From NCBI GenBank assembly GCA_024742415.1, contig JANSYN010000003.1, positions 301,048 to 365,047 of the forward strand: a stretch of 64,000 nt of DNA. Direction: 5' to 3'. Shown one piece after another: positions 1-64,000 of the stretch. The translations under genes and the position numbers were made by a program. The notes under the pieces were generated by a model. That model had not been told where the DNA came from, did not search any database, and saw only the letters and a program-made list of their open reading frames with translations. The stretch comes from Gammaproteobacteria bacterium. Its GTDB lineage: Bacteria; Pseudomonadota; Gammaproteobacteria; Pseudomonadales; Halieaceae. The number at the start of each line of letters is the position of its first letter. Position 1 is the first letter of the stretch.

Positions 1-1
1 C

Positions 2-922
2 GAGGGTATCGACATTCACTTCATCCACCTGCGCAGCCCACACGACAACGCCCTGCCGCTGATTATGTCGCACGGCTGGCCAGGTTCTATCGTTGAATTC
101 CACAAGGTAATCGATGCCCTGGCTGATCCCACCAGCTATGGCGGCAGCGCCGAAGACGCCTTCCACGTGGTGGTGCCCTGCCTGCCAGGCTATGGTTTTT
201 CCGCCAAGCCTGCGACGACGGGCACGTCCGTCGAAAAGATTGCACGTATGTGGGGCCAGTTGATGGCACAGCTGGGTTACGACCGCTACGTCGCCCAGGG
301 CGGCGATTGGGGCAGCATCATCACCCAGGCCATGGGAATCAGCGAAACCCAGCACTGCGCGGGCATCCACGTCACCATGCCGCTGGTGGCACCTGACCCC
401 GATACCATGAACGAGCTCACCGACAAGGAACAACAGGCACTGGTCGACATGGGGGCCTACGGCGATGTCGGCTCCGGTTACTCCAAGCAGCAATCGACCT
501 ATCCACAAACCCTGGGCTACGGCCTGGCCGACTCGCCCGTTGGACAAATGTCATGGGTGGTTGAAAAGTTTTATATGTGGACAGACTGCGAACGCAATGG
601 CACCCGCCACCCGGAGAACGTGCTGACGCGGGATGAGTTGCTCGACAACGTCATGATGTACTGGCTCAACAATGCCGGTGCCAGTTCCGCGCGCTTGTAC
701 TGGGAAAGCTTTAATAGTCCCAACATGGATCCTATCGACATGCCGGTGAGCTGCTCGATATTTCCACGAGAAATTTTCCGCTCCAGCAAACGCTGGGCAG
801 AAAAACGCTTCACGAACCTGGTGTACTGGAATGATCTTGACCAGGGCGGCCACTTCGCTGCCCTGGAACAGCCCGAACTGTTTATCGAAGAGGTGCGCAA
901 GGGCTTTCGACCGATGCGCTAG
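2..922 (+). CDS. Epoxide hydrolase family protein (alpha/beta hydrolase), 5' truncated by window edge
   Basis: Frame is open back to base 2 (EGIDIHFIHLRSPHDNALPLIMSHGWPGSIVEF); HGWPGS oxyanion motif and GGDWG nucleophile region typical of EHN-type epoxide hydrolases. Confidence 0.88.
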   Translation, partial: EGIDIHFIHLRSPHDNALPLIMSHGWPGSIVEFHKVIDALADPTSYGGSAEDAFHVVVPCLPGYGFSAKPATTGTSVEKIARMWGQLMAQLGYDRYVAQGGDWGSIITQAMGISETQHCAGIHVTMPLVAPDPDTMNELTDKEQQALVDMGAYGDVGSGYSKQQSTYPQTLGYGLADSPVGQMSWVVEKFYMWTDCERNGTRHPENVLTRDELLDNVMMYWLNNAGASSARLYWESFNSPNMDPIDMPVSCSIFPREIFRSSKRWAEKRFTNLVYWNDLDQGGHFAALEQPELFIEEVRKGFRPMR

Positions 923-954
923 GCACGCGCAACCGCATCACACCCGGCAAGGGC

Positions 955-3030
955 TCAGTCGTCGAACTCTTCGCTTGTGATCAAGCTGCTGCTGAACTGC
1001 GACGGTCCGCGCAGAGGCGCCTGATCGTCGCGCTTGCGCAAGTCATGCATTATGGCTTCACCGCTTGGCTCGAGTTCATCCGACAGCAAACGCGCGTTCA
1101 CTGGCATCAGAGTGGGCGGTGGGGCGCTGTCCAGATCCACTAGTGCATCGTCGTAATCCACGCCGTTAGCCGTAGGCTTGTTGCCGTTGACCGCACTGCC
1201 GCCGGGATGGGCCAGGGGTTTGCGCTGCACAGGCGGCACCGTGCGGACCGGTTCAGCTCGCCCGGCAGACCTGTCCTGAGGCGGTAACAGGTGCGGCTCG
1301 CGCGGCTCCAGCTCCAGCGACTCTGGATCCAGCAGCTCCACCTCATAGCCCTCGATCTTGGGTTCCGGGATGGATTCGCGCAGGGTTGGCGCAGGCGCCT
1401 GATCTACCTCAAACCTGGGCAGCTCATCCAGCGGAGGATTGGGAGACTGCTGCCCGGGGCCACGTTCTGCGACATCGATGTCGCTGGCTGCAGGCGGCAG
1501 TTCCGCGGCCGAGCGCTCCAGCGCGCTCTCTTCCACCACGCTGGACGTGTCCAACGGTACTGGCGCCGTGGAGCTGGCCGGCACGGGCGCATCATAGAAG
1601 GGTCCAGCCGTGGCCCGACCGCCCGTGGCGCTGCCGATAAACGCGAGGTCCTGCAGCGGATCCTCCAATTCAGTCAGGCCATGCTGGGGCGGCGGGGCCG
1701 ACCGCTGCGGCTGCGCCGCCTGGGCAATCTCTGCCAGCGTGCCGCCCGCTTCAGTGCCGTCCTGCGCACGGGTTACGTCGCGCAAGGTGCCGGTGCTATC
1801 AGGTATTTGGGTGGGGGGTATGCGTCGCTCCGGCGTGTGAGCAGCATCGCTATCGGCAGGTTTGGCGTCCGCCCAGGCGCGCTTTGCCGCGGCCTCTGGA
1901 TCTTTTGCTGCTGCGTCTGTGCTTGCGGCGCTCGCGGCGCCGACTTCAGCTTCAGCGTCTGGCTTAGCGCGCGGCGGTGGGTCAGGCACCAACCGTGGAA
2001 ACCGCGCCAGGTTGGGTGTCTGCCCCGGTGCGGCGGACGTTTTGAAGGTATCCGGCGTCACCAGACTGGCCTGTTCGGCCAACGTCGACACCCCCTCGGG
2101 AGCGCGCGCGGCCAATTGCAGGGACCGTGTTGCCACGCTGGCGCGACTGCTGGCGGCGGCGGGCGCTGCTGTATCTGCCATCACGCGGTGCTCTGCGCCC
2201 AGGGAAGCACTCACCACGCCTGAAGCGCCGGCAGCACTGGCGGCACCAGCGGCCTGTGCCATCGGCAGGTATTGCTCGGCCTGTTCCTGTGGCAGATGTT
2301 CATCGTCGTCCTGCAGGCGTTCATCATGCTGGGCATCGCTGCTCATGGCACGCTGGCGCAGTACCTCACTGGCACAATCAGCCCACCGGCCAAAATGCGC
2401 CGACAGCGAAGGATCTGGCATGCGATGCTTGCGAAATTCACGCATGGCATTCATAAAGCGCTGCTTGACGGCACGGTAGTAGTGAATGTGATCTTCGGTT
2501 TGCAGGGGTATGACATCCGCATCCCCGCGCACCAGTAACATCTGCGGCGGCAACTGGCCCTGCAGGCTGTGCAGCAGATCCGCCATAAAGCACAGGCGAA
2601 ACGCCGCGTTGAAGGTATCCTTTGCCTGCGTGTCACAGGGGATGTACAGGAAATCGCCAAAATCAGAGTAGCCGCTGGTGCGCATGAGCAAGTTGACGTT
2701 GCCACTGAGGGGCCCCAGTGCAAGCATGCCGTTGACGATAAAATCGGCCCCGCTGCGCATGGCGTCCAGCGTGTCGGCACGCCTTCTTGCCTCGCTTTGC
2801 TGCCACGGGATGAGTACGACATCCCTGCCCTCTTCACGCAGGGTCTCGACCATGTCGTCCTGGGGCAAGGCGTCGTCTACGGGCGCCTCAGTGCCGGCAT
2901 CCGGCAGGATCCCGTGGTCAGGATTTTCGAGGGTCAGGCGCTCCATCCACAGGGCAAAAGGTGACTCCCTGAAGAGCAAAAAATCATTTGGCGTGTACGT
3001 GACGGCCTGATCGACCTTGTAGCGATACAT
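955..3030 (-). CDS. Hypothetical protein: N-terminal RecB-like (TM0106-like) domain plus long Pro/Ala-rich low-complexity tail
   Basis: Long ORF; likely start MYRYKVDQAVTYTPNDFLLFRESPFALWMERL at 3030; N-terminus resembles the TM0106 RecB-like family; remainder compositionally biased. Confidence 0.6.
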   Translation of the reverse strand: MYRYKVDQAVTYTPNDFLLFRESPFALWMERLTLENPDHGILPDAGTEAPVDDALPQDDMVETLREEGRDVVLIPWQQSEARRRADTLDAMRSGADFIVNGMLALGPLSGNVNLLMRTSGYSDFGDFLYIPCDTQAKDTFNAAFRLCFMADLLHSLQGQLPPQMLLVRGDADVIPLQTEDHIHYYRAVKQRFMNAMREFRKHRMPDPSLSAHFGRWADCASEVLRQRAMSSDAQHDERLQDDDEHLPQEQAEQYLPMAQAAGAASAAGASGVVSASLGAEHRVMADTAAPAAASSRASVATRSLQLAARAPEGVSTLAEQASLVTPDTFKTSAAPGQTPNLARFPRLVPDPPPRAKPDAEAEVGAASAASTDAAAKDPEAAAKRAWADAKPADSDAAHTPERRIPPTQIPDSTGTLRDVTRAQDGTEAGGTLAEIAQAAQPQRSAPPPQHGLTELEDPLQDLAFIGSATGGRATAGPFYDAPVPASSTAPVPLDTSSVVEESALERSAAELPPAASDIDVAERGPGQQSPNPPLDELPRFEVDQAPAPTLRESIPEPKIEGYEVELLDPESLELEPREPHLLPPQDRSAGRAEPVRTVPPVQRKPLAHPGGSAVNGNKPTANGVDYDDALVDLDSAPPPTLMPVNARLLSDELEPSGEAIMHDLRKRDDQAPLRGPSQFSSSLITSEEFDD

Positions 3031-3205
3031 AGTTTCCAGCCTGTTGCCCCAAAACTGCCTGAAAACAGCGTAAGTCGCATTTCTACTTATGCCGTTTATG
3101 TATTTATATCGGAATGGCCCGCCACTGTAAACGCTACGACCAATAAAGTAGCCCGAGCGGTGTTCTTGCAGCCGCAATCACCTAAAAAATGACCGCGACT
3201 GATGG

Positions 3206-4927
3206 TTACCGACGCTGATAGATGGTTGCGCCGCCAACGATGGTGCGATCCACCTTCAAAGCGCGCATGTTGATTGGGTCCTCCAGTGGATTCCCGGACA
3301 GCACCACCAGGTCGGCATACTTGCCGGGCTCAAGCGAACCCCGGTTGTCCTCCTGGAAAATCTGCCAGGCAGCATCAATGGTTACAGATCGCAGCGCTTG
3401 CATCACACCAATACTTTGCTGCGGCCCCAACACGTCACCACCATAGGTGATGCGGTGTACCTGGCTCCACACCGCCTGCAGCGGCTCCATCGGTACAACC
3501 GGCGTGTCCAGGTGCGAGGTGAAGCGCACCCCGTACTGCAGCGCCCATGCCGCCGGACTGATCGTTGCCGCCCGTTGTGGACCCATAAAAATATCGCGGT
3601 GACGATCACCCCAATACCAGGTGTGGGCACTGAAGAAACTCGGCGTGACGCCCAGGGCCTGCATGCGTTGGATCTGGTCTTCGCGCGCCATCTGCGCATG
3701 GATGATAATCAGGCGCGGGTCTACGACCGGCCGCTGGCGCTGCGCGGCCTCAAACGCATCGAGAATATCCTCGATAGACTGATCGCCGTTGCCGTGAATG
3801 GCCATCTGGTAACCGGCCGCATGCAGGGCGGCCACCTTCTCAAAAAGCGCATCACGACTGATCGTTGGGTAACCGGCATACTCGGCATCGCCCTTATAGG
3901 GCGTGTAATACGGACGACTGAGATAACCGGTGTAACCCTGAATACTGCCATCAGCAATCAGTTTCACGGGGCCCACCAGCAGCTTGTCGGTGGTGTATTT
4001 GCCCGCATCGAAATCGCCGCTGAGCAGCGCGTCATAGAACGCGATCTCGGCGGGAAATATCACCAGCCGCTGATGCACCATTCCCAGTTTGCTGAACAAT
4101 GCCAGGCCGCTTGCCAGTTGCTGGTCAACCCCGCCCGACTGCGCGGTCGTCACGCCCCGGGCGGAGTAATCCTGTGCTGCGGCCTTGACCATGCGGAACA
4201 CGTCCAGCAGCGGCATGTCCTGCGCCTTCAGCAGTAAATCCATGCGCGCGTTTTCTTCCAGCAATCCGTTGGGCTCCGCAGAACCTGCCTGCCGCCCGAT
4301 GACGCCGCCAGGAGGATCCGGCGTTGCAGCGGTAATACCCACCAACTCCAGGGCCGCGCTATTGGCAACCACCATATGACCAGAGACATGAATGGCCACC
4401 ACGGGGTGTTCGCTCGACACGCTGTCCAGCTCAGCTCGCGTGGGGTGACGCTGCTCTTCAAGCAACGTGTCGTCATAGCCCCAGCCCACCACAAACTCAC
4501 CGGGCTCTCGTTGCCTGGCCAGCTCACGCAGGGCATCCAGCACCTGCGGGATGGTCGTGTGGGTGCCAATCGGTGGGCTGTTGAGGTCGGCATTCACACT
4601 CATCATGCCAGAGCCGGGGAAGTGCCCGTGGGCATCAATGAAACCCGGCAGCAAGGTGCGCCCCTTGAGGTCAAACACCAGGGTAGTGTCATCCACCAGT
4701 GACATGATGTCGTCGGTTGTACCCACGGCCTCAATCCGATCACCGCGCGCAGAGAGTGCCTGCGCAATGCGGTTGCTGGCGTCCATGGTCAGCACCGTGC
4801 CATTGATAAACACCTGGTGCTCAGGCGCCGGCGGCGTACGAGTGGCTATTTGGAACAACACACCCAGCCCTGCGACCAGGGCGAGCACTATAAGTATTGC
4901 GGTCTTCCAGTTCATACTGAATGGCAT
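3206..4927 (-). CDS. Amidohydrolase family protein (YtcJ-like), N-terminal membrane anchor
   Basis: LLPGFIDAHGHFPG, DGSIQGYTG, SLEPGKYADLVVLSGNP motifs; hydrophobic N-terminus. Confidence 0.9.
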   Translation of the reverse strand: MPFSMNWKTAILIVLALVAGLGVLFQIATRTPPAPEHQVFINGTVLTMDASNRIAQALSARGDRIEAVGTTDDIMSLVDDTTLVFDLKGRTLLPGFIDAHGHFPGSGMMSVNADLNSPPIGTHTTIPQVLDALRELARQREPGEFVVGWGYDDTLLEEQRHPTRAELDSVSSEHPVVAIHVSGHMVVANSAALELVGITAATPDPPGGVIGRQAGSAEPNGLLEENARMDLLLKAQDMPLLDVFRMVKAAAQDYSARGVTTAQSGGVDQQLASGLALFSKLGMVHQRLVIFPAEIAFYDALLSGDFDAGKYTTDKLLVGPVKLIADGSIQGYTGYLSRPYYTPYKGDAEYAGYPTISRDALFEKVAALHAAGYQMAIHGNGDQSIEDILDAFEAAQRQRPVVDPRLIIIHAQMAREDQIQRMQALGVTPSFFSAHTWYWGDRHRDIFMGPQRAATISPAAWALQYGVRFTSHLDTPVVPMEPLQAVWSQVHRITYGGDVLGPQQSIGVMQALRSVTIDAAWQIFQEDNRGSLEPGKYADLVVLSGNPLEDPINMRALKVDRTIVGGATIYQRR

Positions 4928-5155
4928 CCAATGTGAGTGCTGGCGTCTATGGGCGCCAGCGACAATAAAAACTCAAGGGCTGTTACGCGTGGAAACGCGT
5001 CGCCGGCCACAGGGGTGGCATTGGCTTCGACGCCTGCAGTGGCCGTTGTTGAGCGCAGCGCCTGCACGCATACCTGGCACCTCCCGCGCGCATGCGCCGG
5101 CTGCCACCTGCAGGCCAGCCAGCACAGCATCAACACCGGCCAGGCCAGGACCCGG

Positions 5156-6286
5156 TCAGGCCGCGTCTCCAATGAGAATGTCTGCCAGTGCCGCGCGATG
5201 CCAGGCCGCATCGCCAAACAACAGCTGGCTGTGTTTCTGGCGCTTGAAGTACAGGTGCAGGAAGCACTCCCAGGTAAAGCCAATACCGCCATGACACTGT
5301 ACCGAGCGGCCCGATGCAAACGCGGCAGTTTCGCTGGCCGAGGCTTTTGCCATGTGCGCGTACTTCGCTGCTTTTTCGGGCTCGGTATCGCAGGCGCAGG
5401 CTGCGTTGTACACCAGGGATTTGGTTTCATCGATTTGGATCATCACGTTGACCAGTGGGTGCTTGACCGCCTGGAAAAACCCCAGCGGTCGCTCGAACTG
5501 CTGGCGCGTCGAAACGTATTCAACCGTCGTTTGCAGCTGCCACTCCGCCGCACCGACGATATCCGCCGCCAGAATACTCCAGATGGCCGGCATGGCCGCG
5601 TCCAGGGCTGCGGCGCCGTTCGCACTGACCTGCGTGGCAGCGGCCGCATCGAACACGATATGCGCCTGGTCACGGGTCAGATCAACGATTGCATCGGCCT
5701 GTACTGTCACCCCGGGTGCGTCTGTGGCGATCCAGTACAATTCGATCGCACTGCCATTGCGCGCACTGACCAACACGCGGTCAACCTTGCCGGCATCCTG
5801 CACGAAGCAGGCAACGCCGCTGAGCCTGCCGTCCTGCACCACAACATCGGTGGCGTCAACACGCCAGTCGCCGCTGGCCGGTGTCACCGCCAGCGATGCA
5901 GCGGTGCCCTGCGCGATCTCCGCCAGTGCCTGCTCTGCCGCAGCACCCTCGCAAGCAGCCAGGACGTAAGTTGTATTGAGTGTTGCCAGCAGGGGGCACG
6001 GGAAAGCCGCGCGACCCAGTTCCTCAACCAGCCCGGCGACTGCCACCACAGGCATGCCCAGGCCCTCGGCAGATTCGGGTACGGCGAGGCTGGTCCAGCC
6101 CAACTCTACCATCTGGCGCCACAGCACCTGGTCCCACAAAACCTGTGGAGCCTTTTCCGGATCCGGATTGCCGGCAACCATGGCGTGCAGTTTATCGGTG
6201 GGAAAATTGTCGCTGAGAAACTTGCGCGCCGATGCTTTCAGCAGGGCGGCTTCTTCTGTGAAGCCAAAGTTATTCGGTTGTGTCAT
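5156..6286 (-). CDS. Acyl-CoA dehydrogenase family protein
   Basis: FGFTEEAALLKASARKFL..., QFERPLGFFQAVKHPL, QCHGGIGFTWECFLHLYFKR motifs. Confidence 0.9.
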   Translation of the reverse strand: MTQPNNFGFTEEAALLKASARKFLSDNFPTDKLHAMVAGNPDPEKAPQVLWDQVLWRQMVELGWTSLAVPESAEGLGMPVVAVAGLVEELGRAAFPCPLLATLNTTYVLAACEGAAAEQALAEIAQGTAASLAVTPASGDWRVDATDVVVQDGRLSGVACFVQDAGKVDRVLVSARNGSAIELYWIATDAPGVTVQADAIVDLTRDQAHIVFDAAAATQVSANGAAALDAAMPAIWSILAADIVGAAEWQLQTTVEYVSTRQQFERPLGFFQAVKHPLVNVMIQIDETKSLVYNAACACDTEPEKAAKYAHMAKASASETAAFASGRSVQCHGGIGFTWECFLHLYFKRQKHSQLLFGDAAWHRAALADILIGDAA

Positions 6287-6297
6287 GCAAATACTCC

Positions 6298-7533
6298 TTA
6301 CTTTGACTTGGGCATGCCAAGCACGCGCTCACCGAGGATGTTGCGCTGCACTTCACTGGTGCCTGCAGCGATGGTCATGCCGTAGCTGTTCATATACGCC
6401 ATGGGCCACTGTCCGCCGGCCGGTGCATTCTCGTCCCCGAGGTACAACGAAGACGCTGCGCCGGCAATCTCCATCGCCAGCGCTGCCGTGTCCTGGGTGA
6501 TTTCGCTGGAGAGGAGTTTATTCTGCAGTGGCAGTCGCGCCGGGTGATCGAGCAAGGCCGCGACGCGCGCACGGCGCTGGTTCTGGTTGAGACCCTCTTC
6601 GCGGATCACCTGGCGCATCATGCGATCACGAATCACCGCGTCCGCCGCAGCGGGTGCTCCATTGCGCTGCACGCCGCGCGCCAGATCAATCAAGTTGGCG
6701 GCATTGGTCGAATGGGTCGATTTGCTTTTCAAGCCACCGGAACGCGGCGTCACTTTCTCGCCTGCGCCGCGCTCATGCGCGAGTGTGGTCATGGCAACCT
6801 GCCAGCCTTTACCCGCGTCATCCAGGCGATACGTATCATCCACTTCAAGGTTGTCGAAGATAACCTCGTTAAAACCGGTTTCACCGGTGATCTTGATCAG
6901 CGGGCGTACTGTCACGCCCTTGCCGATCTGGGATTGTATCGGCACCACGAAATAAGACAGCCCATCGTACTTGTGCGACTTGTCTGTGCGCAGTAGCAAA
7001 ATCATCCACTGGGCAAAATGCGCCAGCGAGGTCCACACTTTATGACCGTTGATCACCCACTTGTCGCCGCGGCGCTCCGCAAAGGTCTGGACACTTGCCA
7101 GGTCTGACCCTGCACCTGGCTCGCTGAAGCCCTGACACCAGATATCCTGGCCGGAAAACAGCCGCGGCAGAAGGCGCTGCTTAAGCGCTTCCTGGCCGTG
7201 GTAGAAAACCGTGGGAGCTGCCATGCCCAGTCCAATCACGTTAGGCATATACGGTGTTCTGGCGCGAATCATTTCCTCGTTGGCAACGCGCTGGCAATCC
7301 GTTCTGCCGCCGCCGCCCACCTCCTGTGGATAATCACAGCCGACCATGCCCGCGTCGTAGGCCGCTTGCTGCCAGTGCTGCAAATACTCCATTTGTCCGG
7401 GAGTCATGATTTCCAGTGGCGATAGCGGCAGGCGCACGGGGGGCTCGCCGGGCCTGTTGGCCTGCAGCCAATCGCGGCAATGCGCGCGAAACTCTGCCTG
7501 CTCTGGAGAGTCCTTCTTTGCGGATTCAGACAT
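6298..7533 (-). CDS. Acyl-CoA dehydrogenase family protein
   Basis: WCQGFSEPGAGSDLASVQT, KVWTSLAHFAQW, AAGTSEVQRNILGERVLGMPK motifs; adjacent to the second ACAD. Confidence 0.92.
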   Translation of the reverse strand: MSESAKKDSPEQAEFRAHCRDWLQANRPGEPPVRLPLSPLEIMTPGQMEYLQHWQQAAYDAGMVGCDYPQEVGGGGRTDCQRVANEEMIRARTPYMPNVIGLGMAAPTVFYHGQEALKQRLLPRLFSGQDIWCQGFSEPGAGSDLASVQTFAERRGDKWVINGHKVWTSLAHFAQWMILLLRTDKSHKYDGLSYFVVPIQSQIGKGVTVRPLIKITGETGFNEVIFDNLEVDDTYRLDDAGKGWQVAMTTLAHERGAGEKVTPRSGGLKSKSTHSTNAANLIDLARGVQRNGAPAAADAVIRDRMMRQVIREEGLNQNQRRARVAALLDHPARLPLQNKLLSSEITQDTAALAMEIAGAASSLYLGDENAPAGGQWPMAYMNSYGMTIAAGTSEVQRNILGERVLGMPKSK

Positions 7534-7694
7534 GTGATGCTCCTGTGGGGGCTCGCAGCGTAAAGGGCGTAGATTCTAACGGCGCAGGCGCACGATGCAA
7601 ACGCGGCCGGACACAGCAGATACGCAGCACGGCACGGATAACCTCCGCGCGTGCGGGCGCCGGCGAACGTCGTCGCACCATTGCGAGGGGCGCA

Positions 7695-7928
7695 TCAGTA
7701 GTGCGGGGGTTTTTCGTCCAGGGGCGAATCGGGCGCTGCCGCCTCGTGCTGCGCGATAAACGCCTCGTGACGCGCCTGCAGCAGCTCTATCTGACGGCGC
7801 AATAGCAGCAACTCACGCTGCTGTGCAGCGAGCGCGTCGTCCAGTCCACGCACGGTGTCCTCCTGGAATGCCACCTGGGCTTGCAGTTCCGCGACCTGCT
7901 GTTGTACTTCCTGTAGGGTATCGGCCAT
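7695..7928 (-). CDS. slyX: SlyX family protein
   Basis: 77-aa coiled-coil ORF with the SlyX C-terminal PPHY. Confidence 0.85.
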   Translation of the reverse strand: MADTLQEVQQQVAELQAQVAFQEDTVRGLDDALAAQQRELLLLRRQIELLQARHEAFIAQHEAAAPDSPLDEKPPHY

Positions 7929-8009
7929 GGTTTACTCCGGGCGGGAAACACACCTGTTATGTACCGCGCAACGATACACTGTCACTGACACAGGAGACAC
8001 TCAAGACCC

Positions 8010-8375
8010 ATGCCCAAATCCAAAAAAGCGTCCGGTGGACTGGTCTACTCGACCGATCGCGGTCGGCTCTGCCCCCAGTGCCAGCGAGCGGTTGCCGAGT
8101 GCGTTTGCGGCAAGGCAAGGCCCGCCAGCGTCGGCGACGGCATTGTGCGCCTGCACCGTGAAACCAAAGGTCGCGGCGGCAAGGCCGTGACGCTGGTCAA
8201 AGGCCTGCCACTGGCTGGCGATGAGTTGAAGTCACTGGCCAAAATACTCAAGCAGCGCTGTGGGGTGGGAGGCTCCATCAAGGACAATTGTATCGAAATA
8301 CAGGGAGACCAGCGGGCAACGCTCAAGCAAGAATTGGAAAATCGCGGGTACCGGGTAAAAATCGCTGGCAGTTAG
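8010..8375 (+). CDS. SUI1/eIF1-like translation initiation factor (YciH family)
   Basis: GGLVYSTDRG.LCP.C, GRGGKAVTLVKGL, LKKILKQRCGVGGSIKDNCIEIQGDQR motifs. Confidence 0.93.
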   Translation: MPKSKKASGGLVYSTDRGRLCPQCQRAVAECVCGKARPASVGDGIVRLHRETKGRGGKAVTLVKGLPLAGDELKSLAKILKQRCGVGGSIKDNCIEIQGDQRATLKQELENRGYRVKIAGS

Positions 8376-8732
8376 CCATAAATCGAAAGTTTTGAGCTTT
8401 TAATACCTTTTTCGTTCATTTTAGCCACATTTTTAGCGCATATAACATGTCAACAAGAGCCTGACACGCCCCCGTTTCAACCCTTTGTGGACTCAGTTAC
8501 ATGCACTTTCCATATAAATTGTGAAATTACCGCTTTAACTCGTTATTTTTATTGGACTATTTCGTTCCATGTGGTAAAACATACGCCGTGAGCACGGAAA
8601 TGTCGCGAACAGGGGGTCTTCTTGCCAAGCCGGAAGCCCGCCCCGTAAAAGACCAACGATACCGCGCCACACCCATAATAAAGATACACCGCAGTATCTA
8701 ATGGATTAGTCATCCATACGAGGACGTGGGAT

Positions 8733-9122
8733 ATGTATGTCACTGCTGAACACCTGAGAGATCAGGTTATACGCCCTACTTTGGAATACATGGGGGCGTG
8801 GACAGCCACCAGCGAAGCCTTCCTGCTCAATGCCGCCGTCAGTGCACCCGATCTCGGGTTGTTCTGCGCGCGCAAGGATGGTCTCGGGCTGTTCCACATC
8901 ACCGCGGCTCAACACCGCGATCTCTGGGACCGGTATCTGGCTTTCAACCCAGACCTTGCCAGTCGCGTGCGCGGCCTGGCAAGCCAACGGGCCTTCCTCA
9001 GCGACCCCGACAGCGAGTTACAGACTAACCTGAGCTATTGCACCGCAATAGCCTGGTTGCTCTACCATCGCGCTGGCGGCAGCGTGGAACAACCGGATAT
9101 TGATGTTGCCGTAAGCGCCTGA
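8733..9122 (+). CDS. Hypothetical protein
   Basis: 129-aa ORF following an AT-rich intergenic region; no recognised family. Confidence 0.5.
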   Translation: MYVTAEHLRDQVIRPTLEYMGAWTATSEAFLLNAAVSAPDLGLFCARKDGLGLFHITAAQHRDLWDRYLAFNPDLASRVRGLASQRAFLSDPDSELQTNLSYCTAIAWLLYHRAGGSVEQPDIDVAVSA

Positions 9123-9280
9123 GGGCACTGCGGGGCACTCACCGTTTTGCTTCGGGGCAGAAGCGCAGGCGCGTGATCGCCAGCAGGGCGGCGTGAGCGC
9201 GCGGCGGCACCATTACGCTGCCCCTGGCGCTGTAACATGCACACCCCCGGCCGCTAACTGTGGCCGGTCGGCCCGCCGCC

Positions 9281-10015
9281 TTACAATCGCCCGCTGATTG
9301 CCTCCCAGTGCGCCAGGTCCCCGGGGCGGTCGATATCAGCCAGGGTGGGCAGCAGGGCATAGCGCATCGCGAGCCGCTGCGCGTTGGCAACCGTACTGAC
9401 AAGTACCGTTTCACTACCCCAGGCCACATCGGCAAAGAGCGCATTCAGGGCCTCTGTCGCAGCATCCCGGTTGAGGCCAATCAATACGAACCCGCCGTCC
9501 TGTGCCGGCCCAATCACCAGTTCATTCTGTTCGAGCGCGTTGCTGGCCACGTGCAGATATGCGGGTGTAATCGCCGGGCAATCACTGCCCACCAGCAGCA
9601 CTTTGCGCGCGCTCTGCAAGCCCGCTGCAAGAGCGACCGCCATGCGCTCGCCCAGATCCCGACCGGACTGCGCCACCAGCGCTGCAACCCCCGCCTGCAA
9701 CTGCTGCGTGAATACTGGGTGATCGGTCGCGCCAGCCACGTGCAGCTGTACCGCGCCGAGGTCGGCCTGCAGCAGCTGCGTGGTGGTCCAGCGCAGCAGC
9801 TGCACGTGGATTTCACAGGCCTGCGCTGCACTCAGGTGCGGTATGAGCCGCGTTTTGACCTGACCCGGTACCGGTTCACGGGCGAACTGCACAAGCAGAC
9901 ATTCCGCACTTGCCAGGCGGGTGCTCGTGCATCGTTCACCGGCCGCTCGTTTGGAGTGGCGGGGCTCAGCGGCCATAGTAGTAATACCAAAGGCGCTCAG
10001 GCGAGACGCCAGCAA
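9281..10015 (-). CDS. TIGR04282-type (DUF2064) arsenosugar biosynthesis-associated glycosyltransferase
   Basis: FAREPVPGQVKTRLIP, VGSDCPAITPAYL, GPAQDGGFVLIGL motifs; next to the TIGR04283-like gene and arsS; exact start uncertain. Confidence 0.85.
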   Translation of the reverse strand: MLASRLSAFGITTMAAEPRHSKRAAGERCTSTRLASAECLLVQFAREPVPGQVKTRLIPHLSAAQACEIHVQLLRWTTTQLLQADLGAVQLHVAGATDHPVFTQQLQAGVAALVAQSGRDLGERMAVALAAGLQSARKVLLVGSDCPAITPAYLHVASNALEQNELVIGPAQDGGFVLIGLNRDAATEALNALFADVAWGSETVLVSTVANAQRLAMRYALLPTLADIDRPGDLAHWEAISGRL

Positions 10016-10706
10016 AATAGGCCAGGCGCAGGCCCCACATGCGCAGAACCGTGCGCGCTATGCCCTGCTCTTCCCAACGCCGGCTGGAGGTCAGCACCGG
10101 CGCAGCGGGAACCAGCGGCGCTGCGACCGTTTTAAGGCGCTTGCAATAGGCGATGTCTTCCATGAGCGGAATGTCGTCAAATCCGCCGGTCTGCCGGTAG
10201 GTTTCACGCTGCATGAACAACATCTGGTCACCGGTGCCGATACGCGTCAACCGCGAACGCATGTTGATAAAGGCTTCGATCACGCGCAACGCAAAGCGCT
10301 GGCCACTCAGGCGCAGCGGAAAAAAACCCCACGCGGGCCTCGTCATCAGCAGCGCCATCAGCGACTGCTGATCGAACTGTGGTGCGCTGTCCGCATGCAG
10401 GAAGAACAGAAATTCACCGCGCGCAGCGCGCGCACCAAGATTCATCTGGCGCGCGCGACCCGGCTCGCAGATCAACAACTGGTCACTGTGCGGCAACGCC
10501 TGACGAACGGTCTCATCCTGGCTGCCGCCATCGACGACCAGCAATTCGGCATCGGGCCACGACAGACGCAGCTGACCCAACAGATCGGCAATATGGCCCG
10601 CCTCGTTCAGTGTTGGGATAATGACACTGACCGTTGGTGCATCATTTGCCAAGCGCACCACCACAACTGCTGCCCTGCCCCGCGGTGCAGCCATAACAGT
10701 GCTCAC
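9966..10706 (-). CDS. TIGR04283-type arsenosugar biosynthesis-associated family 2 glycosyltransferase
   Basis: VSVIIPTLNEAGHIADLL, VVDGGSQDET, GRARQMNLGARAARGEFLFFLHADS motifs; true start may be a downstream GTG. Confidence 0.87.
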   Translation of the reverse strand: MSTVMAAPRGRAAVVVVRLANDAPTVSVIIPTLNEAGHIADLLGQLRLSWPDAELLVVDGGSQDETVRQALPHSDQLLICEPGRARQMNLGARAARGEFLFFLHADSAPQFDQQSLMALLMTRPAWGFFPLRLSGQRFALRVIEAFINMRSRLTRIGTGDQMLFMQRETYRQTGGFDDIPLMEDIAYCKRLKTVAAPLVPAAPVLTSSRRWEEQGIARTVLRMWGLRLAYFAGVSPERLWYYYYGR

Positions 10707-11598
10707 CCGTTACCACCGCGTTGCCCGCAAGCGCATCTGGACCAAGCAGGTCGCTGAGGTGGCGGCGTCGATCTGACACCAGCAGCGGCAGGTCCAGCAT
10801 CTGGTTAAAATCACAATCGAACAGAAACCCCTGCCAGTCCACGCTTATCAGGTTGCGGCACATGACGGTGTCGAGGTTGTCCTGGCTGAAGTTGTCACGC
10901 AGCAGCTGCATGTAGGGGACGTATTCGCCCCGGGCCAGCAGGACCGCGCCGAACCGGCTGATCGGCATATTGGTGAGCGTGAACAGCCCGGTAAACCGGA
11001 TGTTGAAACGCGCCTGCAATTCACGCCGATAATCCTGCTCCAGCGCAGCCTGCGGGGGCGGCAGCGCGGCGCCGGTTGGATTGTAGACAAGGTTCAACGG
11101 CAGGGTGTCACCGTAGCCCAGCGTATTGAGTAGCTGCAGCGCCTCGATACTGGTTTCATACACGCCCTTCCCGCGCTGCGCGCGCACATTCTGTTCTTCA
11201 TAACACGGCAAAGAGGCCACGATCTCAACACCCTGCTGCGCCAGGAATGTGGCGAGATCTTCCTGCCCGGGCTCCATCAGCACGGTCAGGTTGCAGCGAT
11301 CTATAACATGCACCCCCAGCTCGCGCGCGGCGACCACCAGGGCGCGAAAATGCGGGTTGAGCTCGGGGGCACCGCCGGTGAGGTCCAGCGTTTTTATGTC
11401 CAGCGCGGCCACTGTCTGTAGCACCTGGTCGATGGTCTCGCGGCTCATCGACTCGGTGCGCGTCGGCCCCGCATCAACATGGCAATGTACACAGCTCAGG
11501 TTACACACATAGCCCAGGTTAACCTGCAGGGTGTGGATGGTGCTGCGTTGCACCGTGGGAAAATCGCTTTCGAGTAAAAGTGGACGTGTATCCTGCAT
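10642..11598 (-). CDS. arsS: Arsenosugar biosynthesis radical SAM protein ArsS
   Basis: LGYVCNLSCVHCHVDAGP radical SAM CxxxCxxC; C-terminal HCYGCTAGQGSSCGGAL; start MQDTRPLLLESDFP at 11598. Confidence 0.9.
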   Translation of the reverse strand: MQDTRPLLLESDFPTVQRSTIHTLQVNLGYVCNLSCVHCHVDAGPTRTESMSRETIDQVLQTVAALDIKTLDLTGGAPELNPHFRALVVAARELGVHVIDRCNLTVLMEPGQEDLATFLAQQGVEIVASLPCYEEQNVRAQRGKGVYETSIEALQLLNTLGYGDTLPLNLVYNPTGAALPPPQAALEQDYRRELQARFNIRFTGLFTLTNMPISRFGAVLLARGEYVPYMQLLRDNFSQDNLDTVMCRNLISVDWQGFLFDCDFNQMLDLPLLVSDRRRHLSDLLGPDALAGNAVVTGEHCYGCTAGQGSSCGGALGK

Positions 11599-11807
11599 GC
11601 GGTTTCCCGACGGTTTAGGGGCGCTAATGCGCCACAGCATTGAAATCAGAGGGTTGCCAGGGCACCTGGCCCGGTGGGCACCGGTATGTGAGCCGCCAAC
11701 AACGCGCACTGTACCCAGAAGCTTGCGCAGCGGCCAATGCACGTCTGCGAACGCTCGAACTTTGGCATCACAGCATGACAGCGCGCGGCGCACTGCGCCA
11801 GTGGCGG

Positions 11808-13736
11808 CTAATACTTGTGTTCGCGCTCGGCCGCAGATAGCAGCACCATTGACTGCTGCCCCTGCAGATACTGGAATACAAGATTGTACGCCAGCACCGC
11901 CTGCACATAGTTGCGCGTTTCCTTGAACGGGATGGTCTCTACCCAGACGTCCAGGGGCTGCGCCTTGTCTGGCGGGTTCTGCCAGCGATCAACCCGATGC
12001 GGCCCGGCATTGTAGGCCGTCAAGGCAAAAATACGGTTGCCGCCAAAGCGATCGAGCAACTCGCGATAGTAGGTACTGCCCAGCCGTACATTGTGTTCCA
12101 CGTCATACAGCTTGGCAGTGCTGTGCGGCACATTTATGCCCGCTGCCACCTGACTGCCCGTAGCCGGCATTATTTGCATCAACCCGCGGGCACCGACTGG
12201 CGAGCGCGCTTGCGGGTAGAATGCGCTTTCACGTCGTGCGATAGCCTGCAGCTCATTCGGCGGCAGCTGCTGCGCGGCTGCGTGATACTCAAACACATTG
12301 CCATAAGCCAGAGGAAAGCGCAGTTCAAGCGCATCCCACAGCCTGGCTCGACTGGCCGCATCAATACCCTTGCGGTGCCAGCCCTTGTCAAAAGCGATAC
12401 GTGACAGCTGTGCCACGTCGTTCTCTGCATAGCGTCCCATCAGGGCATGCCACTCCGAGTGCGCGAGCGCGTACTCTTCGTGAAAGCGCAGCTCCTCGAT
12501 ACGTTGTAATGCAGGCAACTGCAGCAGCGCCGGATTGGACACCTCAGGAGCAGGCTGGTGTTGGAAGTTATAGGGCTGGCCGAGCTTGTCGGCGGCGAGA
12601 AAACCGTAGTAGCTGCGCTCACCTGCCAGGCGCTGCAGGCTTTGCAATGCGCCTGCGCTGTCACCGCGCTGTTCCGTGGCCATGGCTGACCAATAGCGCC
12701 ACACGTCTGCGTCGCGCTCCTGTTCGCTAAGCAGGGGTAACGTGCTGCCGATGGTTTCCCAGTCGCGCTCCTCCAGCGCCCAGCGCAGGCGAATGCCGGT
12801 GAGCTTGTCATCGTCCAGCCTGTCCAGCGCACCATGCAACCACTGTCGATGCAGGTCGCTCTTGGCAAACAGGCTACGCAGGGCGATTTCCGATTCAACC
12901 TCTTTCGCCTGCCCGGGCGTAAACGGCAACCGCTGGTTCATGCCATTCCAGCCGGCGAGGGCTTTCTCGGGGCTGTAGCGCGCCAGGTAGACCAGGCCGC
13001 GTGTCGCGATATCGGCAGAGCGTGTATCCTCTTGGGGTAGTGCTTCTGTGAGAACACGCTGGGGCTGTGCATAGATGCTGTCGAGTCGGTCCGTCCATGG
13101 GCGCAGTTGCGCGCTGCCCTGACGTGCCACGTAGCGCATCAACGAACGTTGCCCGGCGGCGAAGGCCGCCAGCGAACGCTGCCATACCAGTTCATCGGTG
13201 AGGCCGCCGGCTTTTCTCCAGGCGTCGAACAGCGGATCGCATTCATCGGGCTGCGAGTGGCCATGCACCCACAGGCTGCTGGCACCCTGCCACGCCTGCG
13301 CGGCGTCACCACTGGCCAGCCGGGCTCGAAAGTAATAGCACTTGAGTACCACGCTGTTGGGTTCACGCGGCATCACCGCAAGGAAATCATCCCAACGTTT
13401 GCGCTTACCCACGTGATCCAGGTAGGCACCAAGCAAACGGTTGGGCAATGGCGTGTCGGCAGCGCGCTCAATGAAATCGTTGACCTGGGCGGGCGATGCC
13501 TGATGCAGTTGCCGCAACAGCGCAGAGAAATCCAGGTAGATGGCCAGTGGGTAATCATCAAGGCGCGTACGCAGTTGCTGGTAGTCATCCCAGCGGCGCT
13601 CGCTGATGGCCGCAGATGCATCGTGATAGAGCTGACGCGAGACCGCCTGGGACGCTTCGGGTGTTGCGGCTACGGGAAGCGCCGCCACCAATAGCAACAA
13701 TAAGAACAAGACAGGTACTGAACCTGGCCACACCAT
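11808..13736 (-). CDS. slt: Soluble lytic murein transglycosylase (Slt70 family)
   Basis: IARRESAFYPQARSPVGARGLMQIMPATG and LTAYNAGPHRVDRW SLT motifs; signal peptide MVWPGSVPVLFLLLLLVAALPVAA. Confidence 0.9.
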   Translation of the reverse strand: MVWPGSVPVLFLLLLLVAALPVAATPEASQAVSRQLYHDASAAISERRWDDYQQLRTRLDDYPLAIYLDFSALLRQLHQASPAQVNDFIERAADTPLPNRLLGAYLDHVGKRKRWDDFLAVMPREPNSVVLKCYYFRARLASGDAAQAWQGASSLWVHGHSQPDECDPLFDAWRKAGGLTDELVWQRSLAAFAAGQRSLMRYVARQGSAQLRPWTDRLDSIYAQPQRVLTEALPQEDTRSADIATRGLVYLARYSPEKALAGWNGMNQRLPFTPGQAKEVESEIALRSLFAKSDLHRQWLHGALDRLDDDKLTGIRLRWALEERDWETIGSTLPLLSEQERDADVWRYWSAMATEQRGDSAGALQSLQRLAGERSYYGFLAADKLGQPYNFQHQPAPEVSNPALLQLPALQRIEELRFHEEYALAHSEWHALMGRYAENDVAQLSRIAFDKGWHRKGIDAASRARLWDALELRFPLAYGNVFEYHAAAQQLPPNELQAIARRESAFYPQARSPVGARGLMQIMPATGSQVAAGINVPHSTAKLYDVEHNVRLGSTYYRELLDRFGGNRIFALTAYNAGPHRVDRWQNPPDKAQPLDVWVETIPFKETRNYVQAVLAYNLVFQYLQGQQSMVLLSAAEREHKY

Positions 13737-13994
13737 AGGCCTGTGCCAGTGTCGACCCTGCCGGCTCCCGGCATCCTGAATGCTTCGCGCGAGCGACCTT
13801 ATACCGGCCCTCTGCACGGGTTTTGCTGCCCCTGTTTGCACCTGCACTGTCCTGCCACCCCGGCTTGAATCCATGGCCCCACTTGCGGCTGGAGCCTTGC
13901 GCTAGAGTGATATTTGCGCTGCTGGAATGCAATAGGTCAATGCAACTTTCGCCAACTTTTCGCTGCAACCGCAGGTGCTGCCAACGCCCTGCCG

Positions 13995-14555
13995 CTAAAA
14001 CAGCAGGCCCAGTGTGGGCTTATCGATGTCGGCATAATCGAGCACCACTTCGCGTCGCAGGATACCGAAACTGGCACCCTTGCTGACCAGCGTGTCGCGG
14101 CGCTGCCCACTGTAAATAAACTCGCGTGCTCCGGGCCTGGCATAGAAAAGAAGGAAATTACTCACCACGTTCAGTTCACCCGCCTGCTTGTTCAGCAGCT
14201 CGATGTTACCGACGATACGTCGGGTGCGCGGCGGCGGGTTTTCTGACCAGGAGTTGACCTTGTAGGCGCGCTCGACCCGCAGCATCAAATGCACAAAGCG
14301 TTCATCTCGTAGCGGATTGCCGACACCAGCGGCTGTTTCCAGTTCGCGCTCCACACTGATCATGTGCTCGTTGCCGCGTTCGCGGTTGTCGACCTGCACA
14401 TTGGTGCGCGCCGGCAGCGTGTAGTGGATAGACTCCTCCACCAGGGCTAGCCACTGCTGGTACTGGCGGTTGTCGAGCAAGCGTGCTTCGCGAAAATAGA
14501 ACGCCTCCAGCGCTCGCTGCTCCGCCGGGCTGGCCTGGTACACCGCATCGTTCAT
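13995..14555 (-). CDS. Aromatic-ring-hydroxylating dioxygenase, beta subunit
   Basis: FYFREARLLDNRQYQQWLALVEESIHYTLPAR motif; overlaps the alpha subunit by 4 bp. Confidence 0.9.
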   Translation of the reverse strand: MNDAVYQASPAEQRALEAFYFREARLLDNRQYQQWLALVEESIHYTLPARTNVQVDNRERGNEHMISVERELETAAGVGNPLRDERFVHLMLRVERAYKVNSWSENPPPRTRRIVGNIELLNKQAGELNVVSNFLLFYARPGAREFIYSGQRRDTLVSKGASFGILRREVVLDYADIDKPTLGLLF

Positions 14556-15838
14556 GCGTCACTCTCCACTGCCTTGAGTTCGTCACGCCAGCGCTGGAAA
14601 AAACTGCGGGCATAAAACTCATTGGCGGTCACACTGACCAGGCCAGGCATGTGCGGATGGGGCTGTTCCTCACCCAGCCCCAGGCCGTAGAAGTAGGGCT
14701 GTTGATCGGCAAAGTCGATGTCGCTGCCAAGATACTGCTGTGCCCATACCTCGGCGTCCTCTTGCTCCAGCAGGCCACCGGGGCCGAAAAATGAACTGTA
14801 GTTGGTGCGCAGGATCTTCTTGATGGCAGCGGGTGCATCTGCCGGCACCACAGCCCACGACCAGTACTCCACCTTACCCGGCCCTCGCGGGTGCGATACT
14901 TTGAAGGAGGTGTTTGACCACAGGAAAGACAGGTTCGGGTAGATGCCATAAGTCAGGCCCTTCATGCGCGCGCGCAGTTCACCCACCCGCTCCGCAGCCC
15001 GTGCCTGCACTTCGCGCAGATAGTCCTGCACTTCGCTACCGCCCAACAGCGAACCCATGGCCTCCATTCCCCAGGCAACATCCTGCCAGGGGGCGTCTTC
15101 AGGCATCACCCGAAACGTCGCACCATGGCCCGGTGTGGTAACCACGCTATGCCCCAGCGATTCGATCAGGGTCTGTGCCTCGCGCGGGATAATGGCACTG
15201 TGCAGGAAGGCGCCGTGGTTGACATCGCCCAGTTGATTCTCAACCGGGAGTTTCCAGTTCGCGTCGATCAACCAGCGGTGCGGCGCCCCGATAAATTCGA
15301 TGCCCTGCGGAAAACGCAGGAAAAACGCATCCAGATAAAAGCGCATATCTCCCAGGTAGTCTTCAAGCGGGATGATGCTTTCATCAAAGCTGCCAAAGAT
15401 CATTCCACGCCAGCGCTCTACACGGGGTACCCGCTGCAGCCCCAGGGCAGACTTGTCAGGTTGGCCCTGCAGGGCCGATTCCTGCGGGATCGCAACCAGC
15501 GCGCCCTCCACGGTGTACGACCAGTTATGGTACGGGCAGATAAAGCGCCGCGTGTTGCCATGATCGGCACGACACACGGGCAGACCCCGGTGGCGGCAGC
15601 TGTTCACGTTCGCATAGACCTTGTGATCCTCGCCGCGCGACAGGATGATCGGCGTTTCACACATATAGGCCTGGACGAAATCTCCCGCATTGGGGATCTG
15701 CGTTTCATGACCCAGAAACAGCCAGCTGCGGCCAAAAATAGCGCGCTTCTCCAGCGCGTAAACTGCCGGATCTGACCAACAACGCCGGCTGATCAGCGAG
15801 GCATCTGCATTGACCAGTTCATCCACCTTCAGTGGCAT
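14552..15838 (-). CDS. Aromatic-ring-hydroxylating (Rieske) dioxygenase, alpha subunit
   Basis: Rieske CRHRGLPVCRADHGNTRRFICPYHNWSY; start MPLKVDELVNADASL. Confidence 0.92.
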   Translation of the reverse strand: MPLKVDELVNADASLISRRCWSDPAVYALEKRAIFGRSWLFLGHETQIPNAGDFVQAYMCETPIILSRGEDHKVYANVNSCRHRGLPVCRADHGNTRRFICPYHNWSYTVEGALVAIPQESALQGQPDKSALGLQRVPRVERWRGMIFGSFDESIIPLEDYLGDMRFYLDAFFLRFPQGIEFIGAPHRWLIDANWKLPVENQLGDVNHGAFLHSAIIPREAQTLIESLGHSVVTTPGHGATFRVMPEDAPWQDVAWGMEAMGSLLGGSEVQDYLREVQARAAERVGELRARMKGLTYGIYPNLSFLWSNTSFKVSHPRGPGKVEYWSWAVVPADAPAAIKKILRTNYSSFFGPGGLLEQEDAEVWAQQYLGSDIDFADQQPYFYGLGLGEEQPHPHMPGLVSVTANEFYARSFFQRWRDELKAVESDA

Positions 15839-15973
15839 ATCCACCTCGACTTGAGCAATTAAATTATCAATCGTTAATATTTTGCCCAGTATACCCGGCA
15901 GTGCATCGAACGATCGAGGGGGATATGCTACTTTTTGACCCACCAGCGGCGATCAAGTGATCATTTTTAGACG

Positions 15974-16621
15974 ATGTCAGACACCGGCATGACAGCGAAG
16001 CGGCAAACCAAAGGAGAAAAAACGGCACAGCGGATACTCGACGCCGCTGCAGACCTGTTTGCCAGCCAGGGCTATGACGGCACCAGCCTGCGCCAGATCG
16101 CGCAGGGTACGGGCATCACTGAGCCGGCACTGTACAACCACTTTGCGAGCAAACAGGCACTGTATGAAGCGGTGCTGCACCGCGGCTTGAACCCCATGGC
16201 GCAGGCCCTTGCCGAACACATAGACGGAGCGTCACGCCTGCGCGACTACACCGAGTTACCCGCCATCATGACGGACTTACTGCTGGAGCATCCGCAAATG
16301 GCCGCCCTCTTCCAGCAGGCTATGCAGGGCGATGCGAATTCACTGGGAACGCAGCTGGTCGCTGCCTGGCTGGAGCGCCTGTTCGATGAGGGACGCCGCA
16401 GCCTGACCCGTTATGGTGCGGTCGCAAACAGCGGTGACCGCGATCAGGACAATGCCGCGCTGGCGATCAACCTGATCGCGATGTTTAACCTGACTACCGG
16501 CTACTTTTTGTCACAGCGCGCCTTTGCAACACTGGCCAACGGGAACATAACAGACCCGGATAACATCGCGCGGCAAAAACGTCTGCTGCACAAGGTCATC
16601 CGGGCGATGCTCGTCAGTTGA
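15974..16621 (+). CDS. TetR/AcrR family transcriptional regulator
   Basis: N-terminal HTH AAADLFASQGYDGTSLRQIAQGTGITEPALYNHFASKQALYEAVL; divergent from the dioxygenase. Confidence 0.92.
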   Translation: MSDTGMTAKRQTKGEKTAQRILDAAADLFASQGYDGTSLRQIAQGTGITEPALYNHFASKQALYEAVLHRGLNPMAQALAEHIDGASRLRDYTELPAIMTDLLLEHPQMAALFQQAMQGDANSLGTQLVAAWLERLFDEGRRSLTRYGAVANSGDRDQDNAALAINLIAMFNLTTGYFLSQRAFATLANGNITDPDNIARQKRLLHKVIRAMLVS

Positions 16622-17036
16622 TTTCGATGCGACGCCGCTCGGGTTCCTTTTCGAGCTGCTTCGGCGCCCGCAAGGTGAGTACGCCGTTCTCAAAACTGGC
16701 CTGGATATCACTTTCCTTGACGTCTGTTCCGAGATTGAAGCTGCGCATGAATTTGCCATAGCGACGCTCGCGGCGAATGACCCGCCCTTGCGCTTCTTCG
16801 GCGTTTTTCACTTCGGATTCAGCTTCGAGCGTGAGCACGCCGTCCTTGATATGCACGTGGATATTGTCCTTGCTCACGCCGGGCAGCTCAGCGGTAATCT
16901 CATAGTGCTCATCGGCGTCCCGAATATCGACGCGAGGGGCAAAAAATGAAGGCTCCTCTGCGCTGGCCGGCTGCGGCCATGCATTGTTAAAAAAGCGGTC
17001 CACGTCAAACAAGTTGCTTCTGGTTATCAGTGACAT
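16614..17036 (-). CDS. Hsp20/alpha-crystallin family small heat shock protein
   Basis: DVDRFFNNAW..., ITAELPGVSKDNIHVHIKDGVLTLEAE, FENGVLTLRAPK; 3' end overlaps the convergent TetR gene by 8 bp. Confidence 0.95.
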   Translation of the reverse strand: MSLITRSNLFDVDRFFNNAWPQPASAEEPSFFAPRVDIRDADEHYEITAELPGVSKDNIHVHIKDGVLTLEAESEVKNAEEAQGRVIRRERRYGKFMRSFNLGTDVKESDIQASFENGVLTLRAPKQLEKEPERRRIEIN

Positions 17037-17252
17037 AGTCGTTCTCCTGCATTGTCTTGTGCGTTGCGTTGAGAGGGTTTATGGAGCATAAAAGTGCCTT
17101 TTCAAGTGTCGACACATTCCTGCTCGCGCCCGTTGTTATTGATGTGGTGGCGATTCACTGGTTTACAAGAGCGACAGACGTTATTCTCTGCGGGTCGGGA
17201 ACAGCAGCCGGTGGCCGCTCCAGTTCGCCGTATTCCATACAAAAAGATAACG

Positions 17253-18776
17253 ATGGAAAGCCAGATGCCGGATCAAACCGAACAGCCCACAGACAGTGCC
17301 AACAATGCCGACTGGGCGCAGGCCGGCAGGCCACCGCGCATCGCCATTGTCGGCGCCGGTATGTCGGGCATTGCCGCCTGCGTCAAACTTGAAAAAGCCG
17401 GCTACAGCGATGTGACGCTTTTCGAAAAAGCCGATCGCGTTGGCGGCACCTGGCGTGAGAACACCTATCCCGGCCTGTCCTGCGATATTCCCTCGCGCTG
17501 GTACTGCTTCAGCTTTGCCCTCAAGGCCCAGTGGTCGCACCGCTACTCCTACGGCCCTGAGATCCAGGCCTATATGGAGAGCGTTGCCCAGACCTTTGGC
17601 GTGACACAAAAAACGCGCTTCAATACCGCAGTTACTGACCTGCAGTACCTCAATGGCCAGTGGCAACTGACCACGGAGCGCAACGAGGTGATGACCTTTG
17701 ACATCATCATTTCGGCCACAGGCATACTGCACAAGCCCGCGTATCCGGCTATCGATGGGCTGGACACCTTCGCCGGTCACAGCTTTCACAGTGCACGCTG
17801 GGACCACAGCGTTGACATACGTGACAAACGGGTGGGCGTGATCGGCACCGGCTCAACCGCCTGCCAGATTGTGGGCGCCATCACACCGCAGGTGAAAAAG
17901 ATGCTGGTATTCCAGCGCACGCCACAATGGATGATGGCCCTGCCGCAAATAGAATACTCAAAACGCTGGAATGCCATGATGGAGCGCTTCCCCAGCCTGC
18001 AAAAGTTGAGTTATCACTACTACATGCAACTGATGGCAACGACCTTCGCCGCAGGAACGGTAGGAAACAAAACAGTGCAACGGCTTATACACTGGGCATG
18101 CCGCAAACACTTGCGCGAAAGCGTCGCTGATGACGCACTGCGTGAAAGACTCACCCCGAATTACCAGGCCGCCTGCAAGCGGCTGATTTTTTGTTCTGAT
18201 TTCTATCCGGCGATATCCAGCGATAACGCAGCGCTGATCACCGAGCGCATCGAGAACATCGAGTCAACCGGTGTACGCACCACCGACGGCACACTGCATG
18301 AACTCGATGTGCTGGTGCTGGCCACGGGCTTTGATCCGGGGGCGTTTATTTTGCCCACGCGCGTGCGCGGTGAAAACGGCGTGGATCTGGAAACGCGCTG
18401 GGCAGGTGCACCGCGCGCGCATCGCGCTGTTGCATTGCCTGATTTTCCGAACTTCTGGATGCTCGAAGGCCCTACCGGCCCTGTCGGCAATATCTCATTG
18501 ATTACCATCACCGAGTATCAGGTGGACTACGTGATCAGCATGCTCAACAAGATGAAAGCCGAGGGGCTCAGCGCCATCAAGGTGAAATCGACGGCCTGTG
18601 AAAACTACAATGCCAGCATGCGCCAGGGCATTAAGAACACCATCTGGTTTACCGGCGGCTGTGATAGCTGGTACTTCGATGCCAGCGGCCTGCCCAACTT
18701 GTATCCATTCAAACCCACCCGGTACCTGAAAGATATGCGCCACCCGGATTATTCCGAGTATGAGCTCATTCGGTAA
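17253..18776 (+). CDS. Flavin-containing monooxygenase (Baeyer-Villiger-type)
   Basis: IAIVGAGMSGIAACVKLEKAGYSDVTLFEKADRVGGTWRENTYPGLSCDIPS, FHSARWDH, VGVIGTGSTACQI motifs. Confidence 0.92.
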   Translation: MESQMPDQTEQPTDSANNADWAQAGRPPRIAIVGAGMSGIAACVKLEKAGYSDVTLFEKADRVGGTWRENTYPGLSCDIPSRWYCFSFALKAQWSHRYSYGPEIQAYMESVAQTFGVTQKTRFNTAVTDLQYLNGQWQLTTERNEVMTFDIIISATGILHKPAYPAIDGLDTFAGHSFHSARWDHSVDIRDKRVGVIGTGSTACQIVGAITPQVKKMLVFQRTPQWMMALPQIEYSKRWNAMMERFPSLQKLSYHYYMQLMATTFAAGTVGNKTVQRLIHWACRKHLRESVADDALRERLTPNYQAACKRLIFCSDFYPAISSDNAALITERIENIESTGVRTTDGTLHELDVLVLATGFDPGAFILPTRVRGENGVDLETRWAGAPRAHRAVALPDFPNFWMLEGPTGPVGNISLITITEYQVDYVISMLNKMKAEGLSAIKVKSTACENYNASMRQGIKNTIWFTGGCDSWYFDASGLPNLYPFKPTRYLKDMRHPDYSEYELIR

Positions 18777-18822
18777 GCAGCACTTGCGATCAGGCGCCAT
18801 GCGGGGAATAATCCCCCGCTTT

Positions 18823-18899
18823 GCCCTTGTAGCTCAGTTGAATAGAGCATTCGCCTCCTAAGCGAAGGGTCGCAGGTTTGAGTCCTGCCAAGGGCACCA
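18823..18899 (+). tRNA. tRNA-Arg (anticodon CCT), CCA encoded
   Basis: Cloverleaf by eye: acceptor GCCCTTG/CAAGGGC, anticodon stem TCGC-CTCCTAA-GCGA, TTTGAGTC T-arm, terminal ACCA. Confidence 0.95.
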
Positions 18900-18976
18900 T
18901 GCTATTGGCGTCGTCATGCAGCGCGACAACTGCCGAACGCTACCCGGTAAGAACCATCAGCAGCAGGACAATAACA

Positions 18977-19582
18977 ATGACATTCAAACGCGCTCTAATA
19001 CGCCTCATGTCGCTTACCGGAGCGTTTACTTTGACCCTCATTGCCGGCTGCGCCAGCCAGCCCAGCTACTACATCGACCACAATGACAGCGTCGACTTTT
19101 CCAGCTTCAAGACCTACCGTTGGTACGATGATGTTCACCCTTCCAAGGAAGCGGACTATCGCAAATACAACAGTTCGGATAAACGCGTGCGCACCTATGT
19201 GGATTCGGAACTGGCTGACAAAGGCTTTGTAGAGCGCAGCGCCGGGCCAACGGATTTCTGGATGAACTACCATGTGTCCAAGCAAGACCATATGAAGATC
19301 GACAACTTCAGCGGTTATCCCCAGGGCATGCACGGCAGTGTGGGCGCTGGCACCTATGGCTCTGCGGTGAGCATCGGCTACAGCAGCGGTCCGGCGGTCA
19401 GGACCTATCGTGAGGGCACCGTTGTGCTGGATGTGATAGACACAACCGATAACAAAATTGTCTGGCGCGGTGTCGCCGAAGGTCGCCTGCAGAAATCCCT
19501 GACGCCGAGTGAGAAAAACCGCATTGCGGCCGAAGTATCGCGTGAGTTGCTGGCTGAATTTCCGCCGGGAGTCGCTCGTTAA
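18977..19582 (+). CDS. DUF4136-type lipoprotein
   Basis: Lipobox LIAGCAS; SFKTYRWYDD, DLVVDVIDTTDNKIVWRGVAEG-like motifs. Confidence 0.85.
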   Translation: MTFKRALIRLMSLTGAFTLTLIAGCASQPSYYIDHNDSVDFSSFKTYRWYDDVHPSKEADYRKYNSSDKRVRTYVDSELADKGFVERSAGPTDFWMNYHVSKQDHMKIDNFSGYPQGMHGSVGAGTYGSAVSIGYSSGPAVRTYREGTVVLDVIDTTDNKIVWRGVAEGRLQKSLTPSEKNRIAAEVSRELLAEFPPGVAR

Positions 19583-19774
19583 CCGGCGGTAACTTCTGCA
19601 CTGGATGTCGCACCACTTGCTGGAACGCCGGCAGCGTGGGCAAATTTTCACTGCGTTAGTAGTTTTCATCACAATCATCTACCGGGCGACGAGGTGTCGG
19701 CAGAAGACAGGGCCCTTGATATCCACCGGTTTCCGGCACATCAACGATGATGCGAATACAGCGGCATACAGACT

Positions 19775-20218
19775 ATGAAGTATTACGAGGACTTTAAAAC
19801 CGGCGTCCGTTACCAACTCGCGGGTGCTTATCACATGAGCGAGGCGGAAATTATCGAATTCGCCCGGCGCTGGGATCCACAACCTTTTCACATTGATGCC
19901 GAGGCAGCATCCGCTTCCATTTTCGGTGGGATCGTAGCTTGCTCCAGCCATATCATTACCGCCTCGATCGCAATCGCAACCACAAATCCACAGGAGGCTT
20001 CTGCTGCTGTGACCAATCTGGGCTTCAAGGAAATACGCATGCTCGCGCCGGTAAGACCCGGCGACACACTGACGAGCATGGAAGAAGTGCTCGACAAGCG
20101 TTTATCCAGGAGCTACGAACACTGCGGCATCGTCACTTTTCTAGATGACATCTACAACCAGCACGGCGAACAGGTCGCCACGTTTCAAACAGCTGCCCTG
20201 TTCCGCTGCAGACCGTAA
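19775..20218 (+). CDS. MaoC family dehydratase
   Basis: KYYEDFKTGVRYQLAGAYHMSEAEIIEFARRWDPQPFHID hot-dog fold signature. Confidence 0.9.
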   Translation: MKYYEDFKTGVRYQLAGAYHMSEAEIIEFARRWDPQPFHIDAEAASASIFGGIVACSSHIITASIAIATTNPQEASAAVTNLGFKEIRMLAPVRPGDTLTSMEEVLDKRLSRSYEHCGIVTFLDDIYNQHGEQVATFQTAALFRCRP

Positions 20219-20263
20219 CAGGGCAAAGCAAGTACGCAATTCTGCGGCTGGCGCCGCTGTGTG

Positions 20264-20785
20264 TTACATCGCCAACTGAGCCTGCAACCGGGCTTTCATC
20301 GGCAACACCCACTCTTGCTTGAGCTGCGCAGACAGCAGCCCGGCCTGTTCCAGCTCGTCGCAAAGGCGCATCTGGTGCGCCAGGTCAAACATGTCGAATT
20401 GCCGGCAAATCCTCGCATCGTCGTCGAGTGTGATAAATGAGATGCCTGGCGTCTCGTAAAAACTGCCGTCGGGCTTTTTGCCGGGACCGCGATTCATCCA
20501 GTGCGTGATCAGGTTGTTGGCACTGCCTGTGTAAACATCCATGTAGGGGAAGGTCCAGCCCTCCCATCCTACCTGCATATCGCGGCCGTAGTGTGTGGCT
20601 TTGATTTCGTCGATACCGTTCGCGGTAACGTTCATGACGCCCGCATACTCACAGGTATAGATACAGTCGACGGCATAGATTTCATCCACAAAAAAAGTCC
20701 ACTCGTTAGTTCTGGATGCCTGCTCGTGGGCCGCGATGAGTTTGCTGGCAGCGGCGCGCAGCACGTCGTCACTGAGTTTTTTCAT
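20264..20785 (-). CDS. NTF2-like / SnoaL-like protein
   Basis: About 170 aa alpha+beta-cone-type sequence (AVDCIYTCEYAGVMNVTANGIDEIKATHYGRDM...GWTFPYMDVYTG). Confidence 0.7.
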   Translation of the reverse strand: MKKLSDDVLRAAASKLIAAHEQASRTNEWTFFVDEIYAVDCIYTCEYAGVMNVTANGIDEIKATHYGRDMQVGWEGWTFPYMDVYTGSANNLITHWMNRGPGKKPDGSFYETPGISFITLDDDARICRQFDMFDLAHQMRLCDELEQAGLLSAQLKQEWVLPMKARLQAQLAM

Positions 20786-20981
20786 GCTGTTTTCTCCTGG
20801 CGTTGCCCCTGATGGTTAACCGCTCTACGCGCTGACGCGGGTATGCCACGGCCCATACAGGGGCCTGTCTATGACGCGTCACTTGTGCCGCACGCCATGA
20901 CTGGCGAATTGGGAAGGTATTTGCAACCGTGGCTAACCCCGGCTGTTCACAATTGCCCCCACAACACAGGCGACCATCGCC

Positions 20982-21872
20982 TCACAGATAGGCCTTGACG
21001 ACTTCGTCAACCGTTGCCGCAATGCAGTTACGCGAATAATCCAGTTCCCCTACCTCAGGCTCATAACTGACGGTAGCGTTGCGCCCGGCGTACATGATGA
21101 TGTCGGGGAACAACGGGTGTTCCTGCGTGGACACTGCGAGGTCCACCGGATTACCGGCGGCGTTGAAAAACAGTTCGAGGTAGGCCTTCCAGCTGAGGTT
21201 TTCATCGCCCACCAGATAGGCCTTACCGCCCTGTCCATGGTGCAACGCATTATGGATCGCTTCAGACATGGACTGGCTGCTGATGTGATTGACACCGCCC
21301 GCGGGTGCCACAACAGGCACCCCCTCGAGCCGACCTGCTGCGTAGTGTACCAGCGCTTCAAGGTGCGGCAGCGCAACGCCATCGACATGGCCGAGAATAA
21401 ACGGCGCGTTCAGGCTGCATACTGTGAAGCTGTCATCACTCAGCGCGCGCACGCCCTCGTCAGCGTGGAAGCGTGAGCGCACGTAGGGGCTGCTTTGGAT
21501 TTTGTTCGGAACGACCTGGGGGTAATAGGTGCCGATATACACGGCCCTGCGAACGCCAGCCTGCTTCGCGCGCGCAAAAAATTCGGGCACGCCCTTACTG
21601 TTAACCCGCTCAAAAAAAGCCGTGTCGTCCTCTGTGGGCGGCAGTTGGCGAATATCGGCACCAGCGGCAAACACCAGCGCGTCGTAGTCTTGCAACTGCA
21701 GGCCAGCGACGTCGTCGTCGAGATAACTGCCACGCACATGTGCAAACCCTTGCAGTGCTGGCACCGCGTTTGCTGAGCGTGAACACAGGGTTATCGTCAT
21801 ACCCTGTTGTTGCAGGTACAGCGCCGCGTGCGCACCCGTCAAACCTGTACCGCCTACCACCAATACCTTCAT
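20982..21872 (-). CDS. NAD-dependent epimerase/dehydratase family protein
   Basis: MKVLVVGGTGLTGAHAALYL Rossmann motif; YIGTYYPQ. Confidence 0.88.
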   Translation of the reverse strand: MKVLVVGGTGLTGAHAALYLQQQGMTITLCSRSANAVPALQGFAHVRGSYLDDDVAGLQLQDYDALVFAAGADIRQLPPTEDDTAFFERVNSKGVPEFFARAKQAGVRRAVYIGTYYPQVVPNKIQSSPYVRSRFHADEGVRALSDDSFTVCSLNAPFILGHVDGVALPHLEALVHYAAGRLEGVPVVAPAGGVNHISSQSMSEAIHNALHHGQGGKAYLVGDENLSWKAYLELFFNAAGNPVDLAVSTQEHPLFPDIIMYAGRNATVSYEPEVGELDYSRNCIAATVDEVVKAYL

Positions 21873-21924
21873 CGTGTATTACCCTGCTGCATGCGTGTTG
21901 CAAACCACCGCGAGCGCGACCGGC

Positions 21925-22746
21925 TCAGGAAATGCCGAGCAAGTCATCGCGTTGCCCCATGTAGACCTCGGCACAGTAGCCAAAATCGACGGGCAGGTTA
22001 TTGCCACTGATAAAGCCGCCCAACTTGCTGTTCAACATCACCAGCGCTTCCCCCATATCCTGGCCGGTGGCATAGCGGCCATTGGATGGAAGGAACAATT
22101 CCACGGCTTCATCGGGAATCTGCCCTTCCCCCTTGAGGGTTTTCATAAAGGCGCTGTCGGTGGGCGACGGTGCGATACAGTTGATACGAATACCACGTTG
22201 CGCCAGTGGCTTCGCCTGCGACATCGTATACACAATAATGCACTGCTTGGAAAATCCATACCCGTCCGGTACTGCATCGGTATGCTGGGTTAACCACTGC
22301 TGCGCGGTGGCCAGGGTGTTGTCCAGCGCCAGAAACTCACGAACTTTCGCCAGATTCGGCTTCCAACCCATACCGGCAGTGGAGGCGATAGACGCGATGC
22401 CGCTGCCATCGCTCATCCGTGGCAACAATGCCTCGGTGAGGTAGCGCAAACCTGAAAAATTTATCAGCACTGTATCGAGTGCGGCAAACGGTGGGCTGGG
22501 CACGCCTGCGCAATTGAACAGCCCGTAAATCTCATCCGGCAGGGCTTGCACCGCCGCATCCAGCGACGCGGCGTCTTTCATATCAACCCGCAGCGCCCGG
22601 GTAACCGGCACACTGACATCCGCAATATCAAGGGCATAAACGCTGGCGCCACAGTCCACCAGTAGCTGCGCGGCCGCCTGGCCCATACCCGAGGCCGCGC
22701 CGGTAACCACGACGTTCTTTCCGGTGTAACCCAATAAATCATTCAT
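21925..22746 (-). CDS. SDR family oxidoreductase (hydroxysteroid/coniferyl alcohol dehydrogenase-like)
   Basis: NVVVTGAASGMGQAAAQLL, LFNCAGV, DGYGFSKQCIIVYTM. Confidence 0.88.
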   Translation of the reverse strand: MNDLLGYTGKNVVVTGAASGMGQAAAQLLVDCGASVYALDIADVSVPVTRALRVDMKDAASLDAAVQALPDEIYGLFNCAGVPSPPFAALDTVLINFSGLRYLTEALLPRMSDGSGIASIASTAGMGWKPNLAKVREFLALDNTLATAQQWLTQHTDAVPDGYGFSKQCIIVYTMSQAKPLAQRGIRINCIAPSPTDSAFMKTLKGEGQIPDEAVELFLPSNGRYATGQDMGEALVMLNSKLGGFISGNNLPVDFGYCAEVYMGQRDDLLGIS

Positions 22747-22766
22747 GTTGTATGCCTTGCCAGTGA

Positions 22767-23558
22767 TTAATGTGTGTCAGGGGGATCAAAAAGTGTTTTG
22801 GGCGTGGCCACGTTGGGACGTATCTCCAGCAGGTCTACGGCCACGCCGGGCGGTTGCGCCAGCGCGTAACACACCGCCTGCGCCACCTGCGTTACATCCA
22901 TGCCCATATCCATGTGCGTGCCCACCGACTTCCACTGCTGCAGTGCGGCAGCGAATTTTTCTGCATCCCAGTCCTGTGAAAAATCGGTCAGTGCACCACC
23001 GGGCCGTATACAGGACACACCAATACGATCGCCCTGCAGTTCGACGCGCAGGTCGCGGCTGAAGCGCTCCACCGCCGCCTTGGTGGAGGCATAGATCGAC
23101 AGGTGCACCATTTCATCGTAGTGCCAGGCCGATGCCGACGACACATTGACGATGCGCGGGTTGTCGCCGCCGCGCAGTAGCGGAATGGCCGCCTGGCAGC
23201 AGTACACCGTGCCGAGAAAATTCGTGCTGACCTGCGCCATGACTTCATCGGCCAGCAATTCCTCTACGCGCCCCGGTCGCGCCATACCGGCATTGTTGAC
23301 CAGGCCATTGAGCTGGCCGAAGTGCGCATGAATGGCCTGCATGGCCTGCACCACCGCCGCGTGGTCGGCCACGTCGGCGCTGATACCCAGCGCCTGCTCC
23401 CTGCCCAGTGCGTCCACGGCCTTGTCCAGCGACTGCTGGCTGCGACCCAGTAAACCGACCCTGGCACCTTGCGCCACCAACTCGCGGGCAATCGCCAGGC
23501 CAAAGCCCCTGGAGCCTCCAGTGACTGCATACACGCGCCCCTGTAGCGCCTGGCTCAT
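22767..23558 (-). CDS. SDR family oxidoreductase
   Basis: YAVTGGSRGFGLAIAREL, LVNNAGMA, YASTKAAVERFSRDL. Confidence 0.92.
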   Translation of the reverse strand: MSQALQGRVYAVTGGSRGFGLAIARELVAQGARVGLLGRSQQSLDKAVDALGREQALGISADVADHAAVVQAMQAIHAHFGQLNGLVNNAGMARPGRVEELLADEVMAQVSTNFLGTVYCCQAAIPLLRGGDNPRIVNVSSASAWHYDEMVHLSIYASTKAAVERFSRDLRVELQGDRIGVSCIRPGGALTDFSQDWDAEKFAAALQQWKSVGTHMDMGMDVTQVAQAVCYALAQPPGVAVDLLEIRPNVATPKTLFDPPDTH

Positions 23559-25018
23559 TCAGCAATCGCTATTGTTTTGGTTTCAAGGTATTCCTCGAAG
23601 CCCTCAGGCCCCATTTCGCGCCCCAAACCACTTTGCTTATAGCCGCCAAAAGGCGCGTCCGCCCCGTAATACACGCCGCCGTTAACCGCCATGGTGCCGG
23701 TGCGAATCCTGCGCGCCACCGCAAGGGCACGATCGAGATCTGCCGACCACACGCCACCGGACAAACCATACTCCGAGTCATTGGCAATCCGTATCGCCTC
23801 TTCCTCGTCATCGTAGGGAATGATCGCGAGCACGGGGCCGAAGATTTCTTCTCGGGCAATGGTCATGTCGTTGGTGACGTCGGTAAACACCGTGGGCTCA
23901 ACCCAATAGCCCTTGTCGAGTGACTTTGGCGTTGCGCCGCCCATCAGCAGCCGCGCGCCCTCTGCCTTGCCTTTCTCTATGTAACCCAGCACACGTTCAC
24001 GCTGGCGAGCGTTGATCAGCGGGCCCATAATCTGCCCATCGGCCGATGGATCACCATACTGGATAAATTCAAAAAACGTCGGCAGCAGCTGCTCGACTTC
24101 CGCCTGGCGCGAACGTGGCACCAGCAGCCGCGTGAGAATCGCACAGCCCTGGCCCGCATGAAAACACACACCCAGGCAACTCAGCACAGCGCCGTTGATA
24201 TCAGCATCTTCAAGCATAATGTTGGCAGACTTGCCGCCCAGCTCCAGGAAGACTTTTTTCACGGTCTGCGCTGCGCGCGCCATGATGTGCTTGCCCACCG
24301 CGGTAGAGCCGGTAAAAGACACCATGTCGACCCGCGGATCGCAGACCAGCTGGTCGCCCACTTCTGCTGGGTCCTGTGCGGTGATCACATTGAACACGCC
24401 GGGCGGAATATCGGTGTATTCCTTCACAACACGGCCGAGCATGGTGGCTGACCAGGGCGTGTCCGGTGCTGCCTTGAGCACCACGGTGCAGCCCGCCGCA
24501 AGCGCGGGAATACATTTTGCCAGGTTTATCTGCAGCGGCACGTTCCAGGGCGTAACACAGGCCACGACGCCAACGGCTTCTTTCTCCACCAGACGGCGAC
24601 TGGTAATCCCCATTTTCACGGATTGGCCGGCATCGCGGCTCCAGGTAAACTCAGGCAGTGTCTCCAGGGTGTAATCGATAAAGCCAATCGGCAGATCGCA
24701 TTGTGGGCCCATCTCGCCGCAGATGAATAGCGGCGCGCCTGTTTCAGCAGAAATCTGCAGTTTGAAGTCTTCGCGAACCGCTTGCAGGCCATCGCGCAGC
24801 TGTGCGATGCACTTGTGCCGAAAGGCGTGATTGGTGGACCAGTCGGTCTCGTCAAATGCACGGCGCGCACTGGCGATCGCCCGGTCCATGTCTTGCGGCC
24901 CGGCGTCGGCCACTGCACCGATGACCTCTTCCGTGGCTGGATTGATATTGGGATACGTCTTGCCGGAGGCAGCGGCAACCAGCTCACCGTCGATAAAAAG
25001 ATTGGCTTCGGGGTTCAT
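23555..25018 (-). CDS. Aldehyde dehydrogenase family protein
   Basis: ELGGKSANIMLEDADI, GQGC, EEIFGPVLAIIPYDDEEEAI, FGGYKQSGLGREMG; start MNPEANLFIDGELV. Confidence 0.94.
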   Translation of the reverse strand: MNPEANLFIDGELVAAASGKTYPNINPATEEVIGAVADAGPQDMDRAIASARRAFDETDWSTNHAFRHKCIAQLRDGLQAVREDFKLQISAETGAPLFICGEMGPQCDLPIGFIDYTLETLPEFTWSRDAGQSVKMGITSRRLVEKEAVGVVACVTPWNVPLQINLAKCIPALAAGCTVVLKAAPDTPWSATMLGRVVKEYTDIPPGVFNVITAQDPAEVGDQLVCDPRVDMVSFTGSTAVGKHIMARAAQTVKKVFLELGGKSANIMLEDADINGAVLSCLGVCFHAGQGCAILTRLLVPRSRQAEVEQLLPTFFEFIQYGDPSADGQIMGPLINARQRERVLGYIEKGKAEGARLLMGGATPKSLDKGYWVEPTVFTDVTNDMTIAREEIFGPVLAIIPYDDEEEAIRIANDSEYGLSGGVWSADLDRALAVARRIRTGTMAVNGGVYYGADAPFGGYKQSGLGREMGPEGFEEYLETKTIAIAE

Positions 25019-25028
25019 ACGAGGGTCC

Positions 25029-25928
25029 TTATTGCGCGGGAGGCCGGGATTCATCCCTGGCCAGGAAGACATCTTCAATTCGGTCACAGATAAACTGCGC
25101 CGTTGGCATCACCACGCCCTGTTGCGCCGCAGTACTCATCACGCACTCCATGTCTTTGCGCGCAAGGCTGCCGTGACCGCCAAAAAATTCCTGCATTTGT
25201 TCAGCGGTACAGGCCGGTGCAAGCGCGTTGCGACCACTGACAAACTGGTGCATCTGTGGGTTCACTACACCGTTGGACATACCCACCTCATGGATGACAT
25301 CGAGCGACAATCCGCAGGCCTGCGCCAGGCGGGCAGCTTCTGCCAGCGCCACAAACTCGGTGTACTGAATATAGTTATTGCATAACTTCAGTGCGATTCC
25401 GGCGCCGACGGGGCCTGCGTGGACGATTTTGTCCGCAGATGTTGCGAACACGGGCGTTACGGCCTCAAGATCCTCCTGGCTTCCGCCCACCATGTAGCAC
25501 AGCGTGCCCTCCTGTGCGCGGGCGGCACCGCCGGTGATTGGCGTATCCAGCAAGCGCAGGCCCTTGTCCTGCGCATCGGCTGCCCAGTTCAACAGGTGTG
25601 CCTGCACTACCGTGCTGTGAATCGCCACCACCGTGCCCGGCGCGGCATTAATCAGAATGCCCTCATCGCCATAGAGCAGTGCTTCCACCTGCGCGTCGTC
25701 ACGTACGCAGATACCGATATGCTCGCAGCTGCGCGCCAGTTCAACGACCGATGAACAAGCCCTTGCACCGAGAGTGACCAGTTCCTCCACCGATGCGCTC
25801 ACCAGGTCATAGACGTACGTCTCAAAGCGGTCGCACACGAGGTGCCTGGCCATCGGTTTACCGATATCACCGAGTCCAATAAAGCCTACTTTTTTTCGCT
25901 CGCCTTTTCGCTCGCCCATGGTGACCAT
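25029..25928 (-). CDS. NAD(P)-dependent oxidoreductase, 3-hydroxyisobutyrate dehydrogenase-like
   Basis: VGFIGLGDIGKPMARHLV, LLDTPITGGAARAQEGTL, GAGIALKLCNNYI. Confidence 0.9.
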   Translation of the reverse strand: MVTMGERKGERKKVGFIGLGDIGKPMARHLVCDRFETYVYDLVSASVEELVTLGARACSSVVELARSCEHIGICVRDDAQVEALLYGDEGILINAAPGTVVAIHSTVVQAHLLNWAADAQDKGLRLLDTPITGGAARAQEGTLCYMVGGSQEDLEAVTPVFATSADKIVHAGPVGAGIALKLCNNYIQYTEFVALAEAARLAQACGLSLDVIHEVGMSNGVVNPQMHQFVSGRNALAPACTAEQMQEFFGGHGSLARKDMECVMSTAAQQGVVMPTAQFICDRIEDVFLARDESRPPAQ

Positions 25929-26182
25929 CCTGCACTGATGTAACGTTGTTATTGTTGATCGGACGCTGGCTGTCCTGGCGTCCATGCCTGTGATGCCGAT
26001 CCTGCAACGCCCTCATAGCCATTGTTGAAAGCGTTCTTGCGGCCGCCTCGGAGGCTGCTTGAGAAGCCCGCCGCCATCAAGGAAGCGCCATGGTGCTCGG
26101 GCTCGCAACTTGGGCAGTGGCAGTCAACGCTGCCTGGACGCCGCTTGCTCCGAAAGTGTAGACGCGCCCTGAACATCATGTC

Positions 26183-26213
26183 AACACAGATTGACTACCC
26201 GTCAATTTGTGTT
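26183..26213. promoter_or_regulatory. Candidate operator: inverted repeat AACACAGATTGAC-TACCC-GTCAATTTGTGTT upstream of the tandem-MarR gene
   Basis: 13-bp arms match at 12/13 positions; overlaps a possible -35 (TTGACT) just upstream of the ATG at 26228. Confidence 0.75.
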
Positions 26214-26227
26214 TACTATTTTTGCCA

Positions 26228-27337
26228 ATGAGCGCATCCATTCCCCCACACTCCGGCGCCGCCAACGGCTCTGCCACCGGCGCGGGCGACCGCCACGTCA
26301 AGGCTGCACAGGACAGCTACCGTGACAACTTCTCACGGCATCTGATTGGTGTTTCACGCTATTTGCAAACGCGCATGATGACAACACTGCAGCGCGACTA
26401 TCACCACAACAACCTGCGACTTGGCTTTGCCCCCTACCTGATCCTGGTGGGACAACAGGGGCAGCGCCTGTCACAGCTGGCCGACACACTGGGTATTTCG
26501 CGTCAGGCCTGCAACCAGGCCGTCAAGCAGATCGAACAGGCCGGCTACCTGAAGCGCTCCTCAGATCCCGGCGATGGTCGCGCCAAGCAAGTAACGCTCA
26601 CGCCAGCCGGCGAGAAACTGCGTCGTGACGGCGCCCTCATCGTGGGTGAACTGGACACCCAGTTCGCCGCCATTGCCGGTACCCGGCAGGTCCAGGCGGC
26701 GGCGAAAACCCTGGGACAGCTGCACAAACACCTGCGGCTCGGCCAAAGCCCGGGCGAGCCGCGCCCGTTCCTGTACGGCGGCCTTGGTGGCCTGCTGCCA
26801 CGATTATCCGATTACATTAACCAACGCCTGATGCAGCTGACCATCGCCAGGGGCCACCCCAGCCTTAAACTGGCCTTCGGACAGGTACTGACCCTGATAG
26901 GCCCTGCCGGTGGACGCATCCAGCAGATGGCAGTGATGCAGGATGTCAGCAAGCAGGCGATCAGCGCCATCACCATGGAGCTGGAAGCACTGGGGTACCT
27001 GCGCCGCGAGCAGGACCCACAGGACGCACGGCAAATCGTGCTGTTCTTTACACCGCAGGGTGCAACCCTTATCGCGGACTCCGTCAGCAGCGTATCTGAT
27101 TTACGAGCGGAGTTCGTCGACATCGTGGGTGAGTCCGCCATGCATAAAACGACCAGTACGCTACGCACGCTCTATCACGGCTTCGGCCTGGAGAGCGAGA
27201 TATTCAATCACGGCAATACGACAGATATCCAACAGCTCGCGCAGCAACTGCGGGCGCGACTGGATGCAAGCGACTGTCACGCGCTTGGCAATTTACTGCT
27301 CCGTACAACAGGCAATGGCACGCAACAATTGAGGTGA
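26228..27337 (+). CDS. MarR-type transcriptional regulator with two tandem MarR domains in one polypeptide
   Basis: Two winged-helix modules: LSQLADTLGISRQACNQAVKQIEQAGYLKRSSDPGDGRAKQVTLTPAG and IQQMAVMQDVSKQAISAITMELEALGYLRREQDPQDARQIVLFFTPQG. Confidence 0.88.
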   Translation: MSASIPPHSGAANGSATGAGDRHVKAAQDSYRDNFSRHLIGVSRYLQTRMMTTLQRDYHHNNLRLGFAPYLILVGQQGQRLSQLADTLGISRQACNQAVKQIEQAGYLKRSSDPGDGRAKQVTLTPAGEKLRRDGALIVGELDTQFAAIAGTRQVQAAAKTLGQLHKHLRLGQSPGEPRPFLYGGLGGLLPRLSDYINQRLMQLTIARGHPSLKLAFGQVLTLIGPAGGRIQQMAVMQDVSKQAISAITMELEALGYLRREQDPQDARQIVLFFTPQGATLIADSVSSVSDLRAEFVDIVGESAMHKTTSTLRTLYHGFGLESEIFNHGNTTDIQQLAQQLRARLDASDCHALGNLLLRTTGNGTQQLR

Positions 27338-27347
27338 GGTATCGGGT

Positions 27348-28076
27348 ATGAACAACGAATGGGTTATGGCAGTTTGGGAGCACTACAATATTCTGGCATC
27401 CGCCATCGCACTGGCTGCCATTGTAGTGATTACCAAGGTCGGCAAGTGGGCAGTATTCAAGGTGCCCGCGCTGAGCGAAACGCGCGAGCAAAATCGTGCC
27501 GAAGACAAGATCAAATGGAAAAAAGACAAGTACCCTCCAATGGTGCGCGGCACGCAGAAGATGGGCCTGTATTGCAATGTCACCTTCTATGCGCTGGTGT
27601 TGCCCTTTTGCCTGACGATGCAGGCACAGCCCGTCTGGAAGGTGCTGCTTGACGTGTTCGTGATCCTGATGTTCTACGACTTCTTTTACTATCTGTCACA
27701 TCGCTTCTGGTTCCACGGCAACGGCAAGATGCGCCAGATACATGCCGTGCACCATCAGGCGCGCAATCCCACCTACCTGGATGCGCACTATGTGCATCCC
27801 ACAGAAACCTTCATTGGCCTGGCCCTGTACATCGGCTCAATTGCTGTACTTGCTGCCGTGATGGGCAAGTTTCATGTTGCCACGGTTGTCATTACGTCGA
27901 TTGTTTTCTACCAGTTGAACCAGATCAATCACACGGCGGTGAACCTACCCAGGTTCCCCTACCGGGCACTCACTTGGATTACCGCCAAGCATCACGTCCA
28001 CCATGAGAATATGCACAAGGGTAATTACGCGACCATTACGCTGTTCTACGACAAGATTTTTGGCACTCTCGACTAG
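27348..28076 (+). CDS. Sterol desaturase / fatty acid hydroxylase family membrane protein
   Basis: His-boxes HRFWFH, HAVHH, HHVHHEN. Confidence 0.92.
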   Translation: MNNEWVMAVWEHYNILASAIALAAIVVITKVGKWAVFKVPALSETREQNRAEDKIKWKKDKYPPMVRGTQKMGLYCNVTFYALVLPFCLTMQAQPVWKVLLDVFVILMFYDFFYYLSHRFWFHGNGKMRQIHAVHHQARNPTYLDAHYVHPTETFIGLALYIGSIAVLAAVMGKFHVATVVITSIVFYQLNQINHTAVNLPRFPYRALTWITAKHHVHHENMHKGNYATITLFYDKIFGTLD

Positions 28077-28148
28077 CACGCCGCGAACTACCCATCACCC
28101 GTTACAGCGCCGCCCTGTTGCAGCGGCGCACTTGCCCAGGAGAAGCAC

Positions 28149-28529
28149 ATGAGTGACCCGGAACGCCGCGCACGTGGCGAAGCAATGATCAACGAAGTCT
28201 ATGCAGGCGACGTGGTCGTCCCGCCTGAGGGCTACGCTTTCACCGATGTAATGCTAAGCCAGCTGTTTGCCGAGCTGTGGACGCGTGACACCCTGAGCAT
28301 GCGCGACAAACGCATACTCCTGCTGGGCATCATCGCCGAGAAAGGCGAATCAATGACGTTCAAGATTCAGGTCAAGGCGTCCCTCAAGCGCGGGGAAATA
28401 ACACCGGATGAAGCCCGCGAATTCCTGCTTTTTATCGCGCAGTATGCGGGCTATCCACGGGCGGCCTCCATGCTCGGCCCGTGCGAGGAAGCGATTGCAG
28501 AGTTCGAAAAAGAACGCGCCGACGACTAA
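28149..28529 (+). CDS. Carboxymuconolactone decarboxylase family protein
   Basis: AELWTRDTLSMRDKRILLLGIIAEKGE...HVKASLKRGEITPDEAREFLLFIAQYAGYPRAA-type sequence. Confidence 0.85.
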   Translation: MSDPERRARGEAMINEVYAGDVVVPPEGYAFTDVMLSQLFAELWTRDTLSMRDKRILLLGIIAEKGESMTFKIQVKASLKRGEITPDEAREFLLFIAQYAGYPRAASMLGPCEEAIAEFEKERADD

Positions 28530-28593
28530 CTCGAAGCGCCTGCTAACTCGAAGCGCCTGCGCGGACGGCCGGTACGCTGAATGAGCAGCCTGA

Positions 28594-29862
28594 CTAGGCT
28601 GCTTTTTCCGTTTTCTTCTGCTCGGGGTCAAACGTAATCTTCATGCTCTTGATGCCGTTCACCAGGTTGGAGCGCGTATAGCGGATTTCTTCGGCGAGCC
28701 TGGGGTTGCGCAGGCGTGGAATGATCTCCTCGAACATCACCTGTACTTCCAATCGCGCCAGGTGGGTGCCCAGGCAGAAATGCTGCCCGATACCGAACGC
28801 GCGGTGCTCGTTGTACATATTCGGCATTTTCTCGGGGCGGCGTACATCAAACTCCATGGCGTCATCACCAAAGATCGTTTCATCATGGTTGACGGTGTGA
28901 TAGTGCATGATGATCTTGTCGCCCTTCTTGATCAGCTTGCCACCGACTTCGGTGTCTTCCAGGCACTGCCGGCGCATCAGGATAAACGCCGTGTTGTAAC
29001 GAATCATCTCTTCAGTCGCCCCGGCAATTTTATCGGGGTTGTCCACCAGGTATTGCAGTTGGTCGGGGTGATCCATCAGCAGGCGCATACCATGGCTGGT
29101 AATGGTGCGCGTGGATTCATTGCCCGCTGCAATCAACAGCAGGAAGAACCACACGAACTCTTCGTCGGTCAGACCCTCAACCCCGCCGTGTCCGCGCAGC
29201 AGCGCGCCGACGATGTTGTCCTCGGGGTTGTCCTTGTGCATCTCTGCCAGTTTCATCGCATAGGCGATCACGTTGGCGGAGGCCTCTTCAGCGGCCTGCT
29301 GATCCTCGGCCATTTCCGAGTCCTGGTTGAACATCATTGCGTTGGTCCATTCGAAGAAATCCTTGCGGTCCTCCGCTGGAACGCCACACAGTTCGAGGAT
29401 CGCAAGCAACGGCAGTTCCGCTGCTACCTCCTCCACAAACTCACACTCGCCACGGGACGCAACGCGATCAACAATATTGCGCGCATGCTGGCGGAAACGT
29501 TCCTCATAAGAGCCGACCGCGCTGGGCGTAAAGGCAGCGCGCACAATCTTGCGATACTTGAGCTGGCGTGGCGGATCCATGTTGATGATCATGTGGTTGT
29601 GGATGCCCTTGATCTCTTCCTCGGACCACTCTTCAGCAAGCGCCGTATTGGTCTCGCTGGAGAACAGCTGCGGATGCTTCGAGATAAAGTCGATTTCATC
29701 GCGCCCTGTGACCAACCAGTAAGGCACGCCCTGGTAGGAATCGCTCATCCAGTGGATCGGTCCCGACGCTCGAATATCCTTGAGCACGTCGTAGGGCATA
29801 CCCTCTTCATAGGTTTGCGGGTCAATCATGTTGGGAAAGTTGGCAAACGGACATCCGCTCAT
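28594..29862 (-). CDS. Cytochrome P450 (resembles the CYP124/125/142 group)
   Basis: AAGNESTRT I-helix, EMIRYNT, FGIGQHFCLGTHLARLE heme loop; start MSGCPFANFPN. Confidence 0.93.
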   Translation of the reverse strand: MSGCPFANFPNMIDPQTYEEGMPYDVLKDIRASGPIHWMSDSYQGVPYWLVTGRDEIDFISKHPQLFSSETNTALAEEWSEEEIKGIHNHMIINMDPPRQLKYRKIVRAAFTPSAVGSYEERFRQHARNIVDRVASRGECEFVEEVAAELPLLAILELCGVPAEDRKDFFEWTNAMMFNQDSEMAEDQQAAEEASANVIAYAMKLAEMHKDNPEDNIVGALLRGHGGVEGLTDEEFVWFFLLLIAAGNESTRTITSHGMRLLMDHPDQLQYLVDNPDKIAGATEEMIRYNTAFILMRRQCLEDTEVGGKLIKKGDKIIMHYHTVNHDETIFGDDAMEFDVRRPEKMPNMYNEHRAFGIGQHFCLGTHLARLEVQVMFEEIIPRLRNPRLAEEIRYTRSNLVNGIKSMKITFDPEQKKTEKAA

Positions 29863-29922
29863 CGTTATAGTCTCCACTTTGCGTGCGCGCTGCACTGACA
29901 GATCATGTTGAAAAAACTATAG

Positions 29923-29938
29923 ACTAATAGGTATTAGT
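29923..29938. promoter_or_regulatory. Candidate operator palindrome ACTAATA-GG-TATTAGT upstream of the P450
   Basis: Perfect 7-bp arms, 2-nt spacer, 61 bp upstream of the P450 start codon. Confidence 0.5.
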
Positions 29939-30056
29939 TAGCAAGCATCTCCCGACAGGTAAAAAGTGCCGCTTTTGCCCGGGCCAAAGCGCATCGAAAT
30001 CTACCGGGAAGGCCAGCGCTGGCTGGCAGCGGAGCCAGGGAATACGGCCCTGAGCG

Positions 30057-31511
30057 TTACCGGGCGCGTTGGGGCTTGAGTAGCGCCCAGGTTTGCAGCA
30101 GGGAGCTGCGATCAATAAAAAACATCAACGCCAGATACACCGCAGCACCCGTTCCTGCCAGTATCAACAGGCGCAGGCCCGCGCTGAACGCGTCGTGCAC
30201 GTAATCCCCCAGGTACAGCACTACCACGTACATCAGTACCCCGGCGATCACCGGCTTGCGCAGCTCTCCCAGATACTCCACCACGCTGATTCCCGCCGCA
30301 TTGCATGAGCGCCAGGCGGTTATCAAAAAAACCAGTGGATAAGCCGCCAACCAGGCGTAGGCCATGCCCAGCGCACCTGCCCACAGGGCCCCGGCTGCGA
30401 ATGCCAGCGGCATGATGATGGCGGCAATCGCGTAATTGATGGCGCTGACACGGGGCTGCCCAATGCCCCACAGCAGGGGCGGAAACACATTGCTGAGCAA
30501 CTTGAACGGCATGACCAGCCCCAGCAATTGCAGCAAGGGGGCAACGGGCATCCACTTTTCGCCCAGAAGTACAGCCACGATAGGATCAGCCGCGCAGGAT
30601 AGTCCAAAAAACACCGGCACGGCGGCAATCGATAGCAATCGCGTTGCCGTTAGCAGGTAGGGGCGCACTGCTGCGGCATCCTCACGAGAATGCACGCGTG
30701 AGAACGCGGGCAGCGCTACTGCGTTGAGCAATCCGGCAAGTTTCTGTATCGGCAAGGACGCCAGTTGCGCGGCTACGGCATAGAACCCCAGCGCGTGCTG
30801 GCCCAGTAGCTTGCCGCCAATAAACTTGTCGGATTCACTGAACAGGTACCACAAGCCCCGGTCGGTAGACACGAACGCTCCGAACGAAAAATGTGCAGAC
30901 ATGTTGCCAAAGGAGAAACTCGGCCACACCAGCGCACGCGCAATCATGTTCAGGCCGATAACGCGAGACGCCGTAGTGGCGAGCATGCCCCACACCAGCG
31001 CCCACACGCCATAGCCCAGCAAGGCCAGTACAAGCGTCACCAGGCTGCCCAGGACCAGGGTGACAAAGTCCACCACCGAACGCCGGGCAAAATCGATCTC
31101 GCGCTCCAGCTGCGCCTGCGGCAGCGTTTCAAAAATCAGCAGCAGAAACTGTACCGACAGCACGCGGACGACGGCGCTCAACGACGGTTCATCAAAAAAA
31201 GCGGCCGCTAGCGGAGCGCCCATAAACAACAGGCCAAAGCAGGCGCAATTGGCAAGTATTACTACACCGAAGATCTGCCGGCGGGTGTGCTCCTGTAAAT
31301 CTTTCTGCTGGATAAGAATGGCATCCAGCCCCAGGGTGTTGAGCAGGAACAGGAATGACACCAGCACCGTGGCCATCGCCATAAGGCCGTAATCCCCCGG
31401 AGTGAGCATCCGTATCACCAAAATAGTGATCGCCCAGGAAAACGCCTGCCCGAGAAAACGAGCCGCCGCACTCCAGCGCAGGGCAGAAAGGACTTTTTCG
31501 CGTAGTTCCAT
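30057..31511 (-). CDS. Lipopolysaccharide biosynthesis protein / oligosaccharide flippase (Wzx/WzxC-like)
   Basis: Polytopic sequence with RMLTPGDYGLMAMATVLVSFLFLLNTLGL and FYAVAAQLASLPIQKLAG. Confidence 0.9.
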   Translation of the reverse strand: MELREKVLSALRWSAAARFLGQAFSWAITILVIRMLTPGDYGLMAMATVLVSFLFLLNTLGLDAILIQQKDLQEHTRRQIFGVVILANCACFGLLFMGAPLAAAFFDEPSLSAVVRVLSVQFLLLIFETLPQAQLEREIDFARRSVVDFVTLVLGSLVTLVLALLGYGVWALVWGMLATTASRVIGLNMIARALVWPSFSFGNMSAHFSFGAFVSTDRGLWYLFSESDKFIGGKLLGQHALGFYAVAAQLASLPIQKLAGLLNAVALPAFSRVHSREDAAAVRPYLLTATRLLSIAAVPVFFGLSCAADPIVAVLLGEKWMPVAPLLQLLGLVMPFKLLSNVFPPLLWGIGQPRVSAINYAIAAIIMPLAFAAGALWAGALGMAYAWLAAYPLVFLITAWRSCNAAGISVVEYLGELRKPVIAGVLMYVVVLYLGDYVHDAFSAGLRLLILAGTGAAVYLALMFFIDRSSLLQTWALLKPQRAR

Positions 31512-31942
31512 CTCGGGCGTGCCTTGAACCTCTTATTCGGGTGATGTCTTGTGGCGAAAGAGCGCGCCCGTCCCTGCACATCAAGCTGTTTGCCTGCTAC
31601 ACGCCGCCTGCCTGCACAAGAAACGGGTCAGTCAGCGCAAGTACCCTGGGGCACAAATACCCAGGGGCACAAGCAGCCTGGGGCAAAAGCGGCCGGGGGC
31701 AGCAGCGCTAGTGATTGTCAGGGATTTAACCGCCGATTGCATCTGCCCCGCTCGATCGCGCGACGAGCCGCGCTCAGCGCTTGCTGAAACTGTGACACAC
31801 ATCGCCCTCACCGGGCCTGCCAGATGGTTCATCCACAGTCTGCAAGTCAGTGACGCGGCAAGGACCGCGCCAACGCCTGCGGGCAACGATCTCCAGGCAG
31901 CAGCACCACGGCGGCCAACGCCGCTGGCTGGCACCGCGCTGA

Positions 31943-33808
31943 TCAATCGGCGGTGATTGCCAACCCCATGGCCTGCAAGGTGCTGGTGATCTCGTCGAGG
32001 ATCGCCGGGTCGTCAATGGTCGCGGGCATCGACCAGGGTTCGCCATTGGCGATACTGCGCATCGTGGCGCGCAGTATTTTGCCGGAGCGCGTCTTGGGCA
32101 GGCGCTTGACCACGGTACACATCCGGAATGCTGCCACCGGGCCAATGCGTGTGCGCACAGCGCCAATGACCCGCTGTACGACCTCCTCAGCACTGGCCTG
32201 TGCACCGCTGTTGAGAACCAGCAAACCCAGGGGCAACTGCCCCTTCAGCGCATCCTGCACACCGATGACCGCGCACTCGGCCACGTCAGCATCGTCGGCC
32301 AGCACCTCCTCCATCGCGCCGGTAGACAGCCGGTGTCCGGCAACATTGATGACGTCGTCCGTGCGCGACATGACATAGACGTAGCCATTGTCATCTATGT
32401 ACCCGGCATCGCCAGTTTCGTAGAAGCCCGGATAGCGCTCGAAGTACGCTGTGCGATAGCGCTCACTGGCATTCCACAGCCCGGTAAAGGTGCCCGGCGG
32501 CAACGGATTGCGAATCACCAGCGCGCCAATCTCGCCGGGCGCAAGCTCTCGCCCGCTTTCGTCGACAACACACACCTGGTAGCCGGGAACGGCGCGCGCG
32601 GGCGAGCCCGGCACAATCGGCAGTTGCTCAATGCCCAGGCAGTTGGAGCACACCGGCCAGCCGGTTTCGGTTTGCCACCAGTGGTCGATCACCGGCACAC
32701 CGAGCAGATCACCTGCCCAGTGCAGTGTTGCCGGGTCGCAACGCTCGCCCGCCACAAACAGCGCGCGCAGTTGCGATACATCGTATTGCTGCAGCAACCG
32801 GCCCTGCGGGTCCTCCTTGCGGATGGCCCGAAACGCGGTGGGCGCGGCGAACATCACCCTTACCCGGTACTCCTGCAGGATACGCCAGAAGGCGCCGGGA
32901 TCCGGCGTTCCCACGGGCTTTCCCTCGTACATCAGGCTGGTGCAGCCGGCAAACAGCGGCCCGTACACAATATAGGAATGCCCGACCACCCAGCCCACAT
33001 CCGAGGCTGCCCAGAACACGTCGGGCGCGCGCACGTCATAGATATTTGACAGGCTCCAGCGCAGCGCAACGATACTGCCTCCGGTATCGCGCACTACCCC
33101 CTTGGGTTGCCCGGTTGTGCCCGAGGTATACAGAATGTAGAGCGGGTGATTGGCCTCCACCGGAACGCACTCAACAGGCCGCGCATCGCGTATGGCCTCG
33201 TGCCAGTCAACGTCGCGCTCGAGCGCGTCTGCCACCGGAGCCTGCGGGCGATTGAGCACAATGCAATGCCCTGGCTTATGCGCTGCCAGCGCAATCGCCT
33301 CGTCAACCAGTGGCTTGTAGGCAACGATGCGACCGGGCTCAATACCACAGCTGGCGCACACAACGGCGACAGGCCGGGCGTCGTCTATACGCACCGCCAA
33401 CTCGGCACTGGCGAATCCACCAAACACCACCGAGTGCACGGCGCCCAGGCGCGCGCAGGCAAGCATGGCGACGGCCGCCTCGGGCACCATCGGCATGTAA
33501 ATGATCACGCGGTCGCCCTTGCCCACCCCCCGCTGTGCCAGCGCCCCGGCAAAGAGACTGACCTGCTCAAGCAGTTGGGAATACGTAAAGCGCGCTTTGC
33601 TGTTGGTGACCGGACTGTCGTAGATGAGCGCGGTCTGCTCACCGCGGCCCTGCGTGACCTGCAGGTCCAGCGCGTTGTAACAGGCATTGGTCACACCGTC
33701 GGCAAACCAACGGTAGAAAGGCGGGTTCGCGTCATCCAGGATTTGTGTCGGGGGGTGGTACCAGAACACCTGTTGCGCAGCGTCCTGCCACATCTGCAGG
33801 GAATTCAT
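31943..33808 (-). CDS. prpE: Propionyl-CoA synthetase (propionate--CoA ligase)
   Basis: ILYTSGTTGQPKGVVRDTGG, VFWAASDVGWVVGHSYIVYGPL, KTRSGKILRATMRSIANGE. Confidence 0.9.
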   Translation of the reverse strand: MNSLQMWQDAAQQVFWYHPPTQILDDANPPFYRWFADGVTNACYNALDLQVTQGRGEQTALIYDSPVTNSKARFTYSQLLEQVSLFAGALAQRGVGKGDRVIIYMPMVPEAAVAMLACARLGAVHSVVFGGFASAELAVRIDDARPVAVVCASCGIEPGRIVAYKPLVDEAIALAAHKPGHCIVLNRPQAPVADALERDVDWHEAIRDARPVECVPVEANHPLYILYTSGTTGQPKGVVRDTGGSIVALRWSLSNIYDVRAPDVFWAASDVGWVVGHSYIVYGPLFAGCTSLMYEGKPVGTPDPGAFWRILQEYRVRVMFAAPTAFRAIRKEDPQGRLLQQYDVSQLRALFVAGERCDPATLHWAGDLLGVPVIDHWWQTETGWPVCSNCLGIEQLPIVPGSPARAVPGYQVCVVDESGRELAPGEIGALVIRNPLPPGTFTGLWNASERYRTAYFERYPGFYETGDAGYIDDNGYVYVMSRTDDVINVAGHRLSTGAMEEVLADDADVAECAVIGVQDALKGQLPLGLLVLNSGAQASAEEVVQRVIGAVRTRIGPVAAFRMCTVVKRLPKTRSGKILRATMRSIANGEPWSMPATIDDPAILDEITSTLQAMGLAITAD

Positions 33809-34704
33809 CGGTCGTTCTCCGTGCGGCCGTGAGTGGGCGACAGGGGCCGGCTTGCCTGCGGAGCAATAGGCGCCCCACTGTCGCGCTCCTGCACTGCCTG
33901 CTTGAAGCCCACCTCCTCCGCCCGTTGCTTGAACCAGACGCCCTCGGGGCTGTGTCGCGTAATCCCGTCGAACAGTGTCGCCAGCATCTGGGTGTTTTCC
34001 AGGCCCATGGCGTTGTAGGCCTGGTTCACCATCATCTTTTGCATCATCAACTGGTTTTTGGGCACGCCGGCCATGCGCTGTGCCAAGGACAGCACGCGCT
34101 CATCGAGATCAGCCGCAGGCACCGCCTCCAGCACCAGGCCCATCGCGGCAGCTTCAGTACCAGTGACCAGATCGCCCGTGAGCAGCATGCGCTTGGCACG
34201 CTCGGCGCCCAGTCTGTAAACCCACATGGCGGTGGTAGGACAACCCCAGACGCGGGCCGGAGGATAGCCAATCACGGCATCATCGGCCATCACGGCGAGA
34301 TCGCAGCACAGCGCAATATCGCTGCCCCCTGCAACCGCCGGGCCCTGTATCCGTGCAATCGTCGGCTTGTAGCTGCGCCACAACGCCATGAAGTCCTCGG
34401 TATTTTTCTTCATGCCGTAGTAGTCCGTCATTGGGTCCCACGCCGCCGTGCCGGAACCCAACTGTGATCCCGGCTGTTCTCCCGCACGCTCGGCGAAGTC
34501 GATCAGGTCATAACCGCTGCAAAAGGCGCGGCCCTGGCCAGTCAGCACAATCACATGGATGGCATCATCCTGGTTGGCCTGCTCCACCGCGGCACGAATT
34601 TCGGCAGGCATACCCAGTGAAATGGCGTTGAGTCGCTCCGGACGATCAAGCGTAATCGTCGCGATACGACCGGAGGTCTCATAACGTACATCGTGCAATC
34701 TCAT
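33805..34704 (-). CDS. Crotonase/enoyl-CoA hydratase family protein
   Basis: ATITLDRPERLNAISLGM, GRAFCSGYDL, IQGPAVAGGSDIALCCDLAVM; overlaps prpE start by 4 bp. Confidence 0.92.
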   Translation of the reverse strand: MRLHDVRYETSGRIATITLDRPERLNAISLGMPAEIRAAVEQANQDDAIHVIVLTGQGRAFCSGYDLIDFAERAGEQPGSQLGSGTAAWDPMTDYYGMKKNTEDFMALWRSYKPTIARIQGPAVAGGSDIALCCDLAVMADDAVIGYPPARVWGCPTTAMWVYRLGAERAKRMLLTGDLVTGTEAAAMGLVLEAVPAADLDERVLSLAQRMAGVPKNQLMMQKMMVNQAYNAMGLENTQMLATLFDGITRHSPEGVWFKQRAEEVGFKQAVQERDSGAPIAPQASRPLSPTHGRTENDR

Positions 34705-34873
34705 GGGCGGGCTCCAAAGCGGGAATTCGCGCGGGTGATGGGTATGATCATAACGCAAAAATCCCGTAGACTAAGGCCGCCGGACCGCACCGCCCTGCCC
34801 ATGCGCAGCGCTGCGGCCCAAATAGCAGCACAGACTAACAACCGGCCCATCGAATCAGTGAGTGTCACGCCTT

Positions 34874-36130
34874 ATGGAACTTCGCAATACCATCGCCTAT
34901 GCCGAAGAGCAGGCCCTGCTCGACCCCTACGACCTTGCCCTGGAAGACATCGACGTTGCCAATCCCTTTCTGTTTGGCCGTGATGTGCATGGCAAGTGGT
35001 TCAAACGCCTGCGCGACGAGGCGCCCGTGCACTACTGTGCGGACAGCTTTTTCGGACCCTACTGGTCTGTGACCCGCTACGAACACATCATGCAGGTGGA
35101 CACCTCACACCAGATCTACTCGTCGGAACCGGCGATCACCATTCGCGACACCATGGACACCATGCCCCTGCCAATGTTTATCGCTATGGATCGTCCCAAG
35201 CATGACGAACAGCGCAAAGTCGTCAGCCCCGTAACGGGCGCAGAAAACCTGCGTCGTTTTGCGCCCATCATTCGCGAGCGCACCATCGATGTGCTGGACA
35301 GCCTGCCGCTTGGAGAGAGCTTTGACTGGGTAGACAGGGTCTCCATCGAGCTGACCACGCGCATGCTGGCCACGCTGTTTGACTTTCCCTTTGACGAACG
35401 ACGCAAACTGACCTACTGGTCGGACGTTGCGACTGCCATACCCGGCATGGGCCTGATTGAAACAGAACAGGAGCGCCAGGACGTCATGCTGCAGTGCCTG
35501 GCCTACTTTACCGAACTGTGGAATGAGCGCGTAAACACAACGCGCGGCGATGACCTTATTTCCATGCTGGCACACGGTGAGGCCACCAAAAACATGCCAC
35601 CGGAGGAGTACCTGGGCAATTTGATGCTATTGATCGTGGGCGGCAATGACACCACGCGCAGCACCATGACAGCCAGTGTCTACACCATGCACAACAACCC
35701 CGCGGAGTTTGCCAAACTCAAAGCAAATCATGAGTTGATTGACACCATGGTGGCAGAGACCATTCGCTGGCAAACGCCACTGGCCCACATGCGACGCACC
35801 GCCAAGGAAGACACCCAACTGGGTGACCAGTTCATCCGCAAGGGCGACAAAGTCATCATGTGGTATGTGTCTGGCAACCGTGACGAGCGCTTCTTCGACA
35901 ACCCGGATGATTTTATTATCGAGCGCGACAACGTGCGCAAGCATCTGTCATTCGGCTTTGGTATCCATCGCTGCATGGGCAACCGACTGGCTGAATTGCA
36001 ACTGCGGATATTATGGGAAGAGATACTCAAGCGCTTCGAACGCATTGAAGTCGTGCAGGAACCGGACCGTACCATCTCCTCCTTCGTACACGGCTACACC
36101 GGCATGCAGGTGAAGTTACATCCACTGTAG
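34874..36130 (+). CDS. Cytochrome P450, CYP153-like (alkane/fatty acid hydroxylase type)
   Basis: YLGNLMLLIVGGNDTTRSTM, LSFGFGIHRCMGNRLAELQLRILWEEILKRF; start MELRNTIAYAEEQ. Confidence 0.92.
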   Translation: MELRNTIAYAEEQALLDPYDLALEDIDVANPFLFGRDVHGKWFKRLRDEAPVHYCADSFFGPYWSVTRYEHIMQVDTSHQIYSSEPAITIRDTMDTMPLPMFIAMDRPKHDEQRKVVSPVTGAENLRRFAPIIRERTIDVLDSLPLGESFDWVDRVSIELTTRMLATLFDFPFDERRKLTYWSDVATAIPGMGLIETEQERQDVMLQCLAYFTELWNERVNTTRGDDLISMLAHGEATKNMPPEEYLGNLMLLIVGGNDTTRSTMTASVYTMHNNPAEFAKLKANHELIDTMVAETIRWQTPLAHMRRTAKEDTQLGDQFIRKGDKVIMWYVSGNRDERFFDNPDDFIIERDNVRKHLSFGFGIHRCMGNRLAELQLRILWEEILKRFERIEVVQEPDRTISSFVHGYTGMQVKLHPL

Positions 36131-36260
36131 TGCTGGCATGAGTGCTGGCATGAGTGCTGGAATGGGTGCTGGAATGGGTGCTGGAATGAGTGCTGGGATC
36201 AGTAGTGGTGTGAGTGCTGGCATCAGTGCCGGAATCAGTACCGGCATGAGTACCGAGCCC
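36129..36260 (+). repeat. 12-bp tandem repeat (consensus AGTGCTGGMATS), about 11 units
   Basis: Units 36129-36140, 36141-36152 and so on: agtgctggcatg agtgctggcatg agtgctggaatg ggtgctggaatg ...; starts inside the P450 stop codon. Confidence 0.95.
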
Positions 36261-36537
36261 CGTGCCGCACTGTAATGTCCGCTGTGATGAATGCCATGAT
36301 AAGCACCCCCAAGCAGCACCACGCCACTCCCATGCAGTGTCCGTGAGCACTGCCGCTCGACGTTGACAGCGTCGACGCTCATCACCAGCGCAGCGATGCG
36401 CTCTCCAGTGCCACTCGTGGCCTGTGACTCCCTGCAACACCGCTTGCTCGCCCAGACCCAACAGGCGCACTGGGCTGCTGGCAACAAGCTCGCCCGCGCG
36501 CCCTGCTTGCAGGGCACGCGCCAGGTTTTGGAACCGC

Positions 36538-37413
36538 CTACAACTGCGGGATTTCTGCCAGGTCGATGGGTAGTTCGGCACGGCCGATACGCGCGGCGCG
36601 ATCCTGCAACGTCGCCTCGGCTTCCTCAACACGGATCATGATCACGAAGTGCTTGTCGAGAATACCCTGCAGGCAAAATCGCGCCAGTTCATCGAGATCC
36701 TGGAACTCCAGTTCCATGCCAGCCGCCTGCGCGGCCACCTTGAAGTCCTGCACGGTAGGCACAGGGTCGTAGGGCTTCTCACGCGCGAGGTCTTTGGGAC
36801 GATTGCGATCGGTGGTCCAGATACCGGTGTCCAGCAATCCACCTGAAGGATAAAAAATGGACGCACCCAACTGGGTCCCCTCACTTTGTAACTGGGCTGC
36901 CAGACACTCGGTGATAGTTGATACGGCCGCTTTGCTGGACGCGTAAACCGACTGGTATGGCAGCGGAGAAATACCGCCGTCGCCGGAGGAGGTGTTAATC
37001 ACATGGCCCTCTTCGCCACCGGCAATCATGCGTGGCACAAACGCCTGAATGCCGTGGATAACGCCGTGCACGTTGACACCGTGCACCCACTTCCAATCAT
37101 TCACGGTTGTTTCCCAAACGTTGGCCGAGGGGGCGGCAACACCGGCATTGTTAAACAGCAAATGACACACCCCGTGCTGCGCATACACCTTTTCTGCCAG
37201 TGCATCGACCGAGGCCGGGTCAGACACGTCGGTGACCACACCGCTGATTTCACCGGCGCTGGCAAATTCCTCATTGACGCGATCCAGCGCACTTTGCTCT
37301 ACATCGGCGATCACCACTTTGGCACCGGCTGCCAACAATTCCTTGACCAGCGAACGTCCAATACCGCTGGCGCCGCCGGTGACCACTGCTACCTTTCCTG
37401 CGAAATCCTTCAT
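36538..37413 (-). CDS. SDR family oxidoreductase
   Basis: MKDFAGKVAVVTGGASGIGRSLVKEL, LLFNNAGVA, YQSVYASSKAAVSTI. Confidence 0.93.
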   Translation of the reverse strand: MKDFAGKVAVVTGGASGIGRSLVKELLAAGAKVVIADVEQSALDRVNEEFASAGEISGVVTDVSDPASVDALAEKVYAQHGVCHLLFNNAGVAAPSANVWETTVNDWKWVHGVNVHGVIHGIQAFVPRMIAGGEEGHVINTSSGDGGISPLPYQSVYASSKAAVSTITECLAAQLQSEGTQLGASIFYPSGGLLDTGIWTTDRNRPKDLAREKPYDPVPTVQDFKVAAQAAGMELEFQDLDELARFCLQGILDKHFVIMIRVEEAEATLQDRAARIGRAELPIDLAEIPQL

Positions 37414-37558
37414 TGATACCTGTATCCTGTGAATGCGTGGGCTGGGAGTTATGCCACAGTTTTTGTACAGGCTCCACCCCGAACCCCACCGGAAGCGCCC
37501 ACAGGCGTCGCCGGTAGTGCAGAAGGTGGCCAGTGGGATAACATAGTAACCACTGTGC

Positions 37559-37981
37559 ATGCACAAGCGGCGAGCGAACGTGATCCAACAGCTATCCATC
37601 AACGTCAAAGGCCAGGGCCTTTACCCGATCACAACCGCGGTGGCGCCCCTGGTAGCCAATGCCCGGGATGCAGAAGGTCTGTGCACCCTGTTCCTTCGTC
37701 ACACGTCTGCCAGCCTGCTGATACAGGAAAACTACGACGACAGTGCCAGGGTTGACCTGGAAAACTGGCTGAACCGACTGGTCCCTGAAAACGATCCGTT
37801 GTTTACGCACACGCTGGAAGGCCCGGACGACATGCCCTCGCACATTAAGGCCGCACTGACGGCAACCACGCTCAGTATTCCCTTCCAGCGCGGTGAACTC
37901 ATGCTCGGTACCTGGCAGGGTATCTACCTGTGGGAACACCGCCATCACCCAGGTGCCCGCACCCTTGTGGTTCACCTGTGA
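37559..37981 (+). CDS. YjbQ family protein (UPF0047)
   Basis: QGLYPITTAV, CTLFLRHTSASLLIQENYDDSARVDLENWLNRLVPE, GTWQGIYLWEHRHHPGARTLVVHL. Confidence 0.93.
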   Translation: MHKRRANVIQQLSINVKGQGLYPITTAVAPLVANARDAEGLCTLFLRHTSASLLIQENYDDSARVDLENWLNRLVPENDPLFTHTLEGPDDMPSHIKAALTATTLSIPFQRGELMLGTWQGIYLWEHRHHPGARTLVVHL

Positions 37982-39441
37982 GCCAGCCCCCCCCGGGCAC
38001 GCGACCCGACATCGACAGGGCTGCACTGGCGGCGCGGATGACAGCCTGCGTAGGTGCGCACAATGTGCTCAGCGACCGGGAATCGATGCGCCCCTATGAA
38101 TGCGACGCCCTGACCCTGTATCGCGATATGCCGCTGCTGGTGGTGCTGCCTGAGAACGACCAACAGGTGCAGGCCGTGATGCGCTGCTGCAGCGAGTTGC
38201 AGGTACCGGTGGTCGCGCGCGGTGCCGGTACCGGGCTGACCGCCGGTTCCATGCCGCACCCTGAAGGCATACTGCTGAGCCTTGCAAAGCTCGACCGGAT
38301 TGTCCGCATCAGCCCGCAGTCCTGCTCCGCCACGGTACAACCGGGCGTGAGCAACCTGGCGATATCGGCGGCGGCCAGTCGCTACGGACTCTATTACGCA
38401 CCGGACCCTTCCTCCCAGATTGCCTGCAGCATCGGCGGCAATGTCGCCTCGAATTCCGGAGGCGTGCACTGCCTCAAATATGGCCTGACGGTACACAATC
38501 TGTTGTCGATGACCGTGATCACCGCGCAGGGCGAGCGCTTGCAACTGGGTAGTGCGGGCCTGGACAGCCCGGGGCTGGACATGATGGCCATCATGACAGG
38601 CTCTGAAGGTCTGCTCGGCATCGTCACGGAAATCACCGTAAAGCTGTTGCCACAGCCTCCCGCGGCACGCGTGTTGCTCGCAGGGTTTGACAGTATTCGC
38701 GCAGCGGGCGATGCCGTGGGTACCATCATCGCCGCAGGCATTATCCCCGCCGGACTGGAAATGATGGACGCGCTGGCCGTGCAGGCCGCCGAGGACTTCT
38801 GTCAGGCAGGGTACCCGCGCGCCGCCCAGGCGATTTTGCTGTGTGAGGTAGACGGTACCGAGCAGGAGGTAGAACAGCACACTGGCCGCCTGCATGAACT
38901 GCTGCAGCGCGCAGGTGCGAGCAGCCTGCACATTGCGCAAAGTGAAGAGGAGCGCGCGCTTCTGTGGCGTGGCCGCAAGGCTACATTCCCCGCCGTGGGC
39001 AGACTCGCGCCCGATTACTACTGCATGGACGGCACCATTCCGCGCTCCGCAGTCTCCACTGTACTGGAACAGATCGCAGGCTTGTCAAAACACTACGGTT
39101 TACGGGTCGCCAATGTTTTTCATGCCGGCGACGGCAACCTGCATCCCTTGATCCTGTTTGATGCGGGCGATTCAGAGCAGGTGCGCAAGGCGGAGTCCTT
39201 TGGTGCCCGTATACTGGAGCTCTGCGTGGCAGCCGGCGGCTGTATCACCGGTGAGCACGGCGTCGGCCTCGAGAAACTACGCCAGATGCCCGTGCAGTTC
39301 TCGCACGAGGAACTGCTGCAGCTGGAAGACATCAAGGCAGCATTTGATCCGGCACTCAACCTCAACCCCGGCAAGGGCGTTCCGATACTCAAGCGCTGCC
39401 AGGAGTATCGCGCACTACCGGGCCGGCACCAGCATGACTGA
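37978..39441 (+). CDS. glcD: Glycolate oxidase subunit GlcD (FAD-linked oxidase)
   Basis: VVARGAGTGLTAGSMP, NVASNSGGVHCLKYG, ITGEHGVGLEK; GTGA overlap with the preceding gene. Confidence 0.92.
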   Translation: MSQPPPGTRPDIDRAALAARMTACVGAHNVLSDRESMRPYECDALTLYRDMPLLVVLPENDQQVQAVMRCCSELQVPVVARGAGTGLTAGSMPHPEGILLSLAKLDRIVRISPQSCSATVQPGVSNLAISAAASRYGLYYAPDPSSQIACSIGGNVASNSGGVHCLKYGLTVHNLLSMTVITAQGERLQLGSAGLDSPGLDMMAIMTGSEGLLGIVTEITVKLLPQPPAARVLLAGFDSIRAAGDAVGTIIAAGIIPAGLEMMDALAVQAAEDFCQAGYPRAAQAILLCEVDGTEQEVEQHTGRLHELLQRAGASSLHIAQSEEERALLWRGRKATFPAVGRLAPDYYCMDGTIPRSAVSTVLEQIAGLSKHYGLRVANVFHAGDGNLHPLILFDAGDSEQVRKAESFGARILELCVAAGGCITGEHGVGLEKLRQMPVQFSHEELLQLEDIKAAFDPALNLNPGKGVPILKRCQEYRALPGRHQHD

Positions 39442-40510
39442 AACGCCGGAGCAGGACATCAGCCCAACGCTGCTGCAACGCATCACAGAAGCCGCCGCGC
39501 GACGAGAGCCGCTGCGCATTCACGGTGGCGACACCAAGCGCGACCTGCTGGGCAGGCCGGTCGCCGGCACCGCCCTGGACATCAGCGGCCACCGGGGCAT
39601 TGTTCATTATGAACCGGCCGAACTGGTGGTGAGCGTCAGGGCCGGGACAACCATCGATTACCTGCTGAGCGCGCTGCGCGAACAGGGGCAAACGCTGGCC
39701 TGCGAGCCTCCCTCACTGGGTGGTGGCGCCACGGTCGGTGGCACCCTGGCGTGCAATCTGTCCGGCCCCGCCAGACCCTGGGGGGGCGCCATGCGCGATG
39801 CGGTACTGGGCCTGGAGATGATCAATGGCAAGGGGCAGCGCCTGAACTTCGGCGGCACGGTTATGAAAAATGTTGCAGGCTACGATGTCTCGCGCCTGCA
39901 AGCCGGCGCCATGGGCACTTTGGGTGTGATTACGCAGATCAACCTGAAGGTCATGCCGCTGCCGGAATGTGTGCAAACACTGGCCTTTGAATGCACCGCC
40001 ATCGACGCACTGGGCATGATGCGCGAGCGCGCTCGCCAGGCGTTGCCCCTGAACGGCGCCTGCTGGCATGCGGGTGTCTTGCAGCTGCGCCTGGCGGGCG
40101 CAGAAACTGCCGTGACCCATACCGCCAGGCAGTTGGGTGGCCAGGCCCTTGCAGAATCCGACACCCTCTGGCGCGACCTGCGGGAACTGCGCCTGCCGTT
40201 GTTCACGCAAGCAACGCCGCTGTGGCGGCTCTCACTGGACCCCGCCGCCCCCCTGGACGATGCATTGACGGTCAGCGCAATCGATTGGGCCGGCGCACAG
40301 CGCTGGGTTGCCACAGAGGCAGATTTCGATACCGTGTGCGCCAGCGCTGCTGCGGCAGCGGGTCACGCCTGCCTGTTCAGGGGCGGCGAGCGTCACGCTG
40401 AGGTGCGCAGCCCTCTGCACGCGCCTGACGCGGCCATTCAGCAGCGCCTGAAACTGGCCTTTGACCCGGAGCGTATTTTCAACCCCGGCCGCCTGTATGG
40501 CTGGATGTAG
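39434..40510 (+). CDS. glcE: Glycolate oxidase subunit GlcE
   Basis: PLRIHGGDTKRDLLGRPV, PPSLGGGATVGGTLACNLSGPARPWGGAMRDAVLG; overlaps glcD end. Confidence 0.93.
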   Translation: MTETPEQDISPTLLQRITEAAARREPLRIHGGDTKRDLLGRPVAGTALDISGHRGIVHYEPAELVVSVRAGTTIDYLLSALREQGQTLACEPPSLGGGATVGGTLACNLSGPARPWGGAMRDAVLGLEMINGKGQRLNFGGTVMKNVAGYDVSRLQAGAMGTLGVITQINLKVMPLPECVQTLAFECTAIDALGMMRERARQALPLNGACWHAGVLQLRLAGAETAVTHTARQLGGQALAESDTLWRDLRELRLPLFTQATPLWRLSLDPAAPLDDALTVSAIDWAGAQRWVATEADFDTVCASAAAAAGHACLFRGGERHAEVRSPLHAPDAAIQQRLKLAFDPERIFNPGRLYGWM

Positions 40511-40518
40511 GTACCATT

Positions 40519-41733
40519 ATGCACGTTGATTTGCATGCCACCCTGGCAAACGACAAGCGCGCGCAGCAGGCCGCCGAACTCACCACGGCCTGCGTGCACT
40601 GCGGCTTTTGCCTGGAAACCTGCCCCACCTACCTGGACAGGCGCGACGAGCGCGACAGCCCGCGCGGACGCATCTACCTGATCAAGCAACTGCTGGAAAG
40701 CGGCGAGGCGACGGACGTCTCACAGACGCACCTGGATCGCTGCCTGACCTGCCGCAACTGCGAAACCACCTGCCCTTCGGGCGTACAGTACGCGCTGCTG
40801 CTGGACATCGGACGCAGCCTGGTCGAGCCACTGGCACCGCGGCCGCTGTCCCAACGCGCCCTGCGGGCCCTGCTGCGTCGTGGTCTGACGCAACCGGCCG
40901 TGCTGGCATGCGGGCTGTGGCTGGCAAGGCTGGTACGGCCCCTTCTGCCGCAGGCACTGGCACGCAAGATTCCGCCGCGGCAGTCCACCGGTAAGCGGCC
41001 CGTGGCGGTGCATGCGCGCAAGATGCTGATATTGGAAGGCTGCGTGCAACGCGCAGCAACCCCGAGAACCAACGCCTGCGCCAGGCGCGTACTGGACAAG
41101 CTGGGTATCACCCTGGTCAGTGCCGCGCAGGCCGGCTGTTGTGGCGCGCTGAATCACCACCTGAACGCCCAGCGCGAAGCGCTTGAAGACCTGCGCCGCA
41201 ACATCGATGCCTGGACACCCGCTTTGGAAGACGGCATCGAAGCGATTGTCAGCACGGCATCCGGCTGCGGTGTGATGCTGGCCGACTACGGCCGCCTGCT
41301 CGCGGATGATCCCGACTACGCCCAGCGCGCGGCACGCGTCTCCGCGCTGCACAAGGATTTATGTGAAGTTCTGCTGGACGAAGACCTCAACCGCCTGCAG
41401 CTCGACACAACGATCGGCAAGGTCGCCGTACACACACCGTGTACATTGCAGCACGGACAAGCACTGCCCCATGCACTGGATGACTTGCTCAGCGCCGCAG
41501 GCTTTACGCTGGGCCAGCACCGGGACGGGCATCTCTGCTGCGGCTCGGCGGGCACGTACTCCATCCTGCACCCGGGGGCGAGTGAACGGCTGCGTGAGCA
41601 AAAACTGCAGCGCTTGCTGGAGGACTCACCGACACTGATCGCCAGCGCCAACATCGGTTGCCAGATGCACCTGCAGGCGGGCACGAGCGTGAGCGTCAAG
41701 CATTGGATCGAGTTATTCGACAGCGACGCCTGA
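40519..41733 (+). CDS. glcF: Glycolate oxidase iron-sulfur subunit GlcF
   Basis: CVHCGFCLETCPTYLDRRDERDSPRGRIYLIKQLLE, CLTCRNCETTCPSGVQY. Confidence 0.94.
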   Translation: MHVDLHATLANDKRAQQAAELTTACVHCGFCLETCPTYLDRRDERDSPRGRIYLIKQLLESGEATDVSQTHLDRCLTCRNCETTCPSGVQYALLLDIGRSLVEPLAPRPLSQRALRALLRRGLTQPAVLACGLWLARLVRPLLPQALARKIPPRQSTGKRPVAVHARKMLILEGCVQRAATPRTNACARRVLDKLGITLVSAAQAGCCGALNHHLNAQREALEDLRRNIDAWTPALEDGIEAIVSTASGCGVMLADYGRLLADDPDYAQRAARVSALHKDLCEVLLDEDLNRLQLDTTIGKVAVHTPCTLQHGQALPHALDDLLSAAGFTLGQHRDGHLCCGSAGTYSILHPGASERLREQKLQRLLEDSPTLIASANIGCQMHLQAGTSVSVKHWIELFDSDA

Positions 41734-41856
41734 TCTCTTCCGATAACCCGTAACGTCTATTCGATTAGTTCGAGCATAGCGGCGCCGGGCGAGCGCCCCA
41801 CCGCGTGCACTTTCTGCTACAGTTTGGGTTTAACAACAACAATTCCAGGACACACC

Positions 41857-43530
41857 ATGACGCACAAACTGCTGCTGGATGCCGTTTACGAGTGGGAGCA
41901 AACCGCACCTGATCGCGTATACATGACCCAGCCCATCGGCAATGGGGAAGCCATTGACTACACCTGGGCAGACACCCTGCGTGAGGCGCGCCAGATGGCC
42001 GCGCATTTGCGCGCGCTGGATCTGCCGCCCAACAGCAATATCGCCATGGTGTCGAAGAACTGCGCGCACTTTATCATCGCGGAACTGGCGATCTGGATGG
42101 CGGGACACTGCACAGTCGCCCTCTACCCCACGCTCAACGCCGAGACCGTTGCCTATATCCTGGAGCACTCGGAAGCAAAGCTGCTGTTCGTCGGCAAGCT
42201 CGACAACTGGCAGGAGATGCAAAGCGGTGTGCCCGACGACCTGCCGAAGATCGCCTTCCCACTGGCACCGGACACCGACCTACCCCAGTGGGACGACATT
42301 ATCGCGCGCTATGAACCCATCGCCGACAACCCGTCTCCCGCAGGCGACCAGCTTGCGCTGATCTGCTATACCTCGGGCAGTACCGGCAAACCCAAGGGAG
42401 TCATGCACAGCTTCGCTACCGCCTCAACACCGGCTATCAACGGCATACGGGATCTACAACTCAGTGCCGACGATCGCATGCTGTCCTACCTGCCGCTGGC
42501 GCACGTGATGGAGCGGGCGATTGTAGAGTGTGCGTCGTTCTACTCGGGCTTCCGAATCTATTTTGCAGACTCGCTCGATACATTTGTTGAGGACCTCAAG
42601 CGCGCCCGACCTACCCTGTTTATCTCCGTTCCCAGGCTGTGGTTGAAATTCCAGATGGGTGTCTTCAAGAAGTTCCCCGAGAAAAAGCTGTCGCGCCTGC
42701 TCAAGCTGCCCATCATCGGCCGCAAGGTACGCGCCAGGGTACTGGAGGGCCTGGGGCTGTCACACGTGCGCCTGGCGGGCAGCGGTTCCGCCCCCATCCC
42801 GGCAGACCTCATCACCTGGTACGAGTCGCTGGGCATAGAAATCCTCGAGGGCTATGGCATGAGTGAAGATTTCGCCTACTCCCACGCTTCCAAACCCGAT
42901 GTCCGCAAAGCGGGCTATGTCGGCATCCCCAGCCCTGGTGTGGAAACACGCATCAGTGAAGATGGCGAAATCCAGATCAAATCGCCGGGCAATATGGTGG
43001 GCTACTACAAGGCGCCCGATCTGACTGCGCAGTGTTACACCGAAGATGGCTTTTTCAGGACCGGCGACCGCGGTGAATACTCGCCAGAGGGCCTGCTGCG
43101 CATCACTGGCAGGGTGAAGGAACTGTTCAAAACCAGCAAGGGCAAATACGTCGCGCCCGTGCCTATTGAGAACCTGCTGAACACCGATGCGCACATCGAA
43201 CTGTCCTGCGTTTCCGGGCCCGGCCGGCCTGCCTGTCACGCCATAGTACAACTGGCCGAAGACTTGCGCCCGCGACTGGCCAATGATGCCAGCCTGCGGC
43301 AGAGCCTGAGTGCCAAACTCGAGGCACTGCTGGAACAGGTCAATGCACAAATCGAGGAGTTTGAGGTTATCCAGTTTATTGCTGTCGTCGCGCAGGAGTG
43401 GGATATCGACAACGGGTTTCTCACGCCCACTTTGAAGATCAAGCGGGACGCTATTGAGACAGCCTACGCGCCCTATCTCGACGACTGGTACAACAGCGGC
43501 CAGCGCGTCGTCTGGCACGGCCTCGATTAG
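41857..43530 (+). CDS. AMP-binding protein, long-chain acyl-CoA synthetase-like
   Basis: ICYTSGSTGKPKGVMHSF, LEGYGMSEDFAYS, FFRTGDRGEYSPEGLLRITGR. Confidence 0.92.
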   Translation: MTHKLLLDAVYEWEQTAPDRVYMTQPIGNGEAIDYTWADTLREARQMAAHLRALDLPPNSNIAMVSKNCAHFIIAELAIWMAGHCTVALYPTLNAETVAYILEHSEAKLLFVGKLDNWQEMQSGVPDDLPKIAFPLAPDTDLPQWDDIIARYEPIADNPSPAGDQLALICYTSGSTGKPKGVMHSFATASTPAINGIRDLQLSADDRMLSYLPLAHVMERAIVECASFYSGFRIYFADSLDTFVEDLKRARPTLFISVPRLWLKFQMGVFKKFPEKKLSRLLKLPIIGRKVRARVLEGLGLSHVRLAGSGSAPIPADLITWYESLGIEILEGYGMSEDFAYSHASKPDVRKAGYVGIPSPGVETRISEDGEIQIKSPGNMVGYYKAPDLTAQCYTEDGFFRTGDRGEYSPEGLLRITGRVKELFKTSKGKYVAPVPIENLLNTDAHIELSCVSGPGRPACHAIVQLAEDLRPRLANDASLRQSLSAKLEALLEQVNAQIEEFEVIQFIAVVAQEWDIDNGFLTPTLKIKRDAIETAYAPYLDDWYNSGQRVVWHGLD

Positions 43531-43794
43531 GGGCGCGGGGCAAGAATTGTGACATTTTCACACTTTGGTTATATCAGCATCACAACTTAGAGCAAAACAA
43601 TAGTCGACTTGCCTGCAGCGATTTGCTTCTATTTGAGTGTGCGCAGTGCGCACCGTCCAGCGGAGTCTCCTGCCGCTACCGGGGCAGGAGCCACCACAAC
43701 ACCGTTGGTGCAGTCACCAGAACAGGCCGGGGCAGGTGTGATCAGCGATTATCTCCTTGCCCTGCACTGGCATCTTGCCCAGGAGGCGCTATCT

Positions 43795-43998
43795 ATGAGA
43801 AGACAGAAACGCGATATGAGTTCCAGAGCCTACGACCGTGGTTATCACGCGGGGGTTTCCGGTCGCAGTCTGGACGATTGCCCACATTCAGATATGGAGC
43901 ACCGCCAGAACTGGGTTGCCGGTTGGCGCGAGGGACGTTCAGACCAGTGGGACGGCCTCACCGGGATCTCCGGCGTGCACAAGCTGCGCGCGCTTTGA
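43795..43998 (+). CDS. rmf: Ribosome modulation factor
   Basis: MRRQKRDMSSRAYDRGYHAGVSGRSLDDCPHSDMEHRQNWVAGWREGRSD. Confidence 0.95.
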   Translation: MRRQKRDMSSRAYDRGYHAGVSGRSLDDCPHSDMEHRQNWVAGWREGRSDQWDGLTGISGVHKLRAL

Positions 43999-44060
43999 CC
44001 ACAGCGCGCCTGTCAATTATCGCGATTTAACCCGGGGGGTGCGGGGTACACTGCCGAGCG

Positions 44061-44414
44061 CTAGAAGCCCGTAACCCGCACGCCGGACAGACCCAGACCG
44101 CACTCCCTGCGACCTGCTTCCAACAACTGCTCTACCACATCCTGCGAATCAGCAGCGGCAAACGCCTCTCTTCCGGCAAGGAACTGTTCGGGGTGCTTTT
44201 CATAACCCACGCCGGCATCGCGCACCAGACGATTCCAGCCCAACCAGAGCTCGGTACGCTGATCACCCTGTGGCACCCGTGAGGACAAACCCGCTGTTAA
44301 CAGGCCCTTGCAGTACTCCACCTGCTCGACCTCTGTTGCGGACCCGGGCCATTCGAAGGCCATGCTGACATTAGCGCTGGCCAGTAATACGGCGGCAAAG
44401 AGCATTCTGCACAT
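44061..44414 (-). CDS. Small secreted protein, Rap1a/Tai-like
   Basis: Signal peptide MCRMLFAAVLLASANVSMA; about 90-aa mature region with CKGLLTAG and WLGWNRLVRDAG. Confidence 0.5.
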   Translation of the reverse strand: MCRMLFAAVLLASANVSMAFEWPGSATEVEQVEYCKGLLTAGLSSRVPQGDQRTELWLGWNRLVRDAGVGYEKHPEQFLAGREAFAAADSQDVVEQLLEAGRRECGLGLSGVRVTGF

Positions 44415-44617
44415 TGGGTTATCTCCTGGGGTCTGTGTCACGTCAGTGATTCGAGGTTTGGTCAGCGGGATTTTCTTCCCGGTCGTAAGGTCGTCCGTCG
44501 CCAGGCACGTTTAACCGGCATTGCCTGAAGCGGGGTCATGAGTAGCATTGATGTTAACGCATTACACCAGGTGGGCAAACGTCAGCGCCGCTTTTTGTCG
44601 CAACCCAGGCCGGGTGT

Positions 44618-45241
44618 TCACGGCGACCCTGCCCAGGGCAAAGGCACCAGGCGGCGGGCAAGGCGCGACATTATGGCCGAGCGCTTGCGCAATGCCGCTT
44701 CGAAGCTCTGGCCGGTGCGCTGCATCCACGCGGCATTGGCCAGCACAAAGGCCAATGAGCGGTTTTTTTTGCGCAACGGAATGAGATACGCAACATAGCC
44801 CAGCCACGGAATCGCGGCCACTAGCAGTACCTGCAGAGAATGCAACCGGGCCCTGTCGTAATTGCCACGAACCGTTTCAGTCAACCTTGCGCCGGCAACC
44901 CAGCCCACGCGGGCGATCGTGCCCAATGGCAGTGGCACAACGTCAAACGCGAACACCACGCCGATGCTCAGGTGAGCACCAAAATGCTTCAGCACGTAGC
45001 GCGATTGGGGGTACTGAATAGGCAACTCGGCTCGCAGGCGCAGCGCCTGCAGATCGGTAATTTCGTTATCCAGGTGCAAGCGGTCCACGGTGGCCAGCAA
45101 CTGCTGCAACGAGGGCACCTTGCTGTCACTATCGACCGGCTCCTGCCCGGCTTTCGCGTTTTGCACCGGATTCGCCGACGAACCTTTCACTTCCGGGGCT
45201 TTATCGTTCAATCGAGCGACCCTCCTGACGCGGCGCCCCAT
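44618..45241 (-). CDS. Hypothetical membrane protein
   Basis: VVFAFDVVPLPLGTIARVGWVAG and LHSLQVLLVAAIPWLGYVAYLIPLR hydrophobic segments; start ambiguous (ATG 45241 or TTG 45211). Confidence 0.65.
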   Translation of the reverse strand: MGRRVRRVARLNDKAPEVKGSSANPVQNAKAGQEPVDSDSKVPSLQQLLATVDRLHLDNEITDLQALRLRAELPIQYPQSRYVLKHFGAHLSIGVVFAFDVVPLPLGTIARVGWVAGARLTETVRGNYDRARLHSLQVLLVAAIPWLGYVAYLIPLRKKNRSLAFVLANAAWMQRTGQSFEAALRKRSAIMSRLARRLVPLPWAGSP

Positions 45242-45244
45242 CAA

Positions 45245-45276
45245 CGCCTGTGCGCCTGTGCGCCTGTGCGCCTGTG
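45245..45276. repeat. (CGCCTGTG)x4 perfect 8-bp tandem repeat
   Basis: Four identical contiguous copies directly upstream of the 45241 ATG (minus strand). Confidence 0.95.
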
Positions 45277-45553
45277 CGATACTAGCGCAACTGACAATGG
45301 CAACCAACGGCTGCAGCAGGCCCTCACTCCGGTTGCGCTGCAGGTTGTGCAGAAGCAGCGCTGGTAGCGCCCTGGCACCGACAACGGAACCACACTGTTA
45401 TGCTGCAGTCTCAGGATGCGACGATGACGCGGTCGCGGGCATGCACTGGACGCGCGCCTGTGGTTAGTTAAAATGCCTGCTGCCCGCAGGGCGTCCAGGC
45501 GATGCACGCCACTGAAAATCCCGTAATACAACGTAACTTCCTCAGGAGAAAGC

Positions 45554-46510
45554 GTGGCTAACTCAGAGATTCGATTGCTTAACGACTGGCTCAGCGAACA
45601 GATTATCGGCCAGGCACATCTCGTTGAGCGCCTACTGATTGCGCTGCTGGCAGACGGCCACCTACTGGTTGAAGGCGCGCCTGGACTGGCCAAGACGCGC
45701 GCCATCAAATCACTGGGCGATGGCATTGAAGGCAGCTTTCACCGGGTGCAGTTTACGCCGGACCTTCTGCCCGGCGATGTCACAGGCACAGATATCTACC
45801 GGCCACAGGAAGGCAGCTTCCATTTCCAGAAAGGACCCATATTCAACAACCTGGTGCTGGCCGATGAGGTAAACCGTGCACCTGCCAAAGTGCAGTCGGC
45901 TCTGTTGGAGGCAATGGCCGAACGCCAGGTCAGTATTGGCAGCCAGACCTACGCTCTGCCGGATTTGTTCCTGGTGATGGCAACACAAAACCCCATCGAG
46001 CAAGAGGGCACTTACCCGTTGCCCGAGGCACAGCTGGACCGCTTTCTGCTGCACGTCAATGTGGGTTATCCGGATGCTGCGGCAGAAGCACAAATACTGC
46101 GGCTGACACGCAACGAAGCCAACCAGGTGCAGGCAAGCCGCCCTGCCCCGCTGTCCCAGGCTACGGTATTCGCGGCGCGACGCGAGGTTTTGCAGCTGCA
46201 CATGTCCGATACCATTGAGCAGTATCTCGTACAGCTGGTAATTGCCACGCGCGAGCCCGCCGCTTACAGCGAGCGCCTGGCCGGTTGGATAGACTACGGC
46301 GGCAGCCCGCGCGCGACGATTGCGCTGGATCGCTGTGCACGCGCCCACGCCTGGCTACACGGTCGTGACTTTGTCAGCCCGGATGACGTCCAGGCCGTGG
46401 CTGGCGATGTGCTGCGCCACCGCCTGCTGCTGAGCTTCGAGGCAGAAGCAAACGGGGTAACGCCCGACAGCGTCATCAATGAACTACTCAACCTGGTGCC
46501 TGTGGGCTGA
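45554..46510 (+). CDS. MoxR family AAA ATPase
   Basis: LLVEGAPGLAKTRAIKSL, QFTPDLLPGDVTGTDIY, ADEVNRAPAKVQSALLEAM, ATQNPIEQEGTYPLPEAQLDRF. Confidence 0.95.
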   Translation: MANSEIRLLNDWLSEQIIGQAHLVERLLIALLADGHLLVEGAPGLAKTRAIKSLGDGIEGSFHRVQFTPDLLPGDVTGTDIYRPQEGSFHFQKGPIFNNLVLADEVNRAPAKVQSALLEAMAERQVSIGSQTYALPDLFLVMATQNPIEQEGTYPLPEAQLDRFLLHVNVGYPDAAAEAQILRLTRNEANQVQASRPAPLSQATVFAARREVLQLHMSDTIEQYLVQLVIATREPAAYSERLAGWIDYGGSPRATIALDRCARAHAWLHGRDFVSPDDVQAVAGDVLRHRLLLSFEAEANGVTPDSVINELLNLVPVG

Positions 46511-46517
46511 ACAGATC

Positions 46518-47459
46518 ATGCTATCTGGCGATGTTCAATCACCCGCACACGGCGCCTACGTCGAACTGCGCGATCTCATCAGTGGGCGTTATCCCGCACG
46601 AGCGCTCAAACTGTCACGGCGCAAGCGTGCACTGAGTGTGCTGGCCGGCCCGACTAAAACGAACTTTCGCGGGCGCGGCATCGACTTTGAGGAGGTTCGC
46701 AGCTACCAAAGTGGTGATGACATACGCACCATTGACTGGCGCGTCACCGCTCGCACGGGCGATGCGCATACCAAACTGTTTCGCGAAGAGCGTGAAAGGC
46801 CGGTGCTGGTAGTGGTTGATCAACGCAACAGCATGTTCTTTGGGTCCAGCTATTGCTTTAAGTCTGTGCTGGCGGCCCATCTTGCCAGCCTGATCGCTTG
46901 GAGCGCGCTGGACAACGGCGATCGCGTCGGCGGCCTGGTCTTTAGCGATGCAGAACACCGCGAGATTCGACCCAAGCGCAGTCGCAGGAACGTACTGACT
47001 TTGTTATCTGAAGTTGCCGCGTACAACCATGCACTCCCACGTGCGACGCCCCCTGTGCCGGACAGCTTCAGCCAGATGCTGGACAAGCTGCGCCGTATCG
47101 CCCGGCCGGGAAGCAGCCTTTACCTGGTCAGCGATTTCATTGGCGCCAATAGCGAGGCTGCCCGTGAGCAGCTGTTTGAACTGGCCAAGCACACTGAAAT
47201 GACAGCGCTGTACTGCAGTGACGCGCTGGAAAACGACCTGCCCCGCGCAGGCACCTACGCAGTCACCGATGGCAGTCAGCGCAGCGAACTGAACACGGCG
47301 GACCGGACACTGCGCGCACGCTATGCCCGGGAACAGCAAGACAAGCAGGCTGCCATTGCCAGCACGATGCAACGACTGGGCATTCCCCTGTTGAATGCCG
47401 CCACTGACGCGTCGCCGTTTCGGTTGCTACAGACCTACTACGGAGAGGCCCGGCGATGA
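46518..47459 (+). CDS. DUF58 domain-containing protein
   Basis: RGRGIDFEEVRSYQSGDDIRTIDWRVTARTG hallmark. Confidence 0.94.
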   Translation: MLSGDVQSPAHGAYVELRDLISGRYPARALKLSRRKRALSVLAGPTKTNFRGRGIDFEEVRSYQSGDDIRTIDWRVTARTGDAHTKLFREERERPVLVVVDQRNSMFFGSSYCFKSVLAAHLASLIAWSALDNGDRVGGLVFSDAEHREIRPKRSRRNVLTLLSEVAAYNHALPRATPPVPDSFSQMLDKLRRIARPGSSLYLVSDFIGANSEAAREQLFELAKHTEMTALYCSDALENDLPRAGTYAVTDGSQRSELNTADRTLRARYAREQQDKQAAIASTMQRLGIPLLNAATDASPFRLLQTYYGEARR

Positions 47460-47941
47460 ATCCGCAAGATCCGTTGGCGGCATTACAGCCTTTGCGGGAG
47501 CCTGCCGCATTGCACTGGTGGCCCCCTGCACCGGGCTGGTGGCTGCTCGCACTGCTAGTGCTGGGCCTGCTCGCACTGCTGGTGTACCGGATCGCTTCCC
47601 GATGGCGCGCGAGTCGCTATCGCAGGCAGGGGTTGCAACAGCTAGAGGAACACAGGGCAGCGTATGATGAGCACGGTGATCCCACACGCTTCGTTGCACA
47701 GATCAACGCCGTGTTAAAAAGCGTCGCGCTGTGCGCCTACCCGCGCGGTGACGTCTCGCGTCAACACGGCGCTACCTGGATTGAGTTTCTCAACACACAG
47801 CTACCGCACAATGCCAATGATCATCGCTTCCCGCCCCACTGCTTCGAGGGTGTCTACCAGCGCGAGGCAGGCGCGCAGGATACCGCGCAGTTACTTCGGT
47901 GCGCACGCTACTGGATCAGGCACCACAGGTCTGCGCCATGA
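47456..47941 (+). CDS. DUF4381 domain-containing protein
   Basis: DPLAALQPLREPAALHWWPPAPGWWLLALLVLGLL; position in Bat operon. Confidence 0.9.
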   Translation: MNPQDPLAALQPLREPAALHWWPPAPGWWLLALLVLGLLALLVYRIASRWRASRYRRQGLQQLEEHRAAYDEHGDPTRFVAQINAVLKSVALCAYPRGDVSRQHGATWIEFLNTQLPHNANDHRFPPHCFEGVYQREAGAQDTAQLLRCARYWIRHHRSAP

Positions 47942-48984
47942 TTGAATGGGTATGGCCATGGATGTTTCTGCTGCTGCCACTGCCGTGGCTGGTGTACCGT
48001 TTTGCACCAAAGGCCCGCACGCAACAACCGGCGCTGCGTGCGCCGTTTTTCGAGCAATGGCAGGCACTGGACACAGCCAGGGGCAGCGGCACGGCACGCT
48101 CTGGCGCGCTGGTCAGGGTGCTGCTGTTCCTGTTGTGGCTGGCCCTGTTGACTGCCACGGCACGCCCGATGTGGGTGGGCGACGCCATTGAGTTGCCAGA
48201 CTCGGGGCGTGACCTCATGCTCGCGGTGGACATCTCCGGATCGATGCGCATCGAAGACATGCGCATTGGCGACAACCTCGCGCGCCGCATCGACGCCGTA
48301 AAGAGCGTGGGCGCGCAGTTTATCGACCGCCGCAAGGGTGACCGCCTCGGCCTGATACTTTTTGGCAGCCGCGCCTACGTACAATCGCCCCTGAGCTTTG
48401 ATACCGCTACAGTGCGACGCTTTCTGCTGGAAGCGCAGATTGGATTCGCCGGCAAGGAAACAGCCATCGGTGACGCCATCGGTCTGGCGGTAAAGCGCCT
48501 GCGTGAGCGCCCTGCGCAAAGCCGCGTTCTGATTCTGTTAACCGATGGCCAGGATACGGCCAGTTCGGTGCAGCCAGTAGAGGCTGCCCGCATGGCGGCA
48601 CAGATGGGTATCCGTATCTACACCATAGGTATGGGCGCCGATGAGCTCAGCATGCCGGGGCTGTTCGGCTCAAGTTTTGGCAGTCGTACCATTAACCCCT
48701 CGGCTGAACTGGACGAGGCCAGCCTGCAGGAAATCGCCTCATTGACCGGCGCCAGTTACTTCCGCGCCCGCAATCCCGCAGAGTTGGCAACGATCTATTC
48801 GCTACTGGATGAACTGGAACCGGTAGAGCAGCAATCCAGCCTGTACCGGCCGCGCCAGTATCTTGGTTACCTGCCGCTGGGGATCGCCCTTGGCATCAGC
48901 TTTGTTATTGCAATCCTGACGCTGTGGCGCTCGCGCTCGGGCGCTACGCAATCTGCCACAGCAGTTATTGAGGGGGCGCGCTGA
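47938..48984 (+). CDS. VWA domain-containing protein (BatA-like)
   Basis: LMLAVDISGSMRIEDM MIDAS motif; membrane segments at both ends. Confidence 0.93.
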   Translation: MIEWVWPWMFLLLPLPWLVYRFAPKARTQQPALRAPFFEQWQALDTARGSGTARSGALVRVLLFLLWLALLTATARPMWVGDAIELPDSGRDLMLAVDISGSMRIEDMRIGDNLARRIDAVKSVGAQFIDRRKGDRLGLILFGSRAYVQSPLSFDTATVRRFLLEAQIGFAGKETAIGDAIGLAVKRLRERPAQSRVLILLTDGQDTASSVQPVEAARMAAQMGIRIYTIGMGADELSMPGLFGSSFGSRTINPSAELDEASLQEIASLTGASYFRARNPAELATIYSLLDELEPVEQQSSLYRPRQYLGYLPLGIALGISFVIAILTLWRSRSGATQSATAVIEGAR

Positions 48985-50855
48985 TGGAGTGGCACCTGAT
49001 GCGCCCGGAATGGCTATGGGGGCTGCTGCCGACAGCCTTGCTGGCAGCACTGCTGTGGCGAGCCCGCAGCCAGCGAGGCAGTTGGGCCGCAGTCATTGCG
49101 CCAGAACTGCTTGAGCACCTGGTGAGTGAAGACACCGCAACGCGCGCGTTCAACTATCTCCCGTTACTTTTTGCAGGATGGATCATCGCCATTCTTGCCG
49201 CCGCCGGCCCGAGCTGGGAGAAACTACCCCAGCCGGTGCAACAAAAGCAGGACGCCCTGGTCATCCTGCTTGATCTGAGTTTTTCCATGAAAGCAGCTGA
49301 CCTCCCACCCTCTAGAATCGACCGGGCACGGCAGAAGGTTATCGACATCCTGGCCAGCCGTCGCGAGGGACAAACAGCGCTGGTCGCCTATGCCGGCGAC
49401 GCCCACATCGTCACGCCGCTAACAGACGATACGCCGACAATTTCCAACCTGCTGCCTGCCCTGCACCCGGACATGATGCCCCTGCCTGGCAGCGATCCGG
49501 TAGCGGCCGTCGAACTGGCGCTCGAACTGCTGCGCTCCGCCGGTATTCGTCGCGGGCAACTGCTGCTGATCACCGACAGCATCACCGAGTCTGATACGCA
49601 GGCCATTCCGGACCTTGTGCGCAATGCCAATGTGCAACTGGCTGTGCTGGGGGTGGGCACCACGACTGGTGCACCCATTCCCCTGGAGCGCGGCGGCTTC
49701 GTCAAGGATGAAAGCGGTGCGATCGTAATGCCGGGGCTGCGAATGGACACCCTGCAACAACTGGCGCAGGACAGCGCCGGCCGTTTTGCGTCGCTCACCA
49801 TCGATGATCGTGATGTGAACTACCTGCTGGCCGCCGACAACAGCGTCGAACCCGAGCAGTTGCTGGCACTGGATCGCGGAGCCGACACATGGGATGACAA
49901 AGGCTACTGGCTGGCACTGCTGTTGCTGCCGCTGGCGTTGGGTCTGTTTCGACGCGGCTGGTTGCTGTGTGCACTGCCGCTGATGCTGATACTGCCCGCA
50001 GAATCGGCCCGCGCTGATGGCTGGGACGATCTTTGGCTGACGCGGGATCAGCAGGCACAACGCGCATTACAGCAGGGTGACAATGAGCGCGCCGCCAGCC
50101 TGTTTGAACGCAATGACTGGGCAGGTAAAGCTGCCTACAACGCAGAGGACTTCACCCAGGCCGCGGAACGATTCGCCCAGGGCGACAGCGCCGATGACTG
50201 GTACAACCGCGGTAACGCGCTGGCGCGGGCGGGAAACCTCGAAGAAGCTGCGCAGGCCTACCGACAGTCGTTGCAGCGCGAGCCAGGCGCAGAGGATGCA
50301 CAGGCAAACCTGGAACTGATAGAACAGCTGCAGCAGCAACAGCAATCCCGGCAGGAAGGTGGCGGACAGCCCGGTAACCAGCAAAAAGAACAGGACGAGG
50401 GCTCGCAAGCGGGTCAATCGCCCGATGGCTCTGAAGGTGAGCAAGGGGACAGCAACGCGCAGCAGAACTCAAACGATGCCGCCGCGTCCGCAGACGATCC
50501 ACAGCAGAGCAACGACCAGCAATCACCCGGACAAGCGCAGGACGCCGCAGAGTCGCCAGCGCAAGACACCCCGCAGGCGAGCAGCCAACCCGACAGTGCA
50601 CAGGATGAACCCGAGGCCAGCGCGAACAATACTGCAGGCGCCGCAGCGGATGCTGAAGCGTCGACGGCACAGCAGGGCGAGGCCGCGGGAGCGCAAGCCC
50701 AATCGCTGGAGCAGTCTGAACTTGACCAGGCGACAGAACAATGGCTGCGCCGGGTACCGGATGATCCTTCGGGGCTGCTGCGCCAGAAGTTCCGTTTTGA
50801 GAGCGAAAGACGCAAGCGTCAGGGAAACAGGAGAAGCAATGAAACCTACTGGTAG
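48984..50855 (+). CDS. VWA + TPR protein with Gln/Ser/Asp-rich tail (BatB-BatC fusion type)
   Basis: VILLDLSFSMKAADLPPSRIDRA; YNRGNALARAGNLEEAAQAYRQSLQREPGAEDAQANLELI; low-complexity C-terminus. Confidence 0.92.
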   Translation: MEWHLMRPEWLWGLLPTALLAALLWRARSQRGSWAAVIAPELLEHLVSEDTATRAFNYLPLLFAGWIIAILAAAGPSWEKLPQPVQQKQDALVILLDLSFSMKAADLPPSRIDRARQKVIDILASRREGQTALVAYAGDAHIVTPLTDDTPTISNLLPALHPDMMPLPGSDPVAAVELALELLRSAGIRRGQLLLITDSITESDTQAIPDLVRNANVQLAVLGVGTTTGAPIPLERGGFVKDESGAIVMPGLRMDTLQQLAQDSAGRFASLTIDDRDVNYLLAADNSVEPEQLLALDRGADTWDDKGYWLALLLLPLALGLFRRGWLLCALPLMLILPAESARADGWDDLWLTRDQQAQRALQQGDNERAASLFERNDWAGKAAYNAEDFTQAAERFAQGDSADDWYNRGNALARAGNLEEAAQAYRQSLQREPGAEDAQANLELIEQLQQQQQSRQEGGGQPGNQQKEQDEGSQAGQSPDGSEGEQGDSNAQQNSNDAAASADDPQQSNDQQSPGQAQDAAESPAQDTPQASSQPDSAQDEPEASANNTAGAAADAEASTAQQGEAAGAQAQSLEQSELDQATEQWLRRVPDDPSGLLRQKFRFESERRKRQGNRRSNETYW

Positions 50856-52536
50856 AGGATTGCGCGCCCCACTCTTGCTGTTACTGGTATGGATGTGCAG
50901 CAGCGCACTGGCTGAAGTCACGGCCATTGTTGATCGAAATACGCTGCAGCTGGGCGATTCTTTCCGTCTTATTATCACCGTGACTGAGGATGAAGAACTC
51001 AGCACGCTCGACTTGACTCCCCTGCAGGCAGACTTCGATATTCTGCAACGCTCCACCAACAGTCAGACCAACATCGTCAATGGTCGGCGCTCACACACCA
51101 AGCAGCTGCACATCGACCTGGCACCGCGAGTTGAGGGCAGCCTGCAAATCCCGTCACTGAACGTCGATGGCACGTTTACGCGCCCGATCACTCTACGTGT
51201 CACGCCAGCAGCAGACATGGGCAGCGCAGACCAGCCGCTGGTGTTTGAGGCCGAGGTGGACAAGCAAGCGGTGTACGTTCAGGGGCAGTTGCTGCTCACC
51301 GTGCGAATCAAGCAGGCCATCAACCTCGACAACCGGACAATCAGCGAGCTGGAACTTGACAACGCGTTTGTCAAACCCCTGGAACAGGTGTCATTCCAGC
51401 GCACAATCAATGGCCGCAACTGGCTGGTGCATGAAATCCGCTATGCGATCTTCCCGGAGCAGAGTGGTGTCCTGGAGATTCCGTCGCAGGTGTTTACCGC
51501 GCGTGAAGTCGTCGCCCGGCGCAGCCTGTTTGACCTGGGCGGTACCGGCGCCAGGCTGCGCCGCGCCACAGACCCCATCCGCATCGATGTGCTGGCGCGA
51601 CCGCGGCATTTTCCCGCGAGCACCTGGCTACCGGCAAGCTCACTCACTATCGAGGAAGAGTGGTCCACACCCCCGGAGCAACTCAAGGTCGGCGAGTCGG
51701 CCACCCGCACGATAAGACTGCGCGGTGAAGGGTTGCAAGGTGCACAACTGCCACCGACCCTGTTCACGCCAGGTGACGGCGTCAAGTACTACCCGGATCA
51801 ACCACAAATCGACGAACTGGAGAACGCCTCTGGCCTGGTCGGCGTACGCGAGGATAGCGCCGCCCTGGTGCCGACGCGCGCCGGGCTGCTGGTGCTGCCG
51901 GAAATACGCCTGCCCTGGTGGGACACCGCCAACAATCGCGTGCGCTATGCGACCCTGCCCGAAAGAACGATTGATGTGGGTGCGGGCAGCCTGAACCTGC
52001 CGCCCGTATTGCCAACAAACGAGACAGCGCCCGTTGCAGCGCGCGCACCGGGCACCTCACAGACAGCGACGCAGGCGATCAGCGCAGGCACCAGCGGATG
52101 GTGGCAGCTCAGTACCGTCGCTGCCCTGCTGGGCTGGTTGGCCACCGTAGCGTTCTTCCTCTATGGTCGTCGCGGCACAACGGCCACAAGTAGCAGCACC
52201 CCCGACGATCCGAATGAAACAGCCTGCTTTAACGCCCTGCTGAGCGCCTGCAAAAACAACGACCCGCTGGCCGCGCGCAACGCGCTGCGGGCCTGGCTGC
52301 TCTGCGCGCAGCCTGCACAGGCAGCGAGCAACAACCGGCCTCCCACACTGGATCTTGAACTTCAGGACGAGACCTTACGCAGCCTGTGTGCAGAGCTCGA
52401 CGCCAGCGTATTTGGCAAGCAGCCGACGCCGTGGTCCGGCGCTGCGCTTGCCCAGGCACTGGGTGCCTATCGCTCCAGGCAGAAAAAAAACCGGAAAGCA
52501 GGGGCGAACACACTCACGCTCTACCCTGCGGCGTGA
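50839..52536 (+). CDS. BatD family protein
   Basis: Signal peptide; ITVTEDEELSTLDLTPLQADFDILQRSTNSQTNIVNGR; IRYAIFPEQSGVLEIPSQVF. Confidence 0.92.
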   Translation: MKPTGRGLRAPLLLLLVWMCSSALAEVTAIVDRNTLQLGDSFRLIITVTEDEELSTLDLTPLQADFDILQRSTNSQTNIVNGRRSHTKQLHIDLAPRVEGSLQIPSLNVDGTFTRPITLRVTPAADMGSADQPLVFEAEVDKQAVYVQGQLLLTVRIKQAINLDNRTISELELDNAFVKPLEQVSFQRTINGRNWLVHEIRYAIFPEQSGVLEIPSQVFTAREVVARRSLFDLGGTGARLRRATDPIRIDVLARPRHFPASTWLPASSLTIEEEWSTPPEQLKVGESATRTIRLRGEGLQGAQLPPTLFTPGDGVKYYPDQPQIDELENASGLVGVREDSAALVPTRAGLLVLPEIRLPWWDTANNRVRYATLPERTIDVGAGSLNLPPVLPTNETAPVAARAPGTSQTATQAISAGTSGWWQLSTVAALLGWLATVAFFLYGRRGTTATSSSTPDDPNETACFNALLSACKNNDPLAARNALRAWLLCAQPAQAASNNRPPTLDLELQDETLRSLCAELDASVFGKQPTPWSGAALAQALGAYRSRQKKNRKAGANTLTLYPAA

Positions 52537-52552
52537 CACTGTTACTACGAGA

Positions 52553-55213
52553 TCAATCCAGAGACTTGCTGACGACCTCGTTGACATCCGGCGACAGTGA
52601 CGCTGCATCGGCTATGCGCTGCAACTGCGCCTGCATCAGGGCCTGGCCACTGCGATAGTTGCGCCATTTTGTCAGCGGACCCAGCAAGCGCGCGGCAATC
52701 TGGGGATTCAGCGCGTCCAGTTGCAGCACGATGTCGGCAAGCAGCGCATAGCCAGCTCCATCTTCACGATGAAAACCTACCGCATTTTGGCCACAGAAAG
52801 CACCCACGAGGGAACGCACCTTGTTCGGATTGTGCAGGTCAAACTGGGGGTGTTGCAGAAGGCCCTGAATTCGTTCAACCGCATCCGGGCCGGGGATACA
52901 TGCCTGCACCTGTAACCACTGGTTAACGACAAGGGGCTCGTGCTGCCACTGTTGCAGGAAGTCTGCGAGCACCTGCTCACGCTGCTCGGGCTGACCATAG
53001 AACACTATGGCCTGCAGGGCCGCCAGGCGATCCGTCATGTTGCTGGCTCCCCGGTATTGTTCCATGGCCAGGTGCAGGTTGGCAGGGTCGCTACTGACCA
53101 GAAAACCCAGGCAACAGTTACGCAGTGCGCGCTGCGCCATCTGCTGCGCATCGGCCGCGTATGGCGCGTTACTGGCCAGGGACGCGTAGCGCTGCAACAG
53201 TGCGGTGCCAAGCTGCTGCCCCACAGTGCGCTTGAGGTACTCCCTCGCTGCGTGGATGGCATGCACATCAGCACCGCCCTTGCGACTGGCAAGTTCCGCC
53301 AGGTAGTTTTCACTCGGCAGGCTCAGCATTTCGGCAACCATCGCGGCGTCCAGCGATTCATCGGCAAGCAACCTTGCGATGGCCTCGATATAGAGCGGGT
53401 CGACTCCCGGATCATGGCCGTCCTGCTGCGCCTGCTGCACATGGGTAATGGTCGCCGTGGCGAGTTTCTGCGCGCTGTCCCAGCGCACAAAGCCATCGTC
53501 ATCGCGGCTCATTAGCTTCGCCAACTGCTCTGAGGTGAAATCATAGTGCAGTCGCACCGGCGCGGAAAAACCGCGCAACAGCGATGGCACCGGCCGCTCT
53601 GGCAGGCCCTCAAAAACAAAGCTGTGCTGTGCCTGCGTGAGAGGCAGCACGCGGTGGGTATTGTCGGCGGTTTCGTTATCGTCAGGCAGGCCCTTGATAC
53701 GCAGCGGCAGATTGCCACCGTCACCGAGCAAGCCCATGGCCAGCGGAATGAACATCGGTTCTTTTTCTGGCTGGCCGGGCGTTGGCGGGCACGATTGGCG
53801 CACGTCGAGGCGGTACTCGCCACTGCCCTCATCCCAATGATCGGTTACCAACAGTTCGGGCGTGCCGGCCTGTGAATACCAGCGGCGAAACTGCTGCAGG
53901 TCTACACCACTGGCGTCCTCCATGGCCACAACAAAGTCTTCACAGGTCACCGCCTGGCCGTCGTGCCGGTCGAAGTAGAGATCCGATCCCGCGCGAAAGG
54001 CCGCCGCCCCGAGTAGCGTATGGATCATGCGCACTACCTCGGCGCCCTTTTCATAGACCGTCAGCGTGTAGAAGTTGTTGATCTCCATGTACGAATCCGG
54101 GCGCACCGGATGCGCCAGCGGACCCGCATCCTCAGCAAACTGCGCAGTGCGCAACAAGGTGACATCCTCTACCCGTTTCACAGTGCGCGAACCCATGTCG
54201 GCAGAGAACTCAGCATCGCGAAAAACGGTAAAGCCTTCTTTCAGGCTGAGTTGAAACCAGTCCCTGCAGGTAACGCGATTTCCGCTCCAGTTGTGGAAGT
54301 ACTCGTGCGCCACAATAGCCTGCACGCGCGCAAACCCCATGTCGGTGGTTGTTTCCGGGCTACACAGTACACACGAGGTATTGAATATATTGAGGCTCTT
54401 GTTCTCCATCGCACCCATGTTGAAATCATCAACGGCGACAATATTGAAAATCTCAAGATCGTATTCACGACCGTAGACCTCTTCATCCCAGCGCATGGAC
54501 TGTTTGAGCGACAACATAGCGTAGTCGCACTTGTTGATGTCTTTTTCCTCAACGTAAATACGCAGGGTGACCTCGCGTGCGCTGCAGGTGATGTAGGTAT
54601 CTTCAATGTAAGAAAGCTCACCGGCGACCAGTGCGAACAGGTAGGCAGGCTTCGGGAAAGGGTCATGCCAGACCGCGCGGTGACGGCCGTTATCCAGCGC
54701 GCAACTCTGCGTCAGGTTGCCGTTGCTCAACAACACCGGGTAGCGCGCGCTGTCGGCATCTACCGTCACCGTAAACACGGACATTACGTCAGGGCGATCC
54801 AGGTAGTAAGTCATCTTGCGAAAGCCCTCGGCCTCGCATTGCGTACAAAACATCGTGCGAGACTTGTACAGGCCCTCCAGCGAGGTATTGTCCTGCGGAC
54901 GGATACGCGTGGTGCAGTTCAGGACGTACTCGTCGGGCACGTTCGCAATGATCAGGCTGTCTGCCGTGCACTCGTAAGCAGACACAGGCAGTGCGGTGCC
55001 ATCGATAGCCAGTGCGACAAGTTCCAGTTCCTGGCCGTGCAGTTGCAGCGCGGCATCGGGCCGCCCTGCTGCAGCATTGCGCTGCATCTGCAGCGTTGAA
55101 TGCACCAGCGCGTGGTCTTCAAAGAGCTCAAAATGCAGCTGCGTGCGCGTGATCAGAAAATCGGGAACGCGGTAGTCCCTGGCATAAATAGTGACTGCAC
55201 TGGCTTCGCGCAT
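52553..55213 (-). CDS. pepN: Aminopeptidase N
   Basis: GAMENKSLNIFN, VAHEYFHNWSGNRVTCRDWFQLSLKEG. Confidence 0.96.
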   Translation of the reverse strand: MREASAVTIYARDYRVPDFLITRTQLHFELFEDHALVHSTLQMQRNAAAGRPDAALQLHGQELELVALAIDGTALPVSAYECTADSLIIANVPDEYVLNCTTRIRPQDNTSLEGLYKSRTMFCTQCEAEGFRKMTYYLDRPDVMSVFTVTVDADSARYPVLLSNGNLTQSCALDNGRHRAVWHDPFPKPAYLFALVAGELSYIEDTYITCSAREVTLRIYVEEKDINKCDYAMLSLKQSMRWDEEVYGREYDLEIFNIVAVDDFNMGAMENKSLNIFNTSCVLCSPETTTDMGFARVQAIVAHEYFHNWSGNRVTCRDWFQLSLKEGFTVFRDAEFSADMGSRTVKRVEDVTLLRTAQFAEDAGPLAHPVRPDSYMEINNFYTLTVYEKGAEVVRMIHTLLGAAAFRAGSDLYFDRHDGQAVTCEDFVVAMEDASGVDLQQFRRWYSQAGTPELLVTDHWDEGSGEYRLDVRQSCPPTPGQPEKEPMFIPLAMGLLGDGGNLPLRIKGLPDDNETADNTHRVLPLTQAQHSFVFEGLPERPVPSLLRGFSAPVRLHYDFTSEQLAKLMSRDDDGFVRWDSAQKLATATITHVQQAQQDGHDPGVDPLYIEAIARLLADESLDAAMVAEMLSLPSENYLAELASRKGGADVHAIHAAREYLKRTVGQQLGTALLQRYASLASNAPYAADAQQMAQRALRNCCLGFLVSSDPANLHLAMEQYRGASNMTDRLAALQAIVFYGQPEQREQVLADFLQQWQHEPLVVNQWLQVQACIPGPDAVERIQGLLQHPQFDLHNPNKVRSLVGAFCGQNAVGFHREDGAGYALLADIVLQLDALNPQIAARLLGPLTKWRNYRSGQALMQAQLQRIADAASLSPDVNEVVSKSLD

Positions 55214-55217
55214 GATC

Positions 55218-56054
55218 CTAACTCCCCGCTGACAGCGTCAGGTGATAGCCACCATACTTACGCATATTGATGACGCCGGTATCAAACAAAAGGTACTGCC
55301 CCTTGATACCCAACAGCGTTCCCTCGACACTGGGCTGCTTGTCAAGGTTGAACGACGAGACCTTGTCGGGGTACTCAAGCACCGGATACGAAATTGACAC
55401 TTCGTCGGCATCGTCCAGCGGCTGAATGGACTGCAGCCCATGCTCCTGCCAGAGGCGTTCAAGGCCTTCGGCACACGCGCTGAACAGCTGCGCCCTGTCC
55501 GCTTCAAGATCGCGCGGCTCGGCATCCCCCTTGAGCATCGTGCGCCAATTGGTTTTGTCGGCCACATGCTGCCCCAACAGCACTTCGACCAGGCCAGAAT
55601 GCAGGCGCGAAGACACGCGAAAGATAGGCCTTGCCTGGGTGGCTCCCTGGTCCATCCAGCGTGTAGGCACCTGGGTGCCCCGGGTGATGCCTACCTTCAG
55701 GCCCGAGGTATTGGCCAGGTACACGATGTGGTCGATCATGCAGTGCGTCTCACCCCACTGTGGTTCACGGCATGTTCCCTGGGCGTAATGACATTTTTGG
55801 GGACTCATGATGCAGGTATCGCACTGAGCCAGTCGCTTGAAACAGGGATAACAGTACCCCTGGTTAAAACTCTTACTGGTTTTGCGATCGCAGTGGATGC
55901 AGTTGATCACCCCACTGTACTCCAGCTTCAGGTGTTGGCCGAGGAAGGGGTTGAGATCGACCTCGTGCTCGCCCAACAGCATGGTGTATTGAACGGGCGC
56001 GTCCAACGCATTGCGCATCTTGCGTACGGCACCGGCGGCGACTGTGTCGGTCAA
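55218..56054 (-). CDS. DUF2797 domain-containing protein
   Basis: GVINCIHCDRKTSKSFNQGYCYPCFKRLAQCDTCIMSPQKCHYAQGTCREPQWGE; TTG 56054 (LTDTVAAGAVRKM) favoured, ORF open to ATG 56279. Confidence 0.85.
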   Translation of the reverse strand: MTDTVAAGAVRKMRNALDAPVQYTMLLGEHEVDLNPFLGQHLKLEYSGVINCIHCDRKTSKSFNQGYCYPCFKRLAQCDTCIMSPQKCHYAQGTCREPQWGETHCMIDHIVYLANTSGLKVGITRGTQVPTRWMDQGATQARPIFRVSSRLHSGLVEVLLGQHVADKTNWRTMLKGDAEPRDLEADRAQLFSACAEGLERLWQEHGLQSIQPLDDADEVSISYPVLEYPDKVSSFNLDKQPSVEGTLLGIKGQYLLFDTGVINMRKYGGYHLTLSAGS

Positions 56055-56080
56055 GGCTTTACTCCATGCTCTTGTGTGGA

Positions 56081-56140
56081 TTGTATTGGTCGTTGTGTTG
56101 GCCGTTGTGCTGGCCGTTGTGTTGGTCGATGTATTGATCG
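56081..56140. repeat. 12-bp tandem repeat (TTGTGTTGGCCG), 5 units
   Basis: ttgtattggtcg ttgtgttggccg ttgtgctggccg ttgtgttggtcg atgtattgatcg. Confidence 0.9.
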
Positions 56141-56317
56141 TTATTCCAAAGGCTGTGTCTGCTGTTGTACCGGGTATTGCTTCGCTGCCCGCTGTCATGC
56201 CAATGATGTCGCAGGCGGCATCCACAGTTATCCTGCAAAAGGCCGCCCTGCGCACCGTCACAGGTCTGGGAAAACTCATTCACGATGCTGGTCGAGACAG
56301 GCGCACAATCGCCCTGT

Positions 56318-56617
56318 TCAGTCTTTCCAGTTCAGCGGCTGGACCACCGCTTCATCGGTGGCATGATCGCTCGGCTGTTGCCTGCTGCTGCCCGCGCGCG
56401 CTGCGAGTGTTGTCGCCTTCTTCCCCTTGTCGATAAACCCTACACGCTCGTGCTCGGGCAGGTGCTGCTCACCCCAGGCGATCACGGCTTGCATGGTCGA
56501 TTCCATTTGCTGCGGGGTGAGTGCCCTGCCATCAGGCCAGCGGCCAATCTCCAGCGCGCGGACCATCCTGTGATAGATGTCTGGCGTCATCTGGCTGATG
56601 AGTTGATGATAGTCCAT
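56318..56617 (-). CDS. DUF1315 (YeaC-like) protein
   Basis: MTPDIYHRMVRALEIGRWPDGRALTPQQMESTMQAVIAWGEQHLPEHERVGFIDKG. Confidence 0.92.
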   Translation of the reverse strand: MDYHQLISQMTPDIYHRMVRALEIGRWPDGRALTPQQMESTMQAVIAWGEQHLPEHERVGFIDKGKKATTLAARAGSSRQQPSDHATDEAVVQPLNWKD

Positions 56618-56641
56618 GCACTGGCCCCTGCGTCGCGGCTA

Positions 56642-57517
56642 TTATAACGGTGCGGGCGGGCCAGTGTCCTCGTCCCAACGCGCTTTCAACGCAAAAATTG
56701 CACCCAGTACGCCGCCAGCGAGAATACCGGCGAGGTGTGCGGCGTTGGCGATCGCGCCAAAACCCAGCGCTTCGATCACGCCCAACAGGCAGGCCACCAG
56801 CCAACCCACCATAAACAGCATAACCGCAGGTTGTGGCTGGATTTGCCAGGCAGGATGCAACAAGGGCGCCACCCAGGCAAAACCCAACAAACCATAGACA
56901 ACTCCGGACATCCCACCAAACAGCCCGGGGCCACCGTAGACGTACTGGCAGACATTGGACACCAGCGCGATCACCATGCAAATCATCAGCGCGTTGAAAT
57001 GCCCAACGACCACCTCGACCCGCCTGCCCAACTCCCACAACCAGAGGCAGTTAAAGACAATATGCAACCAGCCAAAGTGCAAAAATACGGGTGTCAGCAG
57101 CCGCCAGTACTGGCCGTCCATGCTGTGAAAAAACAGGCGCTCGTTGTCGATACTAAAAGGAATGAAACTCAGCGCCTGGACAACCGGCAGCAGTTGCAGA
57201 AGGTACGTCGCAATAAACGCCAGCACACAGGCCAGGATCAACATCAGCATCACAGGTGCGTAGAACGCCGCCGTGCCCAGCGCCAGCCCCCGCTGAGCGA
57301 AGGCGGTTTCCTGCAACTCTATTTGCAGTTGCCCACTGCGCCATGCACGATACAGTTCAGTCACCGGGGCGACATCTTCCGCGCGCGTCACCTCAAGCAC
57401 CTGTCTGCCATGCTGCTCGCTGATCCGGTGCATCACCCCCTTTTGCTGCAGCACGGCGCTCAGGGGCAGCAAGTCCTGTTCCAGTGGTGCCTCAAGGGCT
57501 TTATACAACTGCGCCAT
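56642..57517 (-). CDS. Rhomboid family intramembrane serine protease
   Basis: FLHFGWLHIVFNCLWLWELGRRVE, GGMSGVVYGLLGF catalytic Ser, NAAHLAGILAGGVLGA catalytic His. Confidence 0.93.
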   Translation of the reverse strand: MAQLYKALEAPLEQDLLPLSAVLQQKGVMHRISEQHGRQVLEVTRAEDVAPVTELYRAWRSGQLQIELQETAFAQRGLALGTAAFYAPVMLMLILACVLAFIATYLLQLLPVVQALSFIPFSIDNERLFFHSMDGQYWRLLTPVFLHFGWLHIVFNCLWLWELGRRVEVVVGHFNALMICMVIALVSNVCQYVYGGPGLFGGMSGVVYGLLGFAWVAPLLHPAWQIQPQPAVMLFMVGWLVACLLGVIEALGFGAIANAAHLAGILAGGVLGAIFALKARWDEDTGPPAPL

Positions 57518-57556
57518 TGCTTGTGCTCTTCATACCATGGGTACATGTTGTGGCTG

Positions 57557-57613
57557 TGGATTGATGTTTGGGCCGTGGCTTGATGTTTGGGCCGTGGCTT
57601 GATGTTTGGAAAA
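57557..57613. repeat. 19-bp tandem repeat (TGGCTTGATGTTTGGGCCG), 3 units
   Basis: tggattgatgtttgggccg tggcttgatgtttgggccg tggcttgatgtttggaaaa. Confidence 0.92.
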
Positions 57614-57684
57614 GCCGAGCCGACGAACCAGGCAATACGCCAAGACAGTGCCCATAACGCGCACCACACTGCGCACAGGTGCCA

Positions 57685-58569
57685 TCAGTTCACCAAAGCA
57701 TTACTCCAGCGCAGTTTGTCGCGACAGCTGGCATAAAAGCTGTGACCTACCGGATGCAACAAGGTCATGCGATCGGGCTTCTTGCGTATGTGAACGGAAT
57801 CGCCCGGCGCTGCGATCATTGTGATGTGTCCATCGCAGGTCACCGGCGGGTGCAGGTGGTTGCGGTCCAGGATATCCACGCGGATATCAGAATTGCCATC
57901 CACCACAATAGGCCGACTACTCAGCGCATGGGGGAACATCGGCACCAGTACAATAGCGTCCAGCGCGGGGTGCATGATCGGACCGCCCCCTGACAGAGAA
58001 TAAGCCGTGGAGCCAGTGGGTGTGGAAACAATCAGACCATCAGCGCGCTGGCGATAGACAAAGGCGTCGTTGATGTACAGTTCGTACTCGATCATGCGCG
58101 CCGAGGTGCCGGAGTTCACCACCACATCGTTCAGGGCATCACCACTGGCAATGCGCTTGCCGTTGCGCAGAACATCCGCATCGAGCAAGAAGCGGCTCTC
58201 GGACTCATACTGGCCTGCCAGCACCGCAGGAATCTGTTCGCTCATATCATCTGGCGTAATATCCGTGAGGAACCCCAGCCGCCCGCGGTTAACGCCGATC
58301 ACCGGTGTTTCATACTTGGCCAGCGTCCTGGCAGCACTGAGCAGACTGCCGTCACCACCAATCACGATGACCAGGTCGGCCCGCGCGCCGATACTCTCGC
58401 GCGTTGTCATCTCGGCACGGTCATCGTGGAAAATCTCGGCCAGGTCATTCTCCACCAGAACGTCGACTGCCAGCGGTGCGAGTAACTGCAGTAATTGCTC
58501 TAGCACTTCTGCCAGGTCTGCCTGCTGGTGGCGCCCAAGGAGCCCGATGGTTTTAAACGCTGTGTGCAT
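57685..58569 (-). CDS. nadK: NAD(+) kinase
   Basis: VIGGDGSLLSAARTL, GVNRGRLGFLTDI, DALNDVVVNSG, STPTGSTAYSLSGGGPI. Confidence 0.95.
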   Translation of the reverse strand: MHTAFKTIGLLGRHQQADLAEVLEQLLQLLAPLAVDVLVENDLAEIFHDDRAEMTTRESIGARADLVIVIGGDGSLLSAARTLAKYETPVIGVNRGRLGFLTDITPDDMSEQIPAVLAGQYESESRFLLDADVLRNGKRIASGDALNDVVVNSGTSARMIEYELYINDAFVYRQRADGLIVSTPTGSTAYSLSGGGPIMHPALDAIVLVPMFPHALSSRPIVVDGNSDIRVDILDRNHLHPPVTCDGHITMIAAPGDSVHIRKKPDRMTLLHPVGHSFYASCRDKLRWSNALVN

Positions 58570-58630
58570 AAAGCCTGACGCCCCGATGGTATTGGCTGCT
58601 ATTATAACGTTGAAGCCACAGTGTAGCGCA

Positions 58631-59593
58631 GTGAATCCCATTTATCCCTATCGAACGCAAGCGGTCAGAGACCTCGCCTGGGCCTGCTTTTCCAACCCCT
58701 TGCTGTTACTGGCAGGGGGTACATGGCAGCGCGGCGCTGCCATCGATTGTCATCCGGCATTTACCGAGGTGGAGCAGCGCTGGCTTCAAACACTGGATGC
58801 TGCACCGGCGCCCTTGCATGCACATCTGGAGACAAGCAGTAACTCACGTGTTGGCCTGTACTTTGAAGCGCTGTGGCACTTCTACCTGCAGCACAGCGCC
58901 ACCACGGAACTCGTCGCGCACAATCTCCCGGTGCGCAACGCAACGCACACGCTGGGAGAATTCGATTGTCTGTATTTTTGTCATCGTCGCCAGCGCCCTG
59001 TTCACCTGGAACTTGCTGTTAAATACTTCCTGGGATTCTGTGCAGACAGCAGCACAGGCGCAACTGACTGGATCGGCCCCAACAAACGCGATCGCCTCGA
59101 TATCAAGCTGCAGCACATGCTGAACAAACAAATGCAGCTTGCCGACCTGTCCGAGTCTACCGCCGTTCTTCAGGACGCGGGCATTGACGATCCTGCCGCG
59201 GTACTGCGTGAAATTGGCATACGCGGCTACCTGTTTCAACCGTTCGGACACACACTGACCACACCGAACGGACATCAGCCTGACAGCAACGGTGGCCTGT
59301 GGGCGAGCTTGCAACAGTTGCCTGCACTACTGAACGAGCACCAGCAGCAGGGCTGGACCCGCTATCTCGTGCTGCCGCGCATCCGCTGGCTAAGCCCGGC
59401 GGTATTGCAACCCGCGGACGCTGACATGAACGACCAGACACTACTCAAGCATTTTTCCACCTGGTTTCGCAGCAGTACAAGGCCGCTGCTGGTTGCCGCG
59501 GTGGACGAACACGGGTTCGAGAAGCAGCGCTTCTTCGTGACACCCAATGACTGGACCGATGACTTAAATGGCACGCAATCGCAGGCCGACTGA
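58631..59593 (+). CDS. DUF1853 family protein
   Basis: RDLAWACFSNPLLL, RVGLYFEALWHFYLQH, GEFDCLYFCHRRQRPVHLELAVKYFLG; GTG start. Confidence 0.87.
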   Translation: MNPIYPYRTQAVRDLAWACFSNPLLLLAGGTWQRGAAIDCHPAFTEVEQRWLQTLDAAPAPLHAHLETSSNSRVGLYFEALWHFYLQHSATTELVAHNLPVRNATHTLGEFDCLYFCHRRQRPVHLELAVKYFLGFCADSSTGATDWIGPNKRDRLDIKLQHMLNKQMQLADLSESTAVLQDAGIDDPAAVLREIGIRGYLFQPFGHTLTTPNGHQPDSNGGLWASLQQLPALLNEHQQQGWTRYLVLPRIRWLSPAVLQPADADMNDQTLLKHFSTWFRSSTRPLLVAAVDEHGFEKQRFFVTPNDWTDDLNGTQSQAD

Positions 59594-59621
59594 TGCGATA
59601 ACGTTCAAAGACCAGCAGCAG

Positions 59622-61019
59622 CTAACGAAAATACAACCTCGAATTTGCCACCAGATAAAGATACGCCACATGTGCGGCCACATTCTGATCCAGCGCCCCG
59701 GGAGGCACCTTGTCCAACGTGTCATTCGGCGTGTGATGCAGATCAAAATAATCGCTGCCATCCTGCATCAGTGTGACCACGGGTACACCGGCCTCGCGCA
59801 GGTACTTCATATCGGGCCCGCCGTACGCCTGGTTGTTGCCTGGCGCAATGCCCAAGGGTTCAAGTACTTGCGCAATGGCCCTGCCCAGGTGGATTTTGTC
59901 CTGGCCAAAGCGTGTGTCGAAGCGCCAGATATCCCCCGCACCGAAGTCTGACTCCGTCGCCACAATGTGCTGCTCGAGGGTCGATGCATAGGTCTGCGCA
60001 TAGTGCCTGGCACCCACCAGACCAACTTCCTCAGCGCCAAACAACACAATCCTTACGGTACGTCTTGGCGGCTTTTCCATCCCTCCCATCAACGCCCTGG
60101 CAGCGGCAATTACAATCGCTACGCCAGCACCGTCATCCACAGCACCGGTACCCTGGTCCCAGGAATCCAGGTGCGCGCTGACAACGACGATCTCGTCGGG
60201 CGCTTCACGACCCACAATCTCGGCAATCACATTGCCGGAGGTCGCCGGTGGCAATAACTCCGGTGTCATTACTATTTTCATGGTCACCGGCTCTCCATAG
60301 GCCAGCGCGCGCTGCAGTTGGTCGGCATCCGGGGCAGTCAGCGCTGCTGTGGGAATGCCGGCTGCACCCTCCTCCACAACCGCGCGCATCTGGCCGGTAT
60401 GCGCAAAGCGATGGCTGCTGGTACCCACAGAGCGTATCAACGCAGCGCTGGCGCCCTTCTCCGCCGCGAGATAAGCGGTCATGCGTCGCTTGGCGACGGC
60501 GGCAGCGTAACCGGAGCCATCACGGCTGCGCGCCATGGGCTCATCGACAAAGACGATCCGGGACTGCAAGCTACCGGCGGGCGCGGCTGACAGTGCCGCC
60601 AAACTGTCGAATGACACGACTTCTCCAGTGACCCCCTGAACGCCGGTACTGACACTCCCTCCCAGCGTTGCAATGGTGAGCGACTGCGGAAATGGCGATA
60701 AAATCTCGGCGCGCTCCTCGCCCCGCAGCCACAGCGGCACCTGAAACTCATCAATGCGCACGTTGGCAAAACCAGACGCTTGCAGTTTCGCCACCGCCCA
60801 TTGCCGTGCGCGCGCTTCTGCGGGCGTACCCGCCAGCCGCGGGCCAATTTCTGTGGTCAGCGACTGCAACAGTTCGTAACCGTGGTTATCTGCCCTGGCA
60901 GCCTGCATCATTTGTGTAGCGGATTCGACCACGGCGTCGCTGAACACGGGCCTGGAGATAGCCACGGGGGCGATGGCAGCCAGCACAATGACGGCGAAGG
61001 TGTGACGCAAATAGCGCAT
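59622..61019 (-). CDS. M28 family metallopeptidase, secreted
   Basis: VVSAHLDSWDQGTGAVDDGAGVAIVIAAARAL, LFGAEEVGLVGARHYAQ, HTPNDTLDKV; N-terminal signal sequence. Confidence 0.93.
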   Translation of the reverse strand: MRYLRHTFAVIVLAAIAPVAISRPVFSDAVVESATQMMQAARADNHGYELLQSLTTEIGPRLAGTPAEARARQWAVAKLQASGFANVRIDEFQVPLWLRGEERAEILSPFPQSLTIATLGGSVSTGVQGVTGEVVSFDSLAALSAAPAGSLQSRIVFVDEPMARSRDGSGYAAAVAKRRMTAYLAAEKGASAALIRSVGTSSHRFAHTGQMRAVVEEGAAGIPTAALTAPDADQLQRALAYGEPVTMKIVMTPELLPPATSGNVIAEIVGREAPDEIVVVSAHLDSWDQGTGAVDDGAGVAIVIAAARALMGGMEKPPRRTVRIVLFGAEEVGLVGARHYAQTYASTLEQHIVATESDFGAGDIWRFDTRFGQDKIHLGRAIAQVLEPLGIAPGNNQAYGGPDMKYLREAGVPVVTLMQDGSDYFDLHHTPNDTLDKVPPGALDQNVAAHVAYLYLVANSRLYFR

Positions 61020-61161
61020 GGGATTTCTCTTGTCTGGAACTGTGGCTGCAGTCTAGCGAATTGGCGGGGTTCATTGTAGCTCGACGGGTTGGGCTTGACG
61101 CTTGGTGCTGCGGTTTTGGGTTTTGGGTTTTGGGCGTGGGCGTGTATCTGTGTTGGGGCGT

Positions 61162-61257
61162 GGGGCGGTCTGGTGCGGTGGCCGAGGGTTGGGGCCGGGG
61201 CTTGGGGCGGTCTGGCGCGGTGGCCGAAGGTTGGGGCCGGGGCTTGGGGCGGTCTGG
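61162..61257. repeat. 42-bp G-rich tandem repeat (2.3 units) with G-quadruplex motifs
   Basis: Units 61162-61203 and 61204-61245, partial to 61257; contains GGGTTGGGGCCGGGGCTTGGGG. Confidence 0.9.
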
Positions 61258-61531
61258 AACACGGCCACCGCACCAGACTGATCGAGCAATCTTTCGACGG
61301 TTGTTTTGGCCATTACTGGCCAATAGGAGTGCCCTGTGGCTGACCGGCTGCCTGGTTGATGTACCCATCCCTGGAAAACGCTTCAGGCATTGCTGACAAC
61401 ACTCACAGTGACAGTCTCCGGGTTGACCAAATTGCGTAGCCCTGGAAAGAGCATGCGCGGGTGTAGAGTCCCTGGGCGTGCGAATATCTTGGCCGTCTGA
61501 GCGCGCCCAGGGACTCCACACCCGGGCATGC
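61254..61531 (+). repeat. Hairpin-rich dispersed element, copy 1 (5' hairpin truncated)
   Basis: Near-identical to 61634-61911 by direct reading; ends with long inverted repeat 61451-61531. Confidence 0.93.
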
Positions 61532-61594
61532 GACCCGAACAACAGCACTCGAAACCCGGTACGCGACCCCAACAACAGCACTTTTGTGATGCAC

Positions 61595-61647
61595 TGGCCG
61601 TGTTCCAGTGCTCGAAAGGCTAAGATACTCGCTCTGGAACACGGCCA
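61595..61647. repeat. Inverted repeat H2: TGGCCGTGTTCCAG-25 nt-CTGGAACACGGCCA
   Basis: 14/14 bp complementary arms, loop TGCTCGAAAGGCTAAGATACTCGCT. Confidence 0.95.
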
Positions 61648-61911
61648 CCGCACCAGACTGATCAAGCAATCTTTCGACGGTTGTTTTGGCCATTACTGGC
61701 CAATAGGAGTGTCCTGTGGCTGACCGGCTGCCTGGTTGATGTACCCATCCCTGGAAAACGCTTCAGGCATTGCTGACAACACTCACGGTGACAGTCTCCG
61801 GGTTGACCACATTGCGTAACCCTGGAAAGAGCATGCGCGGGTGTGGAGTCCCTGGGCGTGCGAATATCTTGGCCGTCTGAGCGCGCCCAGGGACTCCACA
61901 CCCGGGCATGC
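61634..61911 (+). repeat. Hairpin-rich dispersed element, copy 2 (direct, 380-bp period)
   Basis: Same sequence order as copy 1; ends with inverted repeat H1 61831-61911 (28-bp arms, 27/28 paired, 25-nt loop). Confidence 0.95.
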
Positions 61912-62104
61912 GACTCGAATAACAGCACTCAAAACCCCGCACGCGACCCCAACAACCCCAATCGCTCAACCGCACAAACCGAACGTGCTACCCAGGCAAT
62001 CACCAGCGTTCGGCCGCAGACCGGGCGGCGCTGGCCGGCGAGCCAGCAACAGCCGCCAAAAATTCGAATATACTGGCACTACACTGTCTTCGCTGGACCA
62101 GAAC

Positions 62105-62980
62105 ATGACAAGTCAGACCCACTCGAAATGGCCGTTCCGCTGGGACTTGCTGCTGCGCTACCGGTTTATTGAAACCATCGTATTGTGGGAAGGCCGGCTC
62201 ACCACAAGACACCTGTGCGACACCTTCGGCATCGGCCGGCAACAGGCCAGCAAGGATATCAATAACTACATAAAGGATGTGGCACCGCACAATCTTGAGT
62301 ATGACAAGTACCTTAAAGGCTACAAGCCTACGCCTGAATTCCAGCCACAGGTCACCCAGGGGCTGGCCGATGAGTATCTGCATCTCATGGCGCGCAACAA
62401 CGAGTTGATGAATGTCTTCGAATCACTATCGCTCAACGTTGCCAACGTAGAAGTGCTGTCGCTACCGGTACGCGACGTCAAGCCTGACGTACTACGACCC
62501 ATCATGCAGGCCGCACGGCAGCGCAAACGACTGGATGTGGACTACGTGTCAATCAACAACCCCGATCGGGAGGGACGGATAATCGTGCCGCACACGCTGG
62601 TCTATACCGGCTTGCGCTGGCATGTGCGCGCCTGGTGCGAAAAAAACCAGGAATACCGGGATTTTGTCCTGAGCCGCTTTCGCGATACGCCCGAAATCAT
62701 GGACGAATCGGAGCACGGTGTAGAGGGCGATGTTGAGTGGAACACGCAGGTGACGGTACGGATCACACCCGATCCCCGCCTGAATCCGGCACAGCGCGAG
62801 GTGGTCGAGGTGGATTATGGCATGATCAATGGCGCCCTGGAGATTCCTACCCGCGGCAAACTCGTTCCGTATGTGCTTAAACTATTGCATGTTGACCCGC
62901 GGGAGCCCGCAGGTGATGCCACTGCACAACAAATCGTCGTTCACAACCGCGATGAACTGCACTGCTGGTTGTTTGGTTAA
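62105..62980 (+). CDS. WYL domain transcriptional regulator (BrxR/CapW-like architecture)
   Basis: KWPFRWDLLLRYRFIETIVLWEGRLTTRHLCDTFGIGRQQASKDINNYI N-terminal HTH; VDYVSINNPDREGRIIVPHTLVYTGLRWHVRAWCEKNQEYRDFVLSR WYL region; about 291 aa. Confidence 0.88.
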   Translation: MTSQTHSKWPFRWDLLLRYRFIETIVLWEGRLTTRHLCDTFGIGRQQASKDINNYIKDVAPHNLEYDKYLKGYKPTPEFQPQVTQGLADEYLHLMARNNELMNVFESLSLNVANVEVLSLPVRDVKPDVLRPIMQAARQRKRLDVDYVSINNPDREGRIIVPHTLVYTGLRWHVRAWCEKNQEYRDFVLSRFRDTPEIMDESEHGVEGDVEWNTQVTVRITPDPRLNPAQREVVEVDYGMINGALEIPTRGKLVPYVLKLLHVDPREPAGDATAQQIVVHNRDELHCWLFG

Positions 62981-62996
62981 CCGCAAGGATTCTTCC

Positions 62997-63428
62997 ATGA
63001 GCAAAGACACCCCAACAGGCCCGCAAGAGCAGACGCTGTCGTCGGACGCAGCACCACCGGCAGTTGTAGAAGCACCCTCAAGGCCAGCCACAGAGTACGA
63101 GCGGGCCTACTCGGAAAGCAGTTTCTGGGCCAAATTGAAAAGCTATGCGCTGGCGGCTGGTCGAGAGGTTGTCGAGAAGGCGCTACTTCTGTACTTCGCT
63201 GCACAGGAAGAAAAGGCCCCGGCCTGGGCAAAGGCAACGATCATTGGCGCCCTGGGCTATTTTATCGCCCCACTCGACGCCATGGCCGACCTGACGCCCG
63301 GCATCGGTTATGTCGATGACCTCGGTGTACTGGCCCTGGCAATTGCCGCCGTGGCCACTTACATCAACGATGATGTTCGAGCAAAAACCCGCGAAAAACT
63401 CCAGGAATGGTTTGGGCCTGACGCATAA
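62997..63428 (+). CDS. DUF1232 (YkvA-like) domain protein
   Basis: AKATIIGALGYFIAPLDAMADLTPGIGYVDDLGVLALAIAAVATYI. Confidence 0.9.
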   Translation: MSKDTPTGPQEQTLSSDAAPPAVVEAPSRPATEYERAYSESSFWAKLKSYALAAGREVVEKALLLYFAAQEEKAPAWAKATIIGALGYFIAPLDAMADLTPGIGYVDDLGVLALAIAAVATYINDDVRAKTREKLQEWFGPDA

Positions 63429-63545
63429 GAGCATTGCATTGTTGCTTGTACCGACAGGCATCTGCCGGGCTCCATCGATGCTGGCGCTGCAGTGTTCTCG
63501 AGGTCGCATGCGGGGATGGTTTGGTCGCAAAAGCGCTGTTGTTGG

Positions 63546-63644
63546 GGTCGCGTGCGGGGTTTCGAGTGCTGTTGTTTGTGTCGCGTGCGGGGTTTTGAGC
63601 GTTGTTATTCGGGTCGCGTGCGGGGTTTTGAGTGCTGTTTTTTG
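63546..63644 (-). repeat. 33-bp tandem repeat array (3 units) attached to copy 3
   Basis: ggtcgcgtgcggggtttcgagtgctgttgtttg and two close variants, contiguous without spacers. Confidence 0.93.
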
Positions 63645-63648
63645 GGTC

Positions 63649-63965
63649 GCATGCCCGGGTGTGGAGTCCCTGGGCGCGCTCAGACGGCCAAGATATTCGC
63701 ACGCCCAGGGACTCCACACCCGCGCATGCTCGTTCCAGGGTTACGCCGCGCGGTCAACCCAGAGACTGTCACCGTGAGTGTTGTCAGCAATGCCTGAAGC
63801 GTTTTCCAGGGATGGGTACATCAACCAGGCACCCGGTCAGCCACAGGGCACTCCTACTGGCCAATAATGGCCAAAACAACCGTCGAAAGTCTGCTCGATC
63901 GGTCTGGTGCGGTGGCCGTGTTCCAGAGCGAGTATCTTAGCCTTTCGAGCACTGGAACACGGCCA
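63649..63965 (-). repeat. Hairpin-rich dispersed element, copy 3 (inverted), with both hairpins H1 and H2
   Basis: Reverse complement of copies 1/2: H1 63649-63729, H2 63913-63965. Confidence 0.95.
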
Positions 63966-64000
63966 GTGCATCACAAAAGTGCTGTTGTTGGGGTCGCGTA

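Follow-up and report, generated by a model that had tools for sequence, protein, structure and literature searches.

The 64,000-nt stretch of DNA analyzed here (the window, which forms the last 64 kb of contig C18 in G000, a genome of 4.14 Mb in 27 contigs) carries copies of a dispersed non-coding element that ends in long hairpins with a fixed tip and a stem of free sequence. The fold of one strand, the one that reads GA/GA at a mismatch near the tip and runs outward at each end (the GA strand), looks selected; RNA and single-stranded DNA (ssDNA) remain unseparated, in the absence of transcription or ssDNA data. We give about an even chance to the reading that these are REPIN-like non-autonomous elements, recognized or moved as the folded GA strand through a tip-reading protein, the partner being unknown and its binding inferred.

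The sequences quoted in a preliminary description of this DNA are all present in the window where it had placed them (Table 1). That description had proposed three copies with two hairpins each, H1 and H2. There are indeed three complete H1, but only two complete H2, the first unit having kept the right H2 arm alone. The loops of H1 and H2 are both 25 nt long and identical at 18 of the 25 positions, as had been noted, whereas the H2 arms of 14 bp given there are too short: they reach 25 nt each if 4 mismatches are allowed, which is the usual stem length of the hairpin family. A third, small palindrome had been reported in the body; it is present twice, but was not seen in the other sub-families and does not belong to the general element. 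Inverted repeats above the score threshold used number three in the 64-kb window, all of them H1 hairpins, and the loop pattern has 5 matches there against 0.00 expected (100 window shuffles). Many other contigs of this genome also terminate in element copies, as repeats break assemblies in this way. The genes of a WYL-domain protein and a DUF1232 protein (62105-63428) are flanked by inverted element copies.

Table 1. Coordinates of the element copies, their parts and the neighboring host genes in the window.
Feature	Position	Strand	Evidence or remark
Tandem array, ~2.5 x 42-bp unit with GTCTGGTGCGGTGGCCG (outer foot of H2 arm), reduced half-hairpins	61155..61257	+	TRF; inverted-repeat scan
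Element copy 1, left end truncated	61254..61531	+	
Copy 1, H2 right arm only	61254-61278		followed by body
Copy 1, complete H1	61451-61531		
Copy 1, GCTC loop of H1	61480-61502	-	
Small palindrome TTGGCCATTACTGGCCAA	61306..61323, again 61686-61703		body of window sub-family
Element copy 2, complete	61587..61911	+	architecture matched in other genomes
Copy 2, terminal hairpin H2	61587-61655		GCTC loop on + strand
H2 25-nt tip TGCTCGAAAGGCTAAGATACTCGCT	61609..61633	+	
Copy 2, terminal hairpin H1	61831-61911		GCTC loop on - strand
H1 25-nt tip CGCTCAGACGGCCAAGATATTCGCA	61859..61883	-	
WYL-domain protein gene	62105..62980	+	Pfam PF13280, E 2.6e-14; host gene between copies, outside element
DUF1232 protein gene	62997..63428	+	Pfam PF06803, E 1.1e-11; host gene between copies, outside element
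Tandem array, 3.6 x 33-bp unit beginning with H1 foot (GTCGCGTGC...), reduced half-hairpins	63535..63654	+	5' side of H1
Element copy 3, inverted	63649..63973	-	
Copy 3, H1	63649-63729		loop 63677-63701; followed by body
Copy 3, H2	63905-63973		loop 63927-63951

With up to 3 mismatches allowed, 51 occurrences of the loop were counted in the genome of the window (26 forward, 25 reverse), against 0 for the reversed control, and the search of host and relatives that had been suggested for it returned copies across the family. The exact pattern was also sought in 85,462 species, with the stem not part of the query. It matched only Halieaceae-type records (Halioglobus, Pseudohalioglobus, Haliea and two gammaproteobacterial bins), plus 6 stray matches without a stem; complete hairpins have pair scores of 14-29, stray matches of at most 7.2. 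Carriers amount to 15 of the 140 genomes of the family, 10 identified by a covariance model of the 23-nt tip and five more by one of the 19-nt tip, with copy numbers ranging from 1 to 37; they are mostly draft or metagenome-assembled genomes. Apart from family members, no hairpin was found in samples of 392 genomes of the order and 369 of the class. A viral, phage or plasmid origin was considered and rejected, for want of any match, viral contigs included. On the sequences available so far, the element appears restricted to Halieaceae-type bacteria, its carriers being some marine members of the family; the cultured strain Pseudohalioglobus sediminis NY5 is one of them.

About 30 unrelated sequence families of arms share one common tip. 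Watson-Crick pairing holds in ~95% of arm pairs and the stems are mostly 25-29 bp long: leaving out arms below 18, 25 of 29 independent arm families have an arm length of 25 to 29, with modes at 25 and 29. In 42 representatives, three or four types of Watson-Crick pair occur in most columns of the stem, with pairing kept. In a pair test on 40 sequences, 91.8% of the cells were paired, a fraction that shuffling lowered to 53% and sliding to 35-45%, and both sides had changed in 344 cells, against 97. Hairpins with a 19-nt tip (class B) behave in the same way as the 23-nt class (95.2% paired, control 60%). The later hairpin sets were picked partly by pairing and their paired fraction is therefore inflated, but the asymmetry between G.T and A.C mismatches described below cannot be created that way.

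The tip itself is structured. Its internal pairs 1-23, 2-22 and 5-19 covary, the last occurring as G-C, A-T and C-G, and between them sits the constant feature, a 2x2 mismatch, TC/TC when read on one strand and GA/GA (tandem G.A) when read on its complement. In the context 5'-pyrimidine-GA-purine-3', tandem sheared G.A pairs are highly stable, in DNA as in RNA. The TC/TC mismatch was demanded by the search pattern behind a set of 72 hairpins; it is also found in nearly all hairpins of the classes obtained first with a covariance model and later with a simple search for inverted repeats. The conserved loop with compensating stems had been interpreted at the outset as a selected nucleic-acid structure. 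This interpretation holds up: copies exist genome-wide and family-wide, pairing and covariation in the stems beat shuffled and slid controls, pairs inside the loop covary as well, the arms vary with the tip conserved, and the wobble is strand-asymmetric.

Indeed, read on the TC strand, the residual stem mismatches of the 72 distinct hairpins are 38 A.C and 8 G.T, or 36 against 8 when distinct events are counted (p=2.5e-5). Read on the GA strand, the ratio becomes 36:8 in favor of G.T, the tolerated wobble, and in the correspondingly oriented stems of a second motif, the core described below, the bias is 49 to 14. Strand-neutral mutation or repair would yield equal counts, from which we infer that the GA-strand fold is the feature being kept. 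An early count had given no strand preference for wobble, a result overturned by the larger set of hairpins. ViennaRNA energies scarcely differ between the two strands and leave the choice undecided. One-sided (wobble) changes are rare overall in the 40-sequence count; given this rarity and the mirrored changes in the best-aligned orthologous pair (see below), both arms seem, from sequence comparison, to be rewritten together.

Strand-biased wobble is also what a structured RNA would leave. Two outward transcripts, or the 3' ends of read-through mRNAs, would then need the GA hairpin, the core would be a second RNA domain and dispersal would be secondary. We think this unlikely, although it cannot be set aside lightly: G-U makes up less than 3% of stem pairs, which is low for RNA, and no T-run follows the hairpin feet. 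A known RNA family was tried and rejected, since Rfam gave nothing at gathering score except a tRNA, with only sub-threshold miRNA-type matches.

The two hairpins had been suggested to be the ends of the element, and terminal hairpins in opposite orientation do recur elsewhere. In genome G023, 11 elements of 566-793 bp start and finish with a hairpin, the two being oppositely oriented, and have unique flanks. The same layout is found in G014, G015, G016, G032, G083, G085 and G090 and in the window unit 61587-61911, while many hairpins of G015 were seen singly. No ORF and no gene lies within the elements examined; the missing gene, like the missing target-site duplication in G023, counts against the REPIN-like reading. 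Their dispersal, two inverted ends and insertion polymorphism would fit an ordinary MITE, likewise short and non-coding and mobilized by a double-stranded DNA transposase; template-switching correction would keep its arms perfect, in agreement with the mirrored arm changes between orthologues, and the tip would be conserved for transposase binding. Yet the terminal sequences that such an enzyme would read vary and are the least conserved part, the mismatches are strand-biased, and no target-site duplication was found in the 11 elements of G023. We consider a MITE improbable.

The larger elements include a conserved core of ~80-100 nt in two inverted copies, each borne on a stem of ~26-31 bp and variable sequence. 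The core covaries and has its G-U pairs in functional orientation, which speaks for a structured RNA; the center of the element, where outward promoters would have to lie, is unconserved in G023, which speaks against it. Without the hairpins, the core is present in ten genomes from four other families of the order, and not in the window's genome; in those families its stems are, in most inspected cases, 20-40 bp long and unrelated in sequence. In several families of the order the core (GAGGGAGTGGAGCGAGAC..GGCTCGCGACCGACCGAGGGCACCCCGGAGGGGC) often caps perfect stems of this length (loci L319-L331 in G410, G209, G329, G348, G496, G367, G264, G237, G480 and G169, and loci L262, L188 and L072). 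Its design is the same as that of the hairpins and it has no Rfam entry.

None of 65 clusters lies inside a gene. They occupy intergenic space, for the most part at the 3' ends of genes, a position that a structured RNA would also explain, and the flanking genes are convergent in 14 cases, tandem in 17 and divergent in 1, against a background of 46/132/59 (gene calls from a simple codon-usage script). Several G023 copies sit after intrinsic terminators, and an element of ~620-690 bp in G083 follows a terminator common to G080 and G081. The orthologous gap measures ~730 bp in G083, with the element, versus 75 bp and 124 bp in its congeners G079 and G027. G081 has kept a single core in this gap, and has a decayed hairpin at a different site.

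At several sites the same gene adjoins hairpins in different species, with different arms. Both neighbors are orthologous and the hairpins alignable at a single one (G001 and G014), where the tips are identical at 19 of 23 positions and, by an eye count, 8 stem pairs differ, all compensated (8/8). An alternative alignment with paired small indels is possible, and the changes would then be mirrored indels. Hairpins at orthologous positions imply that copies are retained for long periods, which would not be predicted if the element were purely selfish and mobile and which again suits a structured RNA; the chance expectation of such coincidences was not formally computed and insertion hot spots remain possible. 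The recurrence of one flanking gene with different arms across species, in several neighborhoods, and the fully compensated orthologous hairpin could also be explained by a DNA site used by the host, for a replication, repair or nucleoid protein, fixed near gene ends and not mobile. This is hard to reconcile with the patchy presence of the element, its widely differing copy numbers, its arrays and the congeners that hold one site without it, and only a slim chance can be given to it.

The recombinase or transposase that had been envisaged as a partner was not found: none of RAYT, reverse transcriptase and integron integrase (IntI) is distributed like the element. A RAYT as mobilizer was rejected in the absence of any correlation, PF01797 being absent from carriers G015 (28 copies) and G016 (8 copies), drafts that are 97-98% complete; none of the RAYT loci tested has the hairpins. 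A reverse transcriptase, in the sense of a retron, a DGR or a group II intron, was rejected with RVT_1 in 0 of 10 carriers. The integron integrase model TIGR02249 stays below cut-off in carriers G015, G032 and G093 and exceeds it in several non-carriers. No linked gene was found at the hairpins, whose neighbors are ordinary housekeeping and metabolic genes. Separately, the window's genome encodes one RAYT-like Y1 transposase (C11:119400-119735, L159), flanked by its own REP-like repeat AGGGGTCAGAGCCCT, which is unrelated to the hairpins, and an integron integrase above the NCBIfam cut-off at a contig end (C1:512-1450); integron integrases are common in its family. G042, of the same order, has 49 Y1 transposase matches, many of them fragments at contig ends, an IS200-like expansion.

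Among known systems, REPINs and BIMEs are extragenic, inverted palindrome doublets at gene ends (PMC3116915, PMC3733652). In REPs, the hairpin is read strand-specifically as folded ssDNA, a mismatch bulge being needed in E. coli (PMC8266576). The Halieaceae element resembles the REPIN/BIME systems with TnpA-REP: it is non-coding and extragenic, has two opposed palindromes, lies in convergent or tandem gene gaps, forms clusters and arrays, and meets the REPIN criterion of an extragenic inverted two-palindrome unit. However, it fails the defining tests of a REP. A REP is a palindrome of 20-40 bp with a family-conserved stem, whereas the stem here is free and has 25-29 nt per arm. Of the 29 five-prime flanks, 1 has the REP tag GTAG and 2 have CGTC; of the 29 three-prime flanks, none has GTAG and 3 have CGTC. 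A REPIN needs a cognate RAYT flanked by repeats, and two carriers have no RAYT. Integron attC sites are also folded ssDNA hairpins recognized by structure with much of their sequence variable, but in the Halieaceae element no R and L boxes were seen, the conserved part is the tip, and IntI above the family cut-off is lacking in G015. The terminal hairpins recall the ssDNA transposons IS200/IS605, with the difference that the ends are inverted and not on the same strand, and that G015 and G016 have no Y1 transposase. We found no earlier description of the element in the open-licence literature searched.

A free stem of kept length and pairing below a fixed tip is the signature of shape recognition on one folded strand. 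Under the REPIN-like reading, the outward-running GA strand at either end would fold into a long hairpin, and a protein would bind the tandem-G.A tip, reading tip and stem length and ignoring the stem sequence. Either that protein or an enzyme of the host would have moved the element as a folded strand, much in the way TnpA-REP handles the REP hairpin, and new copies would have been dropped behind terminators and the ends of genes. Both arms would then be rewritten at once, by fold-back copying or by repeated selection. Mirrored arm changes could arise by palindrome correction without selection; the strand bias would not follow from it. More tentatively, and with the balance somewhat against it, these hairpins may form a class of DNA of their own, mobile or used by the host, defined by a fixed tandem-G.A tip and stem length on a sequence-free stem rewritten in both arms. 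The protein serving it, as yet unknown, would then be related neither to RAYT nor to IntI or reverse transcriptase, and the second core would represent a sister design. REPs and other dispersed palindromes described so far hold their stem sequence constant within a family, and the Halieaceae hairpins do not. Shape recognition would mean that a simple pull-down could find the unknown partner, and orthologous hairpins with rewritten arms allow the upkeep of perfect long palindromes in bacteria to be tested in nature.

Two kinds of tandem repeat were seen along the way. Arrays of half-hairpins (foot, arm and sometimes half of the tip) lie on the TC-strand 5' side of hairpins in several genomes (the two window arrays of Table 1, and loci L084, L072, L109 and L081). 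A 12-bp unit (AGTGCTGGAATG) is repeated in ~10 tandem copies at window positions 36129-36251.
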